64,000 nt of DNA from a virus: positions 18,985 through 82,984 of the IMG/VR virus record IMGVR_UViG_3300015199_000002; one strand, 5' to 3'. Below, in pieces: positions 1-64,000 of this stretch; the first letter of the stretch is position 1; each line of letters opens with the position of its first letter. Under the pieces are notes generated by a model. That model did no database searches. It saw only the letters and a list, made by a program, of their open reading frames with translations, and was not told the origin of the DNA. A program made the position numbers and the translations under genes.

Positions 1-835
1 CCAATGAACCCAAGGTTAGGGTACTATAGTTCACGGTCAGTACGGCCGTGTCGCCGACACCACCACCGGTGTAGATAATGTTTATGTTATTGCCCGCAGT
101 TCCTTCGAAAGCAGGGGTAGCCTGATAGCTTATGTCTTCGATAGTGGCAAAGGCACTAGTAAATAAGGAGCTAGCCTGGTTACCGCGGTAGAGTTGATAG
201 AAGTCATTTACGGTGACACCTACAGGGACGGTGGCGCTTACATTCACGTTCTGAGGGCTACCAGATTGGTTTGCTACAATTGCTCGTTGGGAAGGGGACC
301 CTAGGACTAAGTTACCATTGGCGTCCGTCGTGCCCCACAGAAGCCGATAGGCGACTTGGGTCTGGTTGGCCATAAATCCTGACGGATTTACCGAGGGTGT
401 TGCCAGGAGGTCTAGCCCCTTAAACATGCCGGCCTGGTATGGGGTAGTTGTCACTACGTCCATCTTCTGGATACCGCGAGCCGATGTGAAATAAAAGTTC
501 TGGTTGGCTTCCGCTGATTTGATGCGGGCTAAGTTGTTGTCTGGATTTATGTAACTGCCGCTGTATGGAACTATTCCGTTGACTGAGTCATAGCGGGCGA
601 GCTGAGTGTTCCTATAGTGGACCAGGAGAGTGTTTTGGTACTGGAGTAGCTTGTCGGCGCGGTCACTAGTTAGTGGGAGCCTGAATTCCAGACGAGCGAG
701 TCCGCGTCTGCATTCTGCGATGGAATCTTTCTGGATAACAATATTGTTGGCGAGTTTCATTGCGCCAACGGGAGCAGAACTTAGCTCGTTGTTATTACTG
801 TAGATACCTTTGCAGGCGATTATCAAGCTTTCCAT
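1..835 (-). CDS. Tail tube / packaged-DNA stabilisation protein, partial
   Basis: The gene starts with ATG at 835 and runs off the left edge of the window, so about 278 N-terminal residues are visible and the C-terminus is missing. The N-terminus has the pattern of podoviral tail-tube or stabilisation proteins (P22 gp10-like, T7 gp12-like): a short opening stretch, then APVGAMKLANNIVIQKD and an arginine-rich turn (ECRRGLARLEF), followed by a mostly beta-strand sequence. It follows the 303-aa gene at 856..1767 with a 20-base gap, the usual order of the two tube proteins. Family assignment rests on this N-terminal pattern and the gene pairing. It could also be called a nozzle protein. Confidence 0.7.
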   Translation of the reverse strand, partial: MESLIIACKGIYSNNNELSSAPVGAMKLANNIVIQKDSIAECRRGLARLEFRLPLTSDRADKLLQYQNTLLVHYRNTQLARYDSVNGIVPYSGSYINPDNNLARIKSAEANQNFYFTSARGIQKMDVVTTTPYQAGMFKGLDLLATPSVNPSGFMANQTQVAYRLLWGTTDANGNLVLGSPSQRAIVANQSGSPQNVNVSATVPVGVTVNDFYQLYRGNQASSLFTSAFATIEDISYQATPAFEGTAGNNINIIYTGGGVGDTAVLTVNYSTLTLGSL

Positions 836-855
836 AGTTTACGCAAATCTCGTTA

Positions 856-1767
856 CTAACAAAATCTACCTATTCCGCGACTCTGCACTACCCGCTTCAG
901 CTTCCCCTCAACGCGAGGAGCAATCAACAACATGGCGTTGTCTTCAAGTTTAGTCAGCTCCGCAATAGCCGCCTGTAATGCCTGGGCATCGCCTTGGGCA
1001 GACAGCACGCGAACTACGACGTACTGCACCAAAAGGGGTTGGAGTTCAACCGGCACCTGCACTACGCAAGTCTGGCCGGCCAGGCAGATGTAATCCCCTA
1101 CTAAGAGGTTAGTAGGCAGTGTTGCGAATGTCAGGACATTACCGGCCACTGAGGTCGGGGTCTGATCCTGCGCGGTCCAGCCGAAGTTCGGGCTAGCTTG
1201 AACGAAGTCAAGAGGCGACGACGTAGTGAACGTATCCGGCGTAGCCGTGAGAGTGACTTGATTAGTCGCGAAGTCGATAGACTGCACTAATCCACATGCG
1301 CTAACGTCAACCAGTGAGTTAGGCCGACAGATATAACTGAGCCTAAGCTTATTCAGCGTCTGCGTGGGCGTAGGGTAGATGACCACACTGTTGCTTTGCA
1401 GATAGAACCCGTTCTTACGCACGAGGAATCTGTAGTTACCGCTGTAGGATGCGTAGAGATCTCCTGGATCAAGTCTATCCAGTCCGAATCTAGTCTGCTC
1501 ATCGCTGTCTTGTACGATCTGGACATCCCTAAGTCCTGCTGCGACTGCCCTGCTAGGTATGTCGTAGAAGGCCTGATTACGCAGAATCGGGTAATCTTTC
1601 AGTGCAACCCAGTACTCCTCCAAGTTCTTAACGACAAGAGGAGTCATCTTAGACCGAATTTCTTCGTCGCCAAACTGTAGGAAATCCACTGAGGTAAAGG
1701 TTACCTGAGAGGTAGGGACTGCGGCCCTGCGTTTGACTGCGGTTATGAAGTCGGATGTTAAGTACAT
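856..1767 (-). CDS. Tail tube / head-tail connector protein (podoviral type)
   Basis: 303 residues. The N-terminus (TSDFITAVKRRAAVPTSQ, then DFLQFGDEEIRSKMTPLVV and EEYWV) is the pattern of phage tail-tube A or neck proteins that sit between portal and tail nozzle. An alpha-helical N-terminal third is followed by a beta-rich middle with several short repeats around TATPDTFTTSSPLDFVQ. It lies directly before the stabilisation-protein gene, as in podoviruses. No catalytic motif is seen. The role in joining head and tail is inferred from family resemblance and position. Confidence 0.65.
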   Translation of the reverse strand: MYLTSDFITAVKRRAAVPTSQVTFTSVDFLQFGDEEIRSKMTPLVVKNLEEYWVALKDYPILRNQAFYDIPSRAVAAGLRDVQIVQDSDEQTRFGLDRLDPGDLYASYSGNYRFLVRKNGFYLQSNSVVIYPTPTQTLNKLRLSYICRPNSLVDVSACGLVQSIDFATNQVTLTATPDTFTTSSPLDFVQASPNFGWTAQDQTPTSVAGNVLTFATLPTNLLVGDYICLAGQTCVVQVPVELQPLLVQYVVVRVLSAQGDAQALQAAIAELTKLEDNAMLLIAPRVEGKLKRVVQSRGIGRFC

Positions 1768-1806
1768 AGGTAATAGGTCAACTTTCTTTTCTGACTAACG
1801 AAGAAA

Positions 1807-2133
1807 CTATCTACGTTTCTTTTCTTCGTCTTCTTGGTCTTCTTCCTGCTCTAACAGACCAAGCAATCTAGATTCGTCGCTTTCTTCGCTGTCGTCGTCT
1901 TTGTCTGAAGCTTCCATTCCCGGCATATCAGGAGCTTTGTCAACAACGTCGCTAGCTTTCTCGAGGCCTTCTTCCAGGCTATCTTTGTCGGGAGCGACTA
2001 CTTGGGCAGCCATGGCAGGCTCAGCGGGCTTCATTCTCTTTCCAAGGGCGTCTTCGGCCATTTGAATGATCCGCTCAAGGAGCTGATCCGTCATCTTGCT
2101 TTTTTCGTCCATTCCATCCATCTCGTCCATCAT
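1807..2133 (-). CDS. Small acidic protein of unknown function
   Basis: 108 residues, strongly acidic. The start is methionine- and aspartate-rich, followed by a possible amphipathic helix (MTDQLLERIIQMAEDALGKR) and a C-terminal tail rich in Asp/Glu that ends in EKKRR. It looks largely disordered. It lies between a fibre-block gene and the tube genes in the late minus-strand series, so a structural or assembly-helper role is possible. No family is recognised. Confidence 0.6.
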   Translation of the reverse strand: MMDEMDGMDEKSKMTDQLLERIIQMAEDALGKRMKPAEPAMAAQVVAPDKDSLEEGLEKASDVVDKAPDMPGMEASDKDDDSEESDESRLLGLLEQEEDQEDEEKKRR

Positions 2134-2154
2134 ATATTTCTCTTTCGTTTACGG

Positions 2155-2466
2155 TTAGTGTTTAAGTAGCAGGGCAATTATCAACAACGTCTCAATGGTT
2201 ATTACTCCAAAAACCCATTTGGGAATAACATGTATTTCCGTGCTGATAAACTTTTCAACTTCTTTTATAATCTCTATTGGTCGGTCTACGATCTTCTCGA
2301 CCACCTTTATTTTCTCTTCTACGACAGTAATCTCTTTGATAACAGGCGCCGCGACCGCAGAAACAACTGCCTCTTCTTTGGTCTTGATAACTGCTTCTAA
2401 CTCGGATACGCGAGTCTTGAGGGCGTGATTTTCAAGTGCTTCAAATAGGCTTCTAGTTCCTGCCAT
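2155..2466 (-). CDS. Coiled-coil protein with C-terminal membrane anchor
   Basis: 103 residues starting at the ATG at 2466, two bases after the stop of the fibre gene upstream. An earlier in-frame start would run into that gene and is less likely. The first 45 residues form a helical segment (LFEALENHALKTRVSELEA), followed by a valine/isoleucine/lysine-rich coiled coil containing VEEKIKVVEKIVDRP. The protein ends in one hydrophobic helix (WVFGVITIETLLIIALLL) and KH. Nothing enzymatic is visible. The small coiled-coil plus single membrane segment architecture could suit a lysis or membrane-associated role, but this is inference. Confidence 0.6.
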   Translation of the reverse strand: MAGTRSLFEALENHALKTRVSELEAVIKTKEEAVVSAVAAPVIKEITVVEEKIKVVEKIVDRPIEIIKEVEKFISTEIHVIPKWVFGVITIETLLIIALLLKH

Positions 2467-2468
2467 AA

Positions 2469-4436
2469 CTACCTCAGAACTCCTACGATAACCACCGCGC
2501 CCGGGCCTGGATCCGCAGACCAATAGCATGTCAGGAGATTGTTAGAATGAGTCGTGAAACCTAGAATGGGCAATACGCCGGCTCCGCCGGTCATCTGAGA
2601 CACAGAAAGTATAGTGTCTGTGGCTAACAACCCGGTAACAGTCACTGCTTCCAGCGCCGCGCCGCCCACAGTAGGGGTCGAGGTAAACACGCGCACCCTG
2701 TTATCAACATAGTTCTTTGTGGCAGCATCTTGAGCAGCCGTAGGGTCAACGACGTTAGTTATTTTATGTGTGTTTACACTTAAATCTGCGCCGCTCCAAT
2801 TGAGCTTAACTGTTGTTCCATCTGTTCCAAGTAGATTTCTACTAGCATAATTTAATGCGGCTATCGCGGCCTGGTCGTATAGAATTCTATTTGGTATATC
2901 AATAGCATTTATATTAGAACCGTCTGCTAGCACTGCTAGGTTTGTAATATTTAAAGCGCCGGCATTATTCCCGTTGGTCAGAACTTGAGTTAGGGTTTCT
3001 GCGGCAAATTCGGTATCGACATACTGTTTGGTGGCCGCCATTAAGTTTGTTGTGGGGTTTCCGGGAAGAGTAATGAAACCTGCATTGTCAACAAAGGATA
3101 AAACAGTTCCTGATCCGTTTTTCCACTCAAACAAATTTGCAGATTGTGGGGCACTAAACGGCCCCAATAAGGGCGCTATTGGAGAAGAAAAATTAGACGT
3201 GTGCCGAACTGTCTTATATACTACGATGTCCGTGATAGAGAAGTCTGAATCCGGAGTGCTTAGGTCATTGAATGTGCCAAGAAGAATATGGTCAGTTGAC
3301 GTGTCTCTTGTGAGAGTGGTCGTCCCCGCAGTAACCCCAACCTGAACTCCATCTTGAAAAAGTCTAACTATTCCTGAAGTAACATCCCAATTAAATTCCC
3401 ATTCGGTAGTGACCCCCGCGGTCGGAGAATAAGGAGCTGTTATCGAGAAAGAAGTGCCTCCGGCAGCATCCCACATATCTACTTCGAAATCCGTAGTTGA
3501 GGCGTGAGTAAATAGAATCCTATTATTTGAATTTCCGTCCATAGCGCCAGTACCTGAACAAAAAGGCCGCATAACAGACGGAGGATTTCCTGTATAGTTG
3601 GGGGTGTAACGGAATCTTATGGTTCCTTGCTGAACAGCAGTAGACATGCAGGTTCCGTCGTACCGAACCCATTGACCGGTGTTTGCAGTTAAATCCAAGG
3701 CGTTAGCAGTAACTACCGGGCTAGCGTTTGTAGCAACAGGTACAGCGCTGCCAGAAAAAACATAGGTCGCGTCTAAACTGCTGCCGTTAGTGTACGTGGC
3801 ATCAAACATCAAATCTGCTGGAGCGTTAGAAAGCGCTCCCTTCACTGTGAAAGCGACGTTTGACCCCGTAGCATTGTCTACCTCAAAGTTACCGGCTTGT
3901 CTTAAACCATTGCCGGTTCCAATTAAGTCAATGCCGCCCGTACCAGGGGTGATGGTTGCTACACCAGAAGTGTTGGGCGCTTTTAATAGCCAACTATTCC
4001 TATCGGCAGAGGTCTGTATATACCCAGTTATAATTCCGTTTTCTTCTACTTCAAACCCTACATTGCTGCCACTAGCCGCCGCTCCGCCCTTATTTAAGAT
4101 AACAAGTTTATCGGCTACGTTGACGTTAGTCGTATCGATGTTGGTTGTGGTTCCATTCACCGTAAGATTGGCTATCGTAAGAGTCTGGGTGCCTGTATTG
4201 TAATTAAAATTAGCGCCATCAGAAAAGATTGGGGTTGTCCAATTTGTGGTCGTGCCGCCATCTTGCTTAATATAGATGAGTTTGGTAGAGGTGGAAATAT
4301 AGACATCGCCGGCAACCCCAGCAGTGGCCACAGAGGAAGGATCAAGTGCCCCTGATGTAATGACCGAATTCTCTCCTAGTTGAAGAGAGGATTTTAAAGC
4401 CTTTACATTATTTCCTGAAAAAATTACTGCTGGCAT
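2469..4436 (-). CDS. Tail fibre with LamG/concanavalin-like domain
   Basis: 655 residues. The first ~75 residues (NVKALKSSLQLGE, then AGDVYISTSTKLIYIKQDGG) match the start of the 1271-aa fibre at 4910..8725, so the two probably share a particle-attachment domain. Residues ~205-425 look like a jelly-roll LamG/concanavalin-type module (QWVRYDGT, GTIRFRYTPNY, EWEFNWDVTSGIVRLFQDG), a common glycan-binding fold in phage fibres. The C-terminal part has an ATKQYVDTEF segment and a compact beta tip. The upstream stop and the AGGGTAATAAA before the ATG overlap, suggesting coupling to the 154-aa gene. It is probably a receptor-binding fibre. Confidence 0.8.
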   Translation of the reverse strand: MPAVIFSGNNVKALKSSLQLGENSVITSGALDPSSVATAGVAGDVYISTSTKLIYIKQDGGTTTNWTTPIFSDGANFNYNTGTQTLTIANLTVNGTTTNIDTTNVNVADKLVILNKGGAAASGSNVGFEVEENGIITGYIQTSADRNSWLLKAPNTSGVATITPGTGGIDLIGTGNGLRQAGNFEVDNATGSNVAFTVKGALSNAPADLMFDATYTNGSSLDATYVFSGSAVPVATNASPVVTANALDLTANTGQWVRYDGTCMSTAVQQGTIRFRYTPNYTGNPPSVMRPFCSGTGAMDGNSNNRILFTHASTTDFEVDMWDAAGGTSFSITAPYSPTAGVTTEWEFNWDVTSGIVRLFQDGVQVGVTAGTTTLTRDTSTDHILLGTFNDLSTPDSDFSITDIVVYKTVRHTSNFSSPIAPLLGPFSAPQSANLFEWKNGSGTVLSFVDNAGFITLPGNPTTNLMAATKQYVDTEFAAETLTQVLTNGNNAGALNITNLAVLADGSNINAIDIPNRILYDQAAIAALNYASRNLLGTDGTTVKLNWSGADLSVNTHKITNVVDPTAAQDAATKNYVDNRVRVFTSTPTVGGAALEAVTVTGLLATDTILSVSQMTGGAGVLPILGFTTHSNNLLTCYWSADPGPGAVVIVGVLR

Positions 4437-4440
4437 TTTA

Positions 4441-4905
4441 TTACCCTAGAAAATTTATGGAAATGAATCCGGCGACTGGACCTACAGTCTCCATTGACCT
4501 AAGCGTGATCCTAGACCCAACCGGTATAATTACAGGGACAACGCTGTCTGACCCCGGGTTAATTATCATCTTAAGCGCCTCTGCCGACGGAGCCCCCAGG
4601 TACAATCCTAGATACCTGCCGCCCGTATCCATCAAATGAACCTCAGTGACCGCGTGCGATAAGCTGGCAACTACCTGCACTAGGGCTCCGCCTGAGCCAT
4701 TAATTGTGTTTGCAGGAGTTAAAGGAGTATCCAACTCATCCACGACGTCTAGCCCTGTGGCGCCTGGGCCTGCAAGTATCACAGGAAGTATTACTCCGGG
4801 AGATACTCCGCTTATAGTGGTGCGGAGCTGATCGTTCGCTTCGTCATACACTCTCTGTATGATCTGCTGTTCACCTAGTTTTGTGATTGTTGGATTTTGT
4901 GCCAT
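4441..4905 (-). CDS. Fibre-associated protein, KLGEQQI family (copy 1 of 3)
   Basis: 154 residues. The first ~32 residues (ITKLGEQQIIQRVYDEANDQ) are nearly the same as those of the proteins at 9408..9851 and 20890..21630. The rest is beta-rich and differs between copies. Each copy sits next to a large fibre gene, so the shared N-terminus is likely an attachment or trimer-assembly element and the variable C-terminus a tip or decoration domain. The C-terminal part (YLGLYLGAPSAEALKMII, PVGSRITLRS) resembles small jelly-roll phage proteins. Function is inferred from context only. Confidence 0.65.
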   Translation of the reverse strand: MAQNPTITKLGEQQIIQRVYDEANDQLRTTISGVSPGVILPVILAGPGATGLDVVDELDTPLTPANTINGSGGALVQVVASLSHAVTEVHLMDTGGRYLGLYLGAPSAEALKMIINPGSDSVVPVIIPVGSRITLRSMETVGPVAGFISINFLG

Positions 4906-4909
4906 TGGA

Positions 4910-7900
4910 TTATCTCATTCTTCTAGCCGAAAGCCGGCAAGTGTACTTAGGAGTCGCTACTGAGTAGCTTCCTAGAAGTTTAGCGTAAATCGTAGTTGTT
5001 CCGGACAGGCTGAAACGTTTGGGTCCTAGGCTGGCCCCTGAGTTAGTGGCGGCAGTAGGAGGGAATAAATCTAGAGCATTATCACCAAAATCTAGTCCAG
5101 TGCTGCTATTTCCAGAAGTAACTGAAATTCCAATCTCTACATCCGAAACAGTAGCTCCACTACTGGTAGTTTGGATAGTCATACTAACATCCCAATCTCC
5201 GGCAGTTAGAGAAATTGATGTAGCGTCTCCCCATGCACCTGATGCGCCCGGGAAATTATTTGATCCAACAAGTCCAGAGCTGATAAATTCGCCAACAAAC
5301 CCTGCGGCGGCGTTGTCGTTAGTATTGGTCCCATGAACAGCAACACCCGCTGCTCTTGATAGGGTTGCTATGTTAGCTTGAGTTGCTGCTGCGGTGGTCG
5401 CATTTCCAACTGAAGTGATGTCTCCAGTAAGATTCGCATTAGTTGTAACTGTTCCAGCTGTAAGTCCTGCAGCGGTTCCCGTTATATTGGTTCCAACTAA
5501 AGTTGAAGGAGTTCCTAAATTGGGAGTTACTAAAGTTGGCGAAGTCGCTAGAACTACAGATCCCGTTCCAGTTGTTGTAGCAGCTGAAATAGCTGTGCCA
5601 TTTCCCTGAAGGATACCCGTAACAGTGGTTGAAAGAGTTATCGCTGGAGTTGTTGTTGAAGTTGCGACTGTTCCAGCGAGTCCATTAGCACTTACAACAG
5701 ATACGCTAGTAACTGTACCCGATGTAGCAGGCGCCGCCCAAACAGGAAGTCCTCCCGATACAGTGAGAACATTACCAGTTGCCCCTATAGGAAGTCTAGT
5801 TGCCGAAAGAGCTACGCTTTCATACGTAATATCACCGGCTGTTGTCATCGGACTTAGCGCATTAAATGCTGCTAATGCTGTAGTTTGACCTGTTCCGCCA
5901 TTAGCGATTGCTATAGTTGTGCCATTCCATGTACCAGAAGTAATAGTCCCAACAGAGGACAAATTAGATGCTGTGGTGAGGGCTGTTAAAGTAGTTAAAG
6001 TTGAATTTGAAGTTGCTGTTACATTACCAGCTAGTGCAGCATTTAGATTTGCAACTTGGGTTGTAGAAGAGACCACAAGAGGAGGGGTTCCTGTTGCTAC
6101 AGTTGAAATTAATTGTCCGGTTGAGGTAATGAAAGCATTCCCGTTCCATGTTAGGGAATCAGAAGTATTTTTAGCTAAAACGACATCGCCAGTTCCTGCG
6201 AAATTTCTCCAGCCTATTCCAGAGTCCCCAGAGGACATCCGGTACACTCCAGTTGTGGAACGGTTAGAAGAGCTAGAATAAAATCCAGCTGCCACTATTT
6301 CTCCACTAGTATTAATGCTTGCTCCGCTAGGAAATGAAGTAATTCCAATAAAAGTAGCCCCTGATATTGTGGGACTTGTGTTCATTACAAAGGTTGACCC
6401 TGTGCCAGTTTGTGAAGTTACTAAAGTCGCGTTACCAACTGAAGTAATAGGTCCAGTTAAATTTGCGTTAGTCGTGACGGTCCCAGCAGTAAAACCAGAA
6501 GCAGTCCCAGTTATGTTCGTCCCGACTAGGATTGACGGGGTTCCAAGGCTAGGAGTAACTAGAGTAGGAGAAGTTGCAAGAACCACAGACCCGCTACCGG
6601 TTGTGGTCGCGGCGCTGATAGCAGTGCCATTACCCTGTAGGATACCTGTGATGGAAGTAGAGATGGTTATCGCCGGGGTTGAAGTTGCTGTAGCAACTGT
6701 CCCTGCGAAGCCGTTAGCAGATACGACAGAAACTGAGGTTACTGTTCCCGAGGTCGCCGGAGCAGCCCACACCGGCAGCCCCCCGGACACCGTGAGCACA
6801 TTGCCTGTAGATCCTATTGGAAGCCTGGCTGCTACTGGGGTGGAGTTTTCATAGATTATATCCCCGGCGGTGGTCATAGGAGATAATGCGTTGAAACCGG
6901 CGTTAGCTGTAGTCGCTCCAGTGCCGCCTCTACTTACAGCGATAGCTGTAGCGTTCCATGCGCCAGTAGTTATAGATCCGACCGATACCAGGTTAGTCGC
7001 CGTGGTTAGTCCCGAAAGAGTAGTCAAAGTGGAGTTGGACGTGGCGGACAATACTGTCGCGCCCTGTGTTCCGGTTACGTCCCCAGATAAGGAACCAGTG
7101 AAGCTGCCAGCTGTCGCGGCGTTAAGATTAGCGACCTGAGTCGTTGAAGCTACAACAAAAGGAGCAGTTCCTGTAGCGAGCGTCGATGTTAACTGCCCGC
7201 TCATTGATATAGTAGTTAGGTTAGCAATGCCGCCGAAAGCGTTTATCACTCCGGTTGCGTTTATTCCTCCGGAGGTAACTAAAAATCCTCCGTTAGTGCT
7301 GGCTGAAATGGTAGCAGTGCCGCTTGAGGAACCGGCTATATTAATTGTTTGTCCTGCTGCAACGTTTGTTGCTCCATTTAATTGAGTGGTCCCGCTAGAG
7401 GTAAGGGTTCCGGTAATGGTAGGACTCGCACTCATCACAAACGTGGAGCCTGTGCCGGTCTGTGAGGCGATCGAGGTGGCGTTTCCTACAGACGTTATTG
7501 GACCAGTCAGGTTGGCGTTAGTCACCACGGTTGTCGCAAATGACCCTGTGCCGCTGCCGGTTACTCCACCGGTTAGGGTGATTGTCTGGTCACCTGTGTT
7601 GTTGCCAGAGGTAGTGCCATTTAGGATACTGCCGGCAAGAGTAATGCCGCCCGCTCCTGGAGTTATTGTGGCAATACCTGCGGTATTTGGTGCCTTGAAG
7701 ATCCAACTATTTCTATCAGAAGAAGTCTCCGCGTAGCCTGTGATTATGGCATTCTCTTCAATTTGGATACCGGAGTTCTGTCCGCTTCCAGCCGCTCCGC
7801 CGTGATTCACCGTAATGAGAGGGTCGGCAACCTGAAGCAGGGGAGTGTTTTCGTATATCGTGGTGCCTTGGATATTAATCGTCGCCCCAGAGTTGCCGAT

Positions 7901-8725
7901 ATTGATAGTCGTGGCGTTAGTGGCCCCGATTGTAAGAGTTCCAGCGGTACTGCGATCGATGCCGCCGTCTAGATTTGTTAGGCTGCTGAACGTCTTTGAT
8001 CCCGAGAAAGTTTGCGATGCGGTGCTAACGCCCCCGGGATGGGTTGCGTCTGCGGGCTGTAGAGTGAGAATTTGCCCTGACAACGATGCGCCGTTAGCGT
8101 TGGGAGAGGAATCAAACGCTGCAAGCGTCACGTCGCCGGTATTGTTACCGGATAGGTTAGTCGCGGATAATGCCCCAGAAGATGAGATGAAAGCGTTTCC
8201 GTTCCAAGTTAATGAATCAGAAGAATTCTTAGCTAGAACTATATCTGCGGAGTTGGCTTGATTTCTCCATGCTAGAGCAATATCCAGGCTGCTAAAATTA
8301 AGAACGCCCGAGGTAGCAGAGTTGGAAGAGCTACTACTAAAAGTGAGAGAAGTGACCATCCCCGTAAATGTTTTATTTCCGGAGAAAGACTGGGTTCCCG
8401 TAGATACTCCGCCGGGGAAACTTGCGCTAGCAGGCTGAAGGGTGAGAGTGTCCCCTGAAATGGTCGCAGCATTAGCATTCGGGGAGCTATCAAAAGCTCC
8501 TAATATAAGTTGATCGGATATCCGGGTCCAATTTGTAGTTGTACCTGAGTCCTGTTTTTGGTACATTTTAAATGTACTAGTGGAAATATACACATCACCG
8601 GCTGCGCCAAGTAGCGCCACTGAGGTGGGGTCTGTATTTCCTGCGCCAATCGTAGCGCTATTGAAAAGCTGTAATTTAGCTTTCAGCGCTTTTACGTGGT
8701 CGCCATTTATTAGTACTGCTGCCAT
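4910..8725 (-). CDS. Long repetitive tail fibre
   Basis: 1271 residues, rich in Thr/Ser/Gly/Ala with almost no charged residues, typical of long fibrous beta-structured tail fibres. The N-terminus (VKALKAKLQLF, AGDVYISTSTFKMYQKQD) matches the fibre at 2469..4436. A block of roughly 330 residues containing GNVLTVSGGLPVWAAPATSG and TGILQGNGTAISAATT occurs twice in tandem. The C-terminal ~120 residues form a compact beta domain containing AAGFVGEFISSG and TAGDWDVSMTIQ, which is a candidate receptor-binding head. The stop of the HNH gene abuts its ATG (TAAATG). Confidence 0.85.
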   Translation of the reverse strand: MAAVLINGDHVKALKAKLQLFNSATIGAGNTDPTSVALLGAAGDVYISTSTFKMYQKQDSGTTTNWTRISDQLILGAFDSSPNANAATISGDTLTLQPASASFPGGVSTGTQSFSGNKTFTGMVTSLTFSSSSSNSATSGVLNFSSLDIALAWRNQANSADIVLAKNSSDSLTWNGNAFISSSGALSATNLSGNNTGDVTLAAFDSSPNANGASLSGQILTLQPADATHPGGVSTASQTFSGSKTFSSLTNLDGGIDRSTAGTLTIGATNATTINIGNSGATINIQGTTIYENTPLLQVADPLITVNHGGAAGSGQNSGIQIEENAIITGYAETSSDRNSWIFKAPNTAGIATITPGAGGITLAGSILNGTTSGNNTGDQTITLTGGVTGSGTGSFATTVVTNANLTGPITSVGNATSIASQTGTGSTFVMSASPTITGTLTSSGTTQLNGATNVAAGQTINIAGSSSGTATISASTNGGFLVTSGGINATGVINAFGGIANLTTISMSGQLTSTLATGTAPFVVASTTQVANLNAATAGSFTGSLSGDVTGTQGATVLSATSNSTLTTLSGLTTATNLVSVGSITTGAWNATAIAVSRGGTGATTANAGFNALSPMTTAGDIIYENSTPVAARLPIGSTGNVLTVSGGLPVWAAPATSGTVTSVSVVSANGFAGTVATATSTPAITISTSITGILQGNGTAISAATTTGSGSVVLATSPTLVTPSLGTPSILVGTNITGTASGFTAGTVTTNANLTGPITSVGNATLVTSQTGTGSTFVMNTSPTISGATFIGITSFPSGASINTSGEIVAAGFYSSSSNRSTTGVYRMSSGDSGIGWRNFAGTGDVVLAKNTSDSLTWNGNAFITSTGQLISTVATGTPPLVVSSTTQVANLNAALAGNVTATSNSTLTTLTALTTASNLSSVGTITSGTWNGTTIAIANGGTGQTTALAAFNALSPMTTAGDITYESVALSATRLPIGATGNVLTVSGGLPVWAAPATSGTVTSVSVVSANGLAGTVATSTTTPAITLSTTVTGILQGNGTAISAATTTGTGSVVLATSPTLVTPNLGTPSTLVGTNITGTAAGLTAGTVTTNANLTGDITSVGNATTAAATQANIATLSRAAGVAVHGTNTNDNAAAGFVGEFISSGLVGSNNFPGASGAWGDATSISLTAGDWDVSMTIQTTSSGATVSDVEIGISVTSGNSSTGLDFGDNALDLFPPTAATNSGASLGPKRFSLSGTTTIYAKLLGSYSVATPKYTCRLSARRMR

Positions 8726-9406
8726 TTAATTCCTGCCCATGACAAAAAAATTATAAATGCTAGTTATATGCTCTTTAAATTGGTCTACTGTATGCATCAT
8801 TTTAGCTCGGTTGCAGTGCTTACAACAAGGGACGCAGTTAGAAAGATAGTAGCCTTCTTCGCAATTAACCCTATCTACCCCGTTGACATAATGGATAGAA
8901 TCTTTATATGTGGACCGCTGCTGAGGCGTCCTATCACAATAGTTACAATTTTTTATTACCAGAGATCTAAACTCTTCCTCGGAAAGCAAAAATTCGTACC
9001 CGCGCTCTTTAGCAGAACCCTTGTACTTCGAGTACAGGTGTCTTACTGCGTCGTATTTGGGCCTAAATTTAGTTCTTAGTTTTCTTTTTATGCTCCTGCC
9101 GTACATATCTTTCGATGCTCTCTTGGCGATCTGATAAATTGACATGTCGGATCTTCCGTCAAGTTCTGGGTAAGTTTTAATTAGTTTTTCTGTGGACATG
9201 GAGGAGTAGTCGTCTATAAATTTTATTTTTTTATCCGCTCCCCACCCCAAAAAATATTCCTTGGATAGGCGCAACTGTACGGCTTTATCTTTTATAGACG
9301 ACACAGTGTGGGGGCTTAGCTTAATAGCTAAGTCATTAAAAGATAAATTTTTAAAGTTATCTTTCAGACTAGTTATTTCTGTGTCTGTCCATCTATTTCT
9401 TAGCAT
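8726..9406 (-). CDS. HNH homing endonuclease
   Basis: 226 residues. The N-terminus has a Myb/SANT-like helix-turn-helix (WTDTEITSLKDNF, then TVSSIKDKAVQLRLSK), a usual DNA-binding part of such enzymes. The C-terminus has a zinc-bound HNH module: CNYC, then NGVDRV and a closing CKHCNRAKM. It sits exactly between two fibre-associated genes, starting 1 base after one and abutting the ATG of the next. This is how free-standing homing endonucleases invade phage operons. Mobility itself is inferred. Confidence 0.85.
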   Translation of the reverse strand: MLRNRWTDTEITSLKDNFKNLSFNDLAIKLSPHTVSSIKDKAVQLRLSKEYFLGWGADKKIKFIDDYSSMSTEKLIKTYPELDGRSDMSIYQIAKRASKDMYGRSIKRKLRTKFRPKYDAVRHLYSKYKGSAKERGYEFLLSEEEFRSLVIKNCNYCDRTPQQRSTYKDSIHYVNGVDRVNCEEGYYLSNCVPCCKHCNRAKMMHTVDQFKEHITSIYNFFVMGRN

Positions 9407-9407
9407 A

Positions 9408-9851
9408 CTACCCTATAAATGATAAAAATAGGCTCCCAGAAACAGGCGCCGCTGAGTCAGTAGCTCTCACTGAGATTGAGCTGCCTGCTGGGATTATTGT
9501 GTTCACTTCGTTATCTTGTCCTGGAGCCAGGATAACTAGCAGTGTTGCTCCGACGTATAACGATATAGCTACCCCGGTCTGCTCATTGGGGACTGTAAGC
9601 GCTATCTTAGCGGGAGTGGACGCCGTAACCTGATACAATGCGCCACCGCTACCGTTGATGTTGGAGAAAGGAATCTCGTAAGTAGCTACGACGGTCATGC
9701 CATTAATATCACCGTCGACGATCGTGACTGGAACTACTACTCCGCTCGATACGCCGTTGACTGTTACCCGTAGCTGATCGTTAGCTTCGTCGTAGACTCT
9801 TTGTATTACCTGCGGTTCGCCTAATTTTGTGATTACTGGATTTTGTGCCAT
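9408..9851 (-). CDS. Fibre-associated protein, KLGEQQI family (copy 2 of 3)
   Basis: 147 residues. The N-terminus (ITKLGEPQVIQRVYDEANDQ) is almost the same as in the proteins at 4441..4905 and 20890..21630. The C-terminal domain differs and is beta-rich (YLGATLL-like strands, PAGSSISVRATD). It is followed by the HNH gene and then by the 1271-aa fibre. The likely role is an adaptor or small receptor-binding subunit. No enzymatic motif is present. Confidence 0.65.
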   Translation of the reverse strand: MAQNPVITKLGEPQVIQRVYDEANDQLRVTVNGVSSGVVVPVTIVDGDINGMTVVATYEIPFSNINGSGGALYQVTASTPAKIALTVPNEQTGVAISLYVGATLLVILAPGQDNEVNTIIPAGSSISVRATDSAAPVSGSLFLSFIG

Positions 9852-9863
9852 AATTATTTTATT

Positions 9864-11735
9864 CTACTGGTAATATTCTTCAATCACTATGAGGCCGGAT
9901 CCACCGTTTCCGGCATTGAAACTTCCGCCGGTTCCGTGTGTTCCGCCTGCGCCAACTGAATATAAATAACTCGATGCAGGGCTTGTGATTATGCCGACAA
10001 CGGCCGCGCCGGCGCCTCCGCCTCCGCCAGTCACGATCGCAGTGCTGTTATTGAAGCCGCCGCCTCCGCCCGCTCCGCTATTAGCTGCGCCGTTATTAGA
10101 AGGGCCGCCAGCGCCACCAAAAATTCCTGCTCCGCCCATACCGCCGGCAGTAGATACTGTGGTTGTCGCCAAAAATCCGCTGGCGCCGTCGCTCCCCGTT
10201 TGAGACACTACTTTAACTGTGGTATTTGTAGAAATTAAGCCGCCAGCTCCGCCGGCAGCCCCATTTGGTCCGCTAGCTCCGCCGCTTCCTCCGTCTGCCG
10301 AAATAACAGAGCCGAAGGTTGTTGATGCACCACTATTGCCGTTATTACCGCCGGCGCCCGACTGGCCTCCAGCTCCACCGCCGCCTATGGCCGTGATCTT
10401 AATGTAGAGGGGGGCCGGGGAAGATGGCGTCAGATATGTTTGATTCGTACCAGAGGTGAATCTTTGCACCGTAGGGGCAATAGGACTTGCTAAAGAGCTT
10501 GCCCACTTGACGCCAAGCGCCTGCGCACTATCGGCAGTCAATACTGTCCCGTTTGCTCCGACAGGGATGCGAGCGTTTACTGTGTTGTAGCCTAGTAAAT
10601 CCCCTTTAGTAGTGAGAGGGCTAAGCGCATTGAGACCAGCATTTGCCGTTGTCTGCCCTGTACCGCCTCGGCTGATTGCTATGGGGGTTGCGTTCCAGGA
10701 GCCAGTTGAAATTGACCCGACCGTAGCAAGAGACGGCGCAGATGTCAGCGCTGATAGAGTAGCAAGGGTAGAGTTAGTGGTGGCGACTAAGCTTGTAGCA
10801 GTTGCCCCAGGGCCAGTTCCCGTTACGTCCCCAGTGAGAGATGTAACAGCGAATGACGAAGCAGAAGTCCAAGTCATAGGGCTAGAAGAGCCCCCTCCGC
10901 TAGTTAAAACCTGACCTGAAGTTCCTGCCGTTGAAGGGAGGTTAAAATTATATGAGCTGACTGCGGCGAGAGATAGCAGGGAAACAGTAGCGGAGCCGTT
11001 GACAAAATTGATGCCAAATCCGCCAAAGGAACTGATTGTGCCATTTAGATTCAGTCCTCCTGATAATATGAGGTTGCCGCCGTTAGAGCTTGCAGATAAA
11101 GCCGCGGTACCGCTTGAGGATCCTGGGATGTTAATCCCGTTGAAAGCGTTGATTACGCCAGTTGCGTTCAGTCCGCCGGAGGTTACTAAAAATCCTCCGT
11201 TAGTGCTGGCTGAAATGGTAGCAGTGCCGCTTGAGGAGCCGGCTATGCTGATTGTTTGCCCTGCTGCAACGTTTGTATGCCCATTAATTTGCGCGGTTCC
11301 GCTTATGGTAGGATTTACTATACTTGCATTTGATATAGTACCACCTGAAATGGTCGGTGCCGAAATCACAGCATTTAATAGCGAATTGCTATTTAGGTTG
11401 ATGTTTGAGCCGAACAAGAAGTTGTTGCTCGAATCAAGAGTAAGACCTATATCCGCGTTGCCTCCGGCGTTTCGAAAATTGATGAATTGCGAATTTGCGA
11501 GCCTGAGTACTCCAGCCGAAGCGGCGCCATTAGCCGAGGATACAAAGTAAGGCGAGATCAAGCCGAAGTTTGGCCCGAAGTTTGCATCTGCTGTCAATAC
11601 AAACGCACCGCCGCTCTTGGCCAAGACGCCGTTAGAGAGGGCGATTAAGTACGCAGATAGACTAGGGCCCCAGGCGCTATCGCCTACGGCCGGGATGCTG
11701 TAAGTTACATTATTTAATACAACCGAAGTTGCCAA
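9864..11735 (-). CDS. Tail fibre with glycine-rich tip
   Basis: 623 residues. The N-terminus (VTYSIPAVGDSAWGPSLSAY) is a common start of phage tail fibres. The middle is Ser/Thr/Ala/Gly-rich. One stretch (VAAGQTISIAGSSSGTATIS and on) is nearly the same, also in DNA, as part of the 1271-aa fibre. The last ~190 residues are a glycine-rich tip module: QRFTSGTNQTYLTPS, GGGGAGG runs, ending in GGSGLIVIEEYYQ. That ending is familiar from many phage fibres, where glycine-rich tips contact host receptors. A perfect 7-bp hairpin lies just upstream at 11756-11776. Confidence 0.85.
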   Translation of the reverse strand: MATSVVLNNVTYSIPAVGDSAWGPSLSAYLIALSNGVLAKSGGAFVLTADANFGPNFGLISPYFVSSANGAASAGVLRLANSQFINFRNAGGNADIGLTLDSSNNFLFGSNINLNSNSLLNAVISAPTISGGTISNASIVNPTISGTAQINGHTNVAAGQTISIAGSSSGTATISASTNGGFLVTSGGLNATGVINAFNGINIPGSSSGTAALSASSNGGNLILSGGLNLNGTISSFGGFGINFVNGSATVSLLSLAAVSSYNFNLPSTAGTSGQVLTSGGGSSSPMTWTSASSFAVTSLTGDVTGTGPGATATSLVATTNSTLATLSALTSAPSLATVGSISTGSWNATPIAISRGGTGQTTANAGLNALSPLTTKGDLLGYNTVNARIPVGANGTVLTADSAQALGVKWASSLASPIAPTVQRFTSGTNQTYLTPSSPAPLYIKITAIGGGGAGGQSGAGGNNGNSGASTTFGSVISADGGSGGASGPNGAAGGAGGLISTNTTVKVVSQTGSDGASGFLATTTVSTAGGMGGAGIFGGAGGPSNNGAANSGAGGGGGFNNSTAIVTGGGGGAGAAVVGIITSPASSYLYSVGAGGTHGTGGSFNAGNGGSGLIVIEEYYQ

Positions 11736-11755
11736 GTGGGTATCCTATTCTTTTC

Positions 11756-11776
11756 TGGGCTCTATCCGTGAGCCCA
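11756..11776 (-). other. RNA hairpin upstream of the glycine-rich fibre gene
   Basis: A perfect inverted repeat, TGGGCTC / GAGCCCA, with a 7-base loop lies in the 65-base gap between the capsid-adjacent gene and the fibre gene. On the transcribed strand it is followed by A-rich sequence and not a T run, so it does not look like an intrinsic terminator. It could be an mRNA processing or stability element. Confidence 0.4.
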
Positions 11777-11800
11777 CAACCTAAAAGGGACAGGAACCTA

Positions 11801-13363
11801 CTAGAAGCCCAAATGGTAGGTGTTTAAGGCACTGACCGTAGTTGGGGCAGCTCCGCCTGTTAACCTAGCGCCGCTGGCGCTCACTCCGCCAGTCCCTGAG
11901 ATGGTGGTCATGTTCCCGTAAATACCGGGGGCTATGGCGGTTAAAGTAACCACCGAGCTTGGGCTATTCGTAGGAGTAGCCAAAGTGTCCGTATTCGTGT
12001 CAAACGTGATCGCACCGGTGCGTGCCATCGCAGCTCCTGTGATGGTCGCTCCCGTGTTGAACGTGATGCTTGCAAGGGCGACGATAATGCCCTTCATTAC
12101 AGACGTGGTTCCAAGAGTCGCCGAACTGCCGACTTGCCAGAACACGTTACCTGCCTGAGCTCCGCCTGTGAGTACCACAGACGCCGCAGAGGCCGCCGTC
12201 AACGTGCTTCCGATTTGGAACACGAATGTGTCATTAGCGCCACCGTGTAGGGTGAGCGTTCCGGTCAACTGAGCAGAGGTGTTAAACGTATACACACCAG
12301 GAGCGAGTGTCATTCCGCCCAGGTTCTGTCCAGAGAGGTTCTCGTTCGAGGGAAGAGCTGCTAGGTAGTTGTAGATCGACGTTGCAGCAACCTGAGCATT
12401 AGCCGCTGCCGTATTAGCAACGTCCGATGACCCAGATACGGTAGGAGCGCCCGTTACAGAGGTTCCGGGGCTGAGTGCCAAAGAGCCCGTAATAGTTGTG
12501 CTACCGGTGTTTGTGATCGTCGAGGAAGCAATTGCAGCGTAAGTTGCTGCAGCTCCCATAACAGGGGCAAGAGGCCCTGCACCAGGAGTTCCGCCAACCG
12601 GCTTAACTACCGAGGTAACGAACGGGTTAATGCTCGTATTGGCCGCGATAGCCGCAGACAGGTTAGCCGCCGTTTCTGCGTCTGTAAAGCCTTGCTCGTA
12701 CTGAACGCTGCTTACAGCGCTTCCCGTGATCGTGTGCGTGAAGGTGAAGCTTGTCGGAGCAGATCCGTCAGCAACCGCGGTAGCGACGCCAGCAGCGTTA
12801 TTGGTAACGATAACATGACCAGAAGCTCCTGAGGTAAGCGTTACGTTGACTGTAGGTAGAGCAGCGGCAGCAGCAACCGTAGCTAGAGCAAGAGTAGCGG
12901 CAGAGGCATTAGTAGCACCTGCAACCATGATGCCCGTTCGGCTAGCAGGAGCAGGGTCAACGCCCGCGCCGTTAATGTTGTACCAAACATAGTACTTATG
13001 CGCCGCTGATTGGTCTTGGAAAATGAAAAATTTACTGTTCAAACTGCCGGCAGTGTCTGCAGTCAGCGTAATGTTTGTCGTATCTCTGTGATCGACATCT
13101 GTCAGGGTAACTCCGTTAATGATCGCTGTGTTACCAGCTGCGCTTCCTGATAGAGTCAAAGTGCCGCTAGCGAGCACTGCGTCGCCAGAGTTAACTTGGG
13201 AGGTGAAATAGCAGTCGCGGTTGCCGATTGAGGCGGCGGAGAAGAACCTTGCTGCGTATACGGCTTCGACTCGAGGTTTCGAGGACGGGCGAAGGAGGAG
13301 ATCCTTACACGTCTGAAAAGCTTCTGTTCTGTGAGTGATTACGAGAGTAGTTTGGTTAGGCAT
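11801..13363 (-). CDS. Capsid-adjacent structural protein with inserted DUF3494 ice-binding-like domain
   Basis: 520 residues. Residues ~1-250 have phage structural features (TTNITLTADTAGS, KYYVWYNINGAGVDPAPA, TAANLSAAIAANTSINPFVT). Residues ~258-462 match the DUF3494 / type 1 ice-binding fold: ITNTGSTTITGSLALSPGTS, LGGMTLAPGVYTFNTSAQL, TGTLTLHGG, FVFQIGSTL, AGNVFWQVGSSATLGT, GIIVALASITFNTGA and ARTGAITFDTN. After it, VVTLTAIAPGIYGN resumes the phage domain, so the module looks inserted. The gene directly follows the major capsid gene after a terminator. A particle-surface decoration or adhesion role is inferred. Ice binding itself is not shown, since many DUF3494 domains act as adhesins. Confidence 0.8.
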   Translation of the reverse strand: MPNQTTLVITHRTEAFQTCKDLLLRPSSKPRVEAVYAARFFSAASIGNRDCYFTSQVNSGDAVLASGTLTLSGSAAGNTAIINGVTLTDVDHRDTTNITLTADTAGSLNSKFFIFQDQSAAHKYYVWYNINGAGVDPAPASRTGIMVAGATNASAATLALATVAAAAALPTVNVTLTSGASGHVIVTNNAAGVATAVADGSAPTSFTFTHTITGSAVSSVQYEQGFTDAETAANLSAAIAANTSINPFVTSVVKPVGGTPGAGPLAPVMGAAATYAAIASSTITNTGSTTITGSLALSPGTSVTGAPTVSGSSDVANTAAANAQVAATSIYNYLAALPSNENLSGQNLGGMTLAPGVYTFNTSAQLTGTLTLHGGANDTFVFQIGSTLTAASAASVVLTGGAQAGNVFWQVGSSATLGTTSVMKGIIVALASITFNTGATITGAAMARTGAITFDTNTDTLATPTNSPSSVVTLTAIAPGIYGNMTTISGTGGVSASGARLTGGAAPTTVSALNTYHLGF

Positions 13364-13431
13364 TGTCTTATTTCCTTATGACCCCGGGATTTTTTTGAAC
13401 AGCGCGTTTGGGGCAATAGTACTGTTCGTTT

Positions 13432-13475
13432 AAAAAAGAGTCAGGGCCAGCAAGCGTTTTAAGCTTGCCAGCCCT
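13432..13475 (-). terminator. Intrinsic terminator after the major capsid gene
   Basis: On the minus strand the sequence gives a 13-bp stem, AGGGCTGGCAAGC paired with GCTTGCTGGCCCT. Two pairs are G-U wobbles, the loop has 7 bases, and six T follow after a 5-base gap. It lies 17 bases past the capsid stop. It probably ends or attenuates transcription so that capsid mRNA exceeds that of the downstream genes. The wobble pairs exist only in the minus-strand RNA, which fixes the direction. Confidence 0.85.
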
Positions 13476-13491
13476 AACTATTACCTAACAA

Positions 13492-14778
13492 TTAAGTAGG
13501 TTGGATCTGCGTGAACTTAACAGTGTGGGCAGGAGCTTCGATCAAGATAGCTTGATCGGTATAAGCTCTGGTTACCCATCCGTTCGTGCTCTGGTTCTGG
13601 AACAGATATTCTTCTTGTCCAGTCGGCCCTTCGCCGCGGAACGAGATGTCCGTCGAACCAACGCGTTGGATGATGTCAAGAGGAAGCGCGAACGCATCGC
13701 CTGACTTCACCATCGGGTGTGGTACGAGTTCGATCACGCCATTCTGTCCGTAGAATGTAACCGTTTCAAAGCCGTTTTCAGCCTTCTTCTTGGAATAGCT
13801 GCCGTCAAACTTACGTTGAGCCGCGAGGTCAGACATAATGTTTGCGAACGAGTCTGGGTTCATGAGAAGAGCAACGTCTTCCATCAAACCACGACCGACT
13901 GCGAGAGCGAGACCCGAGAGGATTTTACCCATCGAGAATTCTGCAGTTCCGCAAGGATAGATGTTACCCTGCCAGAGATTGTAGGTCGTAGCGTTAATGT
14001 TGAACAACGTTCCGGTGTTCGTCATGATGGCGTCGATGCCCGTCATTTCGTTACCGAAGGCGCCGTAGAAGAAGAACGTAGCCGCGAGGCCTGCTCCGTC
14101 GACGGCCGTCAAGTCAGCGCTGTTTCCAGAAACGGAAATAGTGTGAAGTGAAGCGTTGACTGCAGTCACAACGATAGCAGCGTTCGTGTTCAGCTGTGAA
14201 GAGACGTTATACGCATCGAGAGACGCGTTTTCCATCCCAGACCAGATTCCGTTTGCCCAAGTGGCAGGAGAAATCGTATAAGTACGAGTTCCGCCTGAAC
14301 CAGAGGTAGAAAGAACCTGACCGATACCGGTAGAAGATCCACCGTAAATCAGAGCAATTTCAACGCGCTTCGTTGCAGAGAGCTTCATGCGTTCCATCAA
14401 GAGACGGACAGCTTGCTCTACGCAAGTTTCGCCTTTTGACTGGGCGCGGGACACGGCGCCGTAGCTGATGCCGGACTGGAGCGTGAGCTCCGAGCCAGGA
14501 ATCTGAGCATCTTGCATTTGCATGCTGATTGCGCTGTTGAGGTTGTAGTTGAGCGCCGAGTTCCCACCGTAGGTGAAACCGTGCTCGTCTGAGACCACGA
14601 CCGGGAGGTGGTACTTGTCCCCTAGGAGCGCCGCTCGAGCGAACGGAAGACGCTTCTGGAGAATACCCCAATCTGGAATTAAGTCTTTAACTTCACGGGA
14701 ATAGATCTGTCTGAAGAGACCGTTTAGGGTCGCTCCGACGTTGGTATTTGTGCCCTGGTTCGAAGATGGTTGAGCCAT
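13492..14778 (-). CDS. Major capsid protein (HK97-fold type)
   Basis: 428 residues. The N-terminal region (LNGLFRQIYSREVKDLIPDW, then YHLPVVVSDEHGFTYGG) is the pattern of a group of phage major capsid proteins. A central helix (EQAVRLLMERMKLSATKRVE) corresponds to the spine helix. The C-terminal part (MNPDSFANIMSDLAAQRKFD, then LPLDIIQRVGSTDISFRG) matches the P-domain and final strands of this group. No protease domain is fused to it, and the scaffold is a separate gene at 21746..22699. It is framed by its own terminator, consistent with high expression. Confidence 0.9.
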   Translation of the reverse strand: MAQPSSNQGTNTNVGATLNGLFRQIYSREVKDLIPDWGILQKRLPFARAALLGDKYHLPVVVSDEHGFTYGGNSALNYNLNSAISMQMQDAQIPGSELTLQSGISYGAVSRAQSKGETCVEQAVRLLMERMKLSATKRVEIALIYGGSSTGIGQVLSTSGSGGTRTYTISPATWANGIWSGMENASLDAYNVSSQLNTNAAIVVTAVNASLHTISVSGNSADLTAVDGAGLAATFFFYGAFGNEMTGIDAIMTNTGTLFNINATTYNLWQGNIYPCGTAEFSMGKILSGLALAVGRGLMEDVALLMNPDSFANIMSDLAAQRKFDGSYSKKKAENGFETVTFYGQNGVIELVPHPMVKSGDAFALPLDIIQRVGSTDISFRGEGPTGQEEYLFQNQSTNGWVTRAYTDQAILIEAPAHTVKFTQIQPT

Positions 14779-14972
14779 TTTATTGAAATCCTTTGTTATT
14801 ACCGAGTTGCTCAGTAAATTATTAGTTAAACTATTTATTGCTTAATTTGCTGGGTAGGACTAGCCATCCATTTGTGCAAATAAGGCCTAAGTGCTTCTCG
14901 CTCATCGCATTGCGCGGTAGAACGAGGACTCAAAGTCCTCATTGTACAAGGGACAGGATCCCGGGGTAAATA

Positions 14973-15000
14973 TTGACACTCTACTATTTATTCGTATTAG
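14973..15000 (+). promoter_or_regulatory. Possible promoter for the plus-strand HNH gene
   Basis: TTGACA and TATTAG are separated by 16 bases, facing the HNH gene that starts 48 bases further on. The -35 is perfect and the -10 imperfect. It lies in the 269-base gap upstream of the capsid gene, which otherwise holds a perfect hairpin (GAGGACT / AGTCCTC) and no recognisable gene. Confidence 0.45.
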
Positions 15001-15047
15001 CCTGTAATTAAGCGTACTTAGGATATAAGTTTTTTCTTTTTATATTA

Positions 15048-15860
15048 ATGAAAATGTGGTATTTTGGTAAAAGCATGAAAACGTGCGTAAAGTGCAACAC
15101 TAAAGAAGCCGCGCTACGATACATAGGGAAAACTTGCTATACGTGTTACCGCAAAACCTACGTGGAAGGGCGTAAAGAAAAAATAAGAGCCCAGCGTAAA
15201 GCCAATTATGATGCACATAGGGGAGAAAGAAAGGCCTCCAGAATCGCCTACTACCGTGCGCACAAAGAAGAAGAGCTGGCCCGTCAAAAGAATTACCGGG
15301 ATGCCCACAGAGAAGAAATAAGGGACTATGCTAGGGCACATAAAGGAGAAAGAAAGGCCTACCACAAAGCATACAATCAGGCGCATAAAGAACAAAAAAG
15401 AGCATGGCATAAAGCCAATGATCATATGCGCAAAGAAGAAAGAAAGGCCTATCGTAAGGTCTACAGGCAAGAAAATAAAGAAAAAATAAGGGAGTATAAT
15501 AAGGCCTATGATCGGGACTATACAAGAAAACGCCGCACAGTTGACATTCAATTTAAAATCAGGCTTAACCTAAGATCTCGACTTCATGCCGTGCTTAAAG
15601 GAAAAATAAAAGTCGGCTCGGCGGTCACAGACCTCGGCTGCTCCGTAGAAGATCTTAAAAAGCACCTAGAAAGCCAGTTCTCCCCAGGCATGAGCTGGGA
15701 AAATTATGGAAATAAAGAGGGTCAATGGAGTATAGATCACATCTTTCCGTTATCTAAAGCTGACTTAACTGACAAAGAACAATTCTTAAAAGTTTGTCAT
15801 TACACTAATTTACAGCCCTTGTGGCACCTCGACAACATGCGCAAAGGAAACAAAGTTTAG
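15048..15860 (+). CDS. HNH homing endonuclease with repetitive linker
   Basis: 270 residues, read against the neighbouring late genes. The N-terminus has a zinc knuckle (CVKC, later CYTC). The middle ~130 residues are degenerate charged repeats of about 14 residues (AHKEE, AHRGERK, KAYNQAHKEQK) that should form a long helix. The C-terminal HNH part reads MSWENYGNKEGQWSIDHIFP and YTNLQPLWHLDNMRKGNK. The same C-terminal pattern occurs in the HNH protein at 57869..58498. There is no Shine-Dalgarno at 15048. A second ATG at 15075 (MKTCVKC) is an equally good start. It sits between the capsid gene and the late genes upstream. Confidence 0.85.
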   Translation: MKMWYFGKSMKTCVKCNTKEAALRYIGKTCYTCYRKTYVEGRKEKIRAQRKANYDAHRGERKASRIAYYRAHKEEELARQKNYRDAHREEIRDYARAHKGERKAYHKAYNQAHKEQKRAWHKANDHMRKEERKAYRKVYRQENKEKIREYNKAYDRDYTRKRRTVDIQFKIRLNLRSRLHAVLKGKIKVGSAVTDLGCSVEDLKKHLESQFSPGMSWENYGNKEGQWSIDHIFPLSKADLTDKEQFLKVCHYTNLQPLWHLDNMRKGNKV

Positions 15861-15861
15861 A

Positions 15862-15897
15862 TTTACAGTGCTTTACAATAGTTTACAGTACTTTACA
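15862..15897. repeat. Tandem 20-base repeat, TTTACA boxes
   Basis: Two copies of TTTACAGT(G/A)CTTTACA lie 20 bases apart, giving four TTTACA boxes directly after the HNH stop. Further on, GCAGGG (15948-15953) and CCCTGC (15972-15977) form an inverted pair. Nothing coding is seen in 15861-15999. This could be a protein-binding array or the scar of the HNH insertion. Confidence 0.5.
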
Positions 15898-15999
15898 TAC
15901 CATAAACCATAAAACGCGTATCTACTTGATTTTATTAAACTACGCGAGCAGGGCCTACGAAATAACAACTCCCCTGCCCGCGTCTCGTGCTAGCGCTGT

Positions 16000-16143
16000 C
16001 TAAAAGTAGCCCGCCATCTTGAGCCCTAATATAGCAAGTTGCGATAAATTGATCCCAATCGAGATCATCAGGTACTTCCGGTAAGGGATGACCTGCTTAT
16101 TCTTAGGAACGTCTTTGATGTCGGTGTACATTATTGTTGCCAT
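16000..16143 (-). CDS. Small single-pass membrane protein
   Basis: 47 residues, too short for routine calling. ATG at 16143 follows the stop of the hydrolase gene by 2 bases and the frame ends with TAG at 16000. A polar N-terminus (YTDIKDVPKNKQ) precedes one hydrophobic stretch (YLMISIGINLSQLAILGLKM). Immediate linkage to a cell-wall-hydrolase-like gene makes a holin-like or accessory lysis role conceivable, but one membrane segment and position are the only evidence. Confidence 0.5.
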   Translation of the reverse strand: MATIMYTDIKDVPKNKQVIPYRKYLMISIGINLSQLAILGLKMAGYF

Positions 16144-16145
16144 GA

Positions 16146-16682
16146 TTAGTCTCTGGTACCGGTTAATTCGAACAGCTCGGGATGAGCTTTAAAGATATTC
16201 TGCAAGTCTTGTGGGGCTATAGAGCCCTCTCCGTACCCGGATAGGACGTTGGACAACCCGCAGGCCTTTAAATACGCCACGCAAAGCTGAGAGCAGATCA
16301 TTCCCTGAGAAAACCAGTTGTTCTTCGCTTTAATGTCCTTACCGAACAATAGGCAAAGCGCTCTCCACATAAAGTAGGGGTATTGTAGGAACCCGTAAGA
16401 AATCTCAAGGTCGCTAAGAATGGAGATGATGGCTTTGTCCTTTACGGTCTGGTCTATTTTAATAGTCCATATTTCATACCCTTGCTCGGGGTTGTATATG
16501 TAACTATTATCAAATCTGGTAAAATCTACGCCGACTTCAGCGGCTTCAATGCACATCGGGACGCCTAAAATATCGGGGGTAGTGACTAGGCTGTGGCTAA
16601 ATTTTGATTTTGTGAATTTTTTAATTGCCTGAGCAACAAAGCCGGTTTTAGAACTGGCTAAAACTATATCGCCGTAGTCCAT
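16146..16682 (-). CDS. Permuted papain-fold (YiiX/NlpC-P60-like) hydrolase
   Basis: 178 residues. It opens with GDIVLASSKTGFVAQAIK and SKFSHSLVTT, giving the GD-I and catalytic His of the circularly permuted NlpC/P60 group. The catalytic Cys follows late in GMICSQLCVAYLKACG. This order (His before Cys) is typical of YiiX-like enzymes, which cleave amide or lipid-linked bonds. In phages such proteins occur in particles or lysis modules. It lies between fibre-type genes and the capsid gene. Substrate is unknown. Cell-wall or envelope cleavage during entry or lysis is an inference. Confidence 0.7.
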   Translation of the reverse strand: MDYGDIVLASSKTGFVAQAIKKFTKSKFSHSLVTTPDILGVPMCIEAAEVGVDFTRFDNSYIYNPEQGYEIWTIKIDQTVKDKAIISILSDLEISYGFLQYPYFMWRALCLLFGKDIKAKNNWFSQGMICSQLCVAYLKACGLSNVLSGYGEGSIAPQDLQNIFKAHPELFELTGTRD

Positions 16683-16685
16683 AAG

Positions 16686-17357
16686 TTAACCTTGTATAGC
16701 CCATTCAATGTTAATAAAAAGCTTACCTGTAGTTATACCATTAGCTTTTTTAGCTACAATTTTCATATAGAATCCAGAAGGAGCAAATCCGTAATAACCT
16801 ATAGTTTCAGCTTTTAAAGTTCCGCGCACTGGGGGTAAATACCATCCTTGGTTTGCTAAAGGAGCGGCGTCATCGGTATAACTACCAATGACAGCATCAA
16901 CTCCACCACCTAGGATATTGTCGTGATCAACAAACCAAACTCCCAAAATCTTATCGCCAGCTGTTGGGGCATCGAAAAATGCTTCCCCTGAATTGATAAA
17001 TCTACCCTTGCCAGATCCAGGGGTTCCTGGAACCAACATTAAAATAGTTGCGGTGCTGTCTGATTGAACATCTCCTTCACCGCAGAAAAGTTTTAATGTT
17101 TTATTTGGAATTTCAAATTGAGTTGTTACTGAGGTTAAAGTTGGTAAAATAGGGGCGTTAGCTGTTGGTTTAAAATTAGTTTCAAAATCAGACTGGTCCG
17201 AACTTGCAGGACCGGTAATAGAAATTTGACCGCTTACTTCAGCTTGCCCATCTATCGCCCAAAGGTAATAAGTATCGGATGTTTGTACATATTGGATGCT
17301 TAAATTTCTTTCTTGAGCGAAACTCTTGAGTGTTGCCCAATCTACTCCGATTTGCAT
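16686..17357 (-). CDS. Putative structural protein
   Basis: 223 residues, beta-rich with few charged residues (SGQISITGPASSDQSDF, NKTLKLFCGEGDVQSDSTAT, ILGVWFVDHDN). It starts 9 bases after the stop of the 604-aa repeat protein, within the first fibre block. A particle component, perhaps a fibre tip or decoration, is the likeliest reading. No named family is recognised. Confidence 0.55.
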   Translation of the reverse strand: MQIGVDWATLKSFAQERNLSIQYVQTSDTYYLWAIDGQAEVSGQISITGPASSDQSDFETNFKPTANAPILPTLTSVTTQFEIPNKTLKLFCGEGDVQSDSTATILMLVPGTPGSGKGRFINSGEAFFDAPTAGDKILGVWFVDHDNILGGGVDAVIGSYTDDAAPLANQGWYLPPVRGTLKAETIGYYGFAPSGFYMKIVAKKANGITTGKLFINIEWAIQG

Positions 17358-17366
17358 AAATACCTC

Positions 17367-19181
17367 TTAATACTCATATCCGCTAATTGATACTTTACCG
17401 TAACCAACGGCTGCTGCTGTTCCGGTAGCCCCGATGCCTTGGATAGTAATCCCTATTCCGGTTCCGCCGGCGAACTCTAGTCCATCCGGTATCTCTATTA
17501 CCATTGCTTGAGATATGCCTGCTGTAGCTGAAGCTGCTCCTATAGACCAAGAATCAACCAATGGAGAACCGAGAGCTACGACGCCGGATAAGTTTGCTCT
17601 CATATTTACCTGAATGGTTCCTGCTGTAGTTATCGCTACATATGTTATTGTAATTTTCTGGATACGATAAGTTTTTCCTGTAGTAACAACTGCGGGGGTA
17701 GTGGTTGCTCCAACAGCAGCACCAGACTTATATCCAGTTAAAGATTGTAGTGTTTCTGTATTAGTAGAAACTACCTGAGCTGCCATGAAAAGATTAGAAA
17801 TATTTCTTCCTGTATCTTTTTGATCTTGTGTAGAAACTGCATACGTACTTTGAGTATTTTTAGCGTTAATTGGTAATTCTCTGACGTTGGTGCCGTCAGT
17901 TCCGCCTACTTGCACAGGGTTGCCGCTAATTGCCGACCCAGCTGCAGTTGTTCCCACAACCTGAGCATTTAGTGCAGATGCGGTAGCATTAAATACCTGT
18001 ACTGAGGAGACCCCGGCCCCGGCGTTCCAAGCAACAGTAGCTGTGCCTGATGTGTACGTACTGCACCTAAATCTAACCTGCTGAAATCCTCCACAAGGGA
18101 TCATAAAGAGACCGGGAGAATTTAGCGAAGGTAATATAATCGGGGAACTCTGTACCTGGATCGCCTCAATTGCAGTCCAGTTTGTACCGTCTGCGGTCGC
18201 TTCGGGACTTAAAACAAGAGTAAATGTTCCGGTAACTTGAAAGTTAATTGTTGAACATCCGTTTACCGTTGCGGTTACTGCTCCGTTCAGAGCATTTATT
18301 GTCCCGGAGCCACTCTTATCTAAAAAGGTGTTGATGCCGGTTTGGTCGGTAGGCAGAACTGCTCTAATAACCTGAGCAGATGTTGTTCCACTTCCAAATA
18401 GAGCAGCTCCGGTTGAGTTACCAATTTGCGCCGCAGTTCTTAGGGTTTGGCCCCCCACTGTGCCGAAATTGAAATCGGCGGCTCCTGTGGCGTTTCCTAT
18501 CTCAGCTGCAGTTCTAAGAGTTTGCGCTCCAACAGTTCCGAAGTTAAAATCAGCTGCACCTGTTGCGTTACCGATTTGGGCAGCGGATCTTAGAGTATTT
18601 GCTCCAACCGCACCATAGTTTTCATCGTACGGGAAGGGTGCTGGAGGCTCTCCGGACCCCGCATTCCAGCTAACGGTGGCCGTTCCTGACGTGTATGAAG
18701 AACAGCGGAGTCTAACCTGTTGGAATCCTCCGCAATCAATCCGGAAGAGACCTGGAGAATTTAGCGAGGAGATTACGAAAGAGGCATACTGAACCTGTAC
18801 TATAGAAATCGCAGTCCAGTTTGTACCGTCAGCTGTTCCCTCCGGACTCAAAACAAGGCTAAATGTTCCGGTAACTTGAAAATATGTTGTGGAACAACCA
18901 TTGACTGTCTCAGTTATTGTTGCGTTTAATGCTGATATTGTTCCAGATCCAGATTTGTCTAGAAAAGTGTTAATTCCGGTTTGATTAGATGATAGAGTAA
19001 CTGGAAGAGAAGCTGCCATTAAACCTTGGCCTACGCTAATAGCGTTCCCCGATCCATCGTTTAAATTTGTTGGTACGTGGCCAGTTGAAGTTACTTCTAA
19101 CCAGTTATCTTCAACACCAGAAGAATTAGAGCCTACTATTTTAACGGATTGTGATGCTTGCGCCTCAGTAAGATCTGCCAT
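17367..19181 (-). CDS. Repeat-containing fibre-like structural protein
   Basis: 604 residues. It contains repeats of about 22 residues of the form GTVGAQTLRTAAQIGNATGA, shared with the gene upstream at 19243..20709. A larger duplicated module of roughly 90 residues is also present (LDKSGSGTISALNA, CSTTYFQVTGTFSLVLSPE and CSTINFQVTGTFTLVLSPE, GGFQQVRLRCSSYTSGTATV). The C-terminal domain (KTYRIQKITITYVAITTAGT) is beta-rich. Head fibre or tail fibre are both possible. Placement between scaffold and capsid genes slightly favours a head-associated role. Confidence 0.65.
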   Translation of the reverse strand: MADLTEAQASQSVKIVGSNSSGVEDNWLEVTSTGHVPTNLNDGSGNAISVGQGLMAASLPVTLSSNQTGINTFLDKSGSGTISALNATITETVNGCSTTYFQVTGTFSLVLSPEGTADGTNWTAISIVQVQYASFVISSLNSPGLFRIDCGGFQQVRLRCSSYTSGTATVSWNAGSGEPPAPFPYDENYGAVGANTLRSAAQIGNATGAADFNFGTVGAQTLRTAAEIGNATGAADFNFGTVGGQTLRTAAQIGNSTGAALFGSGTTSAQVIRAVLPTDQTGINTFLDKSGSGTINALNGAVTATVNGCSTINFQVTGTFTLVLSPEATADGTNWTAIEAIQVQSSPIILPSLNSPGLFMIPCGGFQQVRFRCSTYTSGTATVAWNAGAGVSSVQVFNATASALNAQVVGTTAAGSAISGNPVQVGGTDGTNVRELPINAKNTQSTYAVSTQDQKDTGRNISNLFMAAQVVSTNTETLQSLTGYKSGAAVGATTTPAVVTTGKTYRIQKITITYVAITTAGTIQVNMRANLSGVVALGSPLVDSWSIGAASATAGISQAMVIEIPDGLEFAGGTGIGITIQGIGATGTAAAVGYGKVSISGYEY

Positions 19182-19197
19182 TTAAAACTCTTAGTTT

Positions 19198-19232
19198 AAA
19201 AAAATAAGGGGGAGAAGAAGATTCTTCTCCCC
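19198..19232 (-). terminator. Intrinsic terminator between two repeat-fibre genes
   Basis: On the minus strand GGGGAGAAG and CTTCTCCCC form a perfect 9-bp stem with a 6-base loop, followed by CTTATTTTTTT. It lies just after the stop of the 488-aa gene. It should reduce readthrough into the 604-aa gene and the capsid gene, implying another promoter further downstream or partial termination. Confidence 0.85.
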
Positions 19233-19242
19233 AAGTTTTATA

Positions 19243-20709
19243 TTATACTTCTTGTCCGCAAATAGTGCTGTAAACATCCTGAGATTGATTATCTCTATTT
19301 GTCACCGCAACACGAACTCGAACACCTGCCGCAACAGAAATAGGATCTTGAAGCGTAATGCTCATATTAGGAGTAGCCGTTGAATTGAATTGCACAAACT
19401 TAGAAGTAAATACTCCGGTCGCAACTCCAGTTTCAATTTCCACTTCAATTTTAGCTTTACCAGAGCCGGTAGCTTCGATTTGTTTCAAAAGAAGAGTTTT
19501 ACCGGCGGTAACAGTGTAATCGTGGTTATTAGTAGCGTTAGCGGCCAACGTAGCAACCGTTTTATAATCATCAACTGCAGTTCCCAGAGGAGCTGAAGAT
19601 AAAGTAACAGGAACAGGATTAGTACTAGATACGTCAGCCCCCGCAACAGCTAAGTTAGCCGCTACGCGAAGTGTCTGAGCTCCAGTTGCCCCGTTATTGA
19701 AATCAGCTGCCCCGGTGGCATTACCAATTTGAGCGGCAGATCTTACTGTATTAGCTCCAACAGTTCCATAGTTTGTGTCTACAGTAGTAGGAAAATTAGT
19801 GGAGGTGGTTGTTAGCGTTATACTGGTGGTGATGTCAACCTTAGATTCGCCGGAAGCTGTGAAGCTTTGGCTATTGGTACCATCTGTTAGCTTAACTGGC
19901 CACGCGTTGGCTATAGTATTAGGAGCTCCTTGATTGGAGGTAGTTCTTAAAGTTTGAGCTCCGGTGGCTCCCGCGTTGAAGTCAGCAGCTCCAGTTGCGT
20001 TACCAATTTGAGAGGCTGCTCTTAGAGTTTGAGCCCCGACAGTTCCGAAATTAAAGTCTGCAGCGCCTGTGGCGTTACCGATTTGGGCAGCGGTTCGGGG
20101 AGTATTTGCTCCAACAGTTCCGTAGTTATGGTCGTCGGTTGATGTGACGGTTGCGGTAACAAGAAGTCTACCACTAGAATCTACTTGAAGAGCCGCTTGC
20201 TGTCCGTTAGTTAAAGTGGGAAGAACAGTATTAAACTGGCCTCCCGTTAGCTGAGAGAATGAAGCAACTGTTCCTGGAGCCACTGGGCCATCAGATTGAT
20301 CTTTAGTAATCCAAGGAGAGGTTCCTTGAGTCGTTGTTACAGTTCCCGACACCACCCAAGGGCTGGTTGATTGAGTAACCGCTACAGTCGCGGGAAAATT
20401 GTCTACGTTTACATGAAGATTAGCTCCAGAAGGTTGAACTACAGTAACCGTGTCTGAAGATGTTAGCGCTCTAATAGTACGAGGGTCAATTTGAACCCCG
20501 GCTACGTTAATACCAACGTCTAGAGCTCGTTGAGCTCCATTAGTTTGTGATGTTAGACCATTCCCTGCGGCGTCGTCTAGTTTTGTTGTTATCTTACCAG
20601 CAGCATCTACTGCTAGAGCTTGGGATGTAATTGTTCCGTCTACGATCTTGGCGGCTACGTCTCCGTTATTTTCTGTTCTTACTGGCAGGCTGCTATTATA
20701 ATCACTCAT
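19243..20709 (-). CDS. Repeat-containing fibre-like structural protein
   Basis: 488 residues. The N-terminus (LPVRTENNGDVAAKIVDGTI) is followed by several NYGTVGANTxRTAAQIGNA-type repeats like those in 17367..19181, then a C-terminal beta domain (DYTVTAGKTLLLKQIEATGS, KIEVEIETG, AAGVRVRVAVTNRDN). The last part resembles small jelly-roll heads of phage fibres. It starts 1 base after the stop of the 59-aa coiled-coil gene and is followed by an intrinsic terminator. Confidence 0.65.
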   Translation of the reverse strand: MSDYNSSLPVRTENNGDVAAKIVDGTITSQALAVDAAGKITTKLDDAAGNGLTSQTNGAQRALDVGINVAGVQIDPRTIRALTSSDTVTVVQPSGANLHVNVDNFPATVAVTQSTSPWVVSGTVTTTQGTSPWITKDQSDGPVAPGTVASFSQLTGGQFNTVLPTLTNGQQAALQVDSSGRLLVTATVTSTDDHNYGTVGANTPRTAAQIGNATGAADFNFGTVGAQTLRAASQIGNATGAADFNAGATGAQTLRTTSNQGAPNTIANAWPVKLTDGTNSQSFTASGESKVDITTSITLTTTSTNFPTTVDTNYGTVGANTVRSAAQIGNATGAADFNNGATGAQTLRVAANLAVAGADVSSTNPVPVTLSSAPLGTAVDDYKTVATLAANATNNHDYTVTAGKTLLLKQIEATGSGKAKIEVEIETGVATGVFTSKFVQFNSTATPNMSITLQDPISVAAGVRVRVAVTNRDNQSQDVYSTICGQEV

Positions 20710-20710
20710 G

Positions 20711-20890
20711 CTATCTCAGGTCCCTTACTTTTTCAGTTAGTTCTTTTTCTTTGTCTTCTTGTATCTTTACGTGCTCTTTCATCCTATCGATACTTTCGGA
20801 TGCTTCTTCAATCCGAACTTCCAGGTTCAGTTTAGCGGAATGAACTGCGGCCAACTCGGCCTTAATTTTCTTTATTTCTAGGGGAGTCAT
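20711..20890 (-). CDS. Small coiled-coil protein
   Basis: 59 residues, missed by length filters. The start at 20890 overlaps the stop of the upstream gene by one base (TAATG) and the stop is 1 base before the next ATG, so it is fully locked into the operon. The sequence is an almost continuous charged helix (EIKKIKAELAAVHSAKLNLE, ESIDRMKEHVKIQEDKEKEL). It probably acts as a small structural or chaperone coiled coil. No family is recognised. Confidence 0.7.
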   Translation of the reverse strand: MTPLEIKKIKAELAAVHSAKLNLEVRIEEASESIDRMKEHVKIQEDKEKELTEKVRDLR

Positions 20891-21630
20891 TAACTTATCT
20901 CCAATATCTGTAATCTAGCTTCAAATGTTGCGACTGTTGGTCTTGTGTGAAGAACTTGTATTTGCACATTGTCTCCGGCAACCAGCTGAGTTCCGTTGTT
21001 GTCCCAAGATAAAAAGTCAAAAATTTCATTCATGCTTCCAAAAAAAGTTCTTCGGGTGTCCACCACCACGGAATTGAACAATAACGTGAACTTAGCTATA
21101 TTCTCTCCTGAGACACTTGCTTTTTGGAAAACAGCCGTCTTACTTAGAGGGACAGTATACGTAACTACCTGAGTTGTTATGGAGGAGGCTACTCCAGTGA
21201 CCTCGTTGTAGGCGTTAATGACCTTGGTATTCGAGGGGATACTGCCGCCGGGGATTGTATATAAGCTGCCGTCAGGGGCAACCTTTAGTCCTATTAGGTC
21301 GGTCCCATCGGTGCCCCCTATTAGGGTCGCCTGGACGGGCGGAGGAGCTCCCGTAGGTCCTACAGAAGGATTCACGGCAGAGATCGTGCCTGAGACCTGT
21401 ACTGTACCGTCGGGAGCTACTCTGATGGCGGCCTGAGGGCCGGTTAAGGTGCCGTCTGTGGTCCCAACCACTACTATGCTGTCTTCTTGGGATGTTATGA
21501 CGAGAGTCTGCTGCCCGCCGATATTGACCGACGCGTCTATAGTCGTGCGGAGCTGATCATTAGGCTCGTCGTAGACTCGCTGAAGTATCTGCTGTTCACT
21601 AAGTTTAGTGATGTTTGGGTTTTTAGCCAT
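20890..21630 (-). CDS. Fibre-associated protein, KLGEQQI family (copy 3 of 3)
   Basis: 246 residues. The N-terminus (ITKLSEQQILQRVYDEPNDQ) matches the proteins at 4441..4905 and 9408..9851. The C-terminal half is a jelly-roll-like domain (FTLLFNSVVVDTRRTFFG, EIFDFLSWDNNG, AGDNVQIQVLHTRP, FEARLQIL), a pattern seen in phage receptor-binding or decoration proteins. It starts 18 bases from a set of tandem hairpin repeats and heads a small group with the coiled-coil and repeat-fibre genes. Confidence 0.65.
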   Translation of the reverse strand: MAKNPNITKLSEQQILQRVYDEPNDQLRTTIDASVNIGGQQTLVITSQEDSIVVVGTTDGTLTGPQAAIRVAPDGTVQVSGTISAVNPSVGPTGAPPPVQATLIGGTDGTDLIGLKVAPDGSLYTIPGGSIPSNTKVINAYNEVTGVASSITTQVVTYTVPLSKTAVFQKASVSGENIAKFTLLFNSVVVDTRRTFFGSMNEIFDFLSWDNNGTQLVAGDNVQIQVLHTRPTVATFEARLQILEIS

Positions 21631-21648
21631 GGCGAGTATCCTTCTAAA

Positions 21649-21744
21649 TGTCGCAATTCAACTATTGCGACAATTTATGTCGCAATTCAACTATTGCGAC
21701 AATTTATGTCGCAATTCAACTATTGCGACAATTTATGTCGCAAT
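21649..21744 (-). repeat. Three tandem hairpins plus a half copy
   Basis: A 29-base unit repeats at 21649, 21678 and 21707, with a half unit at 21736. Each full unit contains perfect 9-bp arms TGTCGCAAT and ATTGCGACA around a TCAACT loop, separated by ATTTA. The half unit overlaps the stop codon of the scaffold gene. The array fills the gap between scaffold and the fibre-associated gene. There is no T tract, so it may be an RNA processing or stability element or a binding array for a dimeric protein. Confidence 0.9.
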
Positions 21745-21745
21745 A

Positions 21746-22699
21746 CTACACTCCCATGTTTCTTTTGCGCTTCGTGAACTCTCTCCAGCTTCCTCGATCT
21801 TGAGCGGGAGGGGCTTCAGTCTGCGATTCAGCGGGCTTAGAGAACTTGGGGTTCGCACTCTTCAATTGCTTCACCTTGGCTTTGGTGATGGCCTTGATGA
21901 TGTCTTCTCCGAATAGCGAGATCAGTTTGTCTCCGTCGAGCGCTCCGTCTGCGCCTTTGTACCCGGATACGCGTTCTTGGAACTCTTTGTCATAGTCTTC
22001 GCGAGCGATCTTAGCGAGCTGTTCGGCAGGCATTTCCCAGCCGTTCTTGTTGCTAACGCGTTGAAGTTGTGCCATTCGTGCAATTGACCATGGAGTCTTA
22101 GGAACACCGGAGTCTTCTAATGCTTTTGTGAACAGTTTGTCAAGGCGGGTAATCTGTGCACGTTCTTCAGCCGTTGCAGCTTCCCGTTTCTTGGATTCTT
22201 CTCTTACCAACTCCGCTCTCTTAGCTTCTTCTGCGCGCTCAGCTTCTTTGGCTTCATAGGAGCGAACTTTTTCTTCGAGTTCGCGTTCTTTCTTAGCCGC
22301 AGGAGATTCTTGTTCTCGTTTGATAATTTCAGTGAGAGTTTCTTCTGAGAACTTGCGGAGGTCGATACCGAGTTTCTCCATGGCGACTTTTGGGTTCTCT
22401 TTAAGCATCTTGAGAACGGCTTCGGTTTCTTTCCGGGACATCGCAGCGTCTTGAAATCTGCGGTTAGCTACTGAAGCCTGCTGAGCTAACTTAATCACGT
22501 CTTCTTCTGGAAGTTCAATATCTGCACCCTCAAGTTTCAACTTGAGTTTGCGAATTTCTTTAGCGGTGGGAGCAGGAGCTTCTGCTGCCGCGGGCGCCGC
22601 TACCTTTTCTGTGGCTGGAGCTACCTTGGTGACGTCTGAAGCCAACGAAGGCGTACTTGCGGGCGGGGCTACTGCTGGGGTTTCTACTGATTGTGACAT
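21746..22699 (-). CDS. Capsid scaffolding protein
   Basis: 317 residues. An Ala/Pro-rich disordered N-terminus is followed by LKLEGADIELPEEDVIKLAQ and SVANRRFQDAAMSRKE, a pattern of phage scaffolding proteins. A long charged coiled coil (ERELEEKVRSYEAKEAERAE) and a basic C-terminus (SWREFTKRKRNMG), which usually contacts the coat protein, complete it. Position after portal and before the capsid gene fits. It overlaps the GIY-YIG gene upstream by 16 bases and ends inside the hairpin-repeat array. Confidence 0.8.
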   Translation of the reverse strand: MSQSVETPAVAPPASTPSLASDVTKVAPATEKVAAPAAAEAPAPTAKEIRKLKLKLEGADIELPEEDVIKLAQQASVANRRFQDAAMSRKETEAVLKMLKENPKVAMEKLGIDLRKFSEETLTEIIKREQESPAAKKERELEEKVRSYEAKEAERAEEAKRAELVREESKKREAATAEERAQITRLDKLFTKALEDSGVPKTPWSIARMAQLQRVSNKNGWEMPAEQLAKIAREDYDKEFQERVSGYKGADGALDGDKLISLFGEDIIKAITKAKVKQLKSANPKFSKPAESQTEAPPAQDRGSWREFTKRKRNMGV

Positions 22700-23385
22700 T
22701 TTGATGTCTCCTTTTTAGTTATTAATTGCGCGTTGTAGTATGTCAGGGTTGAAGTGTTTTCTTGCCGCCCCAACAACATGGCGGAAAGAGTCTGCTGTGT
22801 AATTTTTATTTTTGAAGCCGCAGACTTTATAGATTCAAATATTTCTCCAGTAACAGAGTCTACTATTTTTATTCGGCTGTGCGCCGGATGACTTATGCCT
22901 TTTTTGGCAGCGCTCATTTTTGCTCTAGTTTCTTCCGACCTTACTGCTCCTAGGGCATTCTTATTGCCCGCGAGTGCTTTAGATATTTTAATCCCGGTCG
23001 CTGCTGGCCTTTTAAGTCCTAGATGTCCGTTTGGTTTTCCAGTTTTAGATTCTGAAAGCTTTCTTCTCATTTCTTCCGATCTTACTAACCCCTTAATGCC
23101 GGTGGAGTTATCGCCACCTTTGGCTATATTGTAGCCGTCTGGAGTTAGTGCCTGGAAGTAATCTATGAAAAAGATCTCGGAGTCATTCAACTGCTCTTGA
23201 GATGCGCACCCGCTCACCGTGTCTACGGTGAATGACTCGGCTCCATATTTTTTAATGGCTCTAGATAGCAGCGGGCAGCCACTATTTTTAGCCTTATGTT
23301 TTGACCATCGGGCTTCTAAAGACTGAACGGTCTGCCCTATGTAGCACTTTCCGTTCACTTTATTTGTGATTTTATATATTACCAT
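22684..23385 (-). CDS. GIY-YIG homing endonuclease with NUMOD3 repeats
   Basis: 233 residues. It opens with VIYKITNKVNGKCYIGQT, where KCYIG is the second half of the GIY-YIG signature. It then has ARWSKH with the conserved Arg, and NDSEIFFIDYF with the catalytic Glu. Several NUMOD3-type DNA-binding repeats follow (SEEMRRKLSESKTGKPNG, SEETRAKMSAAKKGISHP), then a helix-turn-helix-like end (SAASKIKITQQTLSAMLLG). It lies between portal and scaffold, two bases after one and overlapping the other by 16 bases, as expected of an intergenic homing gene. Confidence 0.9.
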   Translation of the reverse strand: MVIYKITNKVNGKCYIGQTVQSLEARWSKHKAKNSGCPLLSRAIKKYGAESFTVDTVSGCASQEQLNDSEIFFIDYFQALTPDGYNIAKGGDNSTGIKGLVRSEEMRRKLSESKTGKPNGHLGLKRPAATGIKISKALAGNKNALGAVRSEETRAKMSAAKKGISHPAHSRIKIVDSVTGEIFESIKSAASKIKITQQTLSAMLLGRQENTSTLTYYNAQLITKKETSKCHNQ

Positions 23386-23387
23386 TT

Positions 23388-25469
23388 TTATTGCCCCGTT
23401 GATGCTTTCATATTCGCATATGCTTCTTGCGCCGCCGGTGTCGCCGCCTTGGGCAAGTTCGGCAATCCGGACGGCTTAATGGACTCGGCCTGCTGCATCC
23501 CGGGAGGGGTCGGGTTCTGCGTAGCTGGCATACCTGGTCCTGGAGGGCCGACAGGCTTTGGCGGACCCCCCTGTCCTGGAGGAGGGGGCGAGGCGGCTTG
23601 GCCAGGAGCAGGAGGGGCGCCTGGAGGCGGCATAGGAGTAAGCGGAGTCTGACCGAGAAGCGTCAGAAGCTGAGGGTCGCCGTTCTTAAGGGCGTCAATG
23701 TGGTCCTGGATATGCTTGGTCACTGCGTTGACAATAGCCGGCGTACTTCTTGCTTCTGGCGAGTCCAGGCAGGTAGAATGCTCCTTGATGTGCTCAACAT
23801 GCTGGTCTGTGATAACGACCATAACATTTTTACCGTCCTGGAGATCTTCGTTCTCACTTCGGATGTTTAGGATCTGGCTGGTCTCGTGCTCATACAAGGA
23901 GTCAATAGTGCCGGTGGTGATCACTTCGAAGTAATGGGCGGGGTTCGTGATCATTTTGTTCTGGAGAAGATCCTGCGCTTCCTGCAATCTTCCAGCAGGT
24001 GTTTTTGAGATAGGGTTAACTGTCTCAACGCACACTCTGTTGATGCCGTCAAGGTCGGATCCTTTGAATGCCTGCACTCGGAACCGGTTGCTTTTTCCGG
24101 CGATGCTTGCAATTCTCGGTGTTGCTGCATAGTCCTGTAGGATCTCAATCAACCCAGTGCCGACGTCCTCTAGGAGTCGGTTATAGGATTGCTGCAGGCC
24201 ACTGTTGAATTGCACCGCTTGGGCGGCAACGAGGGCTAGGGCTGCGCCAGAGTGAAGGGAACTTTCCGGGTTACCGCGGGCGACACTGTTGATACCGGAG
24301 AGGGTTTCCATCAAGTGCTGAACTCGGTCAAGCTGACTGAAGATTTCAGCCGGGGTTTGCACCAGGTTCAGGGGCTCTGGTTTTCCGATGTTCTTATCAT
24401 ACTCAATGGCATTCAAGCCTTGAGCAAGAGCCACTACGTTGATCTCAGCACCACGAGGAATCAGGATGTTCTGAGTCCCGTAGTTCATCTGGTTGGTGGT
24501 GATGATAGACATCAAGGAGCTATAGATCTTCTGTAGCCCCATCAGGTCATAGGCCACCGTGTATCCGAACGGGGTACCAAAGAATTCAGCGGGAGCTATG
24601 CGGTAGATAGGAATATGTTTGAATGCTAAGGGTCCATCGTTAAGATAGACGTCAACGTCAACAAATTCCATCTGCCGGCCGTTGGGAAGAGCAGGGGTGG
24701 GTTCGTGATAGAACTTATACACCGGGATATAGTCGCCGTTAGTGTATGCATCGAATGTCAGGAATGAGTACCGGGAAAAGTAGTCAGGCGACTTAGATAT
24801 GGACAGGATGTCGTTGGATTTGTCTGGGTACTTTGCTGCCAGATCGTATTTATTCTTAAACTCGCGTACGCACTTCCACGGCGGTCCTGCATTTGATTCT
24901 GACCAGCACTCGCGGATCACGTCTAGAGGATGGAACGTGTTGAACACTGCGTCGCCGTCGTAGATGGGCTGTCCATTTTCTCCAACATCGTAGATCTGCC
25001 CTTTTGTGGCATCCCAGTCAAGAGTTACAAACCCCTCGCCTGAGATAATCGCTAGCTCTGTTGCCCTCTTTAATTCTATCTCGAGCCTTTTCTCCATCAT
25101 GTAATAATCAAGTACTGAGCGGGCCAGAATTGTCTGATTAGCAGACTTAGAGTCGGTATTTTGCGCCGTCGGCTGAAGTGCAGGCCGTTGCGATGTAGTT
25201 AAGGTGAGAAGATTCTGAAGAAGGGAGCGGTAGTGATTGGGAATGCTGACGTAAAGTTCGCCATTCATGCCGCCTTGGTTTAATTTCGAACTATCCATTC
25301 CGGCCTGGGTGATCCCATAATATGCTAAGTAGGATCTCTTCCACTTATCCAAGAATTGGAATTTTGAGGTGAACATGTAAAAGTCCATAATTTTTTTGCT
25401 GAGGGTTCTGGTAAGGTCTTCAGGAGAAGCTGCTCCCCAATATTGGTCTGTCGTTGCGCCGATACTCAT
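23388..25469 (-). CDS. Portal protein
   Basis: 693 residues. Portal-type features include the N-terminal helical region (WKRSYLAYYGITQAG), NELYVSIPNHYRSLLQNLL-like core motifs, and the stretch FGTPFGYTVAYDLMGLQKIY followed by a QLDRVQHLMETLSGINSVAR stem helix. The C-terminal ~110 residues are rich in Pro/Gly and probably disordered inside the capsid. The dodecamer forms the DNA channel and docks the terminase. It lies directly downstream of the terminase gene (6-base gap), the usual packaging order. Confidence 0.88.
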   Translation of the reverse strand: MSIGATTDQYWGAASPEDLTRTLSKKIMDFYMFTSKFQFLDKWKRSYLAYYGITQAGMDSSKLNQGGMNGELYVSIPNHYRSLLQNLLTLTTSQRPALQPTAQNTDSKSANQTILARSVLDYYMMEKRLEIELKRATELAIISGEGFVTLDWDATKGQIYDVGENGQPIYDGDAVFNTFHPLDVIRECWSESNAGPPWKCVREFKNKYDLAAKYPDKSNDILSISKSPDYFSRYSFLTFDAYTNGDYIPVYKFYHEPTPALPNGRQMEFVDVDVYLNDGPLAFKHIPIYRIAPAEFFGTPFGYTVAYDLMGLQKIYSSLMSIITTNQMNYGTQNILIPRGAEINVVALAQGLNAIEYDKNIGKPEPLNLVQTPAEIFSQLDRVQHLMETLSGINSVARGNPESSLHSGAALALVAAQAVQFNSGLQQSYNRLLEDVGTGLIEILQDYAATPRIASIAGKSNRFRVQAFKGSDLDGINRVCVETVNPISKTPAGRLQEAQDLLQNKMITNPAHYFEVITTGTIDSLYEHETSQILNIRSENEDLQDGKNVMVVITDQHVEHIKEHSTCLDSPEARSTPAIVNAVTKHIQDHIDALKNGDPQLLTLLGQTPLTPMPPPGAPPAPGQAASPPPPGQGGPPKPVGPPGPGMPATQNPTPPGMQQAESIKPSGLPNLPKAATPAAQEAYANMKASTGQ

Positions 25470-25475
25470 TGTTAA

Positions 25476-27017
25476 TTATCTCCTGAACTTTCTATCTTTT
25501 GAATTTGAAAATACGCTGGGCATCTGTGCTGCCAAGTCTCTCTGCGCCGGCTCCTCTTTTGGAGCAAGAAGTTTCTTTAGGCCTGACATCGACGCATTGT
25601 TGTATCTGTCATCTTTTATGACCATGCCGCGAACATTTAACTTATAGTTCGGTGGGAACGGGTTGCTGTATCTGTTTATGTTCCTGACAAAGTACTGGAG
25701 CGCGGCTAAGAGGTCGAAGTGGCCATTCTCGCTGTCTCTGCAGAAGCTTGTCCTGGCCGGATTCCAGGTGGCGTCTTCTATCTGCCCGATAAGTTTCTGG
25801 CACCGGGGGTGGATAATCAGCTTGTAGCCCTGGATGTCAAGTCGAATAGAATTCGCTTGAGCTTCTACATTGTCTTTGTTCGTAACCATCCCGATCGGGT
25901 AACGGTGGACAGTGTTTATGTCGTTGATCGTGAATGCCTGTCCGTCTGCGATGCGGTTAGTGGCTTTCATGGGCTCTTCTCCCCATAGCGCGACTTCTTT
26001 TTCTCTACAGGCTTTCACCAGTGTTGCTGAGTTGACGCCCTTAAGTAAAAGTTCGTCTTCGATTACCACGAAGCCCTTGGGAAAGTGATAGTATCCGAAT
26101 AGGACGCCGCAGAAGTCAACTAGACCTAAATCGGCAGACACCAGCGAGTGGAAGAAGTCGGGGCGAACGATGTCGTCGCGTACTAGGTGTTCTTTAAATT
26201 TTGACCATTCGGGGATCACTGCGTTTACTTCGTCAATCAAAAAATTACACAAATATTCTCGTTGAAATGTTGAGCTATTATAGCCGCCGGTCTCTCTATA
26301 CTGGTCTGCGATTCTGTCTACGTCTGCCTTGGAAAATTTCTTGACGTCAAGAATAGTCTGCTTTAAGTATAGGCCGTCTTCCTGCGCGCGCCGCGTGAAT
26401 ATCTTTACGAACGGGTGCCCGGGGGTCATGGGGGCGTTGGATAGCAGGATCATTGCTCCGCCCGTGGTTGTAGTCATGGGAGAAAGAACAGAGTTCACCG
26501 CGGTCTCAAGGTGATCTATGAACCCGGCTTCGTCGACCACGATCTTATGCGCCGTGAGTCCTCGTATCTTTTGAAGTCTTCCGCCATCCAACCCAGTGAG
26601 CTTAATAGTAGAGCCGTTAGTGAAAACGTACTGGTTGTACTGAGTCTTTAGCTTTGCGCGCAAATCTTCTGGGGCATCTTTAAAAATTTCTTGGTACGAA
26701 GGAAGGATCATGTCCTTGACAGCCTTCTGCGTCGCTCCTGTGTATAGAATAAAGCTACCCGGGTGAGTCAGCGCGTATTCTATGCAAATTACGGCTGCCA
26801 TAAAAGTTTTTCCAGAGCGTCTGGAGGCGTTTAGAACAAATCTACTGTTAGGGATTTCGGCTGCTTTTTTTATGGCTGCGTACGCAACTTGCTGATGAGA
26901 CTCTAGCTTCCAGGAAAGATCGCCCTTCCTCCACAACGAAGCGGTTATCTGACGTCTGGCGGACTCTTTCTTACCGGCTAATTCCTCGGCTGTTATTGTT
27001 TCGCTAACGTCTTGCAT
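25476..27017 (-). CDS. terL: Terminase large subunit
   Basis: 513 residues. The packaging ATPase has a Walker A-like loop NASRRSGKT (residues 63-71), Walker B KIVVDEAG (Asp162, Glu163) and a coupling motif near LLSNAP. The C-terminal nuclease domain shows SADLGLVD (Asp296 as metal ligand) and GHFDLLAALQYFV near the end. The length is normal for terminase large subunits. No clear small subunit is visible. The 72-aa gene upstream is a candidate only by position. Confidence 0.93.
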   Translation of the reverse strand: MQDVSETITAEELAGKKESARRQITASLWRKGDLSWKLESHQQVAYAAIKKAAEIPNSRFVLNASRRSGKTFMAAVICIEYALTHPGSFILYTGATQKAVKDMILPSYQEIFKDAPEDLRAKLKTQYNQYVFTNGSTIKLTGLDGGRLQKIRGLTAHKIVVDEAGFIDHLETAVNSVLSPMTTTTGGAMILLSNAPMTPGHPFVKIFTRRAQEDGLYLKQTILDVKKFSKADVDRIADQYRETGGYNSSTFQREYLCNFLIDEVNAVIPEWSKFKEHLVRDDIVRPDFFHSLVSADLGLVDFCGVLFGYYHFPKGFVVIEDELLLKGVNSATLVKACREKEVALWGEEPMKATNRIADGQAFTINDINTVHRYPIGMVTNKDNVEAQANSIRLDIQGYKLIIHPRCQKLIGQIEDATWNPARTSFCRDSENGHFDLLAALQYFVRNINRYSNPFPPNYKLNVRGMVIKDDRYNNASMSGLKKLLAPKEEPAQRDLAAQMPSVFSNSKDRKFRR

Positions 27018-27020
27018 TGT

Positions 27021-27239
27021 CTATTGCAGTAAAGGCAGCAACGCTTTAAGGTCGTCTGCGCTTAAGTCCTCGTACGGGTCATCTGTGCTTATATTGGCGC
27101 CCTTGGCTCTGAGTAGCATCTTCATCTTGATCAGGGTGGCGAGCTGAACGGTCTCGGCTTCGGTAAGGAGTTCCTTTTCCGACCGATTCTGCAAAAACTG
27201 GAGTTGCTGCTCTATGATCTTAAGGGGATCTGCTGACAT
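27021..27239 (-). CDS. Small helical protein upstream of terminase
   Basis: 72 residues, almost all helical and acidic (DPLKIIEQQLQFLQNRSEKE, AETVQLATLIKMKMLLRAKG, LSADDLKALLPLL). Position immediately before the terminase large gene makes a packaging-related role, or a reduced small terminase, conceivable. It lacks a recognisable DNA-binding motif. Confidence 0.55.
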   Translation of the reverse strand: MSADPLKIIEQQLQFLQNRSEKELLTEAETVQLATLIKMKMLLRAKGANISTDDPYEDLSADDLKALLPLLQ

Positions 27240-27242
27240 GGC

Positions 27243-27500
27243 CTAGGACCGCCCTCTAATGCCCGCAGCGAGCTTAATTGTGCTTATCTCGTCCTTTAGG
27301 GCTTTGAAGTCTGCTTCCATCACTGCGACCCTGCCAAGGGCCTTGGAATCGACTTTATCGACACCGAAGAAACGGTCAAGATAGTGGCCAGACAGGAACA
27401 GGGCGGTGGCTAGGAGCGGGACCATTTCCCTTGTGACGACTGTGACGGCCGCGAACAATAAGGAAGTTCCGAATAGTACGGAATCTCTATATTTCCACAT
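27243..27500 (-). CDS. Two-pass membrane protein, holin candidate
   Basis: 85 residues with two hydrophobic helices (SVLFGTSLLFAAVTVV and MVPLLATALFLSGHYL), a short turn between them, and a charged coiled-coil tail (VAVMEADFKALKDEISTIKL). Two-helix size and topology resemble class II holins. However, no endolysin is adjacent, so holin is only a candidate. Its start overlaps the stop of the next gene upstream by one base. Confidence 0.5.
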   Translation of the reverse strand: MWKYRDSVLFGTSLLFAAVTVVTREMVPLLATALFLSGHYLDRFFGVDKVDSKALGRVAVMEADFKALKDEISTIKLAAGIRGRS

Positions 27501-27778
27501 TAGCGCTTCTTCTTCGCGCCATTGCAGATATAGTCCTCGAGCTTAACTAACAGGAGTTCCCTGGTATCTTGCTTACTGATTACTTTAGGAACGTTTACGG
27601 ATTCATCTACTGATACTTCGATGATTTCATTGAGGTATCCAGAGATCTTGCGGATTCTGTAATACTTTTGAAGGTCTGCTGAGGAGGCTGTCTTGCTTCG
27701 CTCCGAAGGGCCTGTCGTATCGCCACTTTTTATTTCAGATTGTTCGTGGGCGGATTTGGCGGTCATTGGTGCGGGCAT
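27500..27778 (-). CDS. Hypothetical protein at the head of the late gene series
   Basis: 92 residues. A Ser/Thr-rich first third is likely disordered. The rest is mixed (LQKYYRIRKISGYLNEIIEV, then KQDTRELLLVKLEDYICNGA) and ends in KKKR. A GGAGA stretch lies just upstream of the ATG. It is the first gene of the leftward morphogenesis block. No family is recognised. Confidence 0.5.
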   Translation of the reverse strand: MPAPMTAKSAHEQSEIKSGDTTGPSERSKTASSADLQKYYRIRKISGYLNEIIEVSVDESVNVPKVISKQDTRELLLVKLEDYICNGAKKKR

Positions 27779-27859
27779 TTGATTGTCTCCGGGTGCATTC
27801 GCTCATAATCGAGTAGAATGGTCCTGATTAAGAGGGACAATACTCTGGATATTATTTTG

Positions 27860-27888
27860 TTGCTAAATCAGGATAACTTTGGCATACT
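27860..27888 (+). promoter_or_regulatory. Possible promoter for the metallophosphoesterase pair
   Basis: TTGCTA and CATACT are 17 bases apart, 22 bases before the TTG start at 27911. The surrounding 132-base gap separates divergent transcription units, so control signals for both directions are expected here. Confidence 0.4.
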
Positions 27889-27910
27889 TGATAGACGTTA
27901 GAGGTAACTA

Positions 27911-28534
27911 TTGAAGATTATTGCTTTAAGCGACACACACTCCCTGCACGATAGAATAAAAGTTCCTAACGGAGACGTTTTGGTTCACGCGGGGGACTTC
28001 TGTAATAGTGGATCCTGGGATGATCTTGTCCGGTTCAACGATTGGCTGGGAACTCTGCCTCACAAACATAAGCTGGTCACCGCAGGGAACCACGATAGAT
28101 GCGTTCAATATGACCTAGAGCATGCTAGGTCGCTATTGAGCAATGCGACGTTGCTCATTGACGAAGAGATTACGATCGATGGTGTAAGATTCTATATGTC
28201 GCCCTGGTCCCCTACGTTCGGCTATTGGGCATGGATGGCGCACCGCGGTGAAGACATCGCTGCTAAGTGGGCGAAGATACCGCTAGGGGTTGATGTACTC
28301 GTTACGCACGGGCCGGCCTATGGGATCCTGGATTTCATTCCTGACCAGAACCGGCACGTGGGGTGCGAAGAGCTGCTCAAGAGGGTAATGGTAGTGCGGC
28401 CGAAAGTGCATATTGCAGCCCATATCCACGAAGGATACGGAAAGAAGACAATAAATTACACTAAGTTCTATAACGTGGCGTCCTGCGACGGAAACTACAA
28501 TCCAGTAAATAAGCCTAAGGTGATTAATATATGA
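27911..28534 (+). CDS. Metallophosphoesterase
   Basis: 207 residues. Motifs of the calcineurin-like fold are in order: ALSDTH (residues 5-10), HAGDF, AGNHDR, VTHGP and AAHIHEGYG. The start is TTG, chosen because the first motif lies within ten residues and GAGGT precedes it at a fitting distance. It overlaps the next phosphoesterase gene by four bases (ATGA). Such phage enzymes can hydrolyse cyclic nucleotides, RNA ends or nucleotides. The substrate is not predictable here. Confidence 0.85.
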   Translation: MKIIALSDTHSLHDRIKVPNGDVLVHAGDFCNSGSWDDLVRFNDWLGTLPHKHKLVTAGNHDRCVQYDLEHARSLLSNATLLIDEEITIDGVRFYMSPWSPTFGYWAWMAHRGEDIAAKWAKIPLGVDVLVTHGPAYGILDFIPDQNRHVGCEELLKRVMVVRPKVHIAAHIHEGYGKKTINYTKFYNVASCDGNYNPVNKPKVINI

Positions 28535-29112
28535 TCTGGTTTACTAGCGATCTCCATTTCGGCCACGAAGCAGTTATTGGATATTCTAAGCGCCCGTTTG
28601 ACTCTCTAGAAGACATGCACACAGAGTTAATTTTACGCTGGAACGAGTGCGTCCAACCAGAAGACACGGTTTATGTTCTAGGAGACTTGGCACTTTGTCC
28701 TTACCAGATTTTCGAGCCAATCGCCACGCGACTCAAGGGTAAAAAGGTTCTGGTAAAAGGAAATCACGACAGTTACTCCAATGGGCAGTACGAACGCGCC
28801 GGGTTCCAAGTATTTGATGAGATTAAGATGAAGATAGCGGGGCAAGTATGCAGGCTGTCACACTTTCCGTACCGGTTGCCTTGGTATATGCGACCCTTTG
28901 CGTATAAATCGGAACTTAGATTCATGGACCGCAGGCCCCCCAGGATTCCAGGAGAGATACTTTTGCACGGGCACTCACACGTAAAGTACAAGTACGCCGA
29001 CAGCAGGATACATGTGGGAGTAGATGCTTGGGATTTTTACCCAGCGTCGGTACGAGAAATAGAATCTATAATCAATAAAATGTCAAAGAAACCTACCTCA
29101 GAAACTCCCTAA
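28531..29112 (+). CDS. Metallophosphoesterase
   Basis: 193 residues. FTSDLHFGHE (residues 4-13), VYVLGDLAL, VKGNHD and LLHGHSHVKY give the standard calcineurin-like metal site. The SDLHFGH start and WNECVQPEDTVYVLGD spacing match the small phage and bacterial phosphoesterase subgroup. It is coupled to the preceding phosphoesterase by an ATGA overlap, so the pair is co-expressed. Its 3' end overlaps the convergent recombinase gene by 20 bases. Confidence 0.85.
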   Translation: MIWFTSDLHFGHEAVIGYSKRPFDSLEDMHTELILRWNECVQPEDTVYVLGDLALCPYQIFEPIATRLKGKKVLVKGNHDSYSNGQYERAGFQVFDEIKMKIAGQVCRLSHFPYRLPWYMRPFAYKSELRFMDRRPPRIPGEILLHGHSHVKYKYADSRIHVGVDAWDFYPASVREIESIINKMSKKPTSETP

Positions 29113-29689
29113 GAAAGTCGCTCTGAATAGGATTTCGAGACTTCTTGTTGAACAAAGACACCACGCTGCCTTTTGACATACCGGTAGCCTTTGATATTTC
29201 GTTAAAGGTGTGTCCGTCGTTCCGCATGTTCATAGCCAGCGTCAGAGTCTCCACAGAGTGCTTGCCTGGGGGGCCGAGCCTCTGCCCCTTTTCCTTCTTT
29301 GCCTGGAGCGCAGCCTTAGTCCGCTGGCTGATCAGGGACCTCTCCAGCTCTGCCACCATCACCATGGCCTGGGCGGTGAATCTGCCCGACGGGGTGCTGT
29401 AATCGACCCCCTCCCGAAGAGATACGATGTTAACCCCTCGTTTGTACAGGCCCTCAATCAGCCCAATTATGTCTAGGAGCTTCCTTCCTAGGCGATCTAA
29501 GGCGGCTATGGCTAAGGTGTCTCCAGACTGGATCTTCTTTAGGAGCTTCTCTAGCTCTGGTCGCTCCTTGACACCGCTTGCGGTCTCCCGGTACAGGAAT
29601 GCCTCTGGGTAGCGCTTTAGGAGATCGTGCTCCTGCGTATCTACGACCTGCTTGTTCGAACTCACGCGACAGTATATGTAAATCGACAT
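29093..29689 (-). CDS. Serine recombinase (resolvase/invertase family)
   Basis: 198 residues from ATG at 29689. The catalytic domain shows YCRVSSNKQ with Ser10 as nucleophile, LDRLGRKLLDI, and SGRFTAQAMVMVAELER leading into the dimer helix. A helix-turn-helix follows (FNEISKATGMSKGSVVSLF). This start is favoured because a -35/-10 pair ends 6 bases before it. A 20-residue longer form would lie across that promoter. Resolvases separate multimers or invert segments, and the neighbouring structured region 30.0-30.37 kb is a possible target site. Confidence 0.9.
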   Translation of the reverse strand: MSIYIYCRVSSNKQVVDTQEHDLLKRYPEAFLYRETASGVKERPELEKLLKKIQSGDTLAIAALDRLGRKLLDIIGLIEGLYKRGVNIVSLREGVDYSTPSGRFTAQAMVMVAELERSLISQRTKAALQAKKEKGQRLGPPGKHSVETLTLAMNMRNDGHTFNEISKATGMSKGSVVSLFNKKSRNPIQSDFLREFLR

Positions 29690-29695
29690 ACTTAG

Positions 29696-29724
29696 AGCGT
29701 ATACTGACCGGTCATTGAAAGCAA
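29696..29724 (-). promoter_or_regulatory. Recombinase promoter with operator-like palindrome
   Basis: On the minus strand TTGCTT and TACGCT are 17 bases apart, and the ATG follows 6 bases after the -10. The spacer holds a perfect 10-base palindrome, TGACCGGTCA (29705-29714), well placed for a repressor, perhaps the recombinase itself. The arrangement predicts an mRNA without a leader. Confidence 0.5.
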
Positions 29725-29829
29725 GTAAAATCTTGGTAAGGGGCGCCATTGGCTACCGGGTTCAGTTTTACCTTACCCGCTGGACGAGCGTTGCCCTTTT
29801 ACTCCTGCCTACTCGGAACCTCATTCACT

Positions 29830-29979
29830 TTATCCGAAATTCTTTTGATTTTGGTTGACCATTTCTTCCAACCAATCTTCTAAATAAGACACTGCGTCCT
29901 TGAAGCTAGAACAAACCTGCACGCCGCTCACTACAATAAGACGGTACCAGGGGTCGTAATAGAAGTCAAGCGCTATCAC
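29830..29979 (-). CDS. Possible small protein, GTG start
   Basis: 49 codons, opening with GTG at 29979 and ending TAA at 29830. The translation is protein-like (ALDFYYDPWYRLIVVSGV, then FKDAVSYLEDWLEEM), with alternating strand and amphipathic helix. There is no Shine-Dalgarno, but a perfect TATAAT lies upstream and a six-codon ATG frame stops in a GTGA overlap with this start. Real coding is uncertain. Confidence 0.35.
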   Translation of the reverse strand: MIALDFYYDPWYRLIVVSGVQVCSSFKDAVSYLEDWLEEMVNQNQKNFG

Positions 29980-30001
29980 GCCAAAGATTGCGCCATTTTG
30001 G

Positions 30002-30373
30002 CATTATACGCCAGAGCGCATAAAACACATCCTATACGGTAAAGCGTATAGCGAAAGCATACGATCGTATAGGATAGGCATACAGACCCCGAACGGGTAA
30101 GAAACTATCGAAAAGTGATAGGTACTGACATGAACGGGTACTAACTACTAGCGTAGCCGCCAATGGGCTTCGTATGAGTTGCTACTAACAGCGTCCCGAT
30201 GACAAGTTACTAGGGGCGGTGCGGGTTAAATTGTCATTGGGGTGGTGTTATGCGGAGGGCTATAGGTAGCGGCTACTAGCCCCACAAACCCGTTTATAGG
30301 CCACTTGACCAAGTAAAGAGACCCTTACCCGCAGCCAGGTGGGATAAAGGCTACTACGGGCATTTCTGTGCGT
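30002..30373. other. Structured non-coding region next to the recombinase gene
   Basis: No gene is seen. It contains CTATACG (30032-30038) and CGTATAG (30045-30051) as an inverted pair, and a perfect palindrome ATACGATCGTAT (30059-30070) that overlaps another CGTATAGG. GAACGGGTA occurs twice in the next 70 bases. A nested hairpin lies at 30257-30282 (GGGCTA/TAGCCC around GTAGC/GCTAC). Such clustered dyads next to a serine recombinase suggest a recombination or replication control site. Confidence 0.5.
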
Positions 30374-31249
30374 CTAATAGGACTTTAAAGTGCTCTTACC
30401 GCCAAACTCACTATAAAAGAGTTGTCGGGAAATATCAAGAAATTTATTTGACTTTTTCTCGTTTTCGGCTCCGGGGATCGCGCGCAGGTTCCAAGGGACG
30501 TGAAGACCCCAAACCTCTACTAAGTGCCCGTTAACGATCTCCAGACCCCGGATGGGTACGATATGGTCGACGTGGTGCTGTACCGATGTCTCCGAGGTTA
30601 GTCGGTCCCGCTCACGGTAGATTTTGCCCATCTCGATCCTGTGGGCTGCGGAGACCCATTTGGGTACTGCGGAGCGTTTTCTGAGTTCTTGCAAGGTTTT
30701 CCTGGCAGCGAACTTGGCTCGGTCGCGTTTACGGGCTCGTTTACGCGCAGCCTTGAGCATTTCTTGATTTCTGCACGTTCGAGCCTCAGGGAATGCGTAC
30801 CCTCTCCGGGAGGCCTTTCTGTCTGCAATATCCCTAAAGTTACTTTTAATCTCAGCCAAACACCCTAGGCAGTGCGCGGACTTAGGAGGAAACAAGTACT
30901 TAAGAATCCTCTTTTTACACCTACTGCAACTCTTGTCTTTGGGAACTGGCAGCAGTCTGCGGAGTTTCTTGCACATTTTACATCGAGTATGTAGTCTGTC
31001 TGCGGAGTTCCTGTCTTTACCGAAATCAAACGCCGATTTGGTGACTGAGCAGGCAGGGCATTTCTTGTAAGGCATATTCTTAAACTTATCTCTCAATGGT
31101 GGCTTTGGCCCCCTATCCCTACACTCCCTGCAGTAAGGGAACTCCTTTGCCTTATCTCTATTAACTCCCCCATGAAAGAAATCTCGGTCCGGCTTAGGCT
31201 GCCCGCACCCTAGGTAACGCCTGTTGCTGCTCCCTATGCAAATTTTCAT
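30374..31249 (-). CDS. HNH endonuclease with multiple zinc knuckles
   Basis: 291 residues from ATG at 31249. Several Cys pairs come first (CREC, CPAC, CKMC, CSRC, CLGC), followed by an arginine-rich helix. The HNH core comes next: HHVDHIVPIRG and GLHVPWNLRAIPGAENEKKS, the second part being a familiar HNH ending in phage endonucleases. The start is chosen because a promoter with a perfect TTGACA ends 7 bases before it; an upstream in-frame ATG lies inside that promoter. It stands alone between two non-coding regions and is probably a free-standing homing endonuclease. Confidence 0.85.
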   Translation of the reverse strand: MKICIGSSNRRYLGCGQPKPDRDFFHGGVNRDKAKEFPYCRECRDRGPKPPLRDKFKNMPYKKCPACSVTKSAFDFGKDRNSADRLHTRCKMCKKLRRLLPVPKDKSCSRCKKRILKYLFPPKSAHCLGCLAEIKSNFRDIADRKASRRGYAFPEARTCRNQEMLKAARKRARKRDRAKFAARKTLQELRKRSAVPKWVSAAHRIEMGKIYRERDRLTSETSVQHHVDHIVPIRGLEIVNGHLVEVWGLHVPWNLRAIPGAENEKKSNKFLDISRQLFYSEFGGKSTLKSY

Positions 31250-31256
31250 TATTACA

Positions 31257-31285
31257 AGCATAATACACAGTAAAACTCGTGTCAA
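31257..31285 (-). promoter_or_regulatory. Promoter of the HNH gene, leaderless type
   Basis: On the minus strand TTGACA and TATGCT are separated by 17 bases. The ATG follows 7 bases after the -10, so transcription should begin at or next to the start codon. No Shine-Dalgarno is present. Confidence 0.6.
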
Positions 31286-31390
31286 CAGAATAAATAAGCC
31301 TTAAGTATCATATATTTGACTTGTCGGAAAATAGCCATCTCGTTTTAAACGGGCGCTGAAGGTGAGGCTGTGGGAGAAATTGCGTCCTGG

Positions 31391-31446
31391 GGGGGGGTCT
31401 ACCCAGACCCAGGCCAGAAAGGAAACAGTTCCCAGTAGACCCCCCC
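31391..31446. repeat. 12-bp inverted repeat with G7/C7 arms
   Basis: GGGGGGGTCTAC (31391-31402) and GTAGACCCCCCC (31435-31446) form a perfect inverted repeat around a 32-base spacer. It lies ~140 bases before the HNH gene start, in a non-coding region. A strong RNA hairpin would form from either strand. There is no T tract. Candidate roles are a bidirectional transcription block or a protein site. Confidence 0.75.
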
Positions 31447-31449
31447 TCC

Positions 31450-32251
31450 GGAGAGCTCTGTACAGGCCGGCCAACTCCCATCTGAAACCAGGCTATTCCC
31501 GCGGTGTTTTGTCTCGTTTCGGTCGTCGTTGCTCATGGGGTATCAACTGGTCATTTAACGTTCGTATGCTGACTTGAAGGATTGTTAAGGCTCAGCTGCG
31601 TTATATAAGAGATGGAGATATCTACTAAAGTCTTAGTAGACGATGCTTCGTCGCTTGTATCGAGCGACCCCACGCAGTAGCCGTTGCACCTTGAGTTAGT
31701 TGTTACTGCGTAAAGTTCTACGCACTTAAAATCGTAGTAGCCGTAACACGTAGCCCGCAACGTCGACGGCGCCGGCAAGGCGACCGAACATAGAGCTCTG
31801 TCTTTGACTTAATAGCCCGGCCGGATGCCAGTAGCCTTAACACGTAGCCCGTAGCGGCACCGTCGTTGTGTCTGTGTCTCTGCCTTTGGTCTAGTGGCCG
31901 TTGCGGTCAGTCATTACTTACTGGGTAGCTGTTCGTCTCTGCCTACCGTGATTGTCTTTGTTAGAGCTCTTAGGTCTGTTTCATTCCTGTTATATGTCTT
32001 TTTGAGACAGTTACTGGGGGTTTGATCGTCGTTAGGTGTTTTATGCGACTTGGTATGTAACTGTCTATGTCTTGAGGTTTGTCTAAAAGATCTTCAGCTT
32101 GTATTCATTTGTATTATTTGCTTTAGGTGACGATATTTGTCAGTATGTGTCTTGGTTGACTTGATTTCGTTGGGTTTTAATTGAGATGGGTTTGGCATCT
32201 GGTATGCAATAGTATTAGATTGTATTTAGTAACAAACGAGACGGGGGTTTT
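31450..32251. other. Long non-coding region with direct repeats before the plus-strand accessory block
   Basis: About 800 bases without a convincing gene. A 22-base repeat beginning AGTAGCC(G/T)TAACACGTAG occurs at 31736-31757 and 31830-31851 with one mismatch, and a weaker relative lies near 31675. The last 250 bases are markedly GT-rich. A weak promoter-like pair TTGGCA / TATTAG (15-base spacing) lies at 32192-32218, 33 bases before the first accessory gene. A regulatory or RNA-coding function is possible. Confidence 0.45.
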
Positions 32252-32485
32252 ATGAAGGTTGCTAGGATAACTAAAGATATCAAGGCTTCGGGAGTTAAGG
32301 TTATTAGAGTCAAATCGTTTGATTCTAAGTCAATGATCGGTATTCATTTGCTCATGCCGACTCAACGTGAGCTGGAAGATGCCGTTGAGACCGCTTTAAG
32401 GGATATGTTCCCAGCGATCTACATTCACACATTTTCGACTTGGGCAGCCGGTGCAATGAAACGCCGGGCTCCCAAGACAGTATAA
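32252..32485 (+). CDS. Hypothetical protein, first of the accessory block
   Basis: 77 residues, mixed alpha/beta (VARITKDIKASGVKVIRVKS, then IHLLMPTQRELEDAVETALR). It has a weak GGGGGTTTT before the ATG. It is separated from the next gene by an intrinsic terminator, so it forms its own transcription unit. No family is recognised. Confidence 0.55.
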   Translation: MKVARITKDIKASGVKVIRVKSFDSKSMIGIHLLMPTQRELEDAVETALRDMFPAIYIHTFSTWAAGAMKRRAPKTV

Positions 32486-32530
32486 CTTTGTCTGCAGCAT
32501 TCAACTTATCCCCCTAAGTTGCTGTAGACC

Positions 32531-32570
32531 GGGACACAGGGTTTCCCCGACTCTGTGTCCCAAACTTTTT
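32531..32570 (+). terminator. Intrinsic terminator
   Basis: GGGACACAG and CTGTGTCCC form a perfect 9-bp stem with a 13-base loop, followed by AAACTTTTT. It lies 46 bases after the stop of the 77-aa gene and just before the ribosome binding site of the next gene. Confidence 0.75.
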
Positions 32571-32591
32571 GAACTTAACATTGGAGGCAGT

Positions 32592-33134
32592 ATGAAGAAA
32601 TACAAACTACGGCTAGATCTTAAGTTAGAAGTGTACAGTAAGACTCTCTATAGAATCGAGAGGTTACGTGACGGCAAACCTACAGGCGACGTAGGCGGTT
32701 ACATTGAGAGTGAAGCTAACCTCTCCCAAGACGGCACCTGTTGGGTGTACGGCGACGCTTGGGTGTACGGCAACGCTCGGGTGTCCGGCAACGCTTGGGT
32801 GTTCGGCAACGCTTGGGTGTTCGGCAACGCTCAGGTGTACGGCGACGCTCTGGTGTACGGCGACGCTCGGGTGTCCGGCGACGCTTGGGTGTCCGGCGAC
32901 GCTTGGATATCTTCAGTAAATGAAATAGTTAATTTCATAATTGCATTCAGTTTTTCTATCACTATAACTCCCGATAACATTGCAATAGGGTGTCAACTAA
33001 AAAAGCGTTCGGAATGGCTTAAGGTGTCAATCGACGACGCCGAGAAGATGGGCCTGCCTCGCGAACTATTCCCTCAGTACAGGAAGCTTGTTAAGATCGG
33101 AATGAAACTGGTCCCTAAAAGGAGTTCAAAATGA
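32592..33134 (+). CDS. Hexapeptide-repeat beta-helix protein (repeat family, locus 1)
   Basis: 180 residues with GGAGG seven bases before the ATG. The N-terminal ~48 residues (YKLRLDLKLEVYSKTLYRIE, GGYIESEANLSQDGTCW) are shared with the proteins at 34265..34807 and 62003..62479. Nine six-residue units follow (WVYGDA, WVYGNA, RVSGNA...), encoded by near-perfect 18-base repeats at 32742-32903 and predicted to form a left-handed beta-helix. The C-terminal domain (FSITITPDNIAIGCQ, then helices) is related to that of locus 2. Function is unknown. Sequence homology suggests a repeat-exchange family. Confidence 0.8.
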   Translation: MKKYKLRLDLKLEVYSKTLYRIERLRDGKPTGDVGGYIESEANLSQDGTCWVYGDAWVYGNARVSGNAWVFGNAWVFGNAQVYGDALVYGDARVSGDAWVSGDAWISSVNEIVNFIIAFSFSITITPDNIAIGCQLKKRSEWLKVSIDDAEKMGLPRELFPQYRKLVKIGMKLVPKRSSK

Positions 33135-33295
33135 GAATTGGACTTGCGTACGCAGACTTAACTGAACATGGACTAGAAGTTGTGATAAAAGACGGACTGG
33201 TGATCGCTAAGTTCTTAGACGGCATGAGTATCCCAGTCGGCGAAGGTCTGGAGAGCTTGCCTGTAGGCAATGACGAAATAACAAAGGTGGCTTGA
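33131..33295 (+). CDS. Small hypothetical protein
   Basis: 54 residues. The ATG overlaps the stop of the beta-helix gene (ATGA), and the next gene starts 1 base after its stop. The sequence (LTEHGLEVVIKDGLVIAKFL, GEGLESLPVGND) looks like a small beta-rich domain. Coupling supports real translation. No family is recognised. Confidence 0.65.
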   Translation: MRIGLAYADLTEHGLEVVIKDGLVIAKFLDGMSIPVGEGLESLPVGNDEITKVA

Positions 33296-33296
33296 T

Positions 33297-33527
33297 ATGA
33301 CCAAACAAGACAGAAAACGCAAACAAGTCAGAGAAAGTATGGCACGGATGCGCGAACGCAGGCGGCTTGCCGGTATAGATCAGGACGATAGTCCGGCAAG
33401 CTATCACGCGACAAAGGTTTGCGTGCAGTGCAAGGGTAGGCTTGAGGCATGCAAGTGGCGTGTTTGCTTGGCGTGCGCGCCTCATAGGACGGTTGAGTTC
33501 GACGATGAGTTTCTATTTTGCGCTTAA
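33297..33527 (+). CDS. Small zinc-knuckle protein
   Basis: 76 residues. A basic N-terminal helix (KQDRKRKQVRESMARMRERR) precedes CVQC and CLAC, a likely single zinc site. It could bind nucleic acid or a host protein. It sits in a chain of tightly spaced small accessory genes. Confidence 0.6.
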   Translation: MTKQDRKRKQVRESMARMRERRRLAGIDQDDSPASYHATKVCVQCKGRLEACKWRVCLACAPHRTVEFDDEFLFCA

Positions 33528-33541
33528 CATAAGGAGTGTAC

Positions 33542-33910
33542 ATGTTAATAAGTGATGATATTGGCGTAGAAAAAGTGTTTAGTTTTAGTTCCGTAGGCAA
33601 AAGATTAGTGGGATACTATCTTGGTAGTTGTTACTTGGCGCGCGGATCAGGTCGCACGTTAAGTCATCTATTCGGTACCCCCGAAGGCACGGCAGTGGTG
33701 CGCGGAATGCCTCTGCTCATTAAGTTGCTGGAGGGGGTTTCCAGTCAATACTTAATCCAGTTAAATCGCACCAAGAACTTTCAGATAGCCAAAGGGCTCA
33801 CGTATTATGTTTATGAAGTTAAGTACCACGGTAGACAAGGCATGCCAAAAGATAAGTTTGACGTCTTTAAAAGAAAGATGTGCGCTAAACTAAAGACCTC
33901 AGTACGATAA
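33542..33910 (+). CDS. SSB-like OB-fold protein, second copy
   Basis: 122 residues from ATG at 33542, chosen because AAGGAG ends six bases before it; an upstream GTG sits inside that site. It aligns with the SSB at 45464..45988: FSFSSVGKRLVGYYLGS against FKFENAGDSLTGYYLGS, then HLFGT / HLFKT and LIKLLEG / LTQLLEG. It lacks the long acidic and Pro/Ala C-terminal region of the main SSB. It may be an early-expressed variant, an RNA or ssDNA binder, or a competitor. The role is inferred from the homology. Confidence 0.65.
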   Translation: MLISDDIGVEKVFSFSSVGKRLVGYYLGSCYLARGSGRTLSHLFGTPEGTAVVRGMPLLIKLLEGVSSQYLIQLNRTKNFQIAKGLTYYVYEVKYHGRQGMPKDKFDVFKRKMCAKLKTSVR

Positions 33911-33923
33911 GAAAGGAATTCAT

Positions 33924-34268
33924 ATGGCAATCGAGCATGACATCAGGAAAGCAATGATACTCGCCTCTGACATATTCCAAGACGAGCCCGGTACAGACGA
34001 AGAGATCGAGATCCTACAGAGTATTCCTAGTCTTGGGCGCGATAGAGTTGAGTGCATAGATGCACGCATGCCTACATTGTTCGATGAGTTGTATGACGCG
34101 GAGATGAGTCTTCAGGTGAAACTTCTCGTCCTCGCGTGCGCACGGGGGATTGGGCTTCCAGTACCTTCGCTTGAGGTTGGTGTGGTGTCGGCTATGCATA
34201 GAGCTATTGGTTTGCGCGCTGAGTATTTGGCTTCGGATGAAGGTGAACTAGAATTGGAGGCAGTATGA
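33924..34268 (+). CDS. Hypothetical helical protein
   Basis: 114 residues, mainly helical and acidic (HDIRKAMILASDIFQDEPGT, MSLQVKLLVLACARGIGLP, GLRAEYLASDEGELELE). AAAGGAATT precedes the ATG. Its stop overlaps the start of the second beta-helix repeat gene by four bases. No family is recognised. Confidence 0.6.
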   Translation: MAIEHDIRKAMILASDIFQDEPGTDEEIEILQSIPSLGRDRVECIDARMPTLFDELYDAEMSLQVKLLVLACARGIGLPVPSLEVGVVSAMHRAIGLRAEYLASDEGELELEAV

Positions 34269-34807
34269 AGAAATACAAGCTACGGTTAGACCTTAAGTTA
34301 GAAGTACACGGAACAACTCTCTATAGAATCGAGAGGTTACGTGACGGCAAGCCTACAGGCGACGTAGGCGGTTACATTGAGAGTGAAGCTAACCTCTCCC
34401 AAGACGGCACCTGCTGGGTGTACGGCAACGCTCTGGTGTACGACAACGCTCGGGTGTACGACAACGCTCGGGTGTACGGCGACGCTTGGGTGTTCGGCAA
34501 CGCCCTGGTGTACGGCAACGCTTGGGTGTTCGGCAACGCTCTGGTGTCCGGCAACGCTTGGGTGTCCGGCGACGCTCGTATTGATTCAATTGATGCGATA
34601 ATAGTTTTAACCATAGCCGCGTCATATTCAGTAACCATAACAAGAACTCTTATTTTTGCTGGATGCGCTAAAATAAGCCGATCTAAGATCAACAGCATGA
34701 CTGCCAAACAATTCCAAAGGATAGGGGGTAATCCCAAATACTTTAAGGCGTACAAACAAATGGTCTTGGGCGCCATGCTTATAGTCAAACCTAAGAAAGC
34801 GAAATGA
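34265..34807 (+). CDS. Hexapeptide-repeat beta-helix protein (repeat family, locus 2)
   Basis: 180 residues. The N-terminal ~48 residues are nearly the same as in locus 1, also in DNA. Nine 18-base units at 34415-34576 encode WVYGNA-type repeats. The C-terminal domain (YSVTITRTLIFAGCAK, then AKQFQRIGGNPKYFKAYKQM) is a diverged relative of locus 1. GGAGG is placed eight bases before the ATG, inside the preceding gene. A beta-helix scaffold with a small alpha/beta head is predicted. Function is unknown. Confidence 0.8.
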   Translation: MKKYKLRLDLKLEVHGTTLYRIERLRDGKPTGDVGGYIESEANLSQDGTCWVYGNALVYDNARVYDNARVYGDAWVFGNALVYGNAWVFGNALVSGNAWVSGDARIDSIDAIIVLTIAASYSVTITRTLIFAGCAKISRSKINSMTAKQFQRIGGNPKYFKAYKQMVLGAMLIVKPKKAK

Positions 34808-34808
34808 T

Positions 34809-35234
34809 ATGCGTAGTTACTCCATCTTATCTGCAATGATTTTACTCGCGTGCGCGCCTAAGCAACCGATCACCATTGATCAGAACTTGGTGCCATACTT
34901 CGAGATGTTTCAGAATACGATTGGAGTATCTACTGCGGACGTGTCCGGGCGAATGGATGAGCTAGTGTTGCCTACGATTGGCGTATGCACGGTGGATGAG
35001 TCGGGAAACAAGGTCGTGCATATAGACGCCACCTACTGGAATGCAAGTAACGATGATGCGCGCGAGATGTTAGTGTTCCATGAGCTCGGGCACTGCGCTA
35101 TGGGTCGGGTTCACGACGTGGCGGTTGATAAGTACGGGTGCCCATTGAGTATTATGTATCCCCATGATTTTCCAGATAAGTGTTTCGAAGTGAATAGACA
35201 GGCTTATTACGCTGAGATGATTTCTTATAAATGA
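34809..35234 (+). CDS. Metallopeptidase-like lipoprotein
   Basis: 141 residues. A signal sequence ends in a lipobox with Cys15 (MILLAC), so the mature protein should be lipid-anchored. The zinc motif HELGH is at residues 91-95, with a third His in GRVHD (His102), and SIMYP at 114-118 resembles the Met-turn of metzincins, although one extra residue separates the second and third His. The phage would place a protease at the host envelope, perhaps to trim receptors or exclude other phages. Substrate and direction are inferred. Confidence 0.65.
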   Translation: MRSYSILSAMILLACAPKQPITIDQNLVPYFEMFQNTIGVSTADVSGRMDELVLPTIGVCTVDESGNKVVHIDATYWNASNDDAREMLVFHELGHCAMGRVHDVAVDKYGCPLSIMYPHDFPDKCFEVNRQAYYAEMISYK

Positions 35235-35245
35235 AAGGAGATTAT

Positions 35246-35710
35246 ATGATTTGTCATGTTTGTAAAAAGGATGCGGTTAGGAATGAAGTGCTGGGTAAAG
35301 AGTTTTTCTACTGTCGCGCATGCAAGATTGAGGTTGTTGAGTGGACTTGCGAATACTCTGGCACTGTTACAGGTAGATTTCAGTGTGTTAATCCTAATCC
35401 CTCGTCGATCCCCAAACCGGGTGCGACTCAATCTGGCGCAGCTCTGCATAATCCCAGTTCAATCATGCCCGCTGGAGTGCGCGTACAACCGAGGGTCGCT
35501 TTCGAGCTCGACAAACTGCGAATAGGAGACGAACTTGAAGCTCTGATTGACCATCCAATGTGCGCAGGCATCAGTAAAGGAACTATAGAGTCTGTTCTTT
35601 CGATAAGTTTCGATTCCAATACTTGGGTATCGAATAGAACATTCATGTGCCCCATGGACAATGTGGACGGTAAGGGGTCTATTTTATTCAAAAGAAAGGC
35701 AAAACCATGA
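35246..35710 (+). CDS. Zinc-ribbon protein of unknown function
   Basis: 154 residues from ATG at 35246, preceded by AAAGGAG; an earlier in-frame ATG overlaps that site. The N-terminus holds CHVC and CRAC (zinc ribbon), followed by a linker and a small beta-rich domain (LRIGDELEALIDHPMCAGIS, GSILFKRKA). It may be a small regulatory or nucleic-acid-binding protein. Confidence 0.55.
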   Translation: MICHVCKKDAVRNEVLGKEFFYCRACKIEVVEWTCEYSGTVTGRFQCVNPNPSSIPKPGATQSGAALHNPSSIMPAGVRVQPRVAFELDKLRIGDELEALIDHPMCAGISKGTIESVLSISFDSNTWVSNRTFMCPMDNVDGKGSILFKRKAKP

Positions 35711-36012
35711 TCGGTAAACCAAGACACAATTGCAACCGGCCTACAAAGAAGGCACAATATTCCATAGGGAGAACTAATATCATGAAGCTGTATAAACTGA
35801 ACTCAAACAGATGGGCGATGCTAAGTGGTGAGACTTATATCAAAGGAACACTAGAGGAAGTACGCAAGGTTATGGAAGGCACGCCATTCCTCGTAGACCC
35901 AGATGCGATTGACGTAGCACTTCAAGAAATGGCGGTTACGGGCGACAACATCGCTGACTTCGGGATCGCAGGATACTTCATAACGACCAGCAAAGACGCG
36001 GAAGCGGCATAA
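35707..36012 (+). CDS. Hypothetical protein
   Basis: 101 residues if started at 35707, which overlaps the upstream stop (ATGA) and has AAAGG seven bases before it. A second start at 35782 (MKLYKLNSNRWAMLSGET) with GGGAG upstream would give 76 residues and looks more like the beginning of a folded domain. The core (IKGTLEEVRKVMEGTPFLVD) is strand-helix-strand. Function is unknown. Confidence 0.55.
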   Translation: MIGKPRHNCNRPTKKAQYSIGRTNIMKLYKLNSNRWAMLSGETYIKGTLEEVRKVMEGTPFLVDPDAIDVALQEMAVTGDNIADFGIAGYFITTSKDAEAA

Positions 36013-36028
36013 GAAAAGGGAGATTACA

Positions 36029-36226
36029 ATGGAAACTACACAACAGATGAAAGACATTTTGGCGGCGATTGACTCAGTGAAGGCTAGAGCTAAGGCTTGC
36101 ATCAAGTCAGGACAGAGGATGGAAGCGGAGAAGCTTGTAGGTGACTTGATTGCCCTTGACGCCTGCTTGGTTGGAGAAGTGGCGTCACAGGTAAAGACTG
36201 AAGAGTCTGGCAGAGATGCCGCGTAA
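36029..36226 (+). CDS. Small helical protein
   Basis: 65 residues, predicted as two helices (QQMKDILAAIDSVKARAKAC, AEKLVGDLIALDACLVGEVA). GGGAG lies eight bases before the ATG. It is one of the chain of accessory genes and has no recognisable family. Confidence 0.55.
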   Translation: METTQQMKDILAAIDSVKARAKACIKSGQRMEAEKLVGDLIALDACLVGEVASQVKTEESGRDAA

Positions 36227-36236
36227 AGGAGAATTT

Positions 36237-36578
36237 ATGCGATCATGGTGGCCTATTGAAGCATCTATACTAGATAACAAGCGCCTTCTGGGCGAACATA
36301 ATGAATTACTTATTATGGCCAGAGCAATCGCCGGGATAAACAAAGGATATAGAAATCATCCTGAAACTAAACGGTGGATAGGTCATTCAAAAGCAATGAA
36401 GCGACGACACAACGAATTAGCTGATGAAATGGAAAAAAGGGGATTTAATCACAAAAGTCCTTGGCCTGATAATGTTATGAATTCGGATGATACCGACGCT
36501 TGGCCAAATACTTTTTGGGAATCCCTTGATGTTATGAAAACAAAACTAGCTGAGAAAATGGGAAAGGAAACTCTATGA
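36237..36578 (+). CDS. Pyrimidine-dimer DNA glycosylase (T4 endonuclease V-like)
   Basis: 113 residues. Start at 36237 is fixed by AAAGGAG seven bases upstream. The pattern IEASILDNKRLLGEHNEL, then KGYRNHPETKRWIGH and MKRRHNELADEMEKRGFNHK, is that of the Pyr_excise family, which removes UV-induced cyclobutane pyrimidine dimers. In T4 the early Glu and the helix ending in a basic, aromatic stretch contact the lesion, and LGEHNEL holds the matching Glu. A phage that is exposed to light outside the host gains repair from it. It overlaps the next gene by ATGA. Confidence 0.75.
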   Translation: MRSWWPIEASILDNKRLLGEHNELLIMARAIAGINKGYRNHPETKRWIGHSKAMKRRHNELADEMEKRGFNHKSPWPDNVMNSDDTDAWPNTFWESLDVMKTKLAEKMGKETL

Positions 36579-37198
36579 CAAACAACAAAGGTTTTACCCT
36601 AATCGAAACAATGATCGCGATGGGGCTCATGTGCCTAGGAGCCCTAGCTTTCGCGCAGATTGTCACCAACATGGGTCTGGCCCAGAATTGGAGCGACTTC
36701 AGACTTGCTACAAACTCCCTGGCGTCTTCTATGGTCGGGAGCTTGAATAACCCAGCAAGTTGCACACAGGGGTTTTCGGGTATTACTTTTGTGCCTACTG
36801 GCAATCCTGTGCCGGTTAGCTTTGGCCTACCGAACAGGGTCCTAGGTGCCGGAGTTATCGTGCCAAACTACAAGTTGAGCATCTTGTCTCTTAACTTCAT
36901 TAACTACGTTCCGGTTCAGAATAATCCAGACGGAAGTGTAACGTACTTTGGGGATCTGTCCATGACAACTAAAGCCAGCAAGAAAGTGCTGGGAGGAGAC
37001 ACGTCTACTGTAGTTGTCGACTCTATCTACTTGACGACTATGGCAAGTTTGGTAGTGGCTTGCGGTAACGTCTCACCTCCTTCTCCGAGTCCCTCTCCGT
37101 CGCCGACTCCAGACCCTACACCGCTACCATCTCCGGTTCCGACATACACCTATACGCCGGAACACAACGATTCGCCTTGCGATCACGATAACCATTAA
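36575..37198 (+). CDS. Type IV prepilin-like protein
   Basis: 207 residues. NKGFTLIETMIAMGLMCLGA is a textbook class III signal: a short basic leader, cleavage after Gly6, Phe7 as the first mature residue, Glu at mature position 5, and then a hydrophobic helix. A globular beta-rich domain follows, then a Pro/Ser-rich tail and a His/Asp-rich end (HNDSPCDHDNH). Processing by the host prepilin peptidase and insertion into a host type IV pilus or type II secretion pseudopilus are expected. It could alter the pilus or block entry of other phages. That outcome is inference. Confidence 0.75.
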   Translation: MTNNKGFTLIETMIAMGLMCLGALAFAQIVTNMGLAQNWSDFRLATNSLASSMVGSLNNPASCTQGFSGITFVPTGNPVPVSFGLPNRVLGAGVIVPNYKLSILSLNFINYVPVQNNPDGSVTYFGDLSMTTKASKKVLGGDTSTVVVDSIYLTTMASLVVACGNVSPPSPSPSPSPTPDPTPLPSPVPTYTYTPEHNDSPCDHDNH

Positions 37199-37216
37199 CC
37201 AGTGAAAGGATATGAT

Positions 37217-37489
37217 ATGAAATTTAAAAAGAAGTTCGTTGAATACAGAGAAGCAGAGGTTCGCACCGTAAAAGCCGGCAAGGGTTACCACTTTGCAATT
37301 CCCATAAATGACTTAGAAAGAGAGATGAGTAGAAAAGACATATTTAAACGGGCTCACTTCTTTAACGATCACGGAAGTGTATATGCGGCATTCACAACTT
37401 TATATCAAGTCTATGAAAACGGAGAGAAGTTCGACTTCTTTGTAACGAAGAAGGCCGCCATAAAGCGCGCAAAAGACTATCTTAAATAA
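37217..37489 (+). CDS. Hypothetical protein
   Basis: 90 residues from ATG at 37217, supported by AAAGGA seven bases before it. The sequence is charged, alpha/beta (EAEVRTVKAGKGYHFAIPIN, then KAAIKRAKDYL at the end). No family is recognised. Confidence 0.55.
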   Translation: MKFKKKFVEYREAEVRTVKAGKGYHFAIPINDLEREMSRKDIFKRAHFFNDHGSVYAAFTTLYQVYENGEKFDFFVTKKAAIKRAKDYLK

Positions 37490-37499
37490 AGGAGTATAT

Positions 37500-37637
37500 A
37501 TGTGGTATATTTTATACACAAGTGCTCAAGGCACGCAGCATCAGTCAGAGTTTTACATGGACTTCTGGTCTGCGTACAAAGATGCTAAGAGACTTGTTGG
37601 GAGCCGATGCTTTGAAGTCGAACTTGTAACTACTTGA
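37500..37637 (+). CDS. Small hypothetical protein
   Basis: 45 residues, shorter than usual cut-offs. ATG at 37500 is preceded by AAAGGAG at good spacing. The sequence (WYILYTSAQGTQHQSEFYMD, WSAYKDAKRLVGSRCFEVEL) has a strand-helix-strand shape seen in many small phage proteins. Confidence 0.6.
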   Translation: MWYILYTSAQGTQHQSEFYMDFWSAYKDAKRLVGSRCFEVELVTT

Positions 37638-37649
37638 AAGGAAACTAGA

Positions 37650-38408
37650 ATGAGAATTGCATTACTTATTTGTCTTGTGGCTTTAGCCGGATGTGAGCAG
37701 CAACAGGACTTGATCTCTAATGGCACGAATGGTGCCACAGGCGGTACCGGTGCTAATGGATCGGACGGGTCGCAAGGTGCAACCGGTGCCACAGGTGCTC
37801 AAGGCGAGGCCGGAGCAGCTGGGTCCATAGGTAGGGCTGGGAGTACAGGGGTAAACGGCGCTATGGGCATTCCTGGGTCTAATGGGACAAATGGCGCTAA
37901 CGGTGCGGCCTGCCAGCAGGGGGCTAAGGGTGCCTCCGGCGCTACCGGAGCTTCTGGGCTAAACGGCGTTTCAGGTAAGAACGGATCTACTGGTGCCTCT
38001 GGAGCCAACGGTTCAACTGGACTGAATGGGTCTGCCGGGACTGGCGGCGGTAGCGGGACTAAGGGCGCTACCGGTGCAACAGGGGCGACAGGCGCTAGTG
38101 GCCTTAAAGGACCTACTGGGAATACAGGGGCTACAGGACCCCAGGGACTTAAAGGCGACCAGGGAGGCAAGTGCGGCACCCGAGTCTCTTTCGTCCTGAA
38201 GGCATTCTCATGCCTAAAGATTACAACGGATTACCACGCTACTGTTTGCGAGAGAGGCATTACGTTGCATAAGAGTGAGAGGTGCGATGATGACTATGAC
38301 AAGGTATTAGTCATTGACAAGGACCACCATGCTCTCTATATCAACGGCGTTCTATACTTGAAAGACAGCGCCAATGACTCTATACTTGATACTATTGATT
38401 TTAACTAA
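37650..38408 (+). CDS. Collagen-like lipoprotein
   Basis: 252 residues. The signal sequence ends with lipobox LAGC (Cys15). Residues ~24-175 are Gly-X-Y collagen-type triplets (GATGATGAQGEAGAAGSIGR) with one Cys interruption. A folded C-terminal domain of ~80 residues with several Cys and a beta pattern (HHALYINGVLYLKD) completes it. The triple helix would project a head group from the membrane. Since it is exported, it should act on the infected cell surface or compete for a receptor. It could also reach the particle, but no evidence supports that. Confidence 0.75.
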   Translation: MRIALLICLVALAGCEQQQDLISNGTNGATGGTGANGSDGSQGATGATGAQGEAGAAGSIGRAGSTGVNGAMGIPGSNGTNGANGAACQQGAKGASGATGASGLNGVSGKNGSTGASGANGSTGLNGSAGTGGGSGTKGATGATGATGASGLKGPTGNTGATGPQGLKGDQGGKCGTRVSFVLKAFSCLKITTDYHATVCERGITLHKSERCDDDYDKVLVIDKDHHALYINGVLYLKDSANDSILDTIDFN

Positions 38409-38420
38409 AAAGGGAACCAT

Positions 38421-38900
38421 ATGAATAAACTAATGATGCTTTTGATTCTTTTCTCTACCTCTGCAATGTCCGATCAGTCCTGCCATAAAGAAGTGAGCTG
38501 TGTTGAAGAGAGGCAGTGCGTATACCGCAAGCCTGTCGTCCGAACGGTTGTAAAGAGAGTGGTTGTTGAGAAGGTAGTGGAGAAGATTGTCTATGTCGAT
38601 CGACCGGTAGAGAAGACCGTTGTCGTTAACCAGATCTCAATTGGCAATAAGAGTGGTTCCAACGAGAAGAGAGTCTTGGTAGATAAGAATAGTAGTAACC
38701 GTAACTCAATCAGTCTATTGGGAATGGCTACCCCTACTGCTTTGAATGTCCAAGGAACTGCCAATAACTACAAAGCTTCTACAGAGTACCGGCCGGACCT
38801 CGGGTTAATGTACCAGCGTGACTTCGGGGACAGCGTCCGGGGATCTCTTGGTGCGACGATTAGGGGTAATGGTCTTGCTGCGCTTGGATGGAATTTTTAA
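38421..38900 (+). CDS. Exported coiled-coil protein, possibly outer-membrane-associated
   Basis: 159 residues. A signal peptide (LMMLLILFSTSAMS) is followed by a Cys-containing segment and a valine/lysine-rich stretch (VVRTVVKRVVVEKVVEKIVY) resembling the repeat in 2155..2466. The C-terminus (YRPDLGLMYQRDFGDSVRGS, ending ALGWNF) looks like two or three amphipathic strands with a terminal Phe, as in outer-membrane beta proteins. It follows the collagen-like lipoprotein by 12 bases. Surface function is inferred. Confidence 0.55.
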   Translation: MNKLMMLLILFSTSAMSDQSCHKEVSCVEERQCVYRKPVVRTVVKRVVVEKVVEKIVYVDRPVEKTVVVNQISIGNKSGSNEKRVLVDKNSSNRNSISLLGMATPTALNVQGTANNYKASTEYRPDLGLMYQRDFGDSVRGSLGATIRGNGLAALGWNF

Positions 38901-38915
38901 CCTTGACTCACAAAA

Positions 38916-38979
38916 TTGCGGCTTCGCAAATTAAAACTAAATGCGGGCTGTCGTTGTTTTGGACAATGGCCCGTTTAGT
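38916..38979 (+). terminator. Hairpin pair after the accessory block, terminator-like
   Basis: A short hairpin (TTGCG/CGCAA) is followed by a long one with ACTAAA, CGGGC and TGTC paired with GACA, GCCCG and TTTAGT, interrupted by small bulges. No clear T run follows, so termination efficiency is uncertain. The position after the 159-aa gene fits a transcript end. Confidence 0.4.
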
Positions 38980-39042
38980 AAATAATTGGAAACATGTGAG
39001 ATGTAAGAGTTGTCTCAAGAAAAAGAGAAAGAAGAAGACAAA

Positions 39043-39225
39043 ATGAAACTCAGAGACTTCGAGCATGAATTTGACGCGAGGCAGAACTACGAAAGTACTT
39101 GCGACAACTGTGGCAAGGTTACTGTGGTCAGGACTCAGGCGGACGGTAACCCAGAGTATTACACTGGGGTCTACGTGGAGTGCGGTTGTGGGGATTGGGT
39201 GTTCTTCAACCTACCCGTTAACTAG
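39043..39225 (+). CDS. Small zinc-ribbon protein
   Basis: 60 residues from ATG at 39043; a longer TTG-started form has no better signal. CDNC and CGCG give a two-knuckle zinc ribbon (ESTCDNCGKVTVVRTQ, YVECGCGDWVFFNLP). It is the last plus-strand gene and overlaps the convergent minus-strand gene by 8 bases. Confidence 0.55.
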   Translation: MKLRDFEHEFDARQNYESTCDNCGKVTVVRTQADGNPEYYTGVYVECGCGDWVFFNLPVN

Positions 39226-39658
39226 ACTTCTTAACTCTCTTCCTAGACTTCTTAGCTTCCAGCAACTTACGAGACCGAGCACTCTTAGCGGCCTCCCTGT
39301 TCTCTGAAGCTACCCGACGGACTGCCCTAACACTCTCAGCGACCGCATGACTGTCTAGGATCTCGGCCATGGCAGGCTCTACTCCCCCGCTGTTCCTGTC
39401 TACGGAAACACCGTCGTTAACGAAGGTCATGGCATCTCTTTGAATCTTCTTGTTCTCACGCCAGATCTTACGCTTCTCGTCCTGGTCATCTGTTATCATA
39501 CCGGGGTAACCACCCGACCAACCTCGGTTGAAGTTGTCTAGGTAATCCTTATCTTTATCTGAGAGCTTGTTGTGGTAGTCGGCTTCGGACATCCACTTGA
39601 GTCCGGGTTTGAATGCCGCTAATTTCTTTTTAGGTTTTTTGTTTGACTGATCTGACAC
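39218..39658 (-). CDS. Hypothetical basic protein
   Basis: 146 residues, with very basic N- and C-termini (KKPKKKLAAFK, RSRKLLEAKKSRKRVKKS) around a helical middle (LSDKDKDYLDNFNRGWSGGY). The composition would suit nucleic-acid binding. It is the terminal gene of the rightmost minus-strand series. Confidence 0.5.
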   Translation of the reverse strand: MSDQSNKKPKKKLAAFKPGLKWMSEADYHNKLSDKDKDYLDNFNRGWSGGYPGMITDDQDEKRKIWRENKKIQRDAMTFVNDGVSVDRNSGGVEPAMAEILDSHAVAESVRAVRRVASENREAAKSARSRKLLEAKKSRKRVKKSS

Positions 39659-39692
39659 TTTCCATATCCACTGTTCTGCCCTGCGTTGATTG

Positions 39693-39911
39693 TTATGAAG
39701 TAATCTTTTCGGCGTAGTATTCGGCCACCGTTGCCCGGGGCCAGCCGATGATCTTAATCGCCGTCTGACCTTTCATGAAGCCCACTGTGAACTCGGCGTC
39801 AGTTATCTCGACCCTAAGACTATCCGCGCCGTCCCTTGGCACGATATGCTGGGAGTTCATCCCGCTACCTGATGCGAATTTAACTACTAATGACTCGCAC
39901 TTGATGATCAT
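39693..39911 (-). CDS. Hypothetical protein
   Basis: 72 residues, beta-rich (CESLVVKFASGSG, LRVEITDAEFTVGFMKG) with a short C-terminal helix. The start overlaps the stop of the next gene upstream by four bases. No family is recognised. Confidence 0.5.
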   Translation of the reverse strand: MIIKCESLVVKFASGSGMNSQHIVPRDGADSLRVEITDAEFTVGFMKGQTAIKIIGWPRATVAEYYAEKITS

Positions 39912-40258
39912 GCTGTGCTCTGATTAATGTAGACGACTTTAGCCGCAGTGCCTTCAAGTGCATTGAATACCGGACCTACCACAGACGCCGCGTAGAACTT
40001 ACCTACGCAGAGCTTGATCTTGGCGATGTCTTCAACTGCGATGTCGGCCGAACCGCCGCCGTAGACCTTGGCTGCCAGGTTATACCGAGCAAACTTTTCG
40101 GTGCCGGCTAGTCCTGGTTCGTCCTGAAACGACGTCAACAATGCTGCACTGCACAGTTGGGCCAGTGTGATGGGGCCAATGATCCCTGTGTCTGCGTTCT
40201 TCTCTGTGAATGGTTTACCGTCGATACCGTTTACGCCTTGTGAAAAATCAATCTTCAT
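39908..40258 (-). CDS. Conserved phage protein of unknown function
   Basis: 116 residues. The pattern ITLAQLCSAALLTSFQDEPG, then EKFARYNLAAKVYGGG and VEDIAKIKLCVGKFY, is familiar from a small protein found in phage replication or packaging regions, but the function is not established. The start overlaps the upstream stop by four bases. Confidence 0.6.
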   Translation of the reverse strand: MKIDFSQGVNGIDGKPFTEKNADTGIIGPITLAQLCSAALLTSFQDEPGLAGTEKFARYNLAAKVYGGGSADIAVEDIAKIKLCVGKFYAASVVGPVFNALEGTAAKVVYINQSTA

Positions 40259-40626
40259 TTTTTACTCTCTTTCTTTTTACTGTTTAGGGTTGGGGCTGAT
40301 TTAAAAGGAATGTCAAAGGATGATCCATCGTGGGTCTTAACGACACCGTCGATCTGGACTTCAAATCCTACACGATCGCATAGGAAGTGGATGTACTTGG
40401 CCAGGTTAAATAGGTCAAACCGCACGCTGTAGGTGTTGGTCGATCTGTCTCTATCCACACTCATGGCGGTAGCAATACCTGCTGCTTCCATTGCTTCGAA
40501 TGCCACTCGGTCCATGAATAGGGTACCGTAGAGTCGCTTGTTGTCTACGAGCTCTTCCCAGTTACCGAGTAACTTAAGGACGCTCGCTTCTTTTGGGGAC
40601 AGTATTCGTCTTGGTGAGAAGATCAT
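40255..40626 (-). CDS. Hypothetical protein
   Basis: 123 residues, alpha/beta (SPKEASVLKLLGNWEELVDN, VRFDLFNLAKYIHFLCDRVG) with a lysine-rich C-terminus (NSKKKESKK). The start and stop both overlap neighbours by four bases, marking it as an integral operon gene. No family is recognised. Confidence 0.5.
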   Translation of the reverse strand: MIFSPRRILSPKEASVLKLLGNWEELVDNKRLYGTLFMDRVAFEAMEAAGIATAMSVDRDRSTNTYSVRFDLFNLAKYIHFLCDRVGFEVQIDGVVKTHDGSSFDIPFKSAPTLNSKKKESKK

Positions 40627-40799
40627 TTGTGCCTACGGAATGCTCCGAGAAGGAGTAGGGCAGAGGTTGCAATAGCGCAAAACGCAAACCACACGAGTAC
40701 TGGGGTTATTACCTGGAGCCAGGTCCAGTCTATTTTGTGGGTGATTTTTAGCCCCGCCAGTAATAGAGTTAGTAATTCTACCGAATTGATTCTCATCAT
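40623..40799 (-). CDS. Small membrane protein
   Basis: 58 residues. ATG at 40799 overlaps the upstream stop (ATGA), which decides the start over a longer form. One clear hydrophobic helix (LQVITPVLVWFAFCAIATSA) and a shorter N-terminal one (ELLTLLLAGL) are present, with a basic end (RRHK). Two-pass membrane insertion is likely. Lysis or envelope roles are possible. Confidence 0.5.
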   Translation of the reverse strand: MMRINSVELLTLLLAGLKITHKIDWTWLQVITPVLVWFAFCAIATSALLLLGAFRRHK

Positions 40800-41041
40800 T
40801 TTTTGTCTCTTACCAGAATGCATTGAGCGCCGACTAGTGTGAGGGTCTGGCCTTCTTCGTTGGTCCGAGTGAGGTTGGAGCCGTCAAGCGTTGAGTCGCC
40901 GATTGGGAATGGGGCGCCGTCGTTAACTGCGGGATGAGAGCAGACGCCCTTAAGGGCAATTGGTTCTGATTTCTTTGATGCCTGGACGAAGGCGGCTACT
41001 GTAATTGCTAACATTAATGCTGTAAATACAACTCTTTTCAT
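40796..41041 (-). CDS. Small exported protein
   Basis: 81 residues with a typical signal peptide (VVFTALMLAITVAAFVQA). The mature part has two Cys that could form a disulfide (GVCSHPAV, VGAQCILVRD). A periplasmic location is expected. Function is unknown. Confidence 0.55.
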   Translation of the reverse strand: MKRVVFTALMLAITVAAFVQASKKSEPIALKGVCSHPAVNDGAPFPIGDSTLDGSNLTRTNEEGQTLTLVGAQCILVRDKK

Positions 41042-41056
41042 AATGATTCCTTTTAG

Positions 41057-41326
41057 TTATCCTTTAAGTTCTGTTAGTCGCGCTAGGCAATGGGCGATCT
41101 TGGCACCCTGATACGCCTTAACTTCTTTGAGGCCGGCGCTGAGGTCGGACACCGCTAGTTTGGCGGCCTGATAGTTCTCGTTCTCATCCCGCTCCTTCTT
41201 AGCTGTAGAGATAGCCTGAGTGGAGTCGGTCACCTGCTTTTGCAGGGCCTGTTCGTCCATAGCGTCTAACTCTTCGACGACAGATTCGGGGAGCTTGTTC
41301 TTCTTAGCGGACTTTTCTTTTTTCAT
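41057..41326 (-). CDS. Coiled-coil protein
   Basis: 89 residues, lysine-rich at the N-terminus and then nearly continuous helix (AMDEQALQKQVTDSTQAIST, AAKLAVSDLSAGLKEVKAYQ). No family is recognised. It is separated from the DNA polymerase gene by 116 bases that hold a palindrome. Confidence 0.55.
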   Translation of the reverse strand: MKKEKSAKKNKLPESVVEELDAMDEQALQKQVTDSTQAISTAKKERDENENYQAAKLAVSDLSAGLKEVKAYQGAKIAHCLARLTELKG

Positions 41327-41379
41327 AGTGCCTCTATAAAGACTGTCTCATGACTATACAGGTTTGGCAAGAGAATAAT

Positions 41380-41399
41380 TTATACAATATTGTGTATAA
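41380..41399. other. AT-rich palindrome upstream of the small-gene series
   Basis: TTATACA and TGTATAA flank ATATTG, giving a near-perfect 20-base dyad between the polymerase stop and the coiled-coil gene. It could be an operator for the small genes that follow, which otherwise lack a visible promoter. Confidence 0.4.
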
Positions 41400-41442
41400 G
41401 TATCGATCCTTGCATAATTGCCAACAGGGCGTTATTGTTGGA

Positions 41443-43542
41443 TTATTTCAGATCGGCTAGATTTTTAGCGATCCTCGGCTCGGCTACTAGGCTGACACCA
41501 GGGAGCTCTACAGCGTGCTCCATGGCCTCTTTTAATATAACTACTACGTCATCTGCGTCGGCATCTGCACACTCAACCACAATTTCGTCGTGGATTACCA
41601 GCACTGTGCGGGCCTCGATGTTTGCCTCTTTGCATAGTTCTGAGAACCGTATCGACGCTCTATTAGCTATGCTGGCGGCCGTGCTTTGAACGATATGGTT
41701 CATACCCAAATTTAAAAGTGTTCTAGCTTCGTAAGGTAGTTTATCATGAGAAACATTTCCGAAAACTTTATTGATATCCATCGCTCTGGGAATTCGGCGC
41801 TTCCTTCCGTATAAATTTTGCACGTAACCTTGTTTCTTTACAGTATCGTGTGCTTTTACCATCATGGCCTTTACGCTAGGGAAATTTTCAAAATAATTAT
41901 CTATAACTTCCTGTGCTTCTTTTACGTCTACTCCCAAACCGGGAGCCATTTTAGAAGCAGTTGTTCCGTACGTGGCCGAGAGAGCGACCACCTTAGACTT
42001 ATTTCTTAGGGATTCATATTTTTTACCGAAGAAGTCGGGGTGAGATTTAAATAGGGAGCAATCTCGCTTATTAAATAATTCAGTCCCTATTACTGAATAG
42101 AAGTCGGTTCCTGTTTTGAAGCAAGCAAGTAATCTTTCGTCGTTAGAAAAAGACGCGAATACTCTGGGTTCAAGCTGGCTATAATCGCTTCCGACGAATA
42201 CTTTTCCTGGACGAGAAACTACGCAAGCTTTGAGCCTTTTATCGTCTCTGGGTAGCGTTTGAAAATTTGGGTTTTTGCAGCTAAAACGCCCAGACGTAGT
42301 TCCATTCTGTAAAAATTGCGGATGAATTATACTAAACGTCTGCTGCCTCTCTAACGGAAGAACGTAAGTTCCAAGCAGCTTATCTACTTTCTTAAGCTGT
42401 AACAGCTTCTTTACCCAAGAATATTTATCTTCAAACGTGGCAAGTACTGCTTTGTCAACCGATAGATAGGTCCAGTAATCCTTTACTTTAGCTTCTGCTC
42501 TCTTCTTGCCTGTTTTTCTGTCTACCGTGTCCTTCTCTCTCCAAATCGCTCCTTTACAGTGTTTCACTGTCTCTATGAACTCGATCTTGGACTTATTGGT
42601 GTAGGGCCTTCTCATTTGCATAGCAGCGCACAAATCGGCGCCTGCGTCTGATACTCGAACAAATCTCTCTCCTAGCTTTTCAAATAGGAGCCACGCTAAC
42701 ATTTCCCTCGAATCAATGTTGAACGTAGTACGAGGAGACGTCGCAGGGTATTTTTCTGAAATTATAGGCGTGATCTCCGCGTCGATAAAACTACATAACT
42801 CAGCAGACTCTATTTCGAGTTCTTTCTTTAGAGCCGCGAGACGCTCCATGTCTATTTTAAGTCCCGTAGTATTTAGCTCATACGTGGCGGATCTCAGAAG
42901 GGGCATCGTCTCCTCGTAGAAAAAATTGATCATTCCCTCGTCAGCTAATTCATTCAAAACATGTTCAAACAGTCTGTACGTAAGTATTGCGTCTTGGCAG
43001 CCATATTCTGCTAGCAGATGAGAATCCGCCTTGTATAATTCGTAGTTGGCCTTAGTCAACTGGCCGCCGTTTCTTATTACCGATGCCCTAACTGCAATCT
43101 GCTCGTCTCGAGAGGATTCTCCGAATATCTCAGCAGCTAGATCTTTTAGTCCGCACTTTCTATTCTCGTTCGCCAAATGAGCTGCCAACATTGTATCCGT
43201 GTGGACAGCTTGAATCATAGGAACTTTATAATTTTCTTCTACGCGAGCCGAATCAAATACGCCGTTATGTTCTATGAGATCCTTGGTGACTAGGACCTTC
43301 ATGACTTCTGGAGCAGAGTCCTTAGTTTCTAAATACACTAGCTCCTGTTTGTCGACGTCCCAGTAGGCAGTTACAACATACCATCCCAAGTCTTCACTGG
43401 CTGCAACGCTATAGCCAATAATCTCAGCAGAAGAAGTGACGCCCGTGGTCTCGCAATCAAATGCGACGTATTGTTTATCTTCTAGGTACTTCAAAAGTTC
43501 CTGCACTCCGACGTTGTCTCGTATGATTCTTTTTTCAGTCAT
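41443..43542 (-). CDS. polA: DNA polymerase I (family A) with 3'-5' exonuclease
   Basis: 699 residues. The proofreading domain starts with FDCETTG (Asp29, Glu31). The polymerase domain has motif A SDYSQLEPR (Asp453), motif B RNKSKVVALSATYG (Arg513, Lys517, Leu521, Tyr525) and motif C VIHDEIVVE (His651, Asp652, Glu653). No 5'-3' exonuclease domain is present. Leu521 occupies the position of Phe762 in E. coli Pol I. In phages, Leu here has been associated with slower, possibly temperate replication. It overlaps the primase-helicase gene by eight bases. Confidence 0.95.
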   Translation of the reverse strand: MTEKRIIRDNVGVQELLKYLEDKQYVAFDCETTGVTSSAEIIGYSVAASEDLGWYVVTAYWDVDKQELVYLETKDSAPEVMKVLVTKDLIEHNGVFDSARVEENYKVPMIQAVHTDTMLAAHLANENRKCGLKDLAAEIFGESSRDEQIAVRASVIRNGGQLTKANYELYKADSHLLAEYGCQDAILTYRLFEHVLNELADEGMINFFYEETMPLLRSATYELNTTGLKIDMERLAALKKELEIESAELCSFIDAEITPIISEKYPATSPRTTFNIDSREMLAWLLFEKLGERFVRVSDAGADLCAAMQMRRPYTNKSKIEFIETVKHCKGAIWREKDTVDRKTGKKRAEAKVKDYWTYLSVDKAVLATFEDKYSWVKKLLQLKKVDKLLGTYVLPLERQQTFSIIHPQFLQNGTTSGRFSCKNPNFQTLPRDDKRLKACVVSRPGKVFVGSDYSQLEPRVFASFSNDERLLACFKTGTDFYSVIGTELFNKRDCSLFKSHPDFFGKKYESLRNKSKVVALSATYGTTASKMAPGLGVDVKEAQEVIDNYFENFPSVKAMMVKAHDTVKKQGYVQNLYGRKRRIPRAMDINKVFGNVSHDKLPYEARTLLNLGMNHIVQSTAASIANRASIRFSELCKEANIEARTVLVIHDEIVVECADADADDVVVILKEAMEHAVELPGVSLVAEPRIAKNLADLK

Positions 43543-45331
43543 TGCTCTGCCTTATTTTCTCGGCCAAGCTATCCCCTAGCCTTCCTTTGTTGTACGGCAA
43601 AGTTATTGCCCAAGTAGGGGCTCCCCCAAACCTTTGCTTCCTACAGTGAAACGTAGTGGTCAACGCCGCATAGTCCGGTATCGCTTCAATAGCATTATGG
43701 CAGTGATTTAAAAAAGTTCGGTCATTCTCTATGCGCTGCCCGAATGCTCCTCGATTAGTCGTCTCCTCAGAAATTTGACCAAACACCACAATTGGGATCG
43801 TGCATTCGCGAGCGTAATTTTTAAGGCTTAATCCCAAGGATTTTGATATTTGAAAAGATTCTCGCCCGGGGTACTCTTCGCAGGTAGATACCGCTTGTAG
43901 ATAGTCAAGGATAATTAGCGCTGGTTTTTCGTTCGCAGGTAACCCCTTTGCTCGATCCAGCACTTTTTCTATGTAAGTTAGATCTGTGCACCCGTCGGGG
44001 ATAACCTCTAGCCGACTTACTATAGTCTCGATCATATCAAACACTTCGGACTGCGTCTGCATGGTGGCGGACGAGTGGTTGAAGTCTGATTTCCAATCAT
44101 ATCCCAAAAGAAGACAGGCCACATTGCTAAGGACCTCGTGTATTGTCGCTTCGTTTGGCAAGAGTAATATTCTCTTCTCTGGATGCGTCAGTATTATGTT
44201 GGCGATTAGATTATAGCAAGTAGTGGACTTGCCTGCTCCGGTCTTTGCGCCTACAAACGTGATGCCAGTTGTAAACATAAAAACTTCTTTAAACGCATCG
44301 TCCACAAATGCTGTGGGGTTATTTATAGCATATTTCATTTCCGCGTGCTGTGCGGTAAACTCAGCGAGTATTTTGTCTTTAGCCAGAGGGGCGAATGTGT
44401 CTGGATCAGACACGCTGGACTCTTTGCGGAATACTTTCTCAAGCAGATTCGTAGCATAGCTTATCCTGTGCTCCCCTCGACGTTCTCTGGCCTTGCAAGT
44501 ATTTACTAAAACTGACGCGGCCTCCTCCTCAGTAAATCCGTTTGAGTGAAGTATGTTCGTAAGTCTCCAGTCCGCTCCAGATCTATCCTCAACTTCGCCG
44601 GAGAAGATCCTTTTGACCTCTTTGTTCTTTTTAAAAAGAACCTCAAATTTCTTGGGTAGTTTGTCTGAGATCAAAATTTCCGGCTGATTGATGTTATTGG
44701 CAATGTTATAATGCCGCTCACAGAACTCTTCGTCCTTTGCCGTTATGGGAGGCAGCCACTTGTCGAGTTCTTCGCAAGTATAGTGAGACTCCGATGAAAA
44801 TACCTCTTCGCAAAGCTTAGGGTAATCCTTGGTTTTAACGTTAGCGGTGCCTGCTACTCTCATTAATTGTTTTATTTGGCTGACTGCCGGATCTGTTTTG
44901 AACTTACGGCACAGTCTGCGGGATAGCCTCAGATAAGATTTAGCGTCAAGGTCAGAAACAAGCCAGTAAATATGAACGCCATTTCCACTGTAAACGATGC
45001 TAGTGGGGGTTAGATTAGAGCTCTCAGTGACCTTCTCTACAAACTCCTCTTTCGTCGCATACTCATGCCTACGATCAGGATTCTCGCTCTTGTAATCCTT
45101 AAGGTCTAAATCACAAAACACCCAGTTAAACTCGGTGATGTCCTTGGCCTGTATGAACCTGCCGCCTAGGCTGTCGTAGGTCTCTTGGTTGACCTCGTTA
45201 GGGTAGTAGTATATGTTATACCCCTGTGCATTGTATTCCAACGCCTCTTCCAGTGAGATGTCTGCTTGAATCGGTCTGACATTCGGGTTTTCATCCCTTA
45301 ACCAGTTTGAGGGCAACATCGCGTATATCAC
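43535..45331 (-). CDS. Fused primase-helicase
   Basis: 598 residues. The N-terminal part resembles archaeo-eukaryotic-type primases: VFCDLDLKD (Asp74, Asp76 as metal ligands) and SIVYSGNGVHIYW (His120). The C-terminal part is a RecA-fold SF4 replicative helicase: Walker A GAKTGAGKST (361-370), Walker B LIILDYLQAV (from 472), and a late HCRKQRFGG arginine region. It would prime and unwind at the fork together with the polymerase, whose gene directly follows. It lies after a pair of unusual hairpins that separate it from ssb. Confidence 0.85.
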   Translation of the reverse strand: MIYAMLPSNWLRDENPNVRPIQADISLEEALEYNAQGYNIYYYPNEVNQETYDSLGGRFIQAKDITEFNWVFCDLDLKDYKSENPDRRHEYATKEEFVEKVTESSNLTPTSIVYSGNGVHIYWLVSDLDAKSYLRLSRRLCRKFKTDPAVSQIKQLMRVAGTANVKTKDYPKLCEEVFSSESHYTCEELDKWLPPITAKDEEFCERHYNIANNINQPEILISDKLPKKFEVLFKKNKEVKRIFSGEVEDRSGADWRLTNILHSNGFTEEEAASVLVNTCKARERRGEHRISYATNLLEKVFRKESSVSDPDTFAPLAKDKILAEFTAQHAEMKYAINNPTAFVDDAFKEVFMFTTGITFVGAKTGAGKSTTCYNLIANIILTHPEKRILLLPNEATIHEVLSNVACLLLGYDWKSDFNHSSATMQTQSEVFDMIETIVSRLEVIPDGCTDLTYIEKVLDRAKGLPANEKPALIILDYLQAVSTCEEYPGRESFQISKSLGLSLKNYARECTIPIVVFGQISEETTNRGAFGQRIENDRTFLNHCHNAIEAIPDYAALTTTFHCRKQRFGGAPTWAITLPYNKGRLGDSLAEKIRQSND

Positions 45332-45353
45332 TAAGTGCTCCTAGTAAAGGAAT

Positions 45354-45441
45354 GGGCGACCGTTGCGGTGGTGAGGGGGATGCAACGGTCGCCCTGCCTG
45401 GATGTGCGCGACGGCGACTAGGGGGAGTCGCATCGTCGTGC
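45354..45441 (-). other. Twin hairpins between ssb and the primase-helicase gene
   Basis: Hairpin 1 has perfect 13-bp arms GGGCGACCGTTGC (45354-45366) and its complement (45382-45394). Hairpin 2 (45406-45441) has GCGACT/AGTCGC inside an 8-bp outer stem with a 2-base bulge. Both loops contain AGGGGG on the plus strand (CCCCCT on the transcribed strand). There is no T tract. It may be an RNA control element for the replication operon or an origin/primase site. Confidence 0.75.
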
Positions 45442-45463
45442 TTGTGTGGATTACTCCAGGCGA

Positions 45464-45988
45464 CTAAGCTGTTTTTCGGCGTTCCGCAAGGATCTCGGTG
45501 ATCGACTTCTTAGGTGCCGATTTAGCCGGTGCCGCTGGAGCTGCTTTCTTAGCAGGAGGAGCCACCTTAACTTCGTCCATAGGAGTTTCTTCTTCAGCTT
45601 CTTCTGCTGGCTCATCGTCGCCGGCTGCTTCGTAGTTGGGTTCTTCAGCATCATCGGTAGTGGGAATCTCAGACGCGTCAAGCTTCTGCTCGTCGTCGAT
45701 GTCTACCGTGTAGCACTTCATAGGGTTGCCCTTTTTCATCTTCTTGTCTTCGGTATAGGTGACCTGCATGAGGCAGCCGGGCTTCTCGCCTTCGAGTAGC
45801 TGTGTCAGGTGGGTTTGTCCAAACACCACTCGGATGCCCTTCTTGGTCTTGAATAGGTGCTTCTTAGTGGGTCCATACTCACCTTCGAAGTCGGGGCTCC
45901 CCAGGTAATACCCGGTGAGGGAATCTCCTGCGTTTTCGAATTTGAATTGCTCTCCGCCGCTTGTATCTGTCTTACGTTTGAATGCCAT
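45464..45988 (-). CDS. ssb: Single-stranded DNA-binding protein
   Basis: 174 residues. The OB-fold part (FKFENAGDSLTGYYLGSPDF, KKHLFKTKKGIRVVFGQ, CYTVDIDD) is like phage ssDNA-binding proteins of this kind. It continues into an acidic, disordered stretch (DDAEEPNYEAAGDDEPAEEA) and a Lys/Ala/Pro-rich part ending in SITEILAERRKTA. The acidic region could recruit partner replication proteins. It is located just upstream of the primase-helicase gene. A related protein without the tail is encoded at 33542..33910. Confidence 0.75.
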   Translation of the reverse strand: MAFKRKTDTSGGEQFKFENAGDSLTGYYLGSPDFEGEYGPTKKHLFKTKKGIRVVFGQTHLTQLLEGEKPGCLMQVTYTEDKKMKKGNPMKCYTVDIDDEQKLDASEIPTTDDAEEPNYEAAGDDEPAEEAEEETPMDEVKVAPPAKKAAPAAPAKSAPKKSITEILAERRKTA

Positions 45989-46000
45989 TTATCTGTCTCC

Positions 46001-46180
46001 TTAGTTACGTTGTTGCTCTACACAAACGAAGGCCAATTCCTTCGTTGTTCCACTTACAAGTGCTTTTGTTTCATTGCCTGCCTTGATGCAATCTCCGGCA
46101 TTCTTGAACCCAGTAATGTTTGTAAACGCGATAGTACTTAGTGAGCGTACGAGTAAAATAAGAATCCAAGTGCTGCTCAT
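46001..46180 (-). CDS. Small membrane or exported protein
   Basis: 59 residues. ATG at 46180 has AAGGAG nine bases upstream, and the TAA at 46001 precedes the ssb ribosome binding site. A hydrophobic N-terminus (STWILILLVRSLSTIAFTN) is followed by a short domain with two Cys (GDCIKAGNE, LAFVCVEQQ). A periplasmic protein held or exported by the N-terminal segment is likely. Confidence 0.6.
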   Translation of the reverse strand: MSSTWILILLVRSLSTIAFTNITGFKNAGDCIKAGNETKALVSGTTKELAFVCVEQQRN

Positions 46181-46189
46181 AGTTTCTCC

Positions 46190-46810
46190 TTAAGTGATTG
46201 GGAAGATTCCGTCATCTTCTTCCTCTTGTTCTGCTGCTACCGTCGGGGCCATCCCTGGCGCCATTCGAGCCTTCATGCTCGCAAAGGTCTCTTTAAGCTT
46301 AGCAGTAAATTCTTCTGGAGTCCCGTTATTAGAGACCGAGTAATCAATGTGATTACTGTTCAATGAAATCTCTGATTTATGCCCTTCAATCCCTAGTCCG
46401 GCGACTGCGTGCTCTGCGCTATTGGCACGACTGACCTCGACTACATAGCCCCCGAGGCTGTGAATCATTTCTGCCTCATTAGGGAACCGGCAGTCGTCGC
46501 AGGTAATGATTACGGTGTCGTCCTTTTGCTTCAGGTTATTGTACCTTGCTTTGAACAGATCAACCCACAGAGTCTCTGAGATCGTGTCTCTGCCCCACTC
46601 GGTGCCGATCCACTGGAGTAGTTTCCGGTCTTTCAGGAAGTCTAGCGGAGGTGTGTAGACTGCAGAGATTCGACTGTAGATGAATTTTTGTATATCGTAG
46701 AGTGGACCTGCGAACTTGACGTTATAGACCGCGCCAAATCCAGAAGCCTTAAGCGCTTCGATGGCAGTTGATTTTCCAGAACCAGCTTTTCCTGTGAATG
46801 CGATTAACAT
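46190..46810 (-). CDS. Deoxynucleoside monophosphate kinase
   Basis: 206 residues. FTGKAGSGKST (P-loop, residues 5-15), then LLQWIGTEWGRD and DDCRFPNEAEMI, match phage dNMP kinases of the T4 gp1 group, which phosphorylate dNMPs from host DNA breakdown. A C-terminal extension rich in Ala/Glu (AAEQEEEDDGIFPIT) is unlike the basic domain. No Shine-Dalgarno is present. A -35/-10 pair ends six bases before the ATG. Confidence 0.85.
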   Translation of the reverse strand: MLIAFTGKAGSGKSTAIEALKASGFGAVYNVKFAGPLYDIQKFIYSRISAVYTPPLDFLKDRKLLQWIGTEWGRDTISETLWVDLFKARYNNLKQKDDTVIITCDDCRFPNEAEMIHSLGGYVVEVSRANSAEHAVAGLGIEGHKSEISLNSNHIDYSVSNNGTPEEFTAKLKETFASMKARMAPGMAPTVAAEQEEEDDGIFPIT

Positions 46811-46816
46811 TCATCT

Positions 46817-46845
46817 ACATTGCCACAGGATTTTACTGATTGCAA
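46817..46845 (-). promoter_or_regulatory. Possible leaderless promoter of the dNMP kinase gene
   Basis: On the minus strand TTGCAA and CAATGT are 17 bases apart, and the ATG follows after six bases. The -10 is weak, but the geometry matches that before the HNH (31249), recombinase and transglycosylase genes. Confidence 0.35.
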
Positions 46846-46859
46846 GTATTATTTTTGGG

Positions 46860-47540
46860 CTACTCCAGAACAGTGGCAACGCCGTGCAAGTAGTGGCGAT
46901 CTAAGAGAGCTTTGACGTCCCACTCCATTTCGTTTCTGGAGTATATGTCGTATTCTTTCAAAGTCATGCCTAGGGATTTTGCATTCACCAGCCTAAACGG
47001 AAGGTTAACTCTATCTAGTTCATCCGCCGCTTCTCTCAGATTAGATGGATTACATTTTATCTTTTGACAGTCTAATTGCTCAAAAAAAACATCGTGAAAC
47101 ATTAAGGCAGACCCGGGAGTCGCTAGGCGCACGTCGCAGTGGGACAGGATATTGAATGCCATTGAGTCCGCGCGTCCTCGCACTACGCAGATCTCCCTGA
47201 CGCCCATGCTTTTTTCTATCTCCATGGCCTGAACTATCTTTTCTCCTATTTCAACGACTCCTCCGGGAGAGTCAATTATTATTACTCGGTCACCGGGGAT
47301 TTTCATGGTCATTAGCATCTCTTTAAGAAAACTCATGGCGGCCGGCGGATATATGGGACCTATCAATGCGGCTGTCTTGGCTGTCTTAATGTTTACGTGC
47401 GCCTGCTGGCTGACAAGATGAATCGGTCCGGAACGCCCGGAAGGAGCCTGTATGCCGTAAGCGGGAGGAGTAGCAGAATAGGCTAAGCAGTTGAAAGATA
47501 AAGAGAGAAGGGACAAAAAGGCGATTAAGGACTTCATCAT
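46860..47540 (-). CDS. Exported ClpP/SppA-like serine protease
   Basis: 226 residues from ATG at 47540. A signal peptide (SLIAFLSLLSLSFNCLAYSA) makes it periplasmic. A crotonase-like ClpP fold follows: IDSPGGVVEIGE (oxyanion loop), ADSMAFNILSHCDVRLAT (Ser nucleophile), GSALMFHD (His) and an acidic residue in EYDIYSRNE. Phage ClpP-like proteases usually act in the cytoplasm on capsid proteins, so an exported form is unusual and may attack host envelope proteins. A TATTGT lies eight bases before the ATG and there is no Shine-Dalgarno. Confidence 0.75.
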   Translation of the reverse strand: MMKSLIAFLSLLSLSFNCLAYSATPPAYGIQAPSGRSGPIHLVSQQAHVNIKTAKTAALIGPIYPPAAMSFLKEMLMTMKIPGDRVIIIDSPGGVVEIGEKIVQAMEIEKSMGVREICVVRGRADSMAFNILSHCDVRLATPGSALMFHDVFFEQLDCQKIKCNPSNLREAADELDRVNLPFRLVNAKSLGMTLKEYDIYSRNEMEWDVKALLDRHYLHGVATVLE

Positions 47541-47578
47541 ATTAAGGGACAATATTAGTGCATATCAATAAGAACATG

Positions 47579-48163
47579 TTACCGGGGCTTTAATGCGGTC
47601 CTCCTGTCTGAATAGATCTCAAGTAAGGTCTTGTCTATGACCCTATCTGGGGATATGCCAAGATCCTTAGCCCAAGCCATTACGGCTCGTTTTGATGCTT
47701 CTGGGTTCTCGCCCTTCTTGGCCTCGATCTCTATGAACCACTGGTCCTCGGACCCCCGGTGCTCTACGCGGTATATGGCTACGCAGACCTGTTCTACCGC
47801 GGAGTCTTGGAACCAGAATACTACACAGTGCTTTCTTATCCTGAACAGCTTTTCGAACCCGGCCGCCTTTACGAACGACAGTACCTCTTTTGGGGCGATA
47901 CCTGAGGTCAGCTTTATCTCTAGTTCATCTCTCACAAAGGAGGACCTGTTAGATAGCCTCTCCTTTATTGTGAGCTCGTCTAAGTCCTTGTTATGTCTCC
48001 ACCTAAGAACCGTATCTTGCCGCGTGAAGTATGTGTCGGGCCCTGAGACCTCGAGCACTCTTGAGGGGGCCAGACTGTTGCATAATGCAACAAAGGGCTC
48101 CCAGTCGGCTTTAGTAGCCGTAAACTTACGCTCGATCTCTAGGGATTTACGGGATCTCTTCAT
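47579..48163 (-). CDS. CYTH-domain (triphosphate tunnel) enzyme
   Basis: 194 residues. The hallmark LEIERKF opens the domain (residues 8-14). Alternating charged strands follow (TVLRWRHN, ELTIKERL, RDELEIKL, WFIEIEAKK), which build the metal-binding tunnel that hydrolyses or binds triphosphates. Typical activities are inorganic triphosphatase, RNA 5'-triphosphatase, thiamine triphosphatase or adenylyl cyclase. Which one applies is not visible. Its start overlaps the stop of the metallopeptidase gene (TAATG). Confidence 0.85.
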   Translation of the reverse strand: MKRSRKSLEIERKFTATKADWEPFVALCNSLAPSRVLEVSGPDTYFTRQDTVLRWRHNKDLDELTIKERLSNRSSFVRDELEIKLTSGIAPKEVLSFVKAAGFEKLFRIRKHCVVFWFQDSAVEQVCVAIYRVEHRGSEDQWFIEIEAKKGENPEASKRAVMAWAKDLGISPDRVIDKTLLEIYSDRRTALKPR

Positions 48164-48453
48164 TAGAGGAAATTGTCCAGGAGCAAAGACACGATTGCAC
48201 TCTCCAACTTGTATACTGTCTTATGCTTAAGCTTCACGGGGAATTCCGCCTCAATAACGTGTAAAAGTTCGTGTACGATAGTGGCTAGGAATTGCCTGTG
48301 CGATAATCCTTTTTTGATGGTGATTGTTTTCTTAGACCAGTCCGTTTCTCCGTAGCACTTGAAGTTCTTTTTATACACTATTTTGTATACCTCGGATCCG
48401 AAGTAGATCTTAGTAGGAAATTCCTTAGGAGACGGGATGCTTATTGTCTTCAT
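48163..48453 (-). CDS. Small HExxH metalloprotein
   Basis: 96 residues. The start at 48453 overlaps the upstream stop (ATGA). VHELLHVIEAEF provides an HExxH zinc motif with a downstream Glu. The preceding KKTITIKKGLSHRQFLATI and following HKTVYKLESAIVSLLLDNF match a small phage family annotated as metallopeptidase-like, related in shape to SprT. Intracellular location is likely, since no signal is present. Confidence 0.65.
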   Translation of the reverse strand: MKTISIPSPKEFPTKIYFGSEVYKIVYKKNFKCYGETDWSKKTITIKKGLSHRQFLATIVHELLHVIEAEFPVKLKHKTVYKLESAIVSLLLDNFL

Positions 48454-48668
48454 TTGATCCTGCTCCATAATGGGTAATCGGACGACCTGACCTCTACTGA
48501 GGAGGCTTTGGCGTCAATTACGAAGTCGCCTCCCTGCCAATGACGGTTGACGTAGATGATCTTCATCTTGGTGCGCTTAGCGTCGACGTAGTTTACTGAT
48601 AAAATCTCTATGTCGATGTCTAGGCAGTTCTTGTGTCGGTACCTGGCGCCTCGGGTGAAGTGTCTCAT
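48450..48668 (-). CDS. Hypothetical protein
   Basis: 72 residues. ATG at 48668 overlaps the transglycosylase stop (ATGA), which sets the start. A basic N-terminus (RHFTRGARYRHK) leads to a beta-rich domain (IDIEILSVNYVDAKRTKMKI, DFVIDAKASSVEVRSS). No family is recognised. Confidence 0.55.
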   Translation of the reverse strand: MRHFTRGARYRHKNCLDIDIEILSVNYVDAKRTKMKIIYVNRHWQGGDFVIDAKASSVEVRSSDYPLWSRIK

Positions 48669-49066
48669 CTGCCGTCCACCCATGCTTTCATGACCCGTTT
48701 AATGTATCGCTCGTTGGTTGGTCTGTTACTGTGTGGTCGAAGTTTGAAGGTACCTGAATTATAGGCGCCGATTGCCTTAACGGGATCGCCTTGGTAACGC
48801 CTGAGTTGGTACCTGAGGTACCTGGCTGCGAACACTATATTGAGTTCGGGATTCATAAGACCCTCCTGGGAGCCTCCGTAGCCCATTAGGCGAGCCGTGG
48901 ACAGCTTTACTTGGCAGACCCCTAGGCTAGGCACGTTATGCTTGTCTAGGACGATTGTGTGCGTCTGGTGGGTACTCTCTACCCAGCATACGGCAGAGAG
49001 TAGTCCTGCAGGGAGACTTAAGGATTGAGAGACAGATAAGAATAGGGCTGCGAGGGCTGTATTCAT
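48665..49066 (-). CDS. Lytic transglycosylase (SLT family)
   Basis: 133 residues. A signal-like hydrophobic N-terminus (ALAALFLSVSQSLSLPAGLL) is followed by the catalytic Glu30 in AVCWVEST, then SLGVCQVKLSTARLMGY and KAIGAYNSG, the standard SLT motif set. It cleaves the glycan strands of peptidoglycan. Since no other clear endolysin is visible, it is the best lysis candidate here, acting after export. It has its own promoter and probably a leaderless mRNA. Confidence 0.85.
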   Translation of the reverse strand: MNTALAALFLSVSQSLSLPAGLLSAVCWVESTHQTHTIVLDKHNVPSLGVCQVKLSTARLMGYGGSQEGLMNPELNIVFAARYLRYQLRRYQGDPVKAIGAYNSGTFKLRPHSNRPTNERYIKRVMKAWVDGR

Positions 49067-49074
49067 CTGCTTTG

Positions 49075-49103
49075 ACAGTATCAGAGGAAGTTAGGGATGT
49101 CAA
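49075..49103 (-). promoter_or_regulatory. Promoter of the lytic transglycosylase gene, leaderless type
   Basis: On the minus strand TTGACA and TACTGT are separated by 17 bases. The start codon follows eight bases after the -10, so the transcript should begin only a base or two before the ATG. No Shine-Dalgarno exists. Alternative starts would lose the signal sequence. Confidence 0.6.
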
Positions 49104-49117
49104 TAGCTGATTTTATT

Positions 49118-49186
49118 GAGAAAGAAGCGGGGCGATGTTGTTTCACCGCTTAGTCGACCTATGGTGCATAGCCGCACCCCCGCTTT
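49118..49186 (-). terminator. Structured terminator-like element
   Basis: On the minus strand AAGCGGGG and CCCCGCTT close a 60-base structure that contains a second hairpin (GTGC/GCAC). CTTTCTC follows the closing stem, so the U-run is poor. It separates the 96-aa gene from the independently promoted transglycosylase gene. Confidence 0.4.
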
Positions 49187-49195
49187 AACTTATTC

Positions 49196-49486
49196 TTAGT
49201 CGTTCTCTGGCCAGTTTTCCTGACAGCTCCACTGCGCCTTTACTTCCCACTTTTCTGTAGTCGGGTTCTGGTATTCAACAACCCAGTCGCCTGGAGTATC
49301 TTTGTCGTACTTTAAGGTCACTCTAACTGGGAATGCGGCTAGTGGGCCGTACATCTTGTCGATCTCTATTACTTGGTTTGCGGAGCATTTGATTATGACA
49401 TCAGATTGAACGTTGATTGCCCATCTGCCGAAGTCTCCCTCTATCCAAGGCTTCTCGTCTTGCTTACCTTCTTCGTCATAGCTCAT
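49196..49486 (-). CDS. Hypothetical protein
   Basis: 96 residues, acidic at both ends with a beta-rich centre (RWAINVQSDVIIKCSANQVI, FPVRVTLKYDKDTPGDWVVE). The architecture suggests a small beta-sandwich. No family is recognised. Confidence 0.55.
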   Translation of the reverse strand: MSYDEEGKQDEKPWIEGDFGRWAINVQSDVIIKCSANQVIEIDKMYGPLAAFPVRVTLKYDKDTPGDWVVEYQNPTTEKWEVKAQWSCQENWPEND

Positions 49487-49861
49487 TTATTCTTTCCTCG
49501 GGGACTTGTCGCAAACACATCCAGGTGCACAAGGTCCCGTGTGGCCGAAACCATGTGTGATAGGAGTTCCTGTGTACGGACCTACTGTGAAGGTCGGCAC
49601 TGCTGTGGGTTGCGAAACTAGTTTTTGCAGCAGACTGGTAATCTCCCCATGTTGCTTTTTAAGCTGCTCCCGCATTTCTGTAATTTGAATTACGATAGAA
49701 GAAAGAGAGACGCTAGGCATCTGTTGTTGCATCTGACTTTGACCCTGTTGAACGTAGTTACCCTGGTACAGATACTGGCTGCCGGGGCAGTTATGATTAT
49801 TGTAGGATTGAACGTCGTGCCATACTTTACCGCATGCCTGGCAAAAGTACGATTGCTCCAT
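49487..49861 (-). CDS. Zinc-finger protein with Gln-rich linker
   Basis: 124 residues. The N-terminus has a C2H2-like finger (FCQACGKVWHDVQSYNNHNC), followed by a Gln-rich linker, a coiled-coil helix (ITEMREQLKKQHGEITSLLQ) and a Cys/Gly/Pro-rich end (HTGPCAPGCVCDKS). A nucleic-acid or protein adaptor is possible. Confidence 0.55.
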   Translation of the reverse strand: MEQSYFCQACGKVWHDVQSYNNHNCPGSQYLYQGNYVQQGQSQMQQQMPSVSLSSIVIQITEMREQLKKQHGEITSLLQKLVSQPTAVPTFTVGPYTGTPITHGFGHTGPCAPGCVCDKSPRKE

Positions 49862-49862
49862 G

Positions 49863-50627
49863 TTAAAACTTCCCTTTTTTATCCAGCGTTATTAGACGGC
49901 CTTCGATCAGGCAAGTATTCTTGACAATGGGTACAGGAGTCACGTATACAACCCCAGATTTAGGCTCTAGGTAACCGATTCCGAACGCCAGAGACCAGTC
50001 CTTGATCGCCTTAACCCGATGCATATAGTCTACTTCGTTAACATCCCCCAGCCACCCAAGCATCGCGGTGACGTGGCGCTCGCCGTTGGCGTTCCCTTCA
50101 ACTGCGTACCCGAGACGGTGCGTATGGCCGATAACTACATTGTGCTGGAAGGCGTCGAGGGACTTGTAGTGGGCGTACCGGCCGGCGGTTCCGGTGTCGT
50201 GGGTGATGTGGAGCTTACCAATCTTATACGACTGCTTGTACGGCGTGTACGAGAATCCCTTAGACTTAAGCTCAAGGATGTGCGGGATTGAGATGTAGTT
50301 ATAGAGTTCTGGTGCTCTATCTCGAAGGTACCGCTCAAGGCGGTCCTCGTGGTTACCGGCTACGAATACATTATTCTTGGCGCCAAGTGCTTTCACCTGG
50401 TCTAGTGCCGCTTTCGTAGCCTCGACTTCTTCTTTTAGCTTTAGGGCACGATTAGGGTCTTTGGAGTGGGAGCTGACGCCGTAGAAGTCTGCGAAGTCGC
50501 CCAGGATGATTGCGTGGTCAGGCTTGAATTGCTTTCCGGCCTGTAGCATTAGGCTGAATGCGTCCTTGTCCTGGTAGGGCACGTGGCAGTCTGGGATGAA
50601 CAAGATCTTTTCTAGTTTATTTTTCAT
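49863..50627 (-). CDS. Metallophosphoesterase
   Basis: 254 residues from ATG at 50627, chosen by GGAG five bases upstream. FIPDCHVPYQDKD, IILGDFADFYG, AGNHEDRLER, THDTGT and IGHTHRLGY give a full calcineurin-like metal site. This subgroup is common in phages and may hydrolyse nucleotides or phosphodiesters; the substrate is unknown. The start overlaps the end of the upstream HNH-like gene by 11 bases. Confidence 0.8.
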   Translation of the reverse strand: MKNKLEKILFIPDCHVPYQDKDAFSLMLQAGKQFKPDHAIILGDFADFYGVSSHSKDPNRALKLKEEVEATKAALDQVKALGAKNNVFVAGNHEDRLERYLRDRAPELYNYISIPHILELKSKGFSYTPYKQSYKIGKLHITHDTGTAGRYAHYKSLDAFQHNVVIGHTHRLGYAVEGNANGERHVTAMLGWLGDVNEVDYMHRVKAIKDWSLAFGIGYLEPKSGVVYVTPVPIVKNTCLIEGRLITLDKKGKF

Positions 50628-51306
50628 TTTTACTCCGCACATCGACTAGGTTGTGTATTGCTTCTTTTTGTCCGGGACGGTGTTTTTTCGAGAGTTTATT
50701 TTTTCCCGGAACCTGCATTATCTTACCCACAAGTTGGTAAATCGCCTTCTTACTGTTAAGTTGTCTCTTTATATGTGCGAATTCTCTATTTTGTTTCCAA
50801 GTAACGAATTGTATGTTGTGTAGCTCATAGCCGCCGGTAAAGCCGGTTTTGGGGTTCGGTTCTGTGATCATACGATCGGGAGAAGGTTTCAGATCTTTTT
50901 CGTATCCGGAAAGCATCCATGTCTTCCATAAACAGTAGATGTTGGAGTCAGACAAAGCTTTTTCCATAAAATCTTTCTTTTTAGGGCAAAATCTTCCTAG
51001 GTATAATTTCTTGGTTGATTCGCTTTGTTGTTTATTGCTAGTTCGATAAAGCATTTTATGCCACATCTGACTTAGCATGCCTAAAAATGTATGTCTATGT
51101 CTAGTGCTTATTTCCCGCATGAGTTTTTTATTCTTTTCTCGGAATTCCGGATCCTTCATGCGAGTGTAATGAGCGCGAAGGAACATCTTATTTATTCGAT
51201 TCCTTATTTTCGGGTTTTTATTATGCTCCTCCCTGTAATGAAGCTGACAAAATCCCTTAGCGTGATATTTTCTTAGGCATTTATTACGTGTACAGGATTT
51301 ATTCAT
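50617..51306 (-). CDS. HNH-like endonuclease, diverged
   Basis: 229 residues from ATG at 51306, which overlaps the upstream stop (ATGA). A Cys/His-rich N-terminus (CTRNKCLRKYHAKGFCQLH) is followed by a very basic helical middle. The later part (KPSPDRMITEPNPKTGFTGG, then YELHNIQFVTWKQNREFAH) corresponds to the DRI...GY...NIQWVT-type HNH variant found in phages. Zinc-binding Cys pairs in the core are absent, so activity is unsure. It is probably a homing-type insertion. Confidence 0.6.
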   Translation of the reverse strand: MNKSCTRNKCLRKYHAKGFCQLHYREEHNKNPKIRNRINKMFLRAHYTRMKDPEFREKNKKLMREISTRHRHTFLGMLSQMWHKMLYRTSNKQQSESTKKLYLGRFCPKKKDFMEKALSDSNIYCLWKTWMLSGYEKDLKPSPDRMITEPNPKTGFTGGYELHNIQFVTWKQNREFAHIKRQLNSKKAIYQLVGKIMQVPGKNKLSKKHRPGQKEAIHNLVDVRSKNEK

Positions 51307-51449
51307 ATGTTCCATAGTAGCACCTGTAGTATAAAAGACAAGATTAAAATCAAAGACCCGAAAATAAAATACCGGGGTTCGCCGACTTTGTAATAGGCTG
51401 CGAAGTTAGTCGCAGAAACTACTATTCCAAAAATAACATGTGGTGACAT
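51303..51449 (-). CDS. Small two-pass membrane protein
   Basis: 48 residues. ATG at 51449 directly follows the TAA of the 69-aa gene, and its own stop overlaps the next ATG. Two hydrophobic stretches (VIFGIVVSATNFAAYY and FIFGSLILILSFILQVLL) flank a short charged turn (KVGEPR). Size and topology resemble small phage holin or membrane proteins. Confidence 0.6.
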   Translation of the reverse strand: MSPHVIFGIVVSATNFAAYYKVGEPRYFIFGSLILILSFILQVLLWNI

Positions 51450-51659
51450 TTATCTAACTTTCTTAGGTTTAGGAGAAACTCGCTCCACGTGAATGGGGCA
51501 TGCCGCGAGATCTTGTTCGTCCTGGGGAATTCGACATTGATTGATTGGGCCTTGCCACAAATACCCGCTACGAAGTAATACCGTAACAGACTCCCCGGAT
51601 CTAGCTACGAGGGTCCCAGCCTGTCCACTTGAGACGATAACAACGCTACCTTCAACCAT
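51450..51659 (-). CDS. Hypothetical small beta protein
   Basis: 69 residues with an SH3-like beta pattern (VVIVSSGQAGTLVARSGESV, TVLLRSGYLWQGP) and a basic end (PKPKKVR). It follows the membrane gene at 51661..52062 by one base and abuts the 48-aa membrane gene. A nucleic-acid-binding or regulatory role is possible. Confidence 0.55.
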   Translation of the reverse strand: MVEGSVVIVSSGQAGTLVARSGESVTVLLRSGYLWQGPINQCRIPQDEQDLAACPIHVERVSPKPKKVR

Positions 51660-51660
51660 A

Positions 51661-52062
51661 TCAGAACCTCAGTATTATGAAAGTTACCCCGCCTATAGCC
51701 GCTCCCGCTCCCCACGTCTTAATGTCAGTCTTTGAGGTGTAGGAGTCTATCAGTGATTCTTTCAGGGCGCCTATTAGGGCTAACGTCATTGCAGAATAGA
51801 TGGCCGCTGCGGTCCTGCTGACCCCTAGGTCGTGTTCTAGTATACCGGATAGCAGCAGAGTTCCTCCGAAGGCGACTAGTAGGTGTACCTCTGAGTCGCT
51901 GTCCGTCCACTGGAATCTATCAGCTTGTCGGTATGACCACAGCTGGTCGGCGTTAGTTATGTTGTCGCCGCCGAACTGGAAATTGGTGCTGGGGAGAGTC
52001 GGGGCTGACCATAACAGGGATAGTGCGGTGGCGGCGATGATGATTTTCCTAAAGAGTTCCGT
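51661..52062 (-). CDS. Membrane protein with non-standard ACG start
   Basis: 133 codons, open from just after the methyltransferase stop to TGA at 51661, but with no ATG, GTG or TTG near its beginning. ACG at 52062 stands six bases after a TAGGAG site and gives a proper signal/membrane start (ELFRKIIIAATALSLLWSAP). Later segments are VHLLVAFGGTLLLSGI, MTLALIGALKESLID and WGAGAAIGGVTFIIL. The A..GALKE..DS and GAGAAIGG pattern resembles small periplasmic or membrane phage proteins. Either ACG is the start or an upstream ATG has mutated. Confidence 0.6.
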   Translation of the reverse strand, partial: TELFRKIIIAATALSLLWSAPTLPSTNFQFGGDNITNADQLWSYRQADRFQWTDSDSEVHLLVAFGGTLLLSGILEHDLGVSRTAAAIYSAMTLALIGALKESLIDSYTSKTDIKTWGAGAAIGGVTFIILRF

Positions 52063-52071
52063 ACTATTCTC

Positions 52072-53049
52072 CTACAATCCCATTAGCCTTTTGAAGGCTT
52101 CTTTGGCTTGATTTGGAACCACTGCGTTCCCACAGCATTTAATTCGGTGTGCCCTATTGGAAAACCCATCATCGCCTCTACGAATCGTGGGGAGAGGTAG
52201 CCAGGATGGCCACGGCTGCTGACCTGCAAATCCAAGCTCGGCGAGTGTTTTCCATGCGGCTTCGGGGTATCCTGTCCCTTCCAATCTCTCGCTGTTGGTG
52301 TCGGCCAAGCCGACACTGGGTACCGCGGGTGGTTTCCCGATACTGCGTCGTTCAGATTCGCCATCCCGTGACCTTGATTTATCTTCTGTTGAATGTATTC
52401 TTTTGAGTGTGGGGGAAAGTAATCCCGTGCCGTAGGTGTTGGCCACAAGTTCTGTCTCGCCATTGTTTCCAAGGAAGGGCACGCCCTTCCCTTTCGTCCC
52501 GCTGCTCCGCCCTTGTTCGTTCCGTACGTTGACGCTGTCGGCGTGGGCAGCAAGGAGGAACCATCGATTTCTTTTGTGGGGGGCACCAACTTCGCTAGCG
52601 GATACAGTATCCCATCTACAGTCATACCCGCGGCTGGCCAGTTCTTTGACCACTCGTTCTCCTCCGCGGGTCCTAATGGCCGGGACATTTTCCAGGAAGA
52701 CGAACTTCGGGCCGGTTTCGTCGATGAGCCGGAATATCTCGAATACCAAGCCGCTTCGCTCTCCTTCCAAGCCTTTGCCATTGCCGGCAACGCTGATGTC
52801 TTGGCAGGGGAAGCCTCCGGAAATAATTTCAATCCTTGGGAGCATCCCTCCTTTGAGAGTCCGCACGTCATCCCATATTGGTCGAGCGGGAATCCTGCCG
52901 ATTGACATGTTTGACAAAAGTACAGCTTGAGCGAATCGGTCGTTTTCGCAGTATGCGACGGTGTTGACCCATTCGCTGAGCGCGATACTGTTTCCTCCGA
53001 TTCCGGAGAAGAGATCGAGGGAGTTAAGTCTTTCTTTAGGTAAATCCAC
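52072..53049 (-). CDS. C5-cytosine DNA methyltransferase
   Basis: 325 residues starting with GTG at 53049, with AGGAG eight bases before it. Motifs in order: LDLFSGIGG (motif I), GGFPCQDIS with catalytic Cys82 (motif IV), FLENV (VI), PHKRNRWFLLA (VIII) and CCGNAVVP (X, residues 307-312). The target-recognition region between VIII and X holds repeated (A/L)ADT/ANT elements. It methylates cytosine to avoid host restriction or mark phage DNA; the target is unknown. Almost the whole gene is overlapped by another same-strand frame. Confidence 0.92.
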   Translation of the reverse strand: MDLPKERLNSLDLFSGIGGNSIALSEWVNTVAYCENDRFAQAVLLSNMSIGRIPARPIWDDVRTLKGGMLPRIEIISGGFPCQDISVAGNGKGLEGERSGLVFEIFRLIDETGPKFVFLENVPAIRTRGGERVVKELASRGYDCRWDTVSASEVGAPHKRNRWFLLAAHADSVNVRNEQGRSSGTKGKGVPFLGNNGETELVANTYGTGLLSPTLKRIHSTEDKSRSRDGESERRSIGKPPAVPSVGLADTNSERLEGTGYPEAAWKTLAELGFAGQQPWPSWLPLPTIRRGDDGFSNRAHRIKCCGNAVVPNQAKEAFKRLMGL

Positions 53050-53051
53050 AC
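52083..53051 (-). CDS. Overlapping long reading frame with PTPTA motifs
   Basis: A 322-codon frame lies inside the methyltransferase gene, same strand, shifted by one base. Its likely start GTG at 53051 overlaps the methyltransferase GTG (GTGTG), so one ribosome site could serve both. Its translation is not random: SSSSWKMSRPLGP, AAGMTVDGILYPLAKLVPPT, three PTPTA motifs (LLPTPTAS, LWPTPTARD, AWPTPTARDWKG) and LSPRFVEAMMGFPIGHTEL. I recall this LPTPTA...MGFP.G.T pattern in phage proteins near methyltransferases. Expression is unproven; a recurring by-product frame is the alternative. Confidence 0.5.
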   Translation of the reverse strand: MWIYLKKDLTPSISSPESEETVSRSANGSTPSHTAKTTDSLKLYFCQTCQSAGFPLDQYGMTCGLSKEGCSQGLKLFPEASPAKTSALPAMAKAWKESEAAWYSRYSGSSTKPARSSSSWKMSRPLGPAEENEWSKNWPAAGMTVDGILYPLAKLVPPTKEIDGSSLLPTPTASTYGTNKGGAAGRKGRACPSLETMARQNLWPTPTARDYFPPHSKEYIQQKINQGHGMANLNDAVSGNHPRYPVSAWPTPTARDWKGQDTPKPHGKHSPSLDLQVSSRGHPGYLSPRFVEAMMGFPIGHTELNAVGTQWFQIKPKKPSKG

Positions 53052-53052
53052 T

Positions 53053-53268
53053 TTATTCTCCTGCAAGAAGCTCTATAAAATACTTATTAGCTTCGCAGTC
53101 TGGAGAGTGCACGATTTTCTCCTCGTCATGATCTCCTAGTTCGGAGTGCGTAGTAACCACCTCCGTTTTATTGCACGTGCACAGCAGCCCTCTCCGAATT
53201 AGCTTCTCCAGCATTTGCATCTTTGCTGCGGCGGACATGGGAGGCTTTTCGTTGTATGGAGGTTTCAC
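53053..53268 (-). CDS. Hypothetical protein
   Basis: 71 residues if started at the GTG at 53268, which overlaps the upstream stop (GTGA). It contains a helix (AAAKMQMLEKLIRRG) and CTC plus a later Cys (HSPDCEANKYFIE), possibly a zinc site. Function is unknown. Confidence 0.5.
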   Translation of the reverse strand: MKPPYNEKPPMSAAAKMQMLEKLIRRGLLCTCNKTEVVTTHSELGDHDEEKIVHSPDCEANKYFIELLAGE

Positions 53269-53489
53269 GCGTACCACTTTCTTAGTAAAGCGAACTCTTC
53301 GCCTATTTGAGGATCACCAATGAATTCTAACAAAGCCTGGTCGGCCATAACGTGAGTGACTTCAGTGTCGCCGGTCTCGTTCTGTTCGCAGTGTCTTAAG
53401 GCCCGAAGCTTAGCTATGAGCTCATCTTTGGTGCCTGTGGGCATGTCTCTTAGTTTCTTATTGTGCGCCTGCTCTTCTTCGTATGTCAT
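53265..53489 (-). CDS. Hypothetical helical protein
   Basis: 74 residues, mostly helical (TYEEEQAHNKKLRDMPTGTK, DELIAKLRALRHCE, GEEFALLRKWYA). No family is recognised. It is coupled to the gene downstream by GTGA. Confidence 0.5.
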   Translation of the reverse strand: MTYEEEQAHNKKLRDMPTGTKDELIAKLRALRHCEQNETGDTEVTHVMADQALLEFIGDPQIGEEFALLRKWYA

Positions 53490-53548
53490 GCCGACCTCAG
53501 TTGCCGCTCCACAGCAGCGCAGAAATGAATAGGCCTAAGTAGAAGCTC

Positions 53549-54103
53549 TTATCCAAGAGCGGGGCCCGCAGTAGGTACAGGGGTCACTGTGGGCGCCTGG
53601 GCCTCTGCTGCCGCCGCGAAGATAGTATTCTCGGGATTAGCGATAGCATGTGCCTTAGCTGCAGCGGCCTGCTCAGCTTCTTCCTTTGCCTGTTTGTCTG
53701 CGGCTTCTTGGGCGGCTTTGGCTTCTGCTTCAAGCTTAGCGGTAATGACTGCTTTCTCGGCTGCGATGTCGTTCTCAAGGCCGGTCATGTCGGTGATGCC
53801 GAGTCGCTTTGCGAGGACTGTCTGCCATGCCAAGAGGGTTGTGTTCGTGTTAAAAAGTTCTTTGCTAATCTGAAAGGAGACGTCTCGCATCAACATTGAC
53901 CGGAAGGTCTGAGTTTGGCCGTCAATCTTCTTGAGTTCGGCGTCCACGTTTTTGGATACTTCGTCTAATCTGCCAGCGGCAAACTGCATGAGATCTTTTG
54001 CCATCGCCGACACAGCTTCCGCTTGTAGAGCGGACCCGTATTCCTGTCTGGCAATATTAACTATCTGCTTGCGGGCCAATTTCAAATTCGCCTGATGTCC
54101 CAT
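53549..54103 (-). CDS. Conserved phage coiled-coil protein
   Basis: 184 residues from ATG at 54103, with AAAGGAG eight bases upstream. The N-terminal half (LARKQIVNIARQEYGSALQA, AAGRLDEVSKNVDAELKKID, MLMRDVSFQISKELF) is like a helical protein found in podovirus replication regions. An Ala/Glu-rich coiled coil and a Pro/Thr-rich tail (APTVTPVPTAGPA) follow. A hairpin (GCTCTT/AAGAGC) overlaps the stop. Function is not established. Confidence 0.55.
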   Translation of the reverse strand: MGHQANLKLARKQIVNIARQEYGSALQAEAVSAMAKDLMQFAAGRLDEVSKNVDAELKKIDGQTQTFRSMLMRDVSFQISKELFNTNTTLLAWQTVLAKRLGITDMTGLENDIAAEKAVITAKLEAEAKAAQEAADKQAKEEAEQAAAAKAHAIANPENTIFAAAAEAQAPTVTPVPTAGPALG

Positions 54104-54182
54104 CGTATCTGCTCCTTTTGTTATTATTCTGACTGGCATAATCTATTTATAGGCTAACTCGACACCGGCGATAATGCAAGAA

Positions 54183-54584
54183 CTATTTTTTAGCCTTCTT
54201 CTTATATTCGCGGCGGAGTTTGTTCTCCCCTTTAGTCTTTTCAGAGTGACAGAAATCATCAAGTCCCTGAAGACCCTCGCGTTCGCACCAGAGGCGATCG
54301 ACAGCTTCGTCTAGGCTCATGTCTGCGAAAGTCTCTTCTATTTTCACGATTGGTAGAATATGGTCTACACTCATCAGGTACCGTGGGGAGACGACCCCAC
54401 AGAGGGCGCAATAGCACCATCGTTTAACCCTGGGTCTGTTCGGATCTACGTGTTCGACTTCTTGGGAGTCTAGTACGGATCTCCTAAGCTCGGACCTGGA
54501 GAAAACTCGTCGTAGGGCTCCCTTCAAAAGGCCCTTCTCTTTTGGTGTAAGTCTTGGATTAGGAGGTCTCTGATCGTTCGCCAC
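54183..54584 (-). CDS. HNH-type endonuclease of the recombination module
   Basis: 133 residues. A basic N-terminal part (KGLLKGALRRVFSRSELRRS) is followed by CYCALCGVVSP, MSVDHILPIV with the catalytic His, WCEREGLQGLDDFCHSEKTK and ENKLRREYKKK, giving an HNH/His-Me finger core. The family resembles small phage endonucleases that lie beside sbcC-type genes, so a structural role in recombination or packaging is more likely than homing. It overlaps the sbcC-like gene by 26 bases. Confidence 0.7.
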   Translation of the reverse strand: MANDQRPPNPRLTPKEKGLLKGALRRVFSRSELRRSVLDSQEVEHVDPNRPRVKRWCYCALCGVVSPRYLMSVDHILPIVKIEETFADMSLDEAVDRLWCEREGLQGLDDFCHSEKTKGENKLRREYKKKAKK

Positions 54585-56415
54585 TTTCCACAGTACTTCT
54601 GCCCTCTGTGTCTATAGATACATTATAAATTGAATTAAAGCAACTTTTTAAATTATCGTCGTGTTCGATGAAAATGATTGATTCAGTGCTTGTCGATAGT
54701 TCTTCAAATAGGCTAAACGCCTTTACCTTGAGTTCGGCATCGAGCCCTGCTAACACTTCGTCAAAAATCATCAGATTGAAGTCAACACCAGCAACTTCTG
54801 CTGCGAGCTTCATAAGAGCGGTTGAGAAGGATATAACCAGTAATTTACGCTGGCCCCCGCTAAGTGCCTTAAAATTCGTTGAATACTGATCCTTAAAAAT
54901 CTCCACTTCTAGCTTATCGCTATCCTGTAAAGAGAACTTCACTCGAAAGGCCGAGTCAAAATACTTCTCTAGCCGCGCATTGGTCTCCTGTTGGAGGCGG
55001 GCTACCGAGTTCATGAGAAGTTCTCCCCTCAAAACGAAACTCAAATCATAAACACTTGTTAAGCTGGCTACCCGGTGGGTTTTGTTTTCAATGTTCTCAA
55101 TAATTTTGTCCTGCGCTCTGTCAACACGCTGTATTTCTCCAATTGTTTCCGAAATTTGATGGATATATGGGTTCTTGGCGTCCTTGAGCTCCTGTATGCG
55201 CTCTGGATATGCGTTTACCTGGGCTTCTTCGGCTGCAATAGCTGCTTGGGCGTTTTCTAGCTGGTCAAGTAGCCGCTCATTGTTGTTCCTATCAGATTGA
55301 ACCTGGGCCAGATCGGCCAGGAGAGGGCGTTCTGCTTTCAACTCTGCCTCTACCTCGGATAGAGTCGCTTGTGCCATCTTCAGCAGCTTCTTAGTGGCCT
55401 CTAGCTCTCTTGAGCAAGTTTCCAGGTGCTCTTTTCTGTTTGGATTAGCCCCCGGCCTCTTACATTCAGGGCAGGTGTCTGGCAACCGCTCTTGTCTGGC
55501 CCTGTCTTTCTCGGCAGAGGCTACTTGACTCTTATAGTCGGCCACGATAGAGACGAGCTTCGCGTAGTTGGATTTGACCGACTCGAGCTTGTTCAGCTTT
55601 TCTTTGATCTTGTCTATTTGGAGGGTAAAGGCCTCGTCGTCTTTGATGCTAGTGACTAGCATATTTGACTTAGCCACTAGGGTAGAGATTTTGCTGGCTT
55701 TTACCGCTTCAAATTCCGCGGACTTAGCCTCAGCGTCTACTATGGTCTTCTTTTGCTGTATAGCCCACAGTTCGTACGCACGCTCTGAGGACTGTCTCTG
55801 GCTCACCAGTTGGTCGTACCGGCCCTGGTTCTTGGCCTTTTCGAGTTCTAGTGCCTCTAGCTCCTTCTTGGCTGCCTTTCGGGCCTCTGATGCCTTCTCG
55901 GCCAGCTTTACTGGCATTGAGAGATCTGATATGCGTTCCAAGGTGACACGGCGGTCTTTTGCTTTGGCGATGAAGAACTCTCCGGCCTCACTGAATTGTC
56001 CAAAGAAAGCGCCGATGTTGTAGAGCTCGGCATCGCACCCTATCCGCTCGTCAATCAGCTTCTGAGTCTCGGTCATGTCCTTACCACGCTTCTTGGTGTC
56101 TGGGTCCGAAGCTTCCGTGTAGTATAGGTCGTTCTGGGTTGCCTTACCGCGTACTCGGTGAATAGTGATTTCACCTGTTGGTGTTTCTACGTCGATGTCG
56201 CCCGAAGTCTCGCTTTCGGCTCCCCATGACCTGACGTCTTCAACGGATCCGCCTTTGCTAGTTTGACCCCACACGACCCAATTAGGAATTTCTGCGATTG
56301 TTGATTTTCCAGAGCCGGTGACCCCGGACAACAGTGCGAGTCCTAGATTTGAATAGTCAAAATCTAAAGATTCGAATGAACCGAAGTTGGTGACGGAGGC
56401 GCGCTTAAATCTCAT
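54559..56415 (-). CDS. sbcC: SbcC/Rad50-like ATPase
   Basis: 618 residues. Walker A GVTGSGKST (31-39) opens the ATPase head. Two long coiled coils flank a zinc hook CPEC (315-318). The signature LSGGQRKLLVIS and Walker B NLMIFDEVLAGLDAE close the head. It pairs with the SbcD/Mre11-like nuclease (56839..57903), as T4 gp46/47, to process DNA ends and start recombination-dependent replication. Two small genes lie between the two subunits. Confidence 0.92.
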   Translation of the reverse strand: MRFKRASVTNFGSFESLDFDYSNLGLALLSGVTGSGKSTIAEIPNWVVWGQTSKGGSVEDVRSWGAESETSGDIDVETPTGEITIHRVRGKATQNDLYYTEASDPDTKKRGKDMTETQKLIDERIGCDAELYNIGAFFGQFSEAGEFFIAKAKDRRVTLERISDLSMPVKLAEKASEARKAAKKELEALELEKAKNQGRYDQLVSQRQSSERAYELWAIQQKKTIVDAEAKSAEFEAVKASKISTLVAKSNMLVTSIKDDEAFTLQIDKIKEKLNKLESVKSNYAKLVSIVADYKSQVASAEKDRARQERLPDTCPECKRPGANPNRKEHLETCSRELEATKKLLKMAQATLSEVEAELKAERPLLADLAQVQSDRNNNERLLDQLENAQAAIAAEEAQVNAYPERIQELKDAKNPYIHQISETIGEIQRVDRAQDKIIENIENKTHRVASLTSVYDLSFVLRGELLMNSVARLQQETNARLEKYFDSAFRVKFSLQDSDKLEVEIFKDQYSTNFKALSGGQRKLLVISFSTALMKLAAEVAGVDFNLMIFDEVLAGLDAELKVKAFSLFEELSTSTESIIFIEHDDNLKSCFNSIYNVSIDTEGRSTVESGERSETS

Positions 56416-56627
56416 TTACCCCTCTTAATCGTCACATATCCGTCAGAGAAGTTGGCCACTTTAAACTCTTCTGGCAGGCCGGCCATAGGATCTCCATAAA
56501 CAGTCATCTGGGATACCTCCGACGCCAGTCTCGAGAAAGTGTCAGAATCAACTGTGATCTTTTCTATGACCAGGGCGTGCGAGGCGGCAGTAGCTAGTAT
56601 TTCGTGCAGTCCTAGTAGGGAGTTCAT
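56412..56627 (-). CDS. Hypothetical protein between sbcD and sbcC
   Basis: 71 residues, helix-strand mix (LLGLHEILATAASHALVIEK, FKVANFSDGYVTIKRG). Start and stop overlap neighbours by four bases. The position suggests co-expression with the SbcCD complex. Confidence 0.5.
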   Translation of the reverse strand: MNSLLGLHEILATAASHALVIEKITVDSDTFSRLASEVSQMTVYGDPMAGLPEEFKVANFSDGYVTIKRGK

Positions 56628-56842
56628 TTATAGACCTTTAACTTTGGGTCACTGGAGAGTGTGTGTGCGACTCTTTCCACAGTGCAATATAAACAGTAAC
56701 ACCCTTCCTTCGGGGTGTCGTGCGGATTTAATACCATCTGTTCTGCGTGTGCCTGCCGCCAGTAACTACTCAACGTGTTTAGTTTCTTGCACTCGGAGAT
56801 CAGTTTCCTCGCCTGGGCTATGTTGGCTTCCTTTGAAGTCAT
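56624..56842 (-). CDS. Small Cys-containing protein
   Basis: 72 residues. ATG at 56842 overlaps the SbcD stop (ATGA), which decides the start. It is helical, with HDTPKEGCYCLYCTVERVAH providing a three-Cys/His cluster that may bind zinc. Function is unknown. Confidence 0.5.
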   Translation of the reverse strand: MTSKEANIAQARKLISECKKLNTLSSYWRQAHAEQMVLNPHDTPKEGCYCLYCTVERVAHTLSSDPKLKVYK

Positions 56843-57903
56843 GCCAGGGTCTCTCTCCACAGACCTTTGAGGTTCTTCTTCTCCTCAAGACTCTCTTCAG
56901 TCTGATCTATGAGTCTATCCATGATCTCCGCCTCAGTCAAGCGCTCCTTTGTCTCTTCCATCCTGGTGACTTCTGTGGGGATTTTGTCTAGCTTGAATTG
57001 GTTTACCTGCAGGTAGTGGCCCAATTCTGCCTTAAATACTCTTGCTAACTCGCTCTCTGGACCGGTCAGTTTAACCCAAAGCAGATCATACTGACCAATG
57101 TTTGATTCGGGAACCGACTCGCTATACCGGTTGCGGTCTTGCTTACTAAGCCAGTCCGTAGTGAGTTCAAGTTTCACGTGCTTGCGGAGGTTTGTGGGTA
57201 CCAGTTCTAGTGTACCGTCGTCGTATAAGATGTTGAACCCTTTGGGGCCGTCGTTGGCTTCAGAATATGTGATGGAATAAGGAGAACCTAGGTATGAGAA
57301 CAGGCCTACTGCGCCTTTCCTTGGAGGACCGCACTTTATGTCCTGCCGTTTATGGTAATGGCTCGCGATAACTCGGAAGTCAGAAAACGAGTCAGTTGGA
57401 AGTGATGTGGAATCTTTTACATAATGACCTAAATCCGCGCCCATTACTCCTTGATGAATTATCAAGCGGGTCCCAATATCCACTGTGTGTAGGAACTCTT
57501 TTAGCTTATTTGTGTCATTGAAGTATGGAACAATATAGGATTTGAATCGCTCAATGTAGACCGGCGACGATACTACCTGCGCGTACGGGCGTAAAAAGTT
57601 GAGAGCGCTATTATCCCCCTTCTCTGAAAGCATGTCGTGATTGCCAGTATTGATATAAACTTGTTCTGACTCAATTTCCCCTAGTATTTCAATAAGTCGG
57701 TTTGCGATTTCACCGCGTATAATAGCTTTGGCGTCAAGGGTATCGCCGTTCAGGATAATAGGAACGTGCAGTTCCTTAGCTTTTAAGATCATCTGCCTAA
57801 GCGCTGAACTCGCCAGCTCCAAGGTGCCGAGAGTAAAATGAGAGTCGCCTGTGGCTACTGCAATTGGGCTACGCAATTCGGTCACGCTTCCTAGAATTTT
57901 CAA
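56839..57903 (-). CDS. sbcD: SbcD/Mre11-like nuclease
   Basis: 354 residues. Metal-site motifs are AVATGDSHF, ILNGDTLDAK, NTGNHDMLSEKGD, IHQGVMG and ASHYHKRQD in Mre11 order. The C-terminal region (TEVTRMEETKERLTEAEIMD) is helical and probably binds the SbcC coiled-coil base. It acts as exo/endonuclease with the SbcC subunit at DNA ends. The HNH gene overlaps its start by 35 bases. Confidence 0.88.
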   Translation of the reverse strand: MKILGSVTELRSPIAVATGDSHFTLGTLELASSALRQMILKAKELHVPIILNGDTLDAKAIIRGEIANRLIEILGEIESEQVYINTGNHDMLSEKGDNSALNFLRPYAQVVSSPVYIERFKSYIVPYFNDTNKLKEFLHTVDIGTRLIIHQGVMGADLGHYVKDSTSLPTDSFSDFRVIASHYHKRQDIKCGPPRKGAVGLFSYLGSPYSITYSEANDGPKGFNILYDDGTLELVPTNLRKHVKLELTTDWLSKQDRNRYSESVPESNIGQYDLLWVKLTGPESELARVFKAELGHYLQVNQFKLDKIPTEVTRMEETKERLTEAEIMDRLIDQTEESLEEKKNLKGLWRETLA

Positions 57904-58498
57904 CTGCCCACATAGGTTGTATGTTAGAAAAGTGGCAGGCTACTTTTACCTGAGCGTCGTCTGTAAGATCAAAACTTGCTAATGGAAGCCTGTGATCTAG
58001 GCTCCACTGCCCTTTAAGATTGCCGTAGTTGGCCCACGACATGCCCGTCAAAAACATAGACTGAATATGATCTTGAAAATGCGCAATAGAGCAGCCCAAC
58101 AGCTCTAAAGTAGGCGCCGGCTTTTCTTTTCCGTCGAATACACATCGAAGACGACTGCGGAGATTGGCGGCAAGTTTGGTAGGCATATGCTCTGAACGTC
58201 TCCTGCGAGCATAAGCTGATACCTTGTCTCTATTGGCCTGTTTCCAGCGCGCGCCTCTAGCATTCGCTCTTTCTACGTTTTGCTTGCGCCATAAAGCTGA
58301 CCTTTCACATGCTTGCCTACGCTTGACGTCTTGAGGAACCGTTCGCCGCACAGTAAACACATTATCTTTCACGCACTTTTTACATTTTGCCGCCCTGTTA
58401 CTGGCTCCCGTACATTTGCGATTGAACGCCTCAAGAGGTAGATCTAACGCGCATCCTGTGCAAACTTTGCTGTCAGTAAATATTCTAGGTCTGCTCAT
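57869..58498 (-). CDS. HNH homing endonuclease
   Basis: 209 residues. The N-terminus has CTGCALDLPLEAFNRKC and CKKC zinc knuckles. A basic helical middle follows, then the HNH core MSWANYGNLKGQWSLDHRLP and FSNIQPMWAVENSRKRDR. This core closely parallels the HNH gene at 15048..15860 (MSWENYGNKEGQWSIDHIFP), so the two are copies of one mobile family at distant sites. It is inserted between the RecA-like gene (4-base overlap) and sbcD. Confidence 0.85.
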   Translation of the reverse strand: MSRPRIFTDSKVCTGCALDLPLEAFNRKCTGASNRAAKCKKCVKDNVFTVRRTVPQDVKRRQACERSALWRKQNVERANARGARWKQANRDKVSAYARRRRSEHMPTKLAANLRSRLRCVFDGKEKPAPTLELLGCSIAHFQDHIQSMFLTGMSWANYGNLKGQWSLDHRLPLASFDLTDDAQVKVACHFSNIQPMWAVENSRKRDRIA

Positions 58499-59415
58499 TC
58501 TGTCTCTTCCTCATCTTCAGCCATATCCGCGTCAGAAACCTGGGATCCAGCCGACGTAATAACGAAGTCCATCTGGTACACGGAGGTTTTGCCTGCGCTC
58601 AGGTGGTTCTTAGTTACTGTGGCCCTAGTCAAAATGCCGTACTTAACTTTCTTCTTCTTCTCGGTGCGAGTCAGTACCTTGATGCGCTTTAGTCCTATAA
58701 TAAGAGAACTGAAGTATTCTATGCCGGAGCCGCCCTTAGCCTGGTCACCGTGTTGCATGAATCCGATTTTCGCATACGTCTGATTCACCAAGAGAACGCA
58801 AATGCTATCTGGGTACTTGTTAAACATTCCGACCCAATGTCTAATCACCGACCCCGCTTCTTTGGCGTCCTGTCCGGGCTGCCCGTGTTTCTCGTCTGCA
58901 AGATTGCGCTCAGTTTCGGATCTGGACACCGAGGCGCCTACGCTGTCCCAGACCACTAAGATTTTCTCCTTTGGATTGTCTGCCTTCAAAATGTTAATAT
59001 AGTCTTTAACTAGCTGGCCGGCTTTTCTAATCTCGTTGGTCTTGATTATCAGTAGTGTCTTAGGGGCTCCGCCGAACTCAGCCTGGTACCGCTCTAGGTC
59101 TAGCTTGTCCTCGGCATCAACTACAATGACTTTGAACCCGGCTTTTTGCGCCGACGCCATCACCTCGCCGGCGGTGGTACTTTTGCCAGTATCAGGTTTT
59201 CCCATAACTTGGGCGACCTTATTGAAAGGAAGGCAGGGGAGACCTGTCATGCTGCGGATTGGGTTTGCTTCTGGGAGAGGGACCCCGTCATCGGCGGTAT
59301 AAACCTTGGCCTCCCCGGACGTGTTTGTGAGAATTCTCTGCATGGACTCGTCTTTTGCGTAAAGAGCGCGAACTCTGTCCGCGACTGACTGCGTATTACT
59401 TTGCTTTGCTGCCAT
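58495..59415 (-). CDS. RecA-like recombinase
   Basis: 306 residues. QVMGKPDTGKST (P-loop, 72-80), VIVVDAEDK, ILVVWDSVGAS (Walker B) and LLVNQTYAKIGFMQHGDQ followed by AKGGSGIEYFSS (L2 and DNA-binding region) define a RecA/UvsX-type strand-exchange protein. The C-terminus is acidic (DADMAEDEEETE), as in RecA, where it modulates DNA binding. It works with SSB and SbcCD in recombination and recombination-dependent replication. Confidence 0.9.
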   Translation of the reverse strand: MAAKQSNTQSVADRVRALYAKDESMQRILTNTSGEAKVYTADDGVPLPEANPIRSMTGLPCLPFNKVAQVMGKPDTGKSTTAGEVMASAQKAGFKVIVVDAEDKLDLERYQAEFGGAPKTLLIIKTNEIRKAGQLVKDYINILKADNPKEKILVVWDSVGASVSRSETERNLADEKHGQPGQDAKEAGSVIRHWVGMFNKYPDSICVLLVNQTYAKIGFMQHGDQAKGGSGIEYFSSLIIGLKRIKVLTRTEKKKKVKYGILTRATVTKNHLSAGKTSVYQMDFVITSAGSQVSDADMAEDEEETE

Positions 59416-59683
59416 AATGCCGGATCAACTTTCTTTTGCTGTCGTATAATCTCAACGTAATTGTTTTGTTTTTATTTTTCCTGAAGGAGTAAAAGGCAAC
59501 CTTTTCTATGTCAAGCATCGCGGATAGTTGTGAGAGCTCTAAAATTCCGAACTGATCGACTTTGATAAAAACCCTCATTGACTTGTCAGTTAAACTCGAG
59601 GTAGCCGGTCGAGGCAGAGCATTGATAGCCTCGTTTGATTGCGTTCTCTTCGCCACTTGCTGCCGGCTACAAACTTTTTTCAT
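59396..59683 (-). CDS. Hypothetical protein
   Basis: 95 residues. A basic N-terminus (VCSRQQVAKRTQSNEA) leads to an alpha/beta domain (MRVFIKVDQFGILELSQLSA, KTITLRLYDSKRKLIRHYG). It overlaps the RecA-like gene by 20 bases. An internal ATG (MRVFIKV) could give a shorter form. Function is unknown. Confidence 0.5.
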   Translation of the reverse strand: MKKVCSRQQVAKRTQSNEAINALPRPATSSLTDKSMRVFIKVDQFGILELSQLSAMLDIEKVAFYSFRKNKNKTITLRLYDSKRKLIRHYGSKAK

Positions 59684-59892
59684 TGGAGGGTGTCCAGTAC
59701 TTTGTTAGAGCGGAACCGCGCCCAAAGTACTATAGCGATCACAGTCCCTACCCATAGAATATTAAGCCTTGATCTTGGGTAGTATAAGAACTCATTAGCG
59801 ACGCCCCATAAAATGTATAGCATCGCTACTGTGGTGGACAGCATTAAGGCAAAGATTATAGTAACGGCAGCCCAATCTAAAAACTTTTTCAT
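59680..59892 (-). CDS. Two-pass membrane protein
   Basis: 70 residues from ATG at 59892, which overlaps the upstream stop (ATGA) and has AGGAG upstream. Two hydrophobic helices (AAVTIIFALMLSTTVAMLYI and LNILWVGTVIAIVLWARF) are joined by a polar loop with YYPRSR. A membrane role during infection is likely; holin function is only one possibility. Confidence 0.55.
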   Translation of the reverse strand: MKKFLDWAAVTIIFALMLSTTVAMLYILWGVANEFLYYPRSRLNILWVGTVIAIVLWARFRSNKVLDTLQ

Positions 59893-60293
59893 CCAGTACT
59901 CCTGCACATTTGTCTAAAATAAACGTGGCACTGCTCAAAGATTTTAAGGTAGTTGTGTAGCGCCTCTGCTTCCACTTCAGCCTCATCGAAACCTTTCTGT
60001 TCTCCGGCCACTAGCTCGCTCATCTCTACCTGAGCGTTGAGCAGTACATCGCTGGGTTTCTTATCCCCAGCTTTGGCCCCCTCTAGATACACCGCGGCTC
60101 GGATCGCCTTAACTCCTTGTTTGCGCATCCTGGCGTCCAAAGAAGCTATACTCAACTCATTATTGATAACCATCTGGGCATGCAAAAATTCGCCTGCCAG
60201 GAGTTCTGCCTCAGTTACGGTGACTGACTCCTCGTAGGCTGCTTTGATCTTTGCTTCTAGTGCTGCACATAGTGCTTGGGTGTTCTTACGCAT
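59889..60293 (-). CDS. Conserved helical phage protein
   Basis: 134 residues, all-helical (ALCAALEAKIKAAYEESVTV, MRKQGVKAIRAAVYLEGAKA, VEAEALHNYLKIFEQCHVYF). It looks like a protein often found in phage early regions. The function is unknown. A stop/start overlap links it to the membrane gene downstream. Confidence 0.55.
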   Translation of the reverse strand: MRKNTQALCAALEAKIKAAYEESVTVTEAELLAGEFLHAQMVINNELSIASLDARMRKQGVKAIRAAVYLEGAKAGDKKPSDVLLNAQVEMSELVAGEQKGFDEAEVEAEALHNYLKIFEQCHVYFRQMCRSTG

Positions 60294-60315
60294 ATAATCA
60301 GTATACGATGGGTAT

Positions 60316-60522
60316 TTATATTTTACAAGTGGATTGTATAAAAATAGGCGCTAATTCTAGTTCTGCTTCTTTGAATATGTGGAAGCTACCCGGCTCATCA
60401 AGACCAAGTCTGACGCAGTACTGGTACTTGGGTTCATCGAAATAGTTAAGAACCGTGCCGTATTGACCTTCGAAAAACCCCGCGGTTGTTACTTTGACAG
60501 AGGCTCCGTATTTGAATTTCAT
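60316..60522 (-). CDS. Small SH3/KOW-like protein
   Basis: 68 residues. YGASVKVTTAGFFEGQYGTV followed by YQYCVRLGLD and AELELAPI gives a five-strand SH3/KOW-like barrel pattern, often seen in nucleic-acid-associated proteins. The start overlaps the upstream 58-aa gene (ATGA). Confidence 0.6.
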   Translation of the reverse strand: MKFKYGASVKVTTAGFFEGQYGTVLNYFDEPKYQYCVRLGLDEPGSFHIFKEAELELAPIFIQSTCKI

Positions 60523-60695
60523 ACTGCTACGTACCTAGCTAGGATCTCTTTCTGGGCGGTCTCTTTGTCGCAGTGAGTTAAGGAGTAGTAGTAAGGATTC
60601 TCGTCGCCTATATTGTCCCACAAACGCAGATAATTCCCCTTAATGAACTGTTCTTCCTGATACTTTGCCGCTTTTAGGTAGTTATTTATACCCAT
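60519..60695 (-). CDS. Small hypothetical protein
   Basis: 58 residues, shorter than common limits. ATG at 60695 has AAGGA nine bases upstream, and its TGA overlaps the next ATG. The sequence (INNYLKAAKYQEEQFIKGNY, YYYSLTHCDKETAQKEILAR) is mainly helical. Function is unknown. Confidence 0.65.
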   Translation of the reverse strand: MGINNYLKAAKYQEEQFIKGNYLRLWDNIGDENPYYYSLTHCDKETAQKEILARYVAV

Positions 60696-60704
60696 ACTAT
60701 ATCC

Positions 60705-61190
60705 TTAAAAAGTTAGTCCAACAGAGGCGTTGACGGTGCCGTTTGTGAAACCGGCTAAACCTATGCCTATCGGCCCTAGGACTCCCTTATACACCGACAA
60801 ACCGTAAGCGGGGGTAGATGCATTTAGTGATAGGGGGATTGCTATATTGACAGCTACCGTCGTTGGCGATCCTCCCTTAGTGATTTCCTTAGTCTGTGTC
60901 TCAGTCACTGCGGTCTGGTCAGTCTCTTTAGAGTCTGTCTTGCGAGTAGTCTTATCGTCCTCGACCGCAGTAGTCGTCGTCGTGGTGGTGCCGTCTGGCT
61001 TAGATACCACCACGGTGACAGTCTCTTTGTGCTTGTCTTTGTTAGTGTCGGTTTTAACTGTGTCGGTCTTTTTCTCTACTTCGACCACCTTAGTTTCAAT
61101 CTTAACTTTCTCAGGAACAGTATACCGGCCTATAGCGAATGCTGCCAGCAACATAATTCCACCTAGTATCGCTTGTGTCTTTTCGGTCAT
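60705..61190 (-). CDS. Membrane-anchored periplasmic protein, spanin-like architecture
   Basis: 161 residues. An N-terminal membrane helix (AILGGIMLLAAFAIGRYTVP) is followed by a long charged Thr/Lys-rich coiled stretch (VEVEKKTDTVKTDTNKDKHK), and a small glycine-rich beta domain (YGLSVYKGVLGPIGIGLAGF) ending in VGLTF. Such N-in, C-out proteins occur in phage lysis or envelope regions. It resembles an inner-membrane spanin in layout, but the beta C-terminus is unlike classical i-spanins. Function is inferred. Confidence 0.6.
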   Translation of the reverse strand: MTEKTQAILGGIMLLAAFAIGRYTVPEKVKIETKVVEVEKKTDTVKTDTNKDKHKETVTVVVSKPDGTTTTTTTAVEDDKTTRKTDSKETDQTAVTETQTKEITKGGSPTTVAVNIAIPLSLNASTPAYGLSVYKGVLGPIGIGLAGFTNGTVNASVGLTF

Positions 61191-61297
61191 TGGGTCTTAA
61201 CTCCTAGTGCGTTTAAAAACTCAAACAGGGCAAGTACAGATAAGAACAGCATCGCTGTCATGATGGCGTAGGCGGCTATAAAATACAGACACTTCAT
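61187..61297 (-). CDS. 36-residue membrane peptide
   Basis: Start (61297) and stop (61187) both overlap neighbours by four bases (ATGA on each side), which strongly supports translation despite the length. It is almost one hydrophobic helix (CLYFIAAYAIMTAMLFLSVL) with a short polar end (GVKTQ). It lies next to the spanin-like gene and may belong to the same function. Confidence 0.65.
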   Translation of the reverse strand: MKCLYFIAAYAIMTAMLFLSVLALFEFLNALGVKTQ

Positions 61298-61791
61298 CGG
61301 AACTTCGTCCAGCCTAGTCTTTTGGGAATTGTGACCGTCCTTGGTTTACTAGCCATATCCTTGGCAATTTGAATTACCTCTTCTGCAGCCTTATTAACCC
61401 TGTCTACGGAGTCTTGTGCAGCCGTTGACATAGTCAGAGTAGGCGTCCAGTTACCTAGCATGTCTCTGTAGACGTGTCCGCATGTGCATCGGTTATTTGG
61501 GAAATTAACGAAGTGCTCGTCTGCCGCGGCGTTTTTAGTGGTGCCGCAGGGTTTAGGGGTAGTGTTCCATGGGGGCAGCTCTACTACCTTCCACTTTTCT
61601 GCTGGTGGGTTCATCGTCACGTAGTCCTTGAATTGATGCTTTGGGTATGTCGGAGGATCTTCTAGTGCTACTTCACGAGCTACGAATATCTCAGACAATT
61701 CTTTTTTGCACTGTCTGCAGTAATGGTAGGTCTCGCCAAACTCGGTGGCTTGGGCCTTAACCATTTCTGAGTAGCACTGGGGGCAGGTCAC
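61294..61791 (-). CDS. Zinc-ribbon protein
   Basis: 165 residues. The start is a GTG at 61791, which overlaps the upstream stop (GTGA) and follows GAGGAG by seven bases; the longer ATG form is less likely. CPQC and CRQC form a zinc ribbon near the N-terminus, and CTCG in the middle adds further Cys. A C-terminal helix (SVDRVNKAAEEVIQIAKDM) follows. Function is unknown. Confidence 0.6.
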   Translation of the reverse strand: MTCPQCYSEMVKAQATEFGETYHYCRQCKKELSEIFVAREVALEDPPTYPKHQFKDYVTMNPPAEKWKVVELPPWNTTPKPCGTTKNAAADEHFVNFPNNRCTCGHVYRDMLGNWTPTLTMSTAAQDSVDRVNKAAEEVIQIAKDMASKPRTVTIPKRLGWTKFR

Positions 61792-62006
61792 TTCTGCGCT
61801 CCTCGGTCCAGATAACTTCCCATCTTTTCGCAACTGAGCCTGATCCCTTTAATCCGGTAAGGCAGCGTTTCGTGCTCTACTTCTCTATATGCCTCTGCCG
61901 ATAGTCTAGTGGGGAACAGATGTCCTACTCGTACAAACCTTCCGGATACTTGTTCCACAAGAAGCTCAAAACCTACTCTTACTTTTTTCTGTGTTGACTT
62001 GTTCAT
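61788..62006 (-). CDS. Hypothetical protein
   Basis: 72 residues. The ATG overlaps the stop of the repeat gene upstream, with GGAG before it. A basic, beta-rich sequence (VRVGFELLVEQVSGRFVRVG, YREVEHETLPYRIKGIRL). No family is recognised. Confidence 0.5.
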   Translation of the reverse strand: MNKSTQKKVRVGFELLVEQVSGRFVRVGHLFPTRLSAEAYREVEHETLPYRIKGIRLSCEKMGSYLDRGAQK

Positions 62007-62479
62007 TCTCCGCTCCTTTTAGGTCTATTGCTATCCCAATATGATAAAGCTCTGGCGCCTAATTCTCCTGACTGACGAGCTACTTCTATTAGTAAGGCCG
62101 AAGCAATAACAAATTGATCATAGTCGGAGTATTGCTTGTATGTGGGCGCAGTTAATTTTTCAGTTGGTTGGGTTTCATTTTTGTCTAAATAACCCTCGGA
62201 CACCTGAGCGTCGCTAAACACCTGAGCGTCGCTAAACACCTGAGCGTCGCTAAACACCTGAGCGTCGCCGTACACCCAAGCGTTGCCGAACACCTGAGCG
62301 TTGCCGTACACCTTAGCGTCGCCGTACACCCAGCAGGAGCCGTCTTGGGAGAGGTTAGCCTCCTTCTCAATGTAGCCTCCTAGTTCGCCTGTAGGTTTGC
62401 CGTCAAGTAACCTCTCGATTCTATAGAGAGTCTTGCCATAAACTTCTAACTTAAGATCTAACCGTAGTTTGTATTTCAT
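62003..62479 (-). CDS. Hexapeptide-repeat beta-helix protein (repeat family, locus 3)
   Basis: 158 residues. The N-terminal ~47 residues (YKLRLDLKLEVYGKTLYRIE, GGYIEKEANLSQDGSCW) are shared with loci 1 and 2 in both protein and DNA. Seven 18-base units at 62207-62332 encode WVYGDA, KVYGNA, QVFGNA and then three identical QVFSDA units. The C-terminal domain (YSDYDQFVIASALLIEVARQ) is unrelated to those of loci 1 and 2. It lies in inverted orientation relative to them, about 30 kb away. Confidence 0.8.
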   Translation of the reverse strand: MKYKLRLDLKLEVYGKTLYRIERLLDGKPTGELGGYIEKEANLSQDGSCWVYGDAKVYGNAQVFGNAWVYGDAQVFSDAQVFSDAQVFSDAQVSEGYLDKNETQPTEKLTAPTYKQYSDYDQFVIASALLIEVARQSGELGARALSYWDSNRPKRSGE

Positions 62480-62847
62480 TCTAACTCTTCCTCTTCGTTT
62501 CGATCTTCCTTATCCTCACATTCAGGCAAAGGTCCTTCAAGCTTATAACGGCTGTTCTCGGTTGTCAAGACCATGTACCCATCGACATGGGGCGCTGCGT
62601 CCAATACCCAGCTTGTCACCATACCGCTCCAGGGGAACGTTCCTATCATGATGGAGGGTCCTCCTCCTCGGTTAATTATGGTGATCCTGCCTGTATATGG
62701 GGCGCCTTCTTTGATTTCTGATTCACCGTGTTTTGGGGAGTCTACGGTGCCTAGTTTGGTCAGGGAGTACCGTCCGAACGGCAGGGTTGTTAGTGCCTGC
62801 GGGACCTTAGGGTAGATTTCGCTATCAATTTGGATTGTGTTACTCAT
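62476..62847 (-). CDS. Hypothetical protein
   Basis: 123 residues. A beta-rich body (GRYSLTKLGTVDSPKHGESE, YTGRITIINRGGGPSIMIGT) ends in a strongly acidic tail (EDKEDRNEEEELE). The stop overlaps the start of the repeat gene by four bases. No family is recognised. Confidence 0.55.
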   Translation of the reverse strand: MSNTIQIDSEIYPKVPQALTTLPFGRYSLTKLGTVDSPKHGESEIKEGAPYTGRITIINRGGGPSIMIGTFPWSGMVTSWVLDAAPHVDGYMVLTTENSRYKLEGPLPECEDKEDRNEEEELE

Positions 62848-62859
62848 TTGTTACTTCCC

Positions 62860-63066
62860 TCAGTAATTATGTACTTCGTACTCGTTCATAAGACCCAGTA
62901 ATACGTCCCTAACTTCCTGAAGATCGTTACGATTTTCGTACTTTATCCTGTTACGTAACCAGTTATCCATCTCAGAGCAGACCATCATCCAGTCTCCTGC
63001 TTTGAGGGTCAGTTTATACTCTTCCTGTTCTTCTGGTAAATTAAATTCTAAGATAGCTTTTGGCAT
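62860..63066 (-). CDS. Conserved small phage protein
   Basis: 68 residues. The pattern AILEFNLPEEQEEYKLTLKA, then DNWLRNRIKYENRND and VRDVLLGLMNEY, is typical of a small phage protein found widely next to replication genes, of unknown function. Confidence 0.65.
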   Translation of the reverse strand: MPKAILEFNLPEEQEEYKLTLKAGDWMMVCSEMDNWLRNRIKYENRNDLQEVRDVLLGLMNEYEVHNY

Positions 63067-63067
63067 A

Positions 63068-63478
63068 TCAACAACTTTCCATACTTACGTTATCAGGTTC
63101 CACTTCAACTACGCAATAATATTCAGGAGAATCCCCTCTCCAAGCCATTACCGCCCCCTCAAACCCTGACGCCACGGCTTCCTGGATGTCGCTCTTTACC
63201 TGAGTATACGCCCTATGGCATTCCTCGGTAGCTAAAGACAACAGCTTGGATTTAGGCTCATAAGTCAATTCTTTGTAAACCATACTTGACACTAGCGACG
63301 CTATCACATTGAGCCTAGCCGTGTGGCCGAACTCAGCACCATACAACTTGACTTGTTCGTTAGTTAAACTCAACACTTCCTCAACCATAGCGGTCGTGAA
63401 TTGCATAAGCCATTGCTCTTGTGTTATCGTACTCTCTGTATCTTCTGGTATCGGAGGCATGTTCTTAGGTTTTTTCAT
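63068..63478 (-). CDS. Hypothetical protein
   Basis: 136 residues, mainly helical (QWLMQFTTAMVEEVLSLTNE, LNVIASLVSSMVYKELTYEP) with a final beta pair (PEYYCVVEVEPDN). No family is recognised. It is separated by one base from the gene downstream. Confidence 0.5.
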   Translation of the reverse strand: MKKPKNMPPIPEDTESTITQEQWLMQFTTAMVEEVLSLTNEQVKLYGAEFGHTARLNVIASLVSSMVYKELTYEPKSKLLSLATEECHRAYTQVKSDIQEAVASGFEGAVMAWRGDSPEYYCVVEVEPDNVSMESC

Positions 63479-63484
63479 TTGACC

Positions 63485-64000
63485 CTACGTTAAATGTGTG
63501 TTATTAGGGTTACCCGATTCTACGATAGAAGGTGAGTTCTCTCCCCACGATATCGTAACGTCGTTATTATCCACAGTCCCGCTGACGATTTTGTACTTAG
63601 CCTCTTTCAGCATGTCCATGAGTTTATGTGGCTCTGTACAGTTCATTTTTTTGAAGTCAAGTTGAACGTAGCATCTTCCGACTTGAGTGGCGGAGAGTAT
63701 CTGATCGTTCAAGCGAATAAAGATCTCATCGACGTAGTAGTATTTATTAGCGGAACTCATCTCCATAGCCTTCTCCGGAGTGGTTATTGGAGGAGGTCTT
63801 TTGGTGTCTGAAAAAGGGTTATTTTCTGTGGTTTGTTGTGGTTCACTCCCGAATTCGTGAGCGTTGCCGTACACCAGAGCGTTGCTGAACACATAAGCGT
63901 TGCCGAACACCCAAGCGTTGCCGTACACCTGAGCGTCGCCGTACACCTGAGCGTCGCCGTACACCTGAGCGTCGCCGGACACCCAAGAGTAGCCGGAAAC
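63485..64000 (-). CDS. Hexapeptide-repeat protein (repeat family, locus 4), partial
   Basis: The reading frame is open to the right edge, so the start is outside the window; 171 residues are visible. At least seven 18-base-type units (WVSGDA, QVYGDA, QVYGNA, WVFGNA, YVFSNA, LVYGNA) cover 63860-64000. A distinct C-terminal domain (EKAMEMSSANKYYYVDEIFI, MLKEAKYKIVSGTVDNNDVT) follows a Pro/Thr-rich linker. This is a fourth member of the family with a third type of C-terminal domain. Confidence 0.7.
   Translation of the reverse strand, partial: VSGYSWVSGDAQVYGDAQVYGDAQVYGNAWVFGNAYVFSNALVYGNAHEFGSEPQQTTENNPFSDTKRPPPITTPEKAMEMSSANKYYYVDEIFIRLNDQILSATQVGRCYVQLDFKKMNCTEPHKLMDMLKEAKYKIVSGTVDNNDVTISWGENSPSIVESGNPNNTHLT

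Follow-up and report, generated by a model that had tools for sequence, protein, structure and literature searches.

A phage C5-cytosine DNA methyltransferase probably encoded as two chains in overlapping frames of one gene

Two reading frames at the methyltransferase locus

The window analyzed here is a stretch of 64,000 nucleotides from an 83 kb virus record (IMGVR_UViG_3300015199_000002, positions 18,985 to 82,984), in which a methyltransferase (MTase) region adjoins SbcC/SbcD-like, HNH, and metallophosphoesterase genes. Two open frames share this region on the same strand (Table 1): a C5-MTase frame, termed alpha, and a +1-shifted frame, termed beta. PF00145 aligned to alpha over residues 9–178 (E-value 1.2e-40), and this one chain holds motifs I, IV (PCQ), VI (ENV), and VIII in order, all of them invariant in alignment A2. 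The match of M.HhaI to the alpha profile covers motifs I–VIII only, and the usual C5-MTase layout (PF00145), in which motif IX precedes motif X in the same chain, is not that of alpha. Neither the window nor its 80 viral relatives show the motif-IX pattern in the alpha frame; it was found in the +1 frame instead.

Table 1. Positions of the two frames and their motifs in the window
Feature	Position	Strand	Remarks
Alpha, C5-MTase catalytic subunit (putative)	52072..53049	-	GTG start; 325 aa; motifs I–VIII and X, without motif IX
Beta, second subunit (putative), +1 frame	52083..53051	-	GTG 2 nt before that of alpha; 322 codons and stop
Shared start region GCAGGAGAATAAAGTGTG	53047..53064	-	AGGAG; beta GTG 53051–53049; alpha GTG 53049–53047; one-base overlap
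Alpha motif I FSGIGG	52993..53010	-	
Alpha motif IV GGFPCQ	52801..52818	-	catalytic Cys; invariant in A2; beta reading EASPAKTS
Alpha motif VI ENV	52684..52692	-	surrounding beta reading SSSWKMS
Alpha motif VIII GAPHKRNRW	52561..52587	-	
Alpha motif X GNAVVP	52114..52131	-	overlapped by C-terminal tail of beta
Beta core (SSSSWKMSRPLG .. WPAAGMTVDGILYPL .. LLPTPTAS)	52509..52844	-	overlaps alpha motifs IV–VIII
Beta PTPTA motif 1	52533..52547	-	alpha reading HADS
Beta PTPTA motif 2	52428..52442	-	alpha reading ANT; matches fused MTases
Beta PTPTA motif 3	52290..52304	-	alpha reading ADT; matches fused MTases
Beta motif IX LSPRFVEAMMGFP	52158..52196	-	homologous to IX segment of single-chain MTases

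An earlier note, made from the letters of the window, had reported a +1 frame of about 320 stop-free codons within the MTase gene, with three PTPTA motifs and an LSPRFVEAMMGFP ending, and all of these were located in beta. The frame is open from a TTG at 53066 and runs to the stop at 52083; with the GTG at 53051 as its start, the lengths of beta and alpha are nearly equal. The claim that each PTPTA motif is the other reading of an ADT/ANT-type element held for the second (ANT) and third (ADT) motifs and failed for the first, where alpha reads ADS. The note missed the identity of the ending as motif IX and of the pair as one split enzyme. LSPRFVEAMMGFP is the motif IX that alpha lacks. By position it corresponds to KLHPRECARVMGYP of M.HhaI, to which the IX segment matches weakly by direct sequence comparison. 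Across the nested betas there are 0–5 PTPTA repeats per protein, with a median spacing of 33 aa. A comparison with PHROGs placed beta in phrog_1008, annotated 'DNA methyltransferase' (E-value 3e-28); searches of Pfam and NCBIfam returned no family for beta, and a sequence search of the PDB nothing up to an E-value of 10. The AlphaFold2 model of beta alone was poor (pLDDT 58) and had no structural match in the PDB, though a poor result is quite possible for any subunit modeled without its partner.

The start codons overlap as GTGTGG, the two GTGs lying 6 and 8 nt past a single AGGAG, in agreement with the arrangement first described for this locus. The AGGAG ribosome-binding site sits within the end of an upstream gene (53053–53277, minus strand), the TAA of which ends 1 nt ahead of the beta GTG, between AGGAG and the starts, suggesting coupled translation. 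Relatives typically have an RTGAATG double start, from which the two-GTG pattern of the window departs, and in 76 loci the beta ATG occurs exactly 4 nt past the alpha start (RTGAATG or TTGAATG). In a second group of loci the beta start is internal, mostly 10–40 codons ahead of motif IV and often with a stretch resembling a ribosome-binding site; the beta of the window may likewise have an internal start.

Conservation of the two frames

The openness of each frame was evaluated against the protein encoded by the other. In the forward test, alpha codons from motif IV to X were shuffled among synonymous positions, which retains both the protein and the codon usage of alpha, in 87 loci with MTases mostly 33–69% identical to that of the window. 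The +1 frame of these loci contained 17 stops compared to 394.5 expected, while the +2 frame contained 976 compared to 958.5 expected; in the reverse test, in which the synonymous codons of beta between motifs VIII and IX were shuffled in 226 loci, the expectation was 753.5 stops for the alpha frame and 1408.7 for the third frame, and the observed numbers were 28 and 1530, respectively, with the loci in both tests being related, such that their stops are not independent events. For the window alone, motifs IV–X contained zero +1 stops against a mean of 6.2 expected, zero being reached in 0 of 1000 shuffles, and 10 stops in the +2 frame against 11 expected. The two frames are mutually conserved, and the scarcity of stops in both directions indicates that selection keeps both open. 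Alpha and beta appear to be a dual-coding pair, each frame maintained given the protein of the other.

The beta of the window scored 284.7 bits against a leave-one-out beta profile, compared to a mean of 120.7 and a maximum of 148.1 bits for shuffled alpha genes and −1.1 bits for the +2 frame. About 120 bits of the beta pattern are forced by alpha, and the large excess above this value is not. For the beta core of the window, the corresponding profile (bcore) gave 124 bits compared to 86 bits for synonymous shuffles (z = 5.2).

The beta start is also conserved in relatives. Among nested loci where the N-terminus of alpha reads N-[E/G/V], the choice of AAT for asparagine creates the beta ATG. 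The ratio of AAT to AAC at this codon was 95:2 where beta is open from that ATG (97 loci) and 4:7 where beta is closed (11 loci), as compared to 284:507 at other asparagine codons of the catalytic domain (n = 791). The ATG of beta in these relatives is thus preserved by synonymous choice in alpha.

Divergence at individual codon positions points to a change in the leading frame along the gene. For 24 disjoint pairs of close relatives, the number of differences per codon at positions 1/2/3 of alpha was 0.155/0.096/0.349 before motif IV, 0.133/0.073/0.280 over motifs IV–VIII, and 0.406/0.269/0.310 between motifs VIII and X, where the fastest-changing site is alpha position 1, equivalent to beta position 3. 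The dN/dS of alpha is about 0.2 and rises to 0.79 between VIII and X. Because change in this segment peaks at beta position 3 and the dN/dS of alpha increases, beta is taken as the primary code there, while alpha leads in the catalytic region. Between VIII and X, alpha is almost unconstrained, remaining open to reach motif X, and its ADT/ANT elements are a by-product of the PTPTA repeats. The earlier note had considered that the second pattern could be a shadow of repeated MTase elements; the comparison refutes this and reverses the direction between VIII and X, where the alpha elements shadow beta. The same note had listed frequent +1 stops in relatives, or variation that is synonymous only in the MTase frame, as evidence against beta; +1 stops were rare in relatives and the variation does not follow that pattern, and its proposal that both frames may be translated has gained strong comparative support from the stops, profile scores, start codon, and natural control described below. 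It should be noted that overlap-aware dN/dS was rejected as proof of beta in the catalytic region. The value for beta (0.60 [0.55–0.66]) does not differ from that of the split control, which lacks the overlap (0.66 [0.50–0.87]), and the stop counts and profile scores were therefore used for this region.

Nested, split, and fused relatives

With beta alone as the query, searches of viral contigs and bacterial genomes matched nested pairs almost exclusively. Of 177 viral and phage loci, some of which were found through alpha, 169 combine a +1 beta with a motif X read in the frame of alpha. The same nested layout holds for 75 of 80 bacterial genome loci, which were recovered with a profile from a tighter set (A3) than the full beta alignment (A1). 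The nested genome loci span Proteobacteria, Actinomycetota, Bacillota, Verrucomicrobia, Gemmatimonadota, and others. The earlier note had proposed a search for phages carrying the second frame without an intact MTase, but no standalone, non-overlapping beta of the window type was found in these searches; the sole apparent case (L170) is cut by the end of its contig. A DNA-level search of phage records returned no match, and the nearest relatives were therefore found through protein only. The Klebsiella version is nearly absent at the DNA level from complete E. coli genomes. In three nested loci (L049, L119, and L216) alpha has a stop between motifs VIII and X, yet motif X occurs in frame downstream, and an actinobacterial contig (L220:3724-5788) carries a full nested pair followed by a second beta core with motifs IX and X and without a catalytic half.

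Actinophages have two further states, in both of which the beta segment does not overlap the catalytic part. In the split state, alpha ends before motif IX and beta holds IX and X, while in the fused state all parts belong to one chain. Over motifs IV–VIII, nested loci contained 0 stops in the +1 frame compared to 60.9 expected, whereas split loci contained 60 compared to 52.1 expected, and the median profile z-scores for the same segment were 4.5–5.7 for nested and 2.0 for split loci. The constraint thus disappears with the overlap, and the split loci act as a natural control. For the fused loci (L257–L275, L288, and L301), the +1 frame over IV–VIII contained 6 stops compared to 18 expected, though the overlap is seemingly unneeded.

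The fused state is represented by ShiLan gp70 and 20 relatives, in which a single frame encodes the catalytic domain, motif IX (PAFSEWMMGWP), and motif X, and LLPTPxA repeats almost always separate VIII from IX. One fused MTase (L301:2486-3427) has zero PTPTA repeats from VIII to IX. A profile comparison of beta and the fused-MTase segment (hhalign) gave a probability of 98.6% and an E-value of 8e-16. Homology between the C-terminal segment of beta and the VIII–IX segment of single-chain MTases is clear from this comparison. For the fused protein L260, the PF00145 match spans motifs IX and X, to profile position 313 of 324, and its predicted structure has a fold match to M.HhaI in which IX–X is modeled confidently and the PTPTA repeats with low confidence.

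A putative two-chain enzyme and its alternatives

The locus very probably specifies a single C5-cytosine DNA methyltransferase of the M.EcoHK31I kind, composed of two polypeptides encoded by the same DNA. Alpha (frame 0) would supply the AdoMet-binding and catalytic domain with motifs I–VIII and a C-terminal motif X, and beta (+1) the small-domain part, with the PTPTA-repeat target-recognition region and motif IX, preceded by a segment that overlaps alpha motifs IV–VIII. Both chains would initiate at overlapping codons behind a single ribosome-binding site, an arrangement by which they would be produced together. Beta is thus likely translated in this phage and, by analogy with M.EcoHK31I, where motif IX resides on a separate smaller polypeptide, would assemble with alpha into the active enzyme. 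The PTPTA repeats presumably act in DNA recognition, and the biological role of the enzyme may be to protect phage DNA. A broader proposal, to which we give only limited credence, is that a large family of phage and bacterial C5-MTases is obligately dual-coded, with an entire recognition subunit encoded in +1 relative to the catalytic gene, and that the PTPTA units (~33 aa apart, 0–5 per protein) are exchangeable recognition modules allowing several sequences to be methylated per enzyme. Should this be the case, the gain or loss of a unit would alter alpha and beta simultaneously.

Three alternatives can be weighed against the two-chain enzyme. An untranslated shadow, in which the MTase motifs and codon usage happen to keep a repetitive +1 frame open, would be compatible with the roughly 120 bits that synonymous shuffles still reach on the beta profile and with a catalytic-region dN/dS equal to that of the control, but such a shadow would not account for 17 stops where 394 are expected, for a window score of 285 bits when shuffled genes reach at most 148, or for the retention of the beta ATG (AAT 95:2). 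Additionally, the constraint is lost in loci without an overlapping beta, and the same segment is real protein sequence in the fused MTases. Based on the stop counts in both directions, the profile scores, and the start-codon conservation, this explanation was rejected and is considered extremely improbable. It is equally improbable that beta acts on its own in some other process, for example as an inhibitor or regulator, and has nothing in common with the MTase beyond the overlap of their genes. While searches of the PDB and Pfam with beta alone gave no match and no function is assigned to its N-terminal half, the C-terminal half shares homology with the VIII–IX segment of MTases, the alpha frame of the window and of 80 viral relatives lacks the motif-IX pattern, and beta is essentially never seen without alpha.

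A programmed +1 frameshift that joins alpha motifs I–VIII to the PTPTA–IX part of beta, yielding one polypeptide and no separate beta chain, is improbable to a lesser degree, though still very unlikely. The fused single-chain forms of actinophages demonstrate that a joined product can be an enzyme. In window-type loci, however, motif X is back in the alpha frame and would be lost after a single shift, and a frameshift needs neither a beta that is open and conserved upstream over IV–VIII nor a beta ATG at the alpha start. No slippery site was noticed.

The two-chain enzyme has a precedent in M.EcoHK31I, the small chain of which is read from an alternative frame within the large-chain gene. As summarized in PMC3404938, the larger chain of M.EcoHK31I contains motifs I–VIII, X, and the predicted target-recognition domain (TRD), and the smaller chain contains motif IX (Lee, Kam and Shaw 1995). 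Compared by this description, the window has the same division of motifs, with I–VIII and X on the large chain and IX on the second, but differs in the location of the recognition-type repeats, which are on beta, in the extent of the overlap, which takes in nearly all of the gene, and in the beta start, which adjoins that of alpha. M.AquI is likewise a C5-MTase split into two subunits, but is described in the same source as having IX and X together on the small chain, unlike the window and resembling the actinophage split form. The single-chain MTases of the ShiLan gp70 type (phrog_363/phrog_116) share with the window a catalytic domain, PTPTA repeats, and a motif IX homologous to beta, and differ in having everything, including motif X, in one frame. 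The overlap reported in the ShiLan paper (PMC11855218) is an out-of-frame HNH insertion in a phage methylase, and was rejected as a description of the nested MTase as it is a different overlap.

Some annotators have already noticed the nested gene. The family phrog_1008 is the same beta family and includes gp56 of Paenibacillus phage Shelly ('g55 internal gene'), located inside an MTase gene. No description of phrog_1008 as a motif-IX subunit was found in the papers retrieved, and among open-licence papers none addressed the nested family, with M.EcoHK31I the only precedent found. Many database records annotate just one of the two frames, and half of the enzyme is therefore missing from many records; an annotated MTase expressed alone would be expected to be inactive. 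To our knowledge, bacteria and phages seldom have same-strand overlaps as long as about 320 codons, and comparative proof is lacking for most of those proposed. Here, independent tests agree over >200 loci, with the fused and split relatives as natural controls, and since one and the same enzyme exists in nested, split, and fused form, the origin of overlapping genes becomes directly testable.

The surroundings of the locus were also considered. No restriction gene was recognized among the scanned neighbors and no RNA families were detected in 51500–53600. The metallophosphoesterase gene and the MTase region flank a 232 aa open reading frame without a PHROG match (50617–51315, minus strand), and genes for SbcC-like and SbcD-like nuclease subunits are present at 54559–56415 and 56839–57903 of the window, both on the minus strand.
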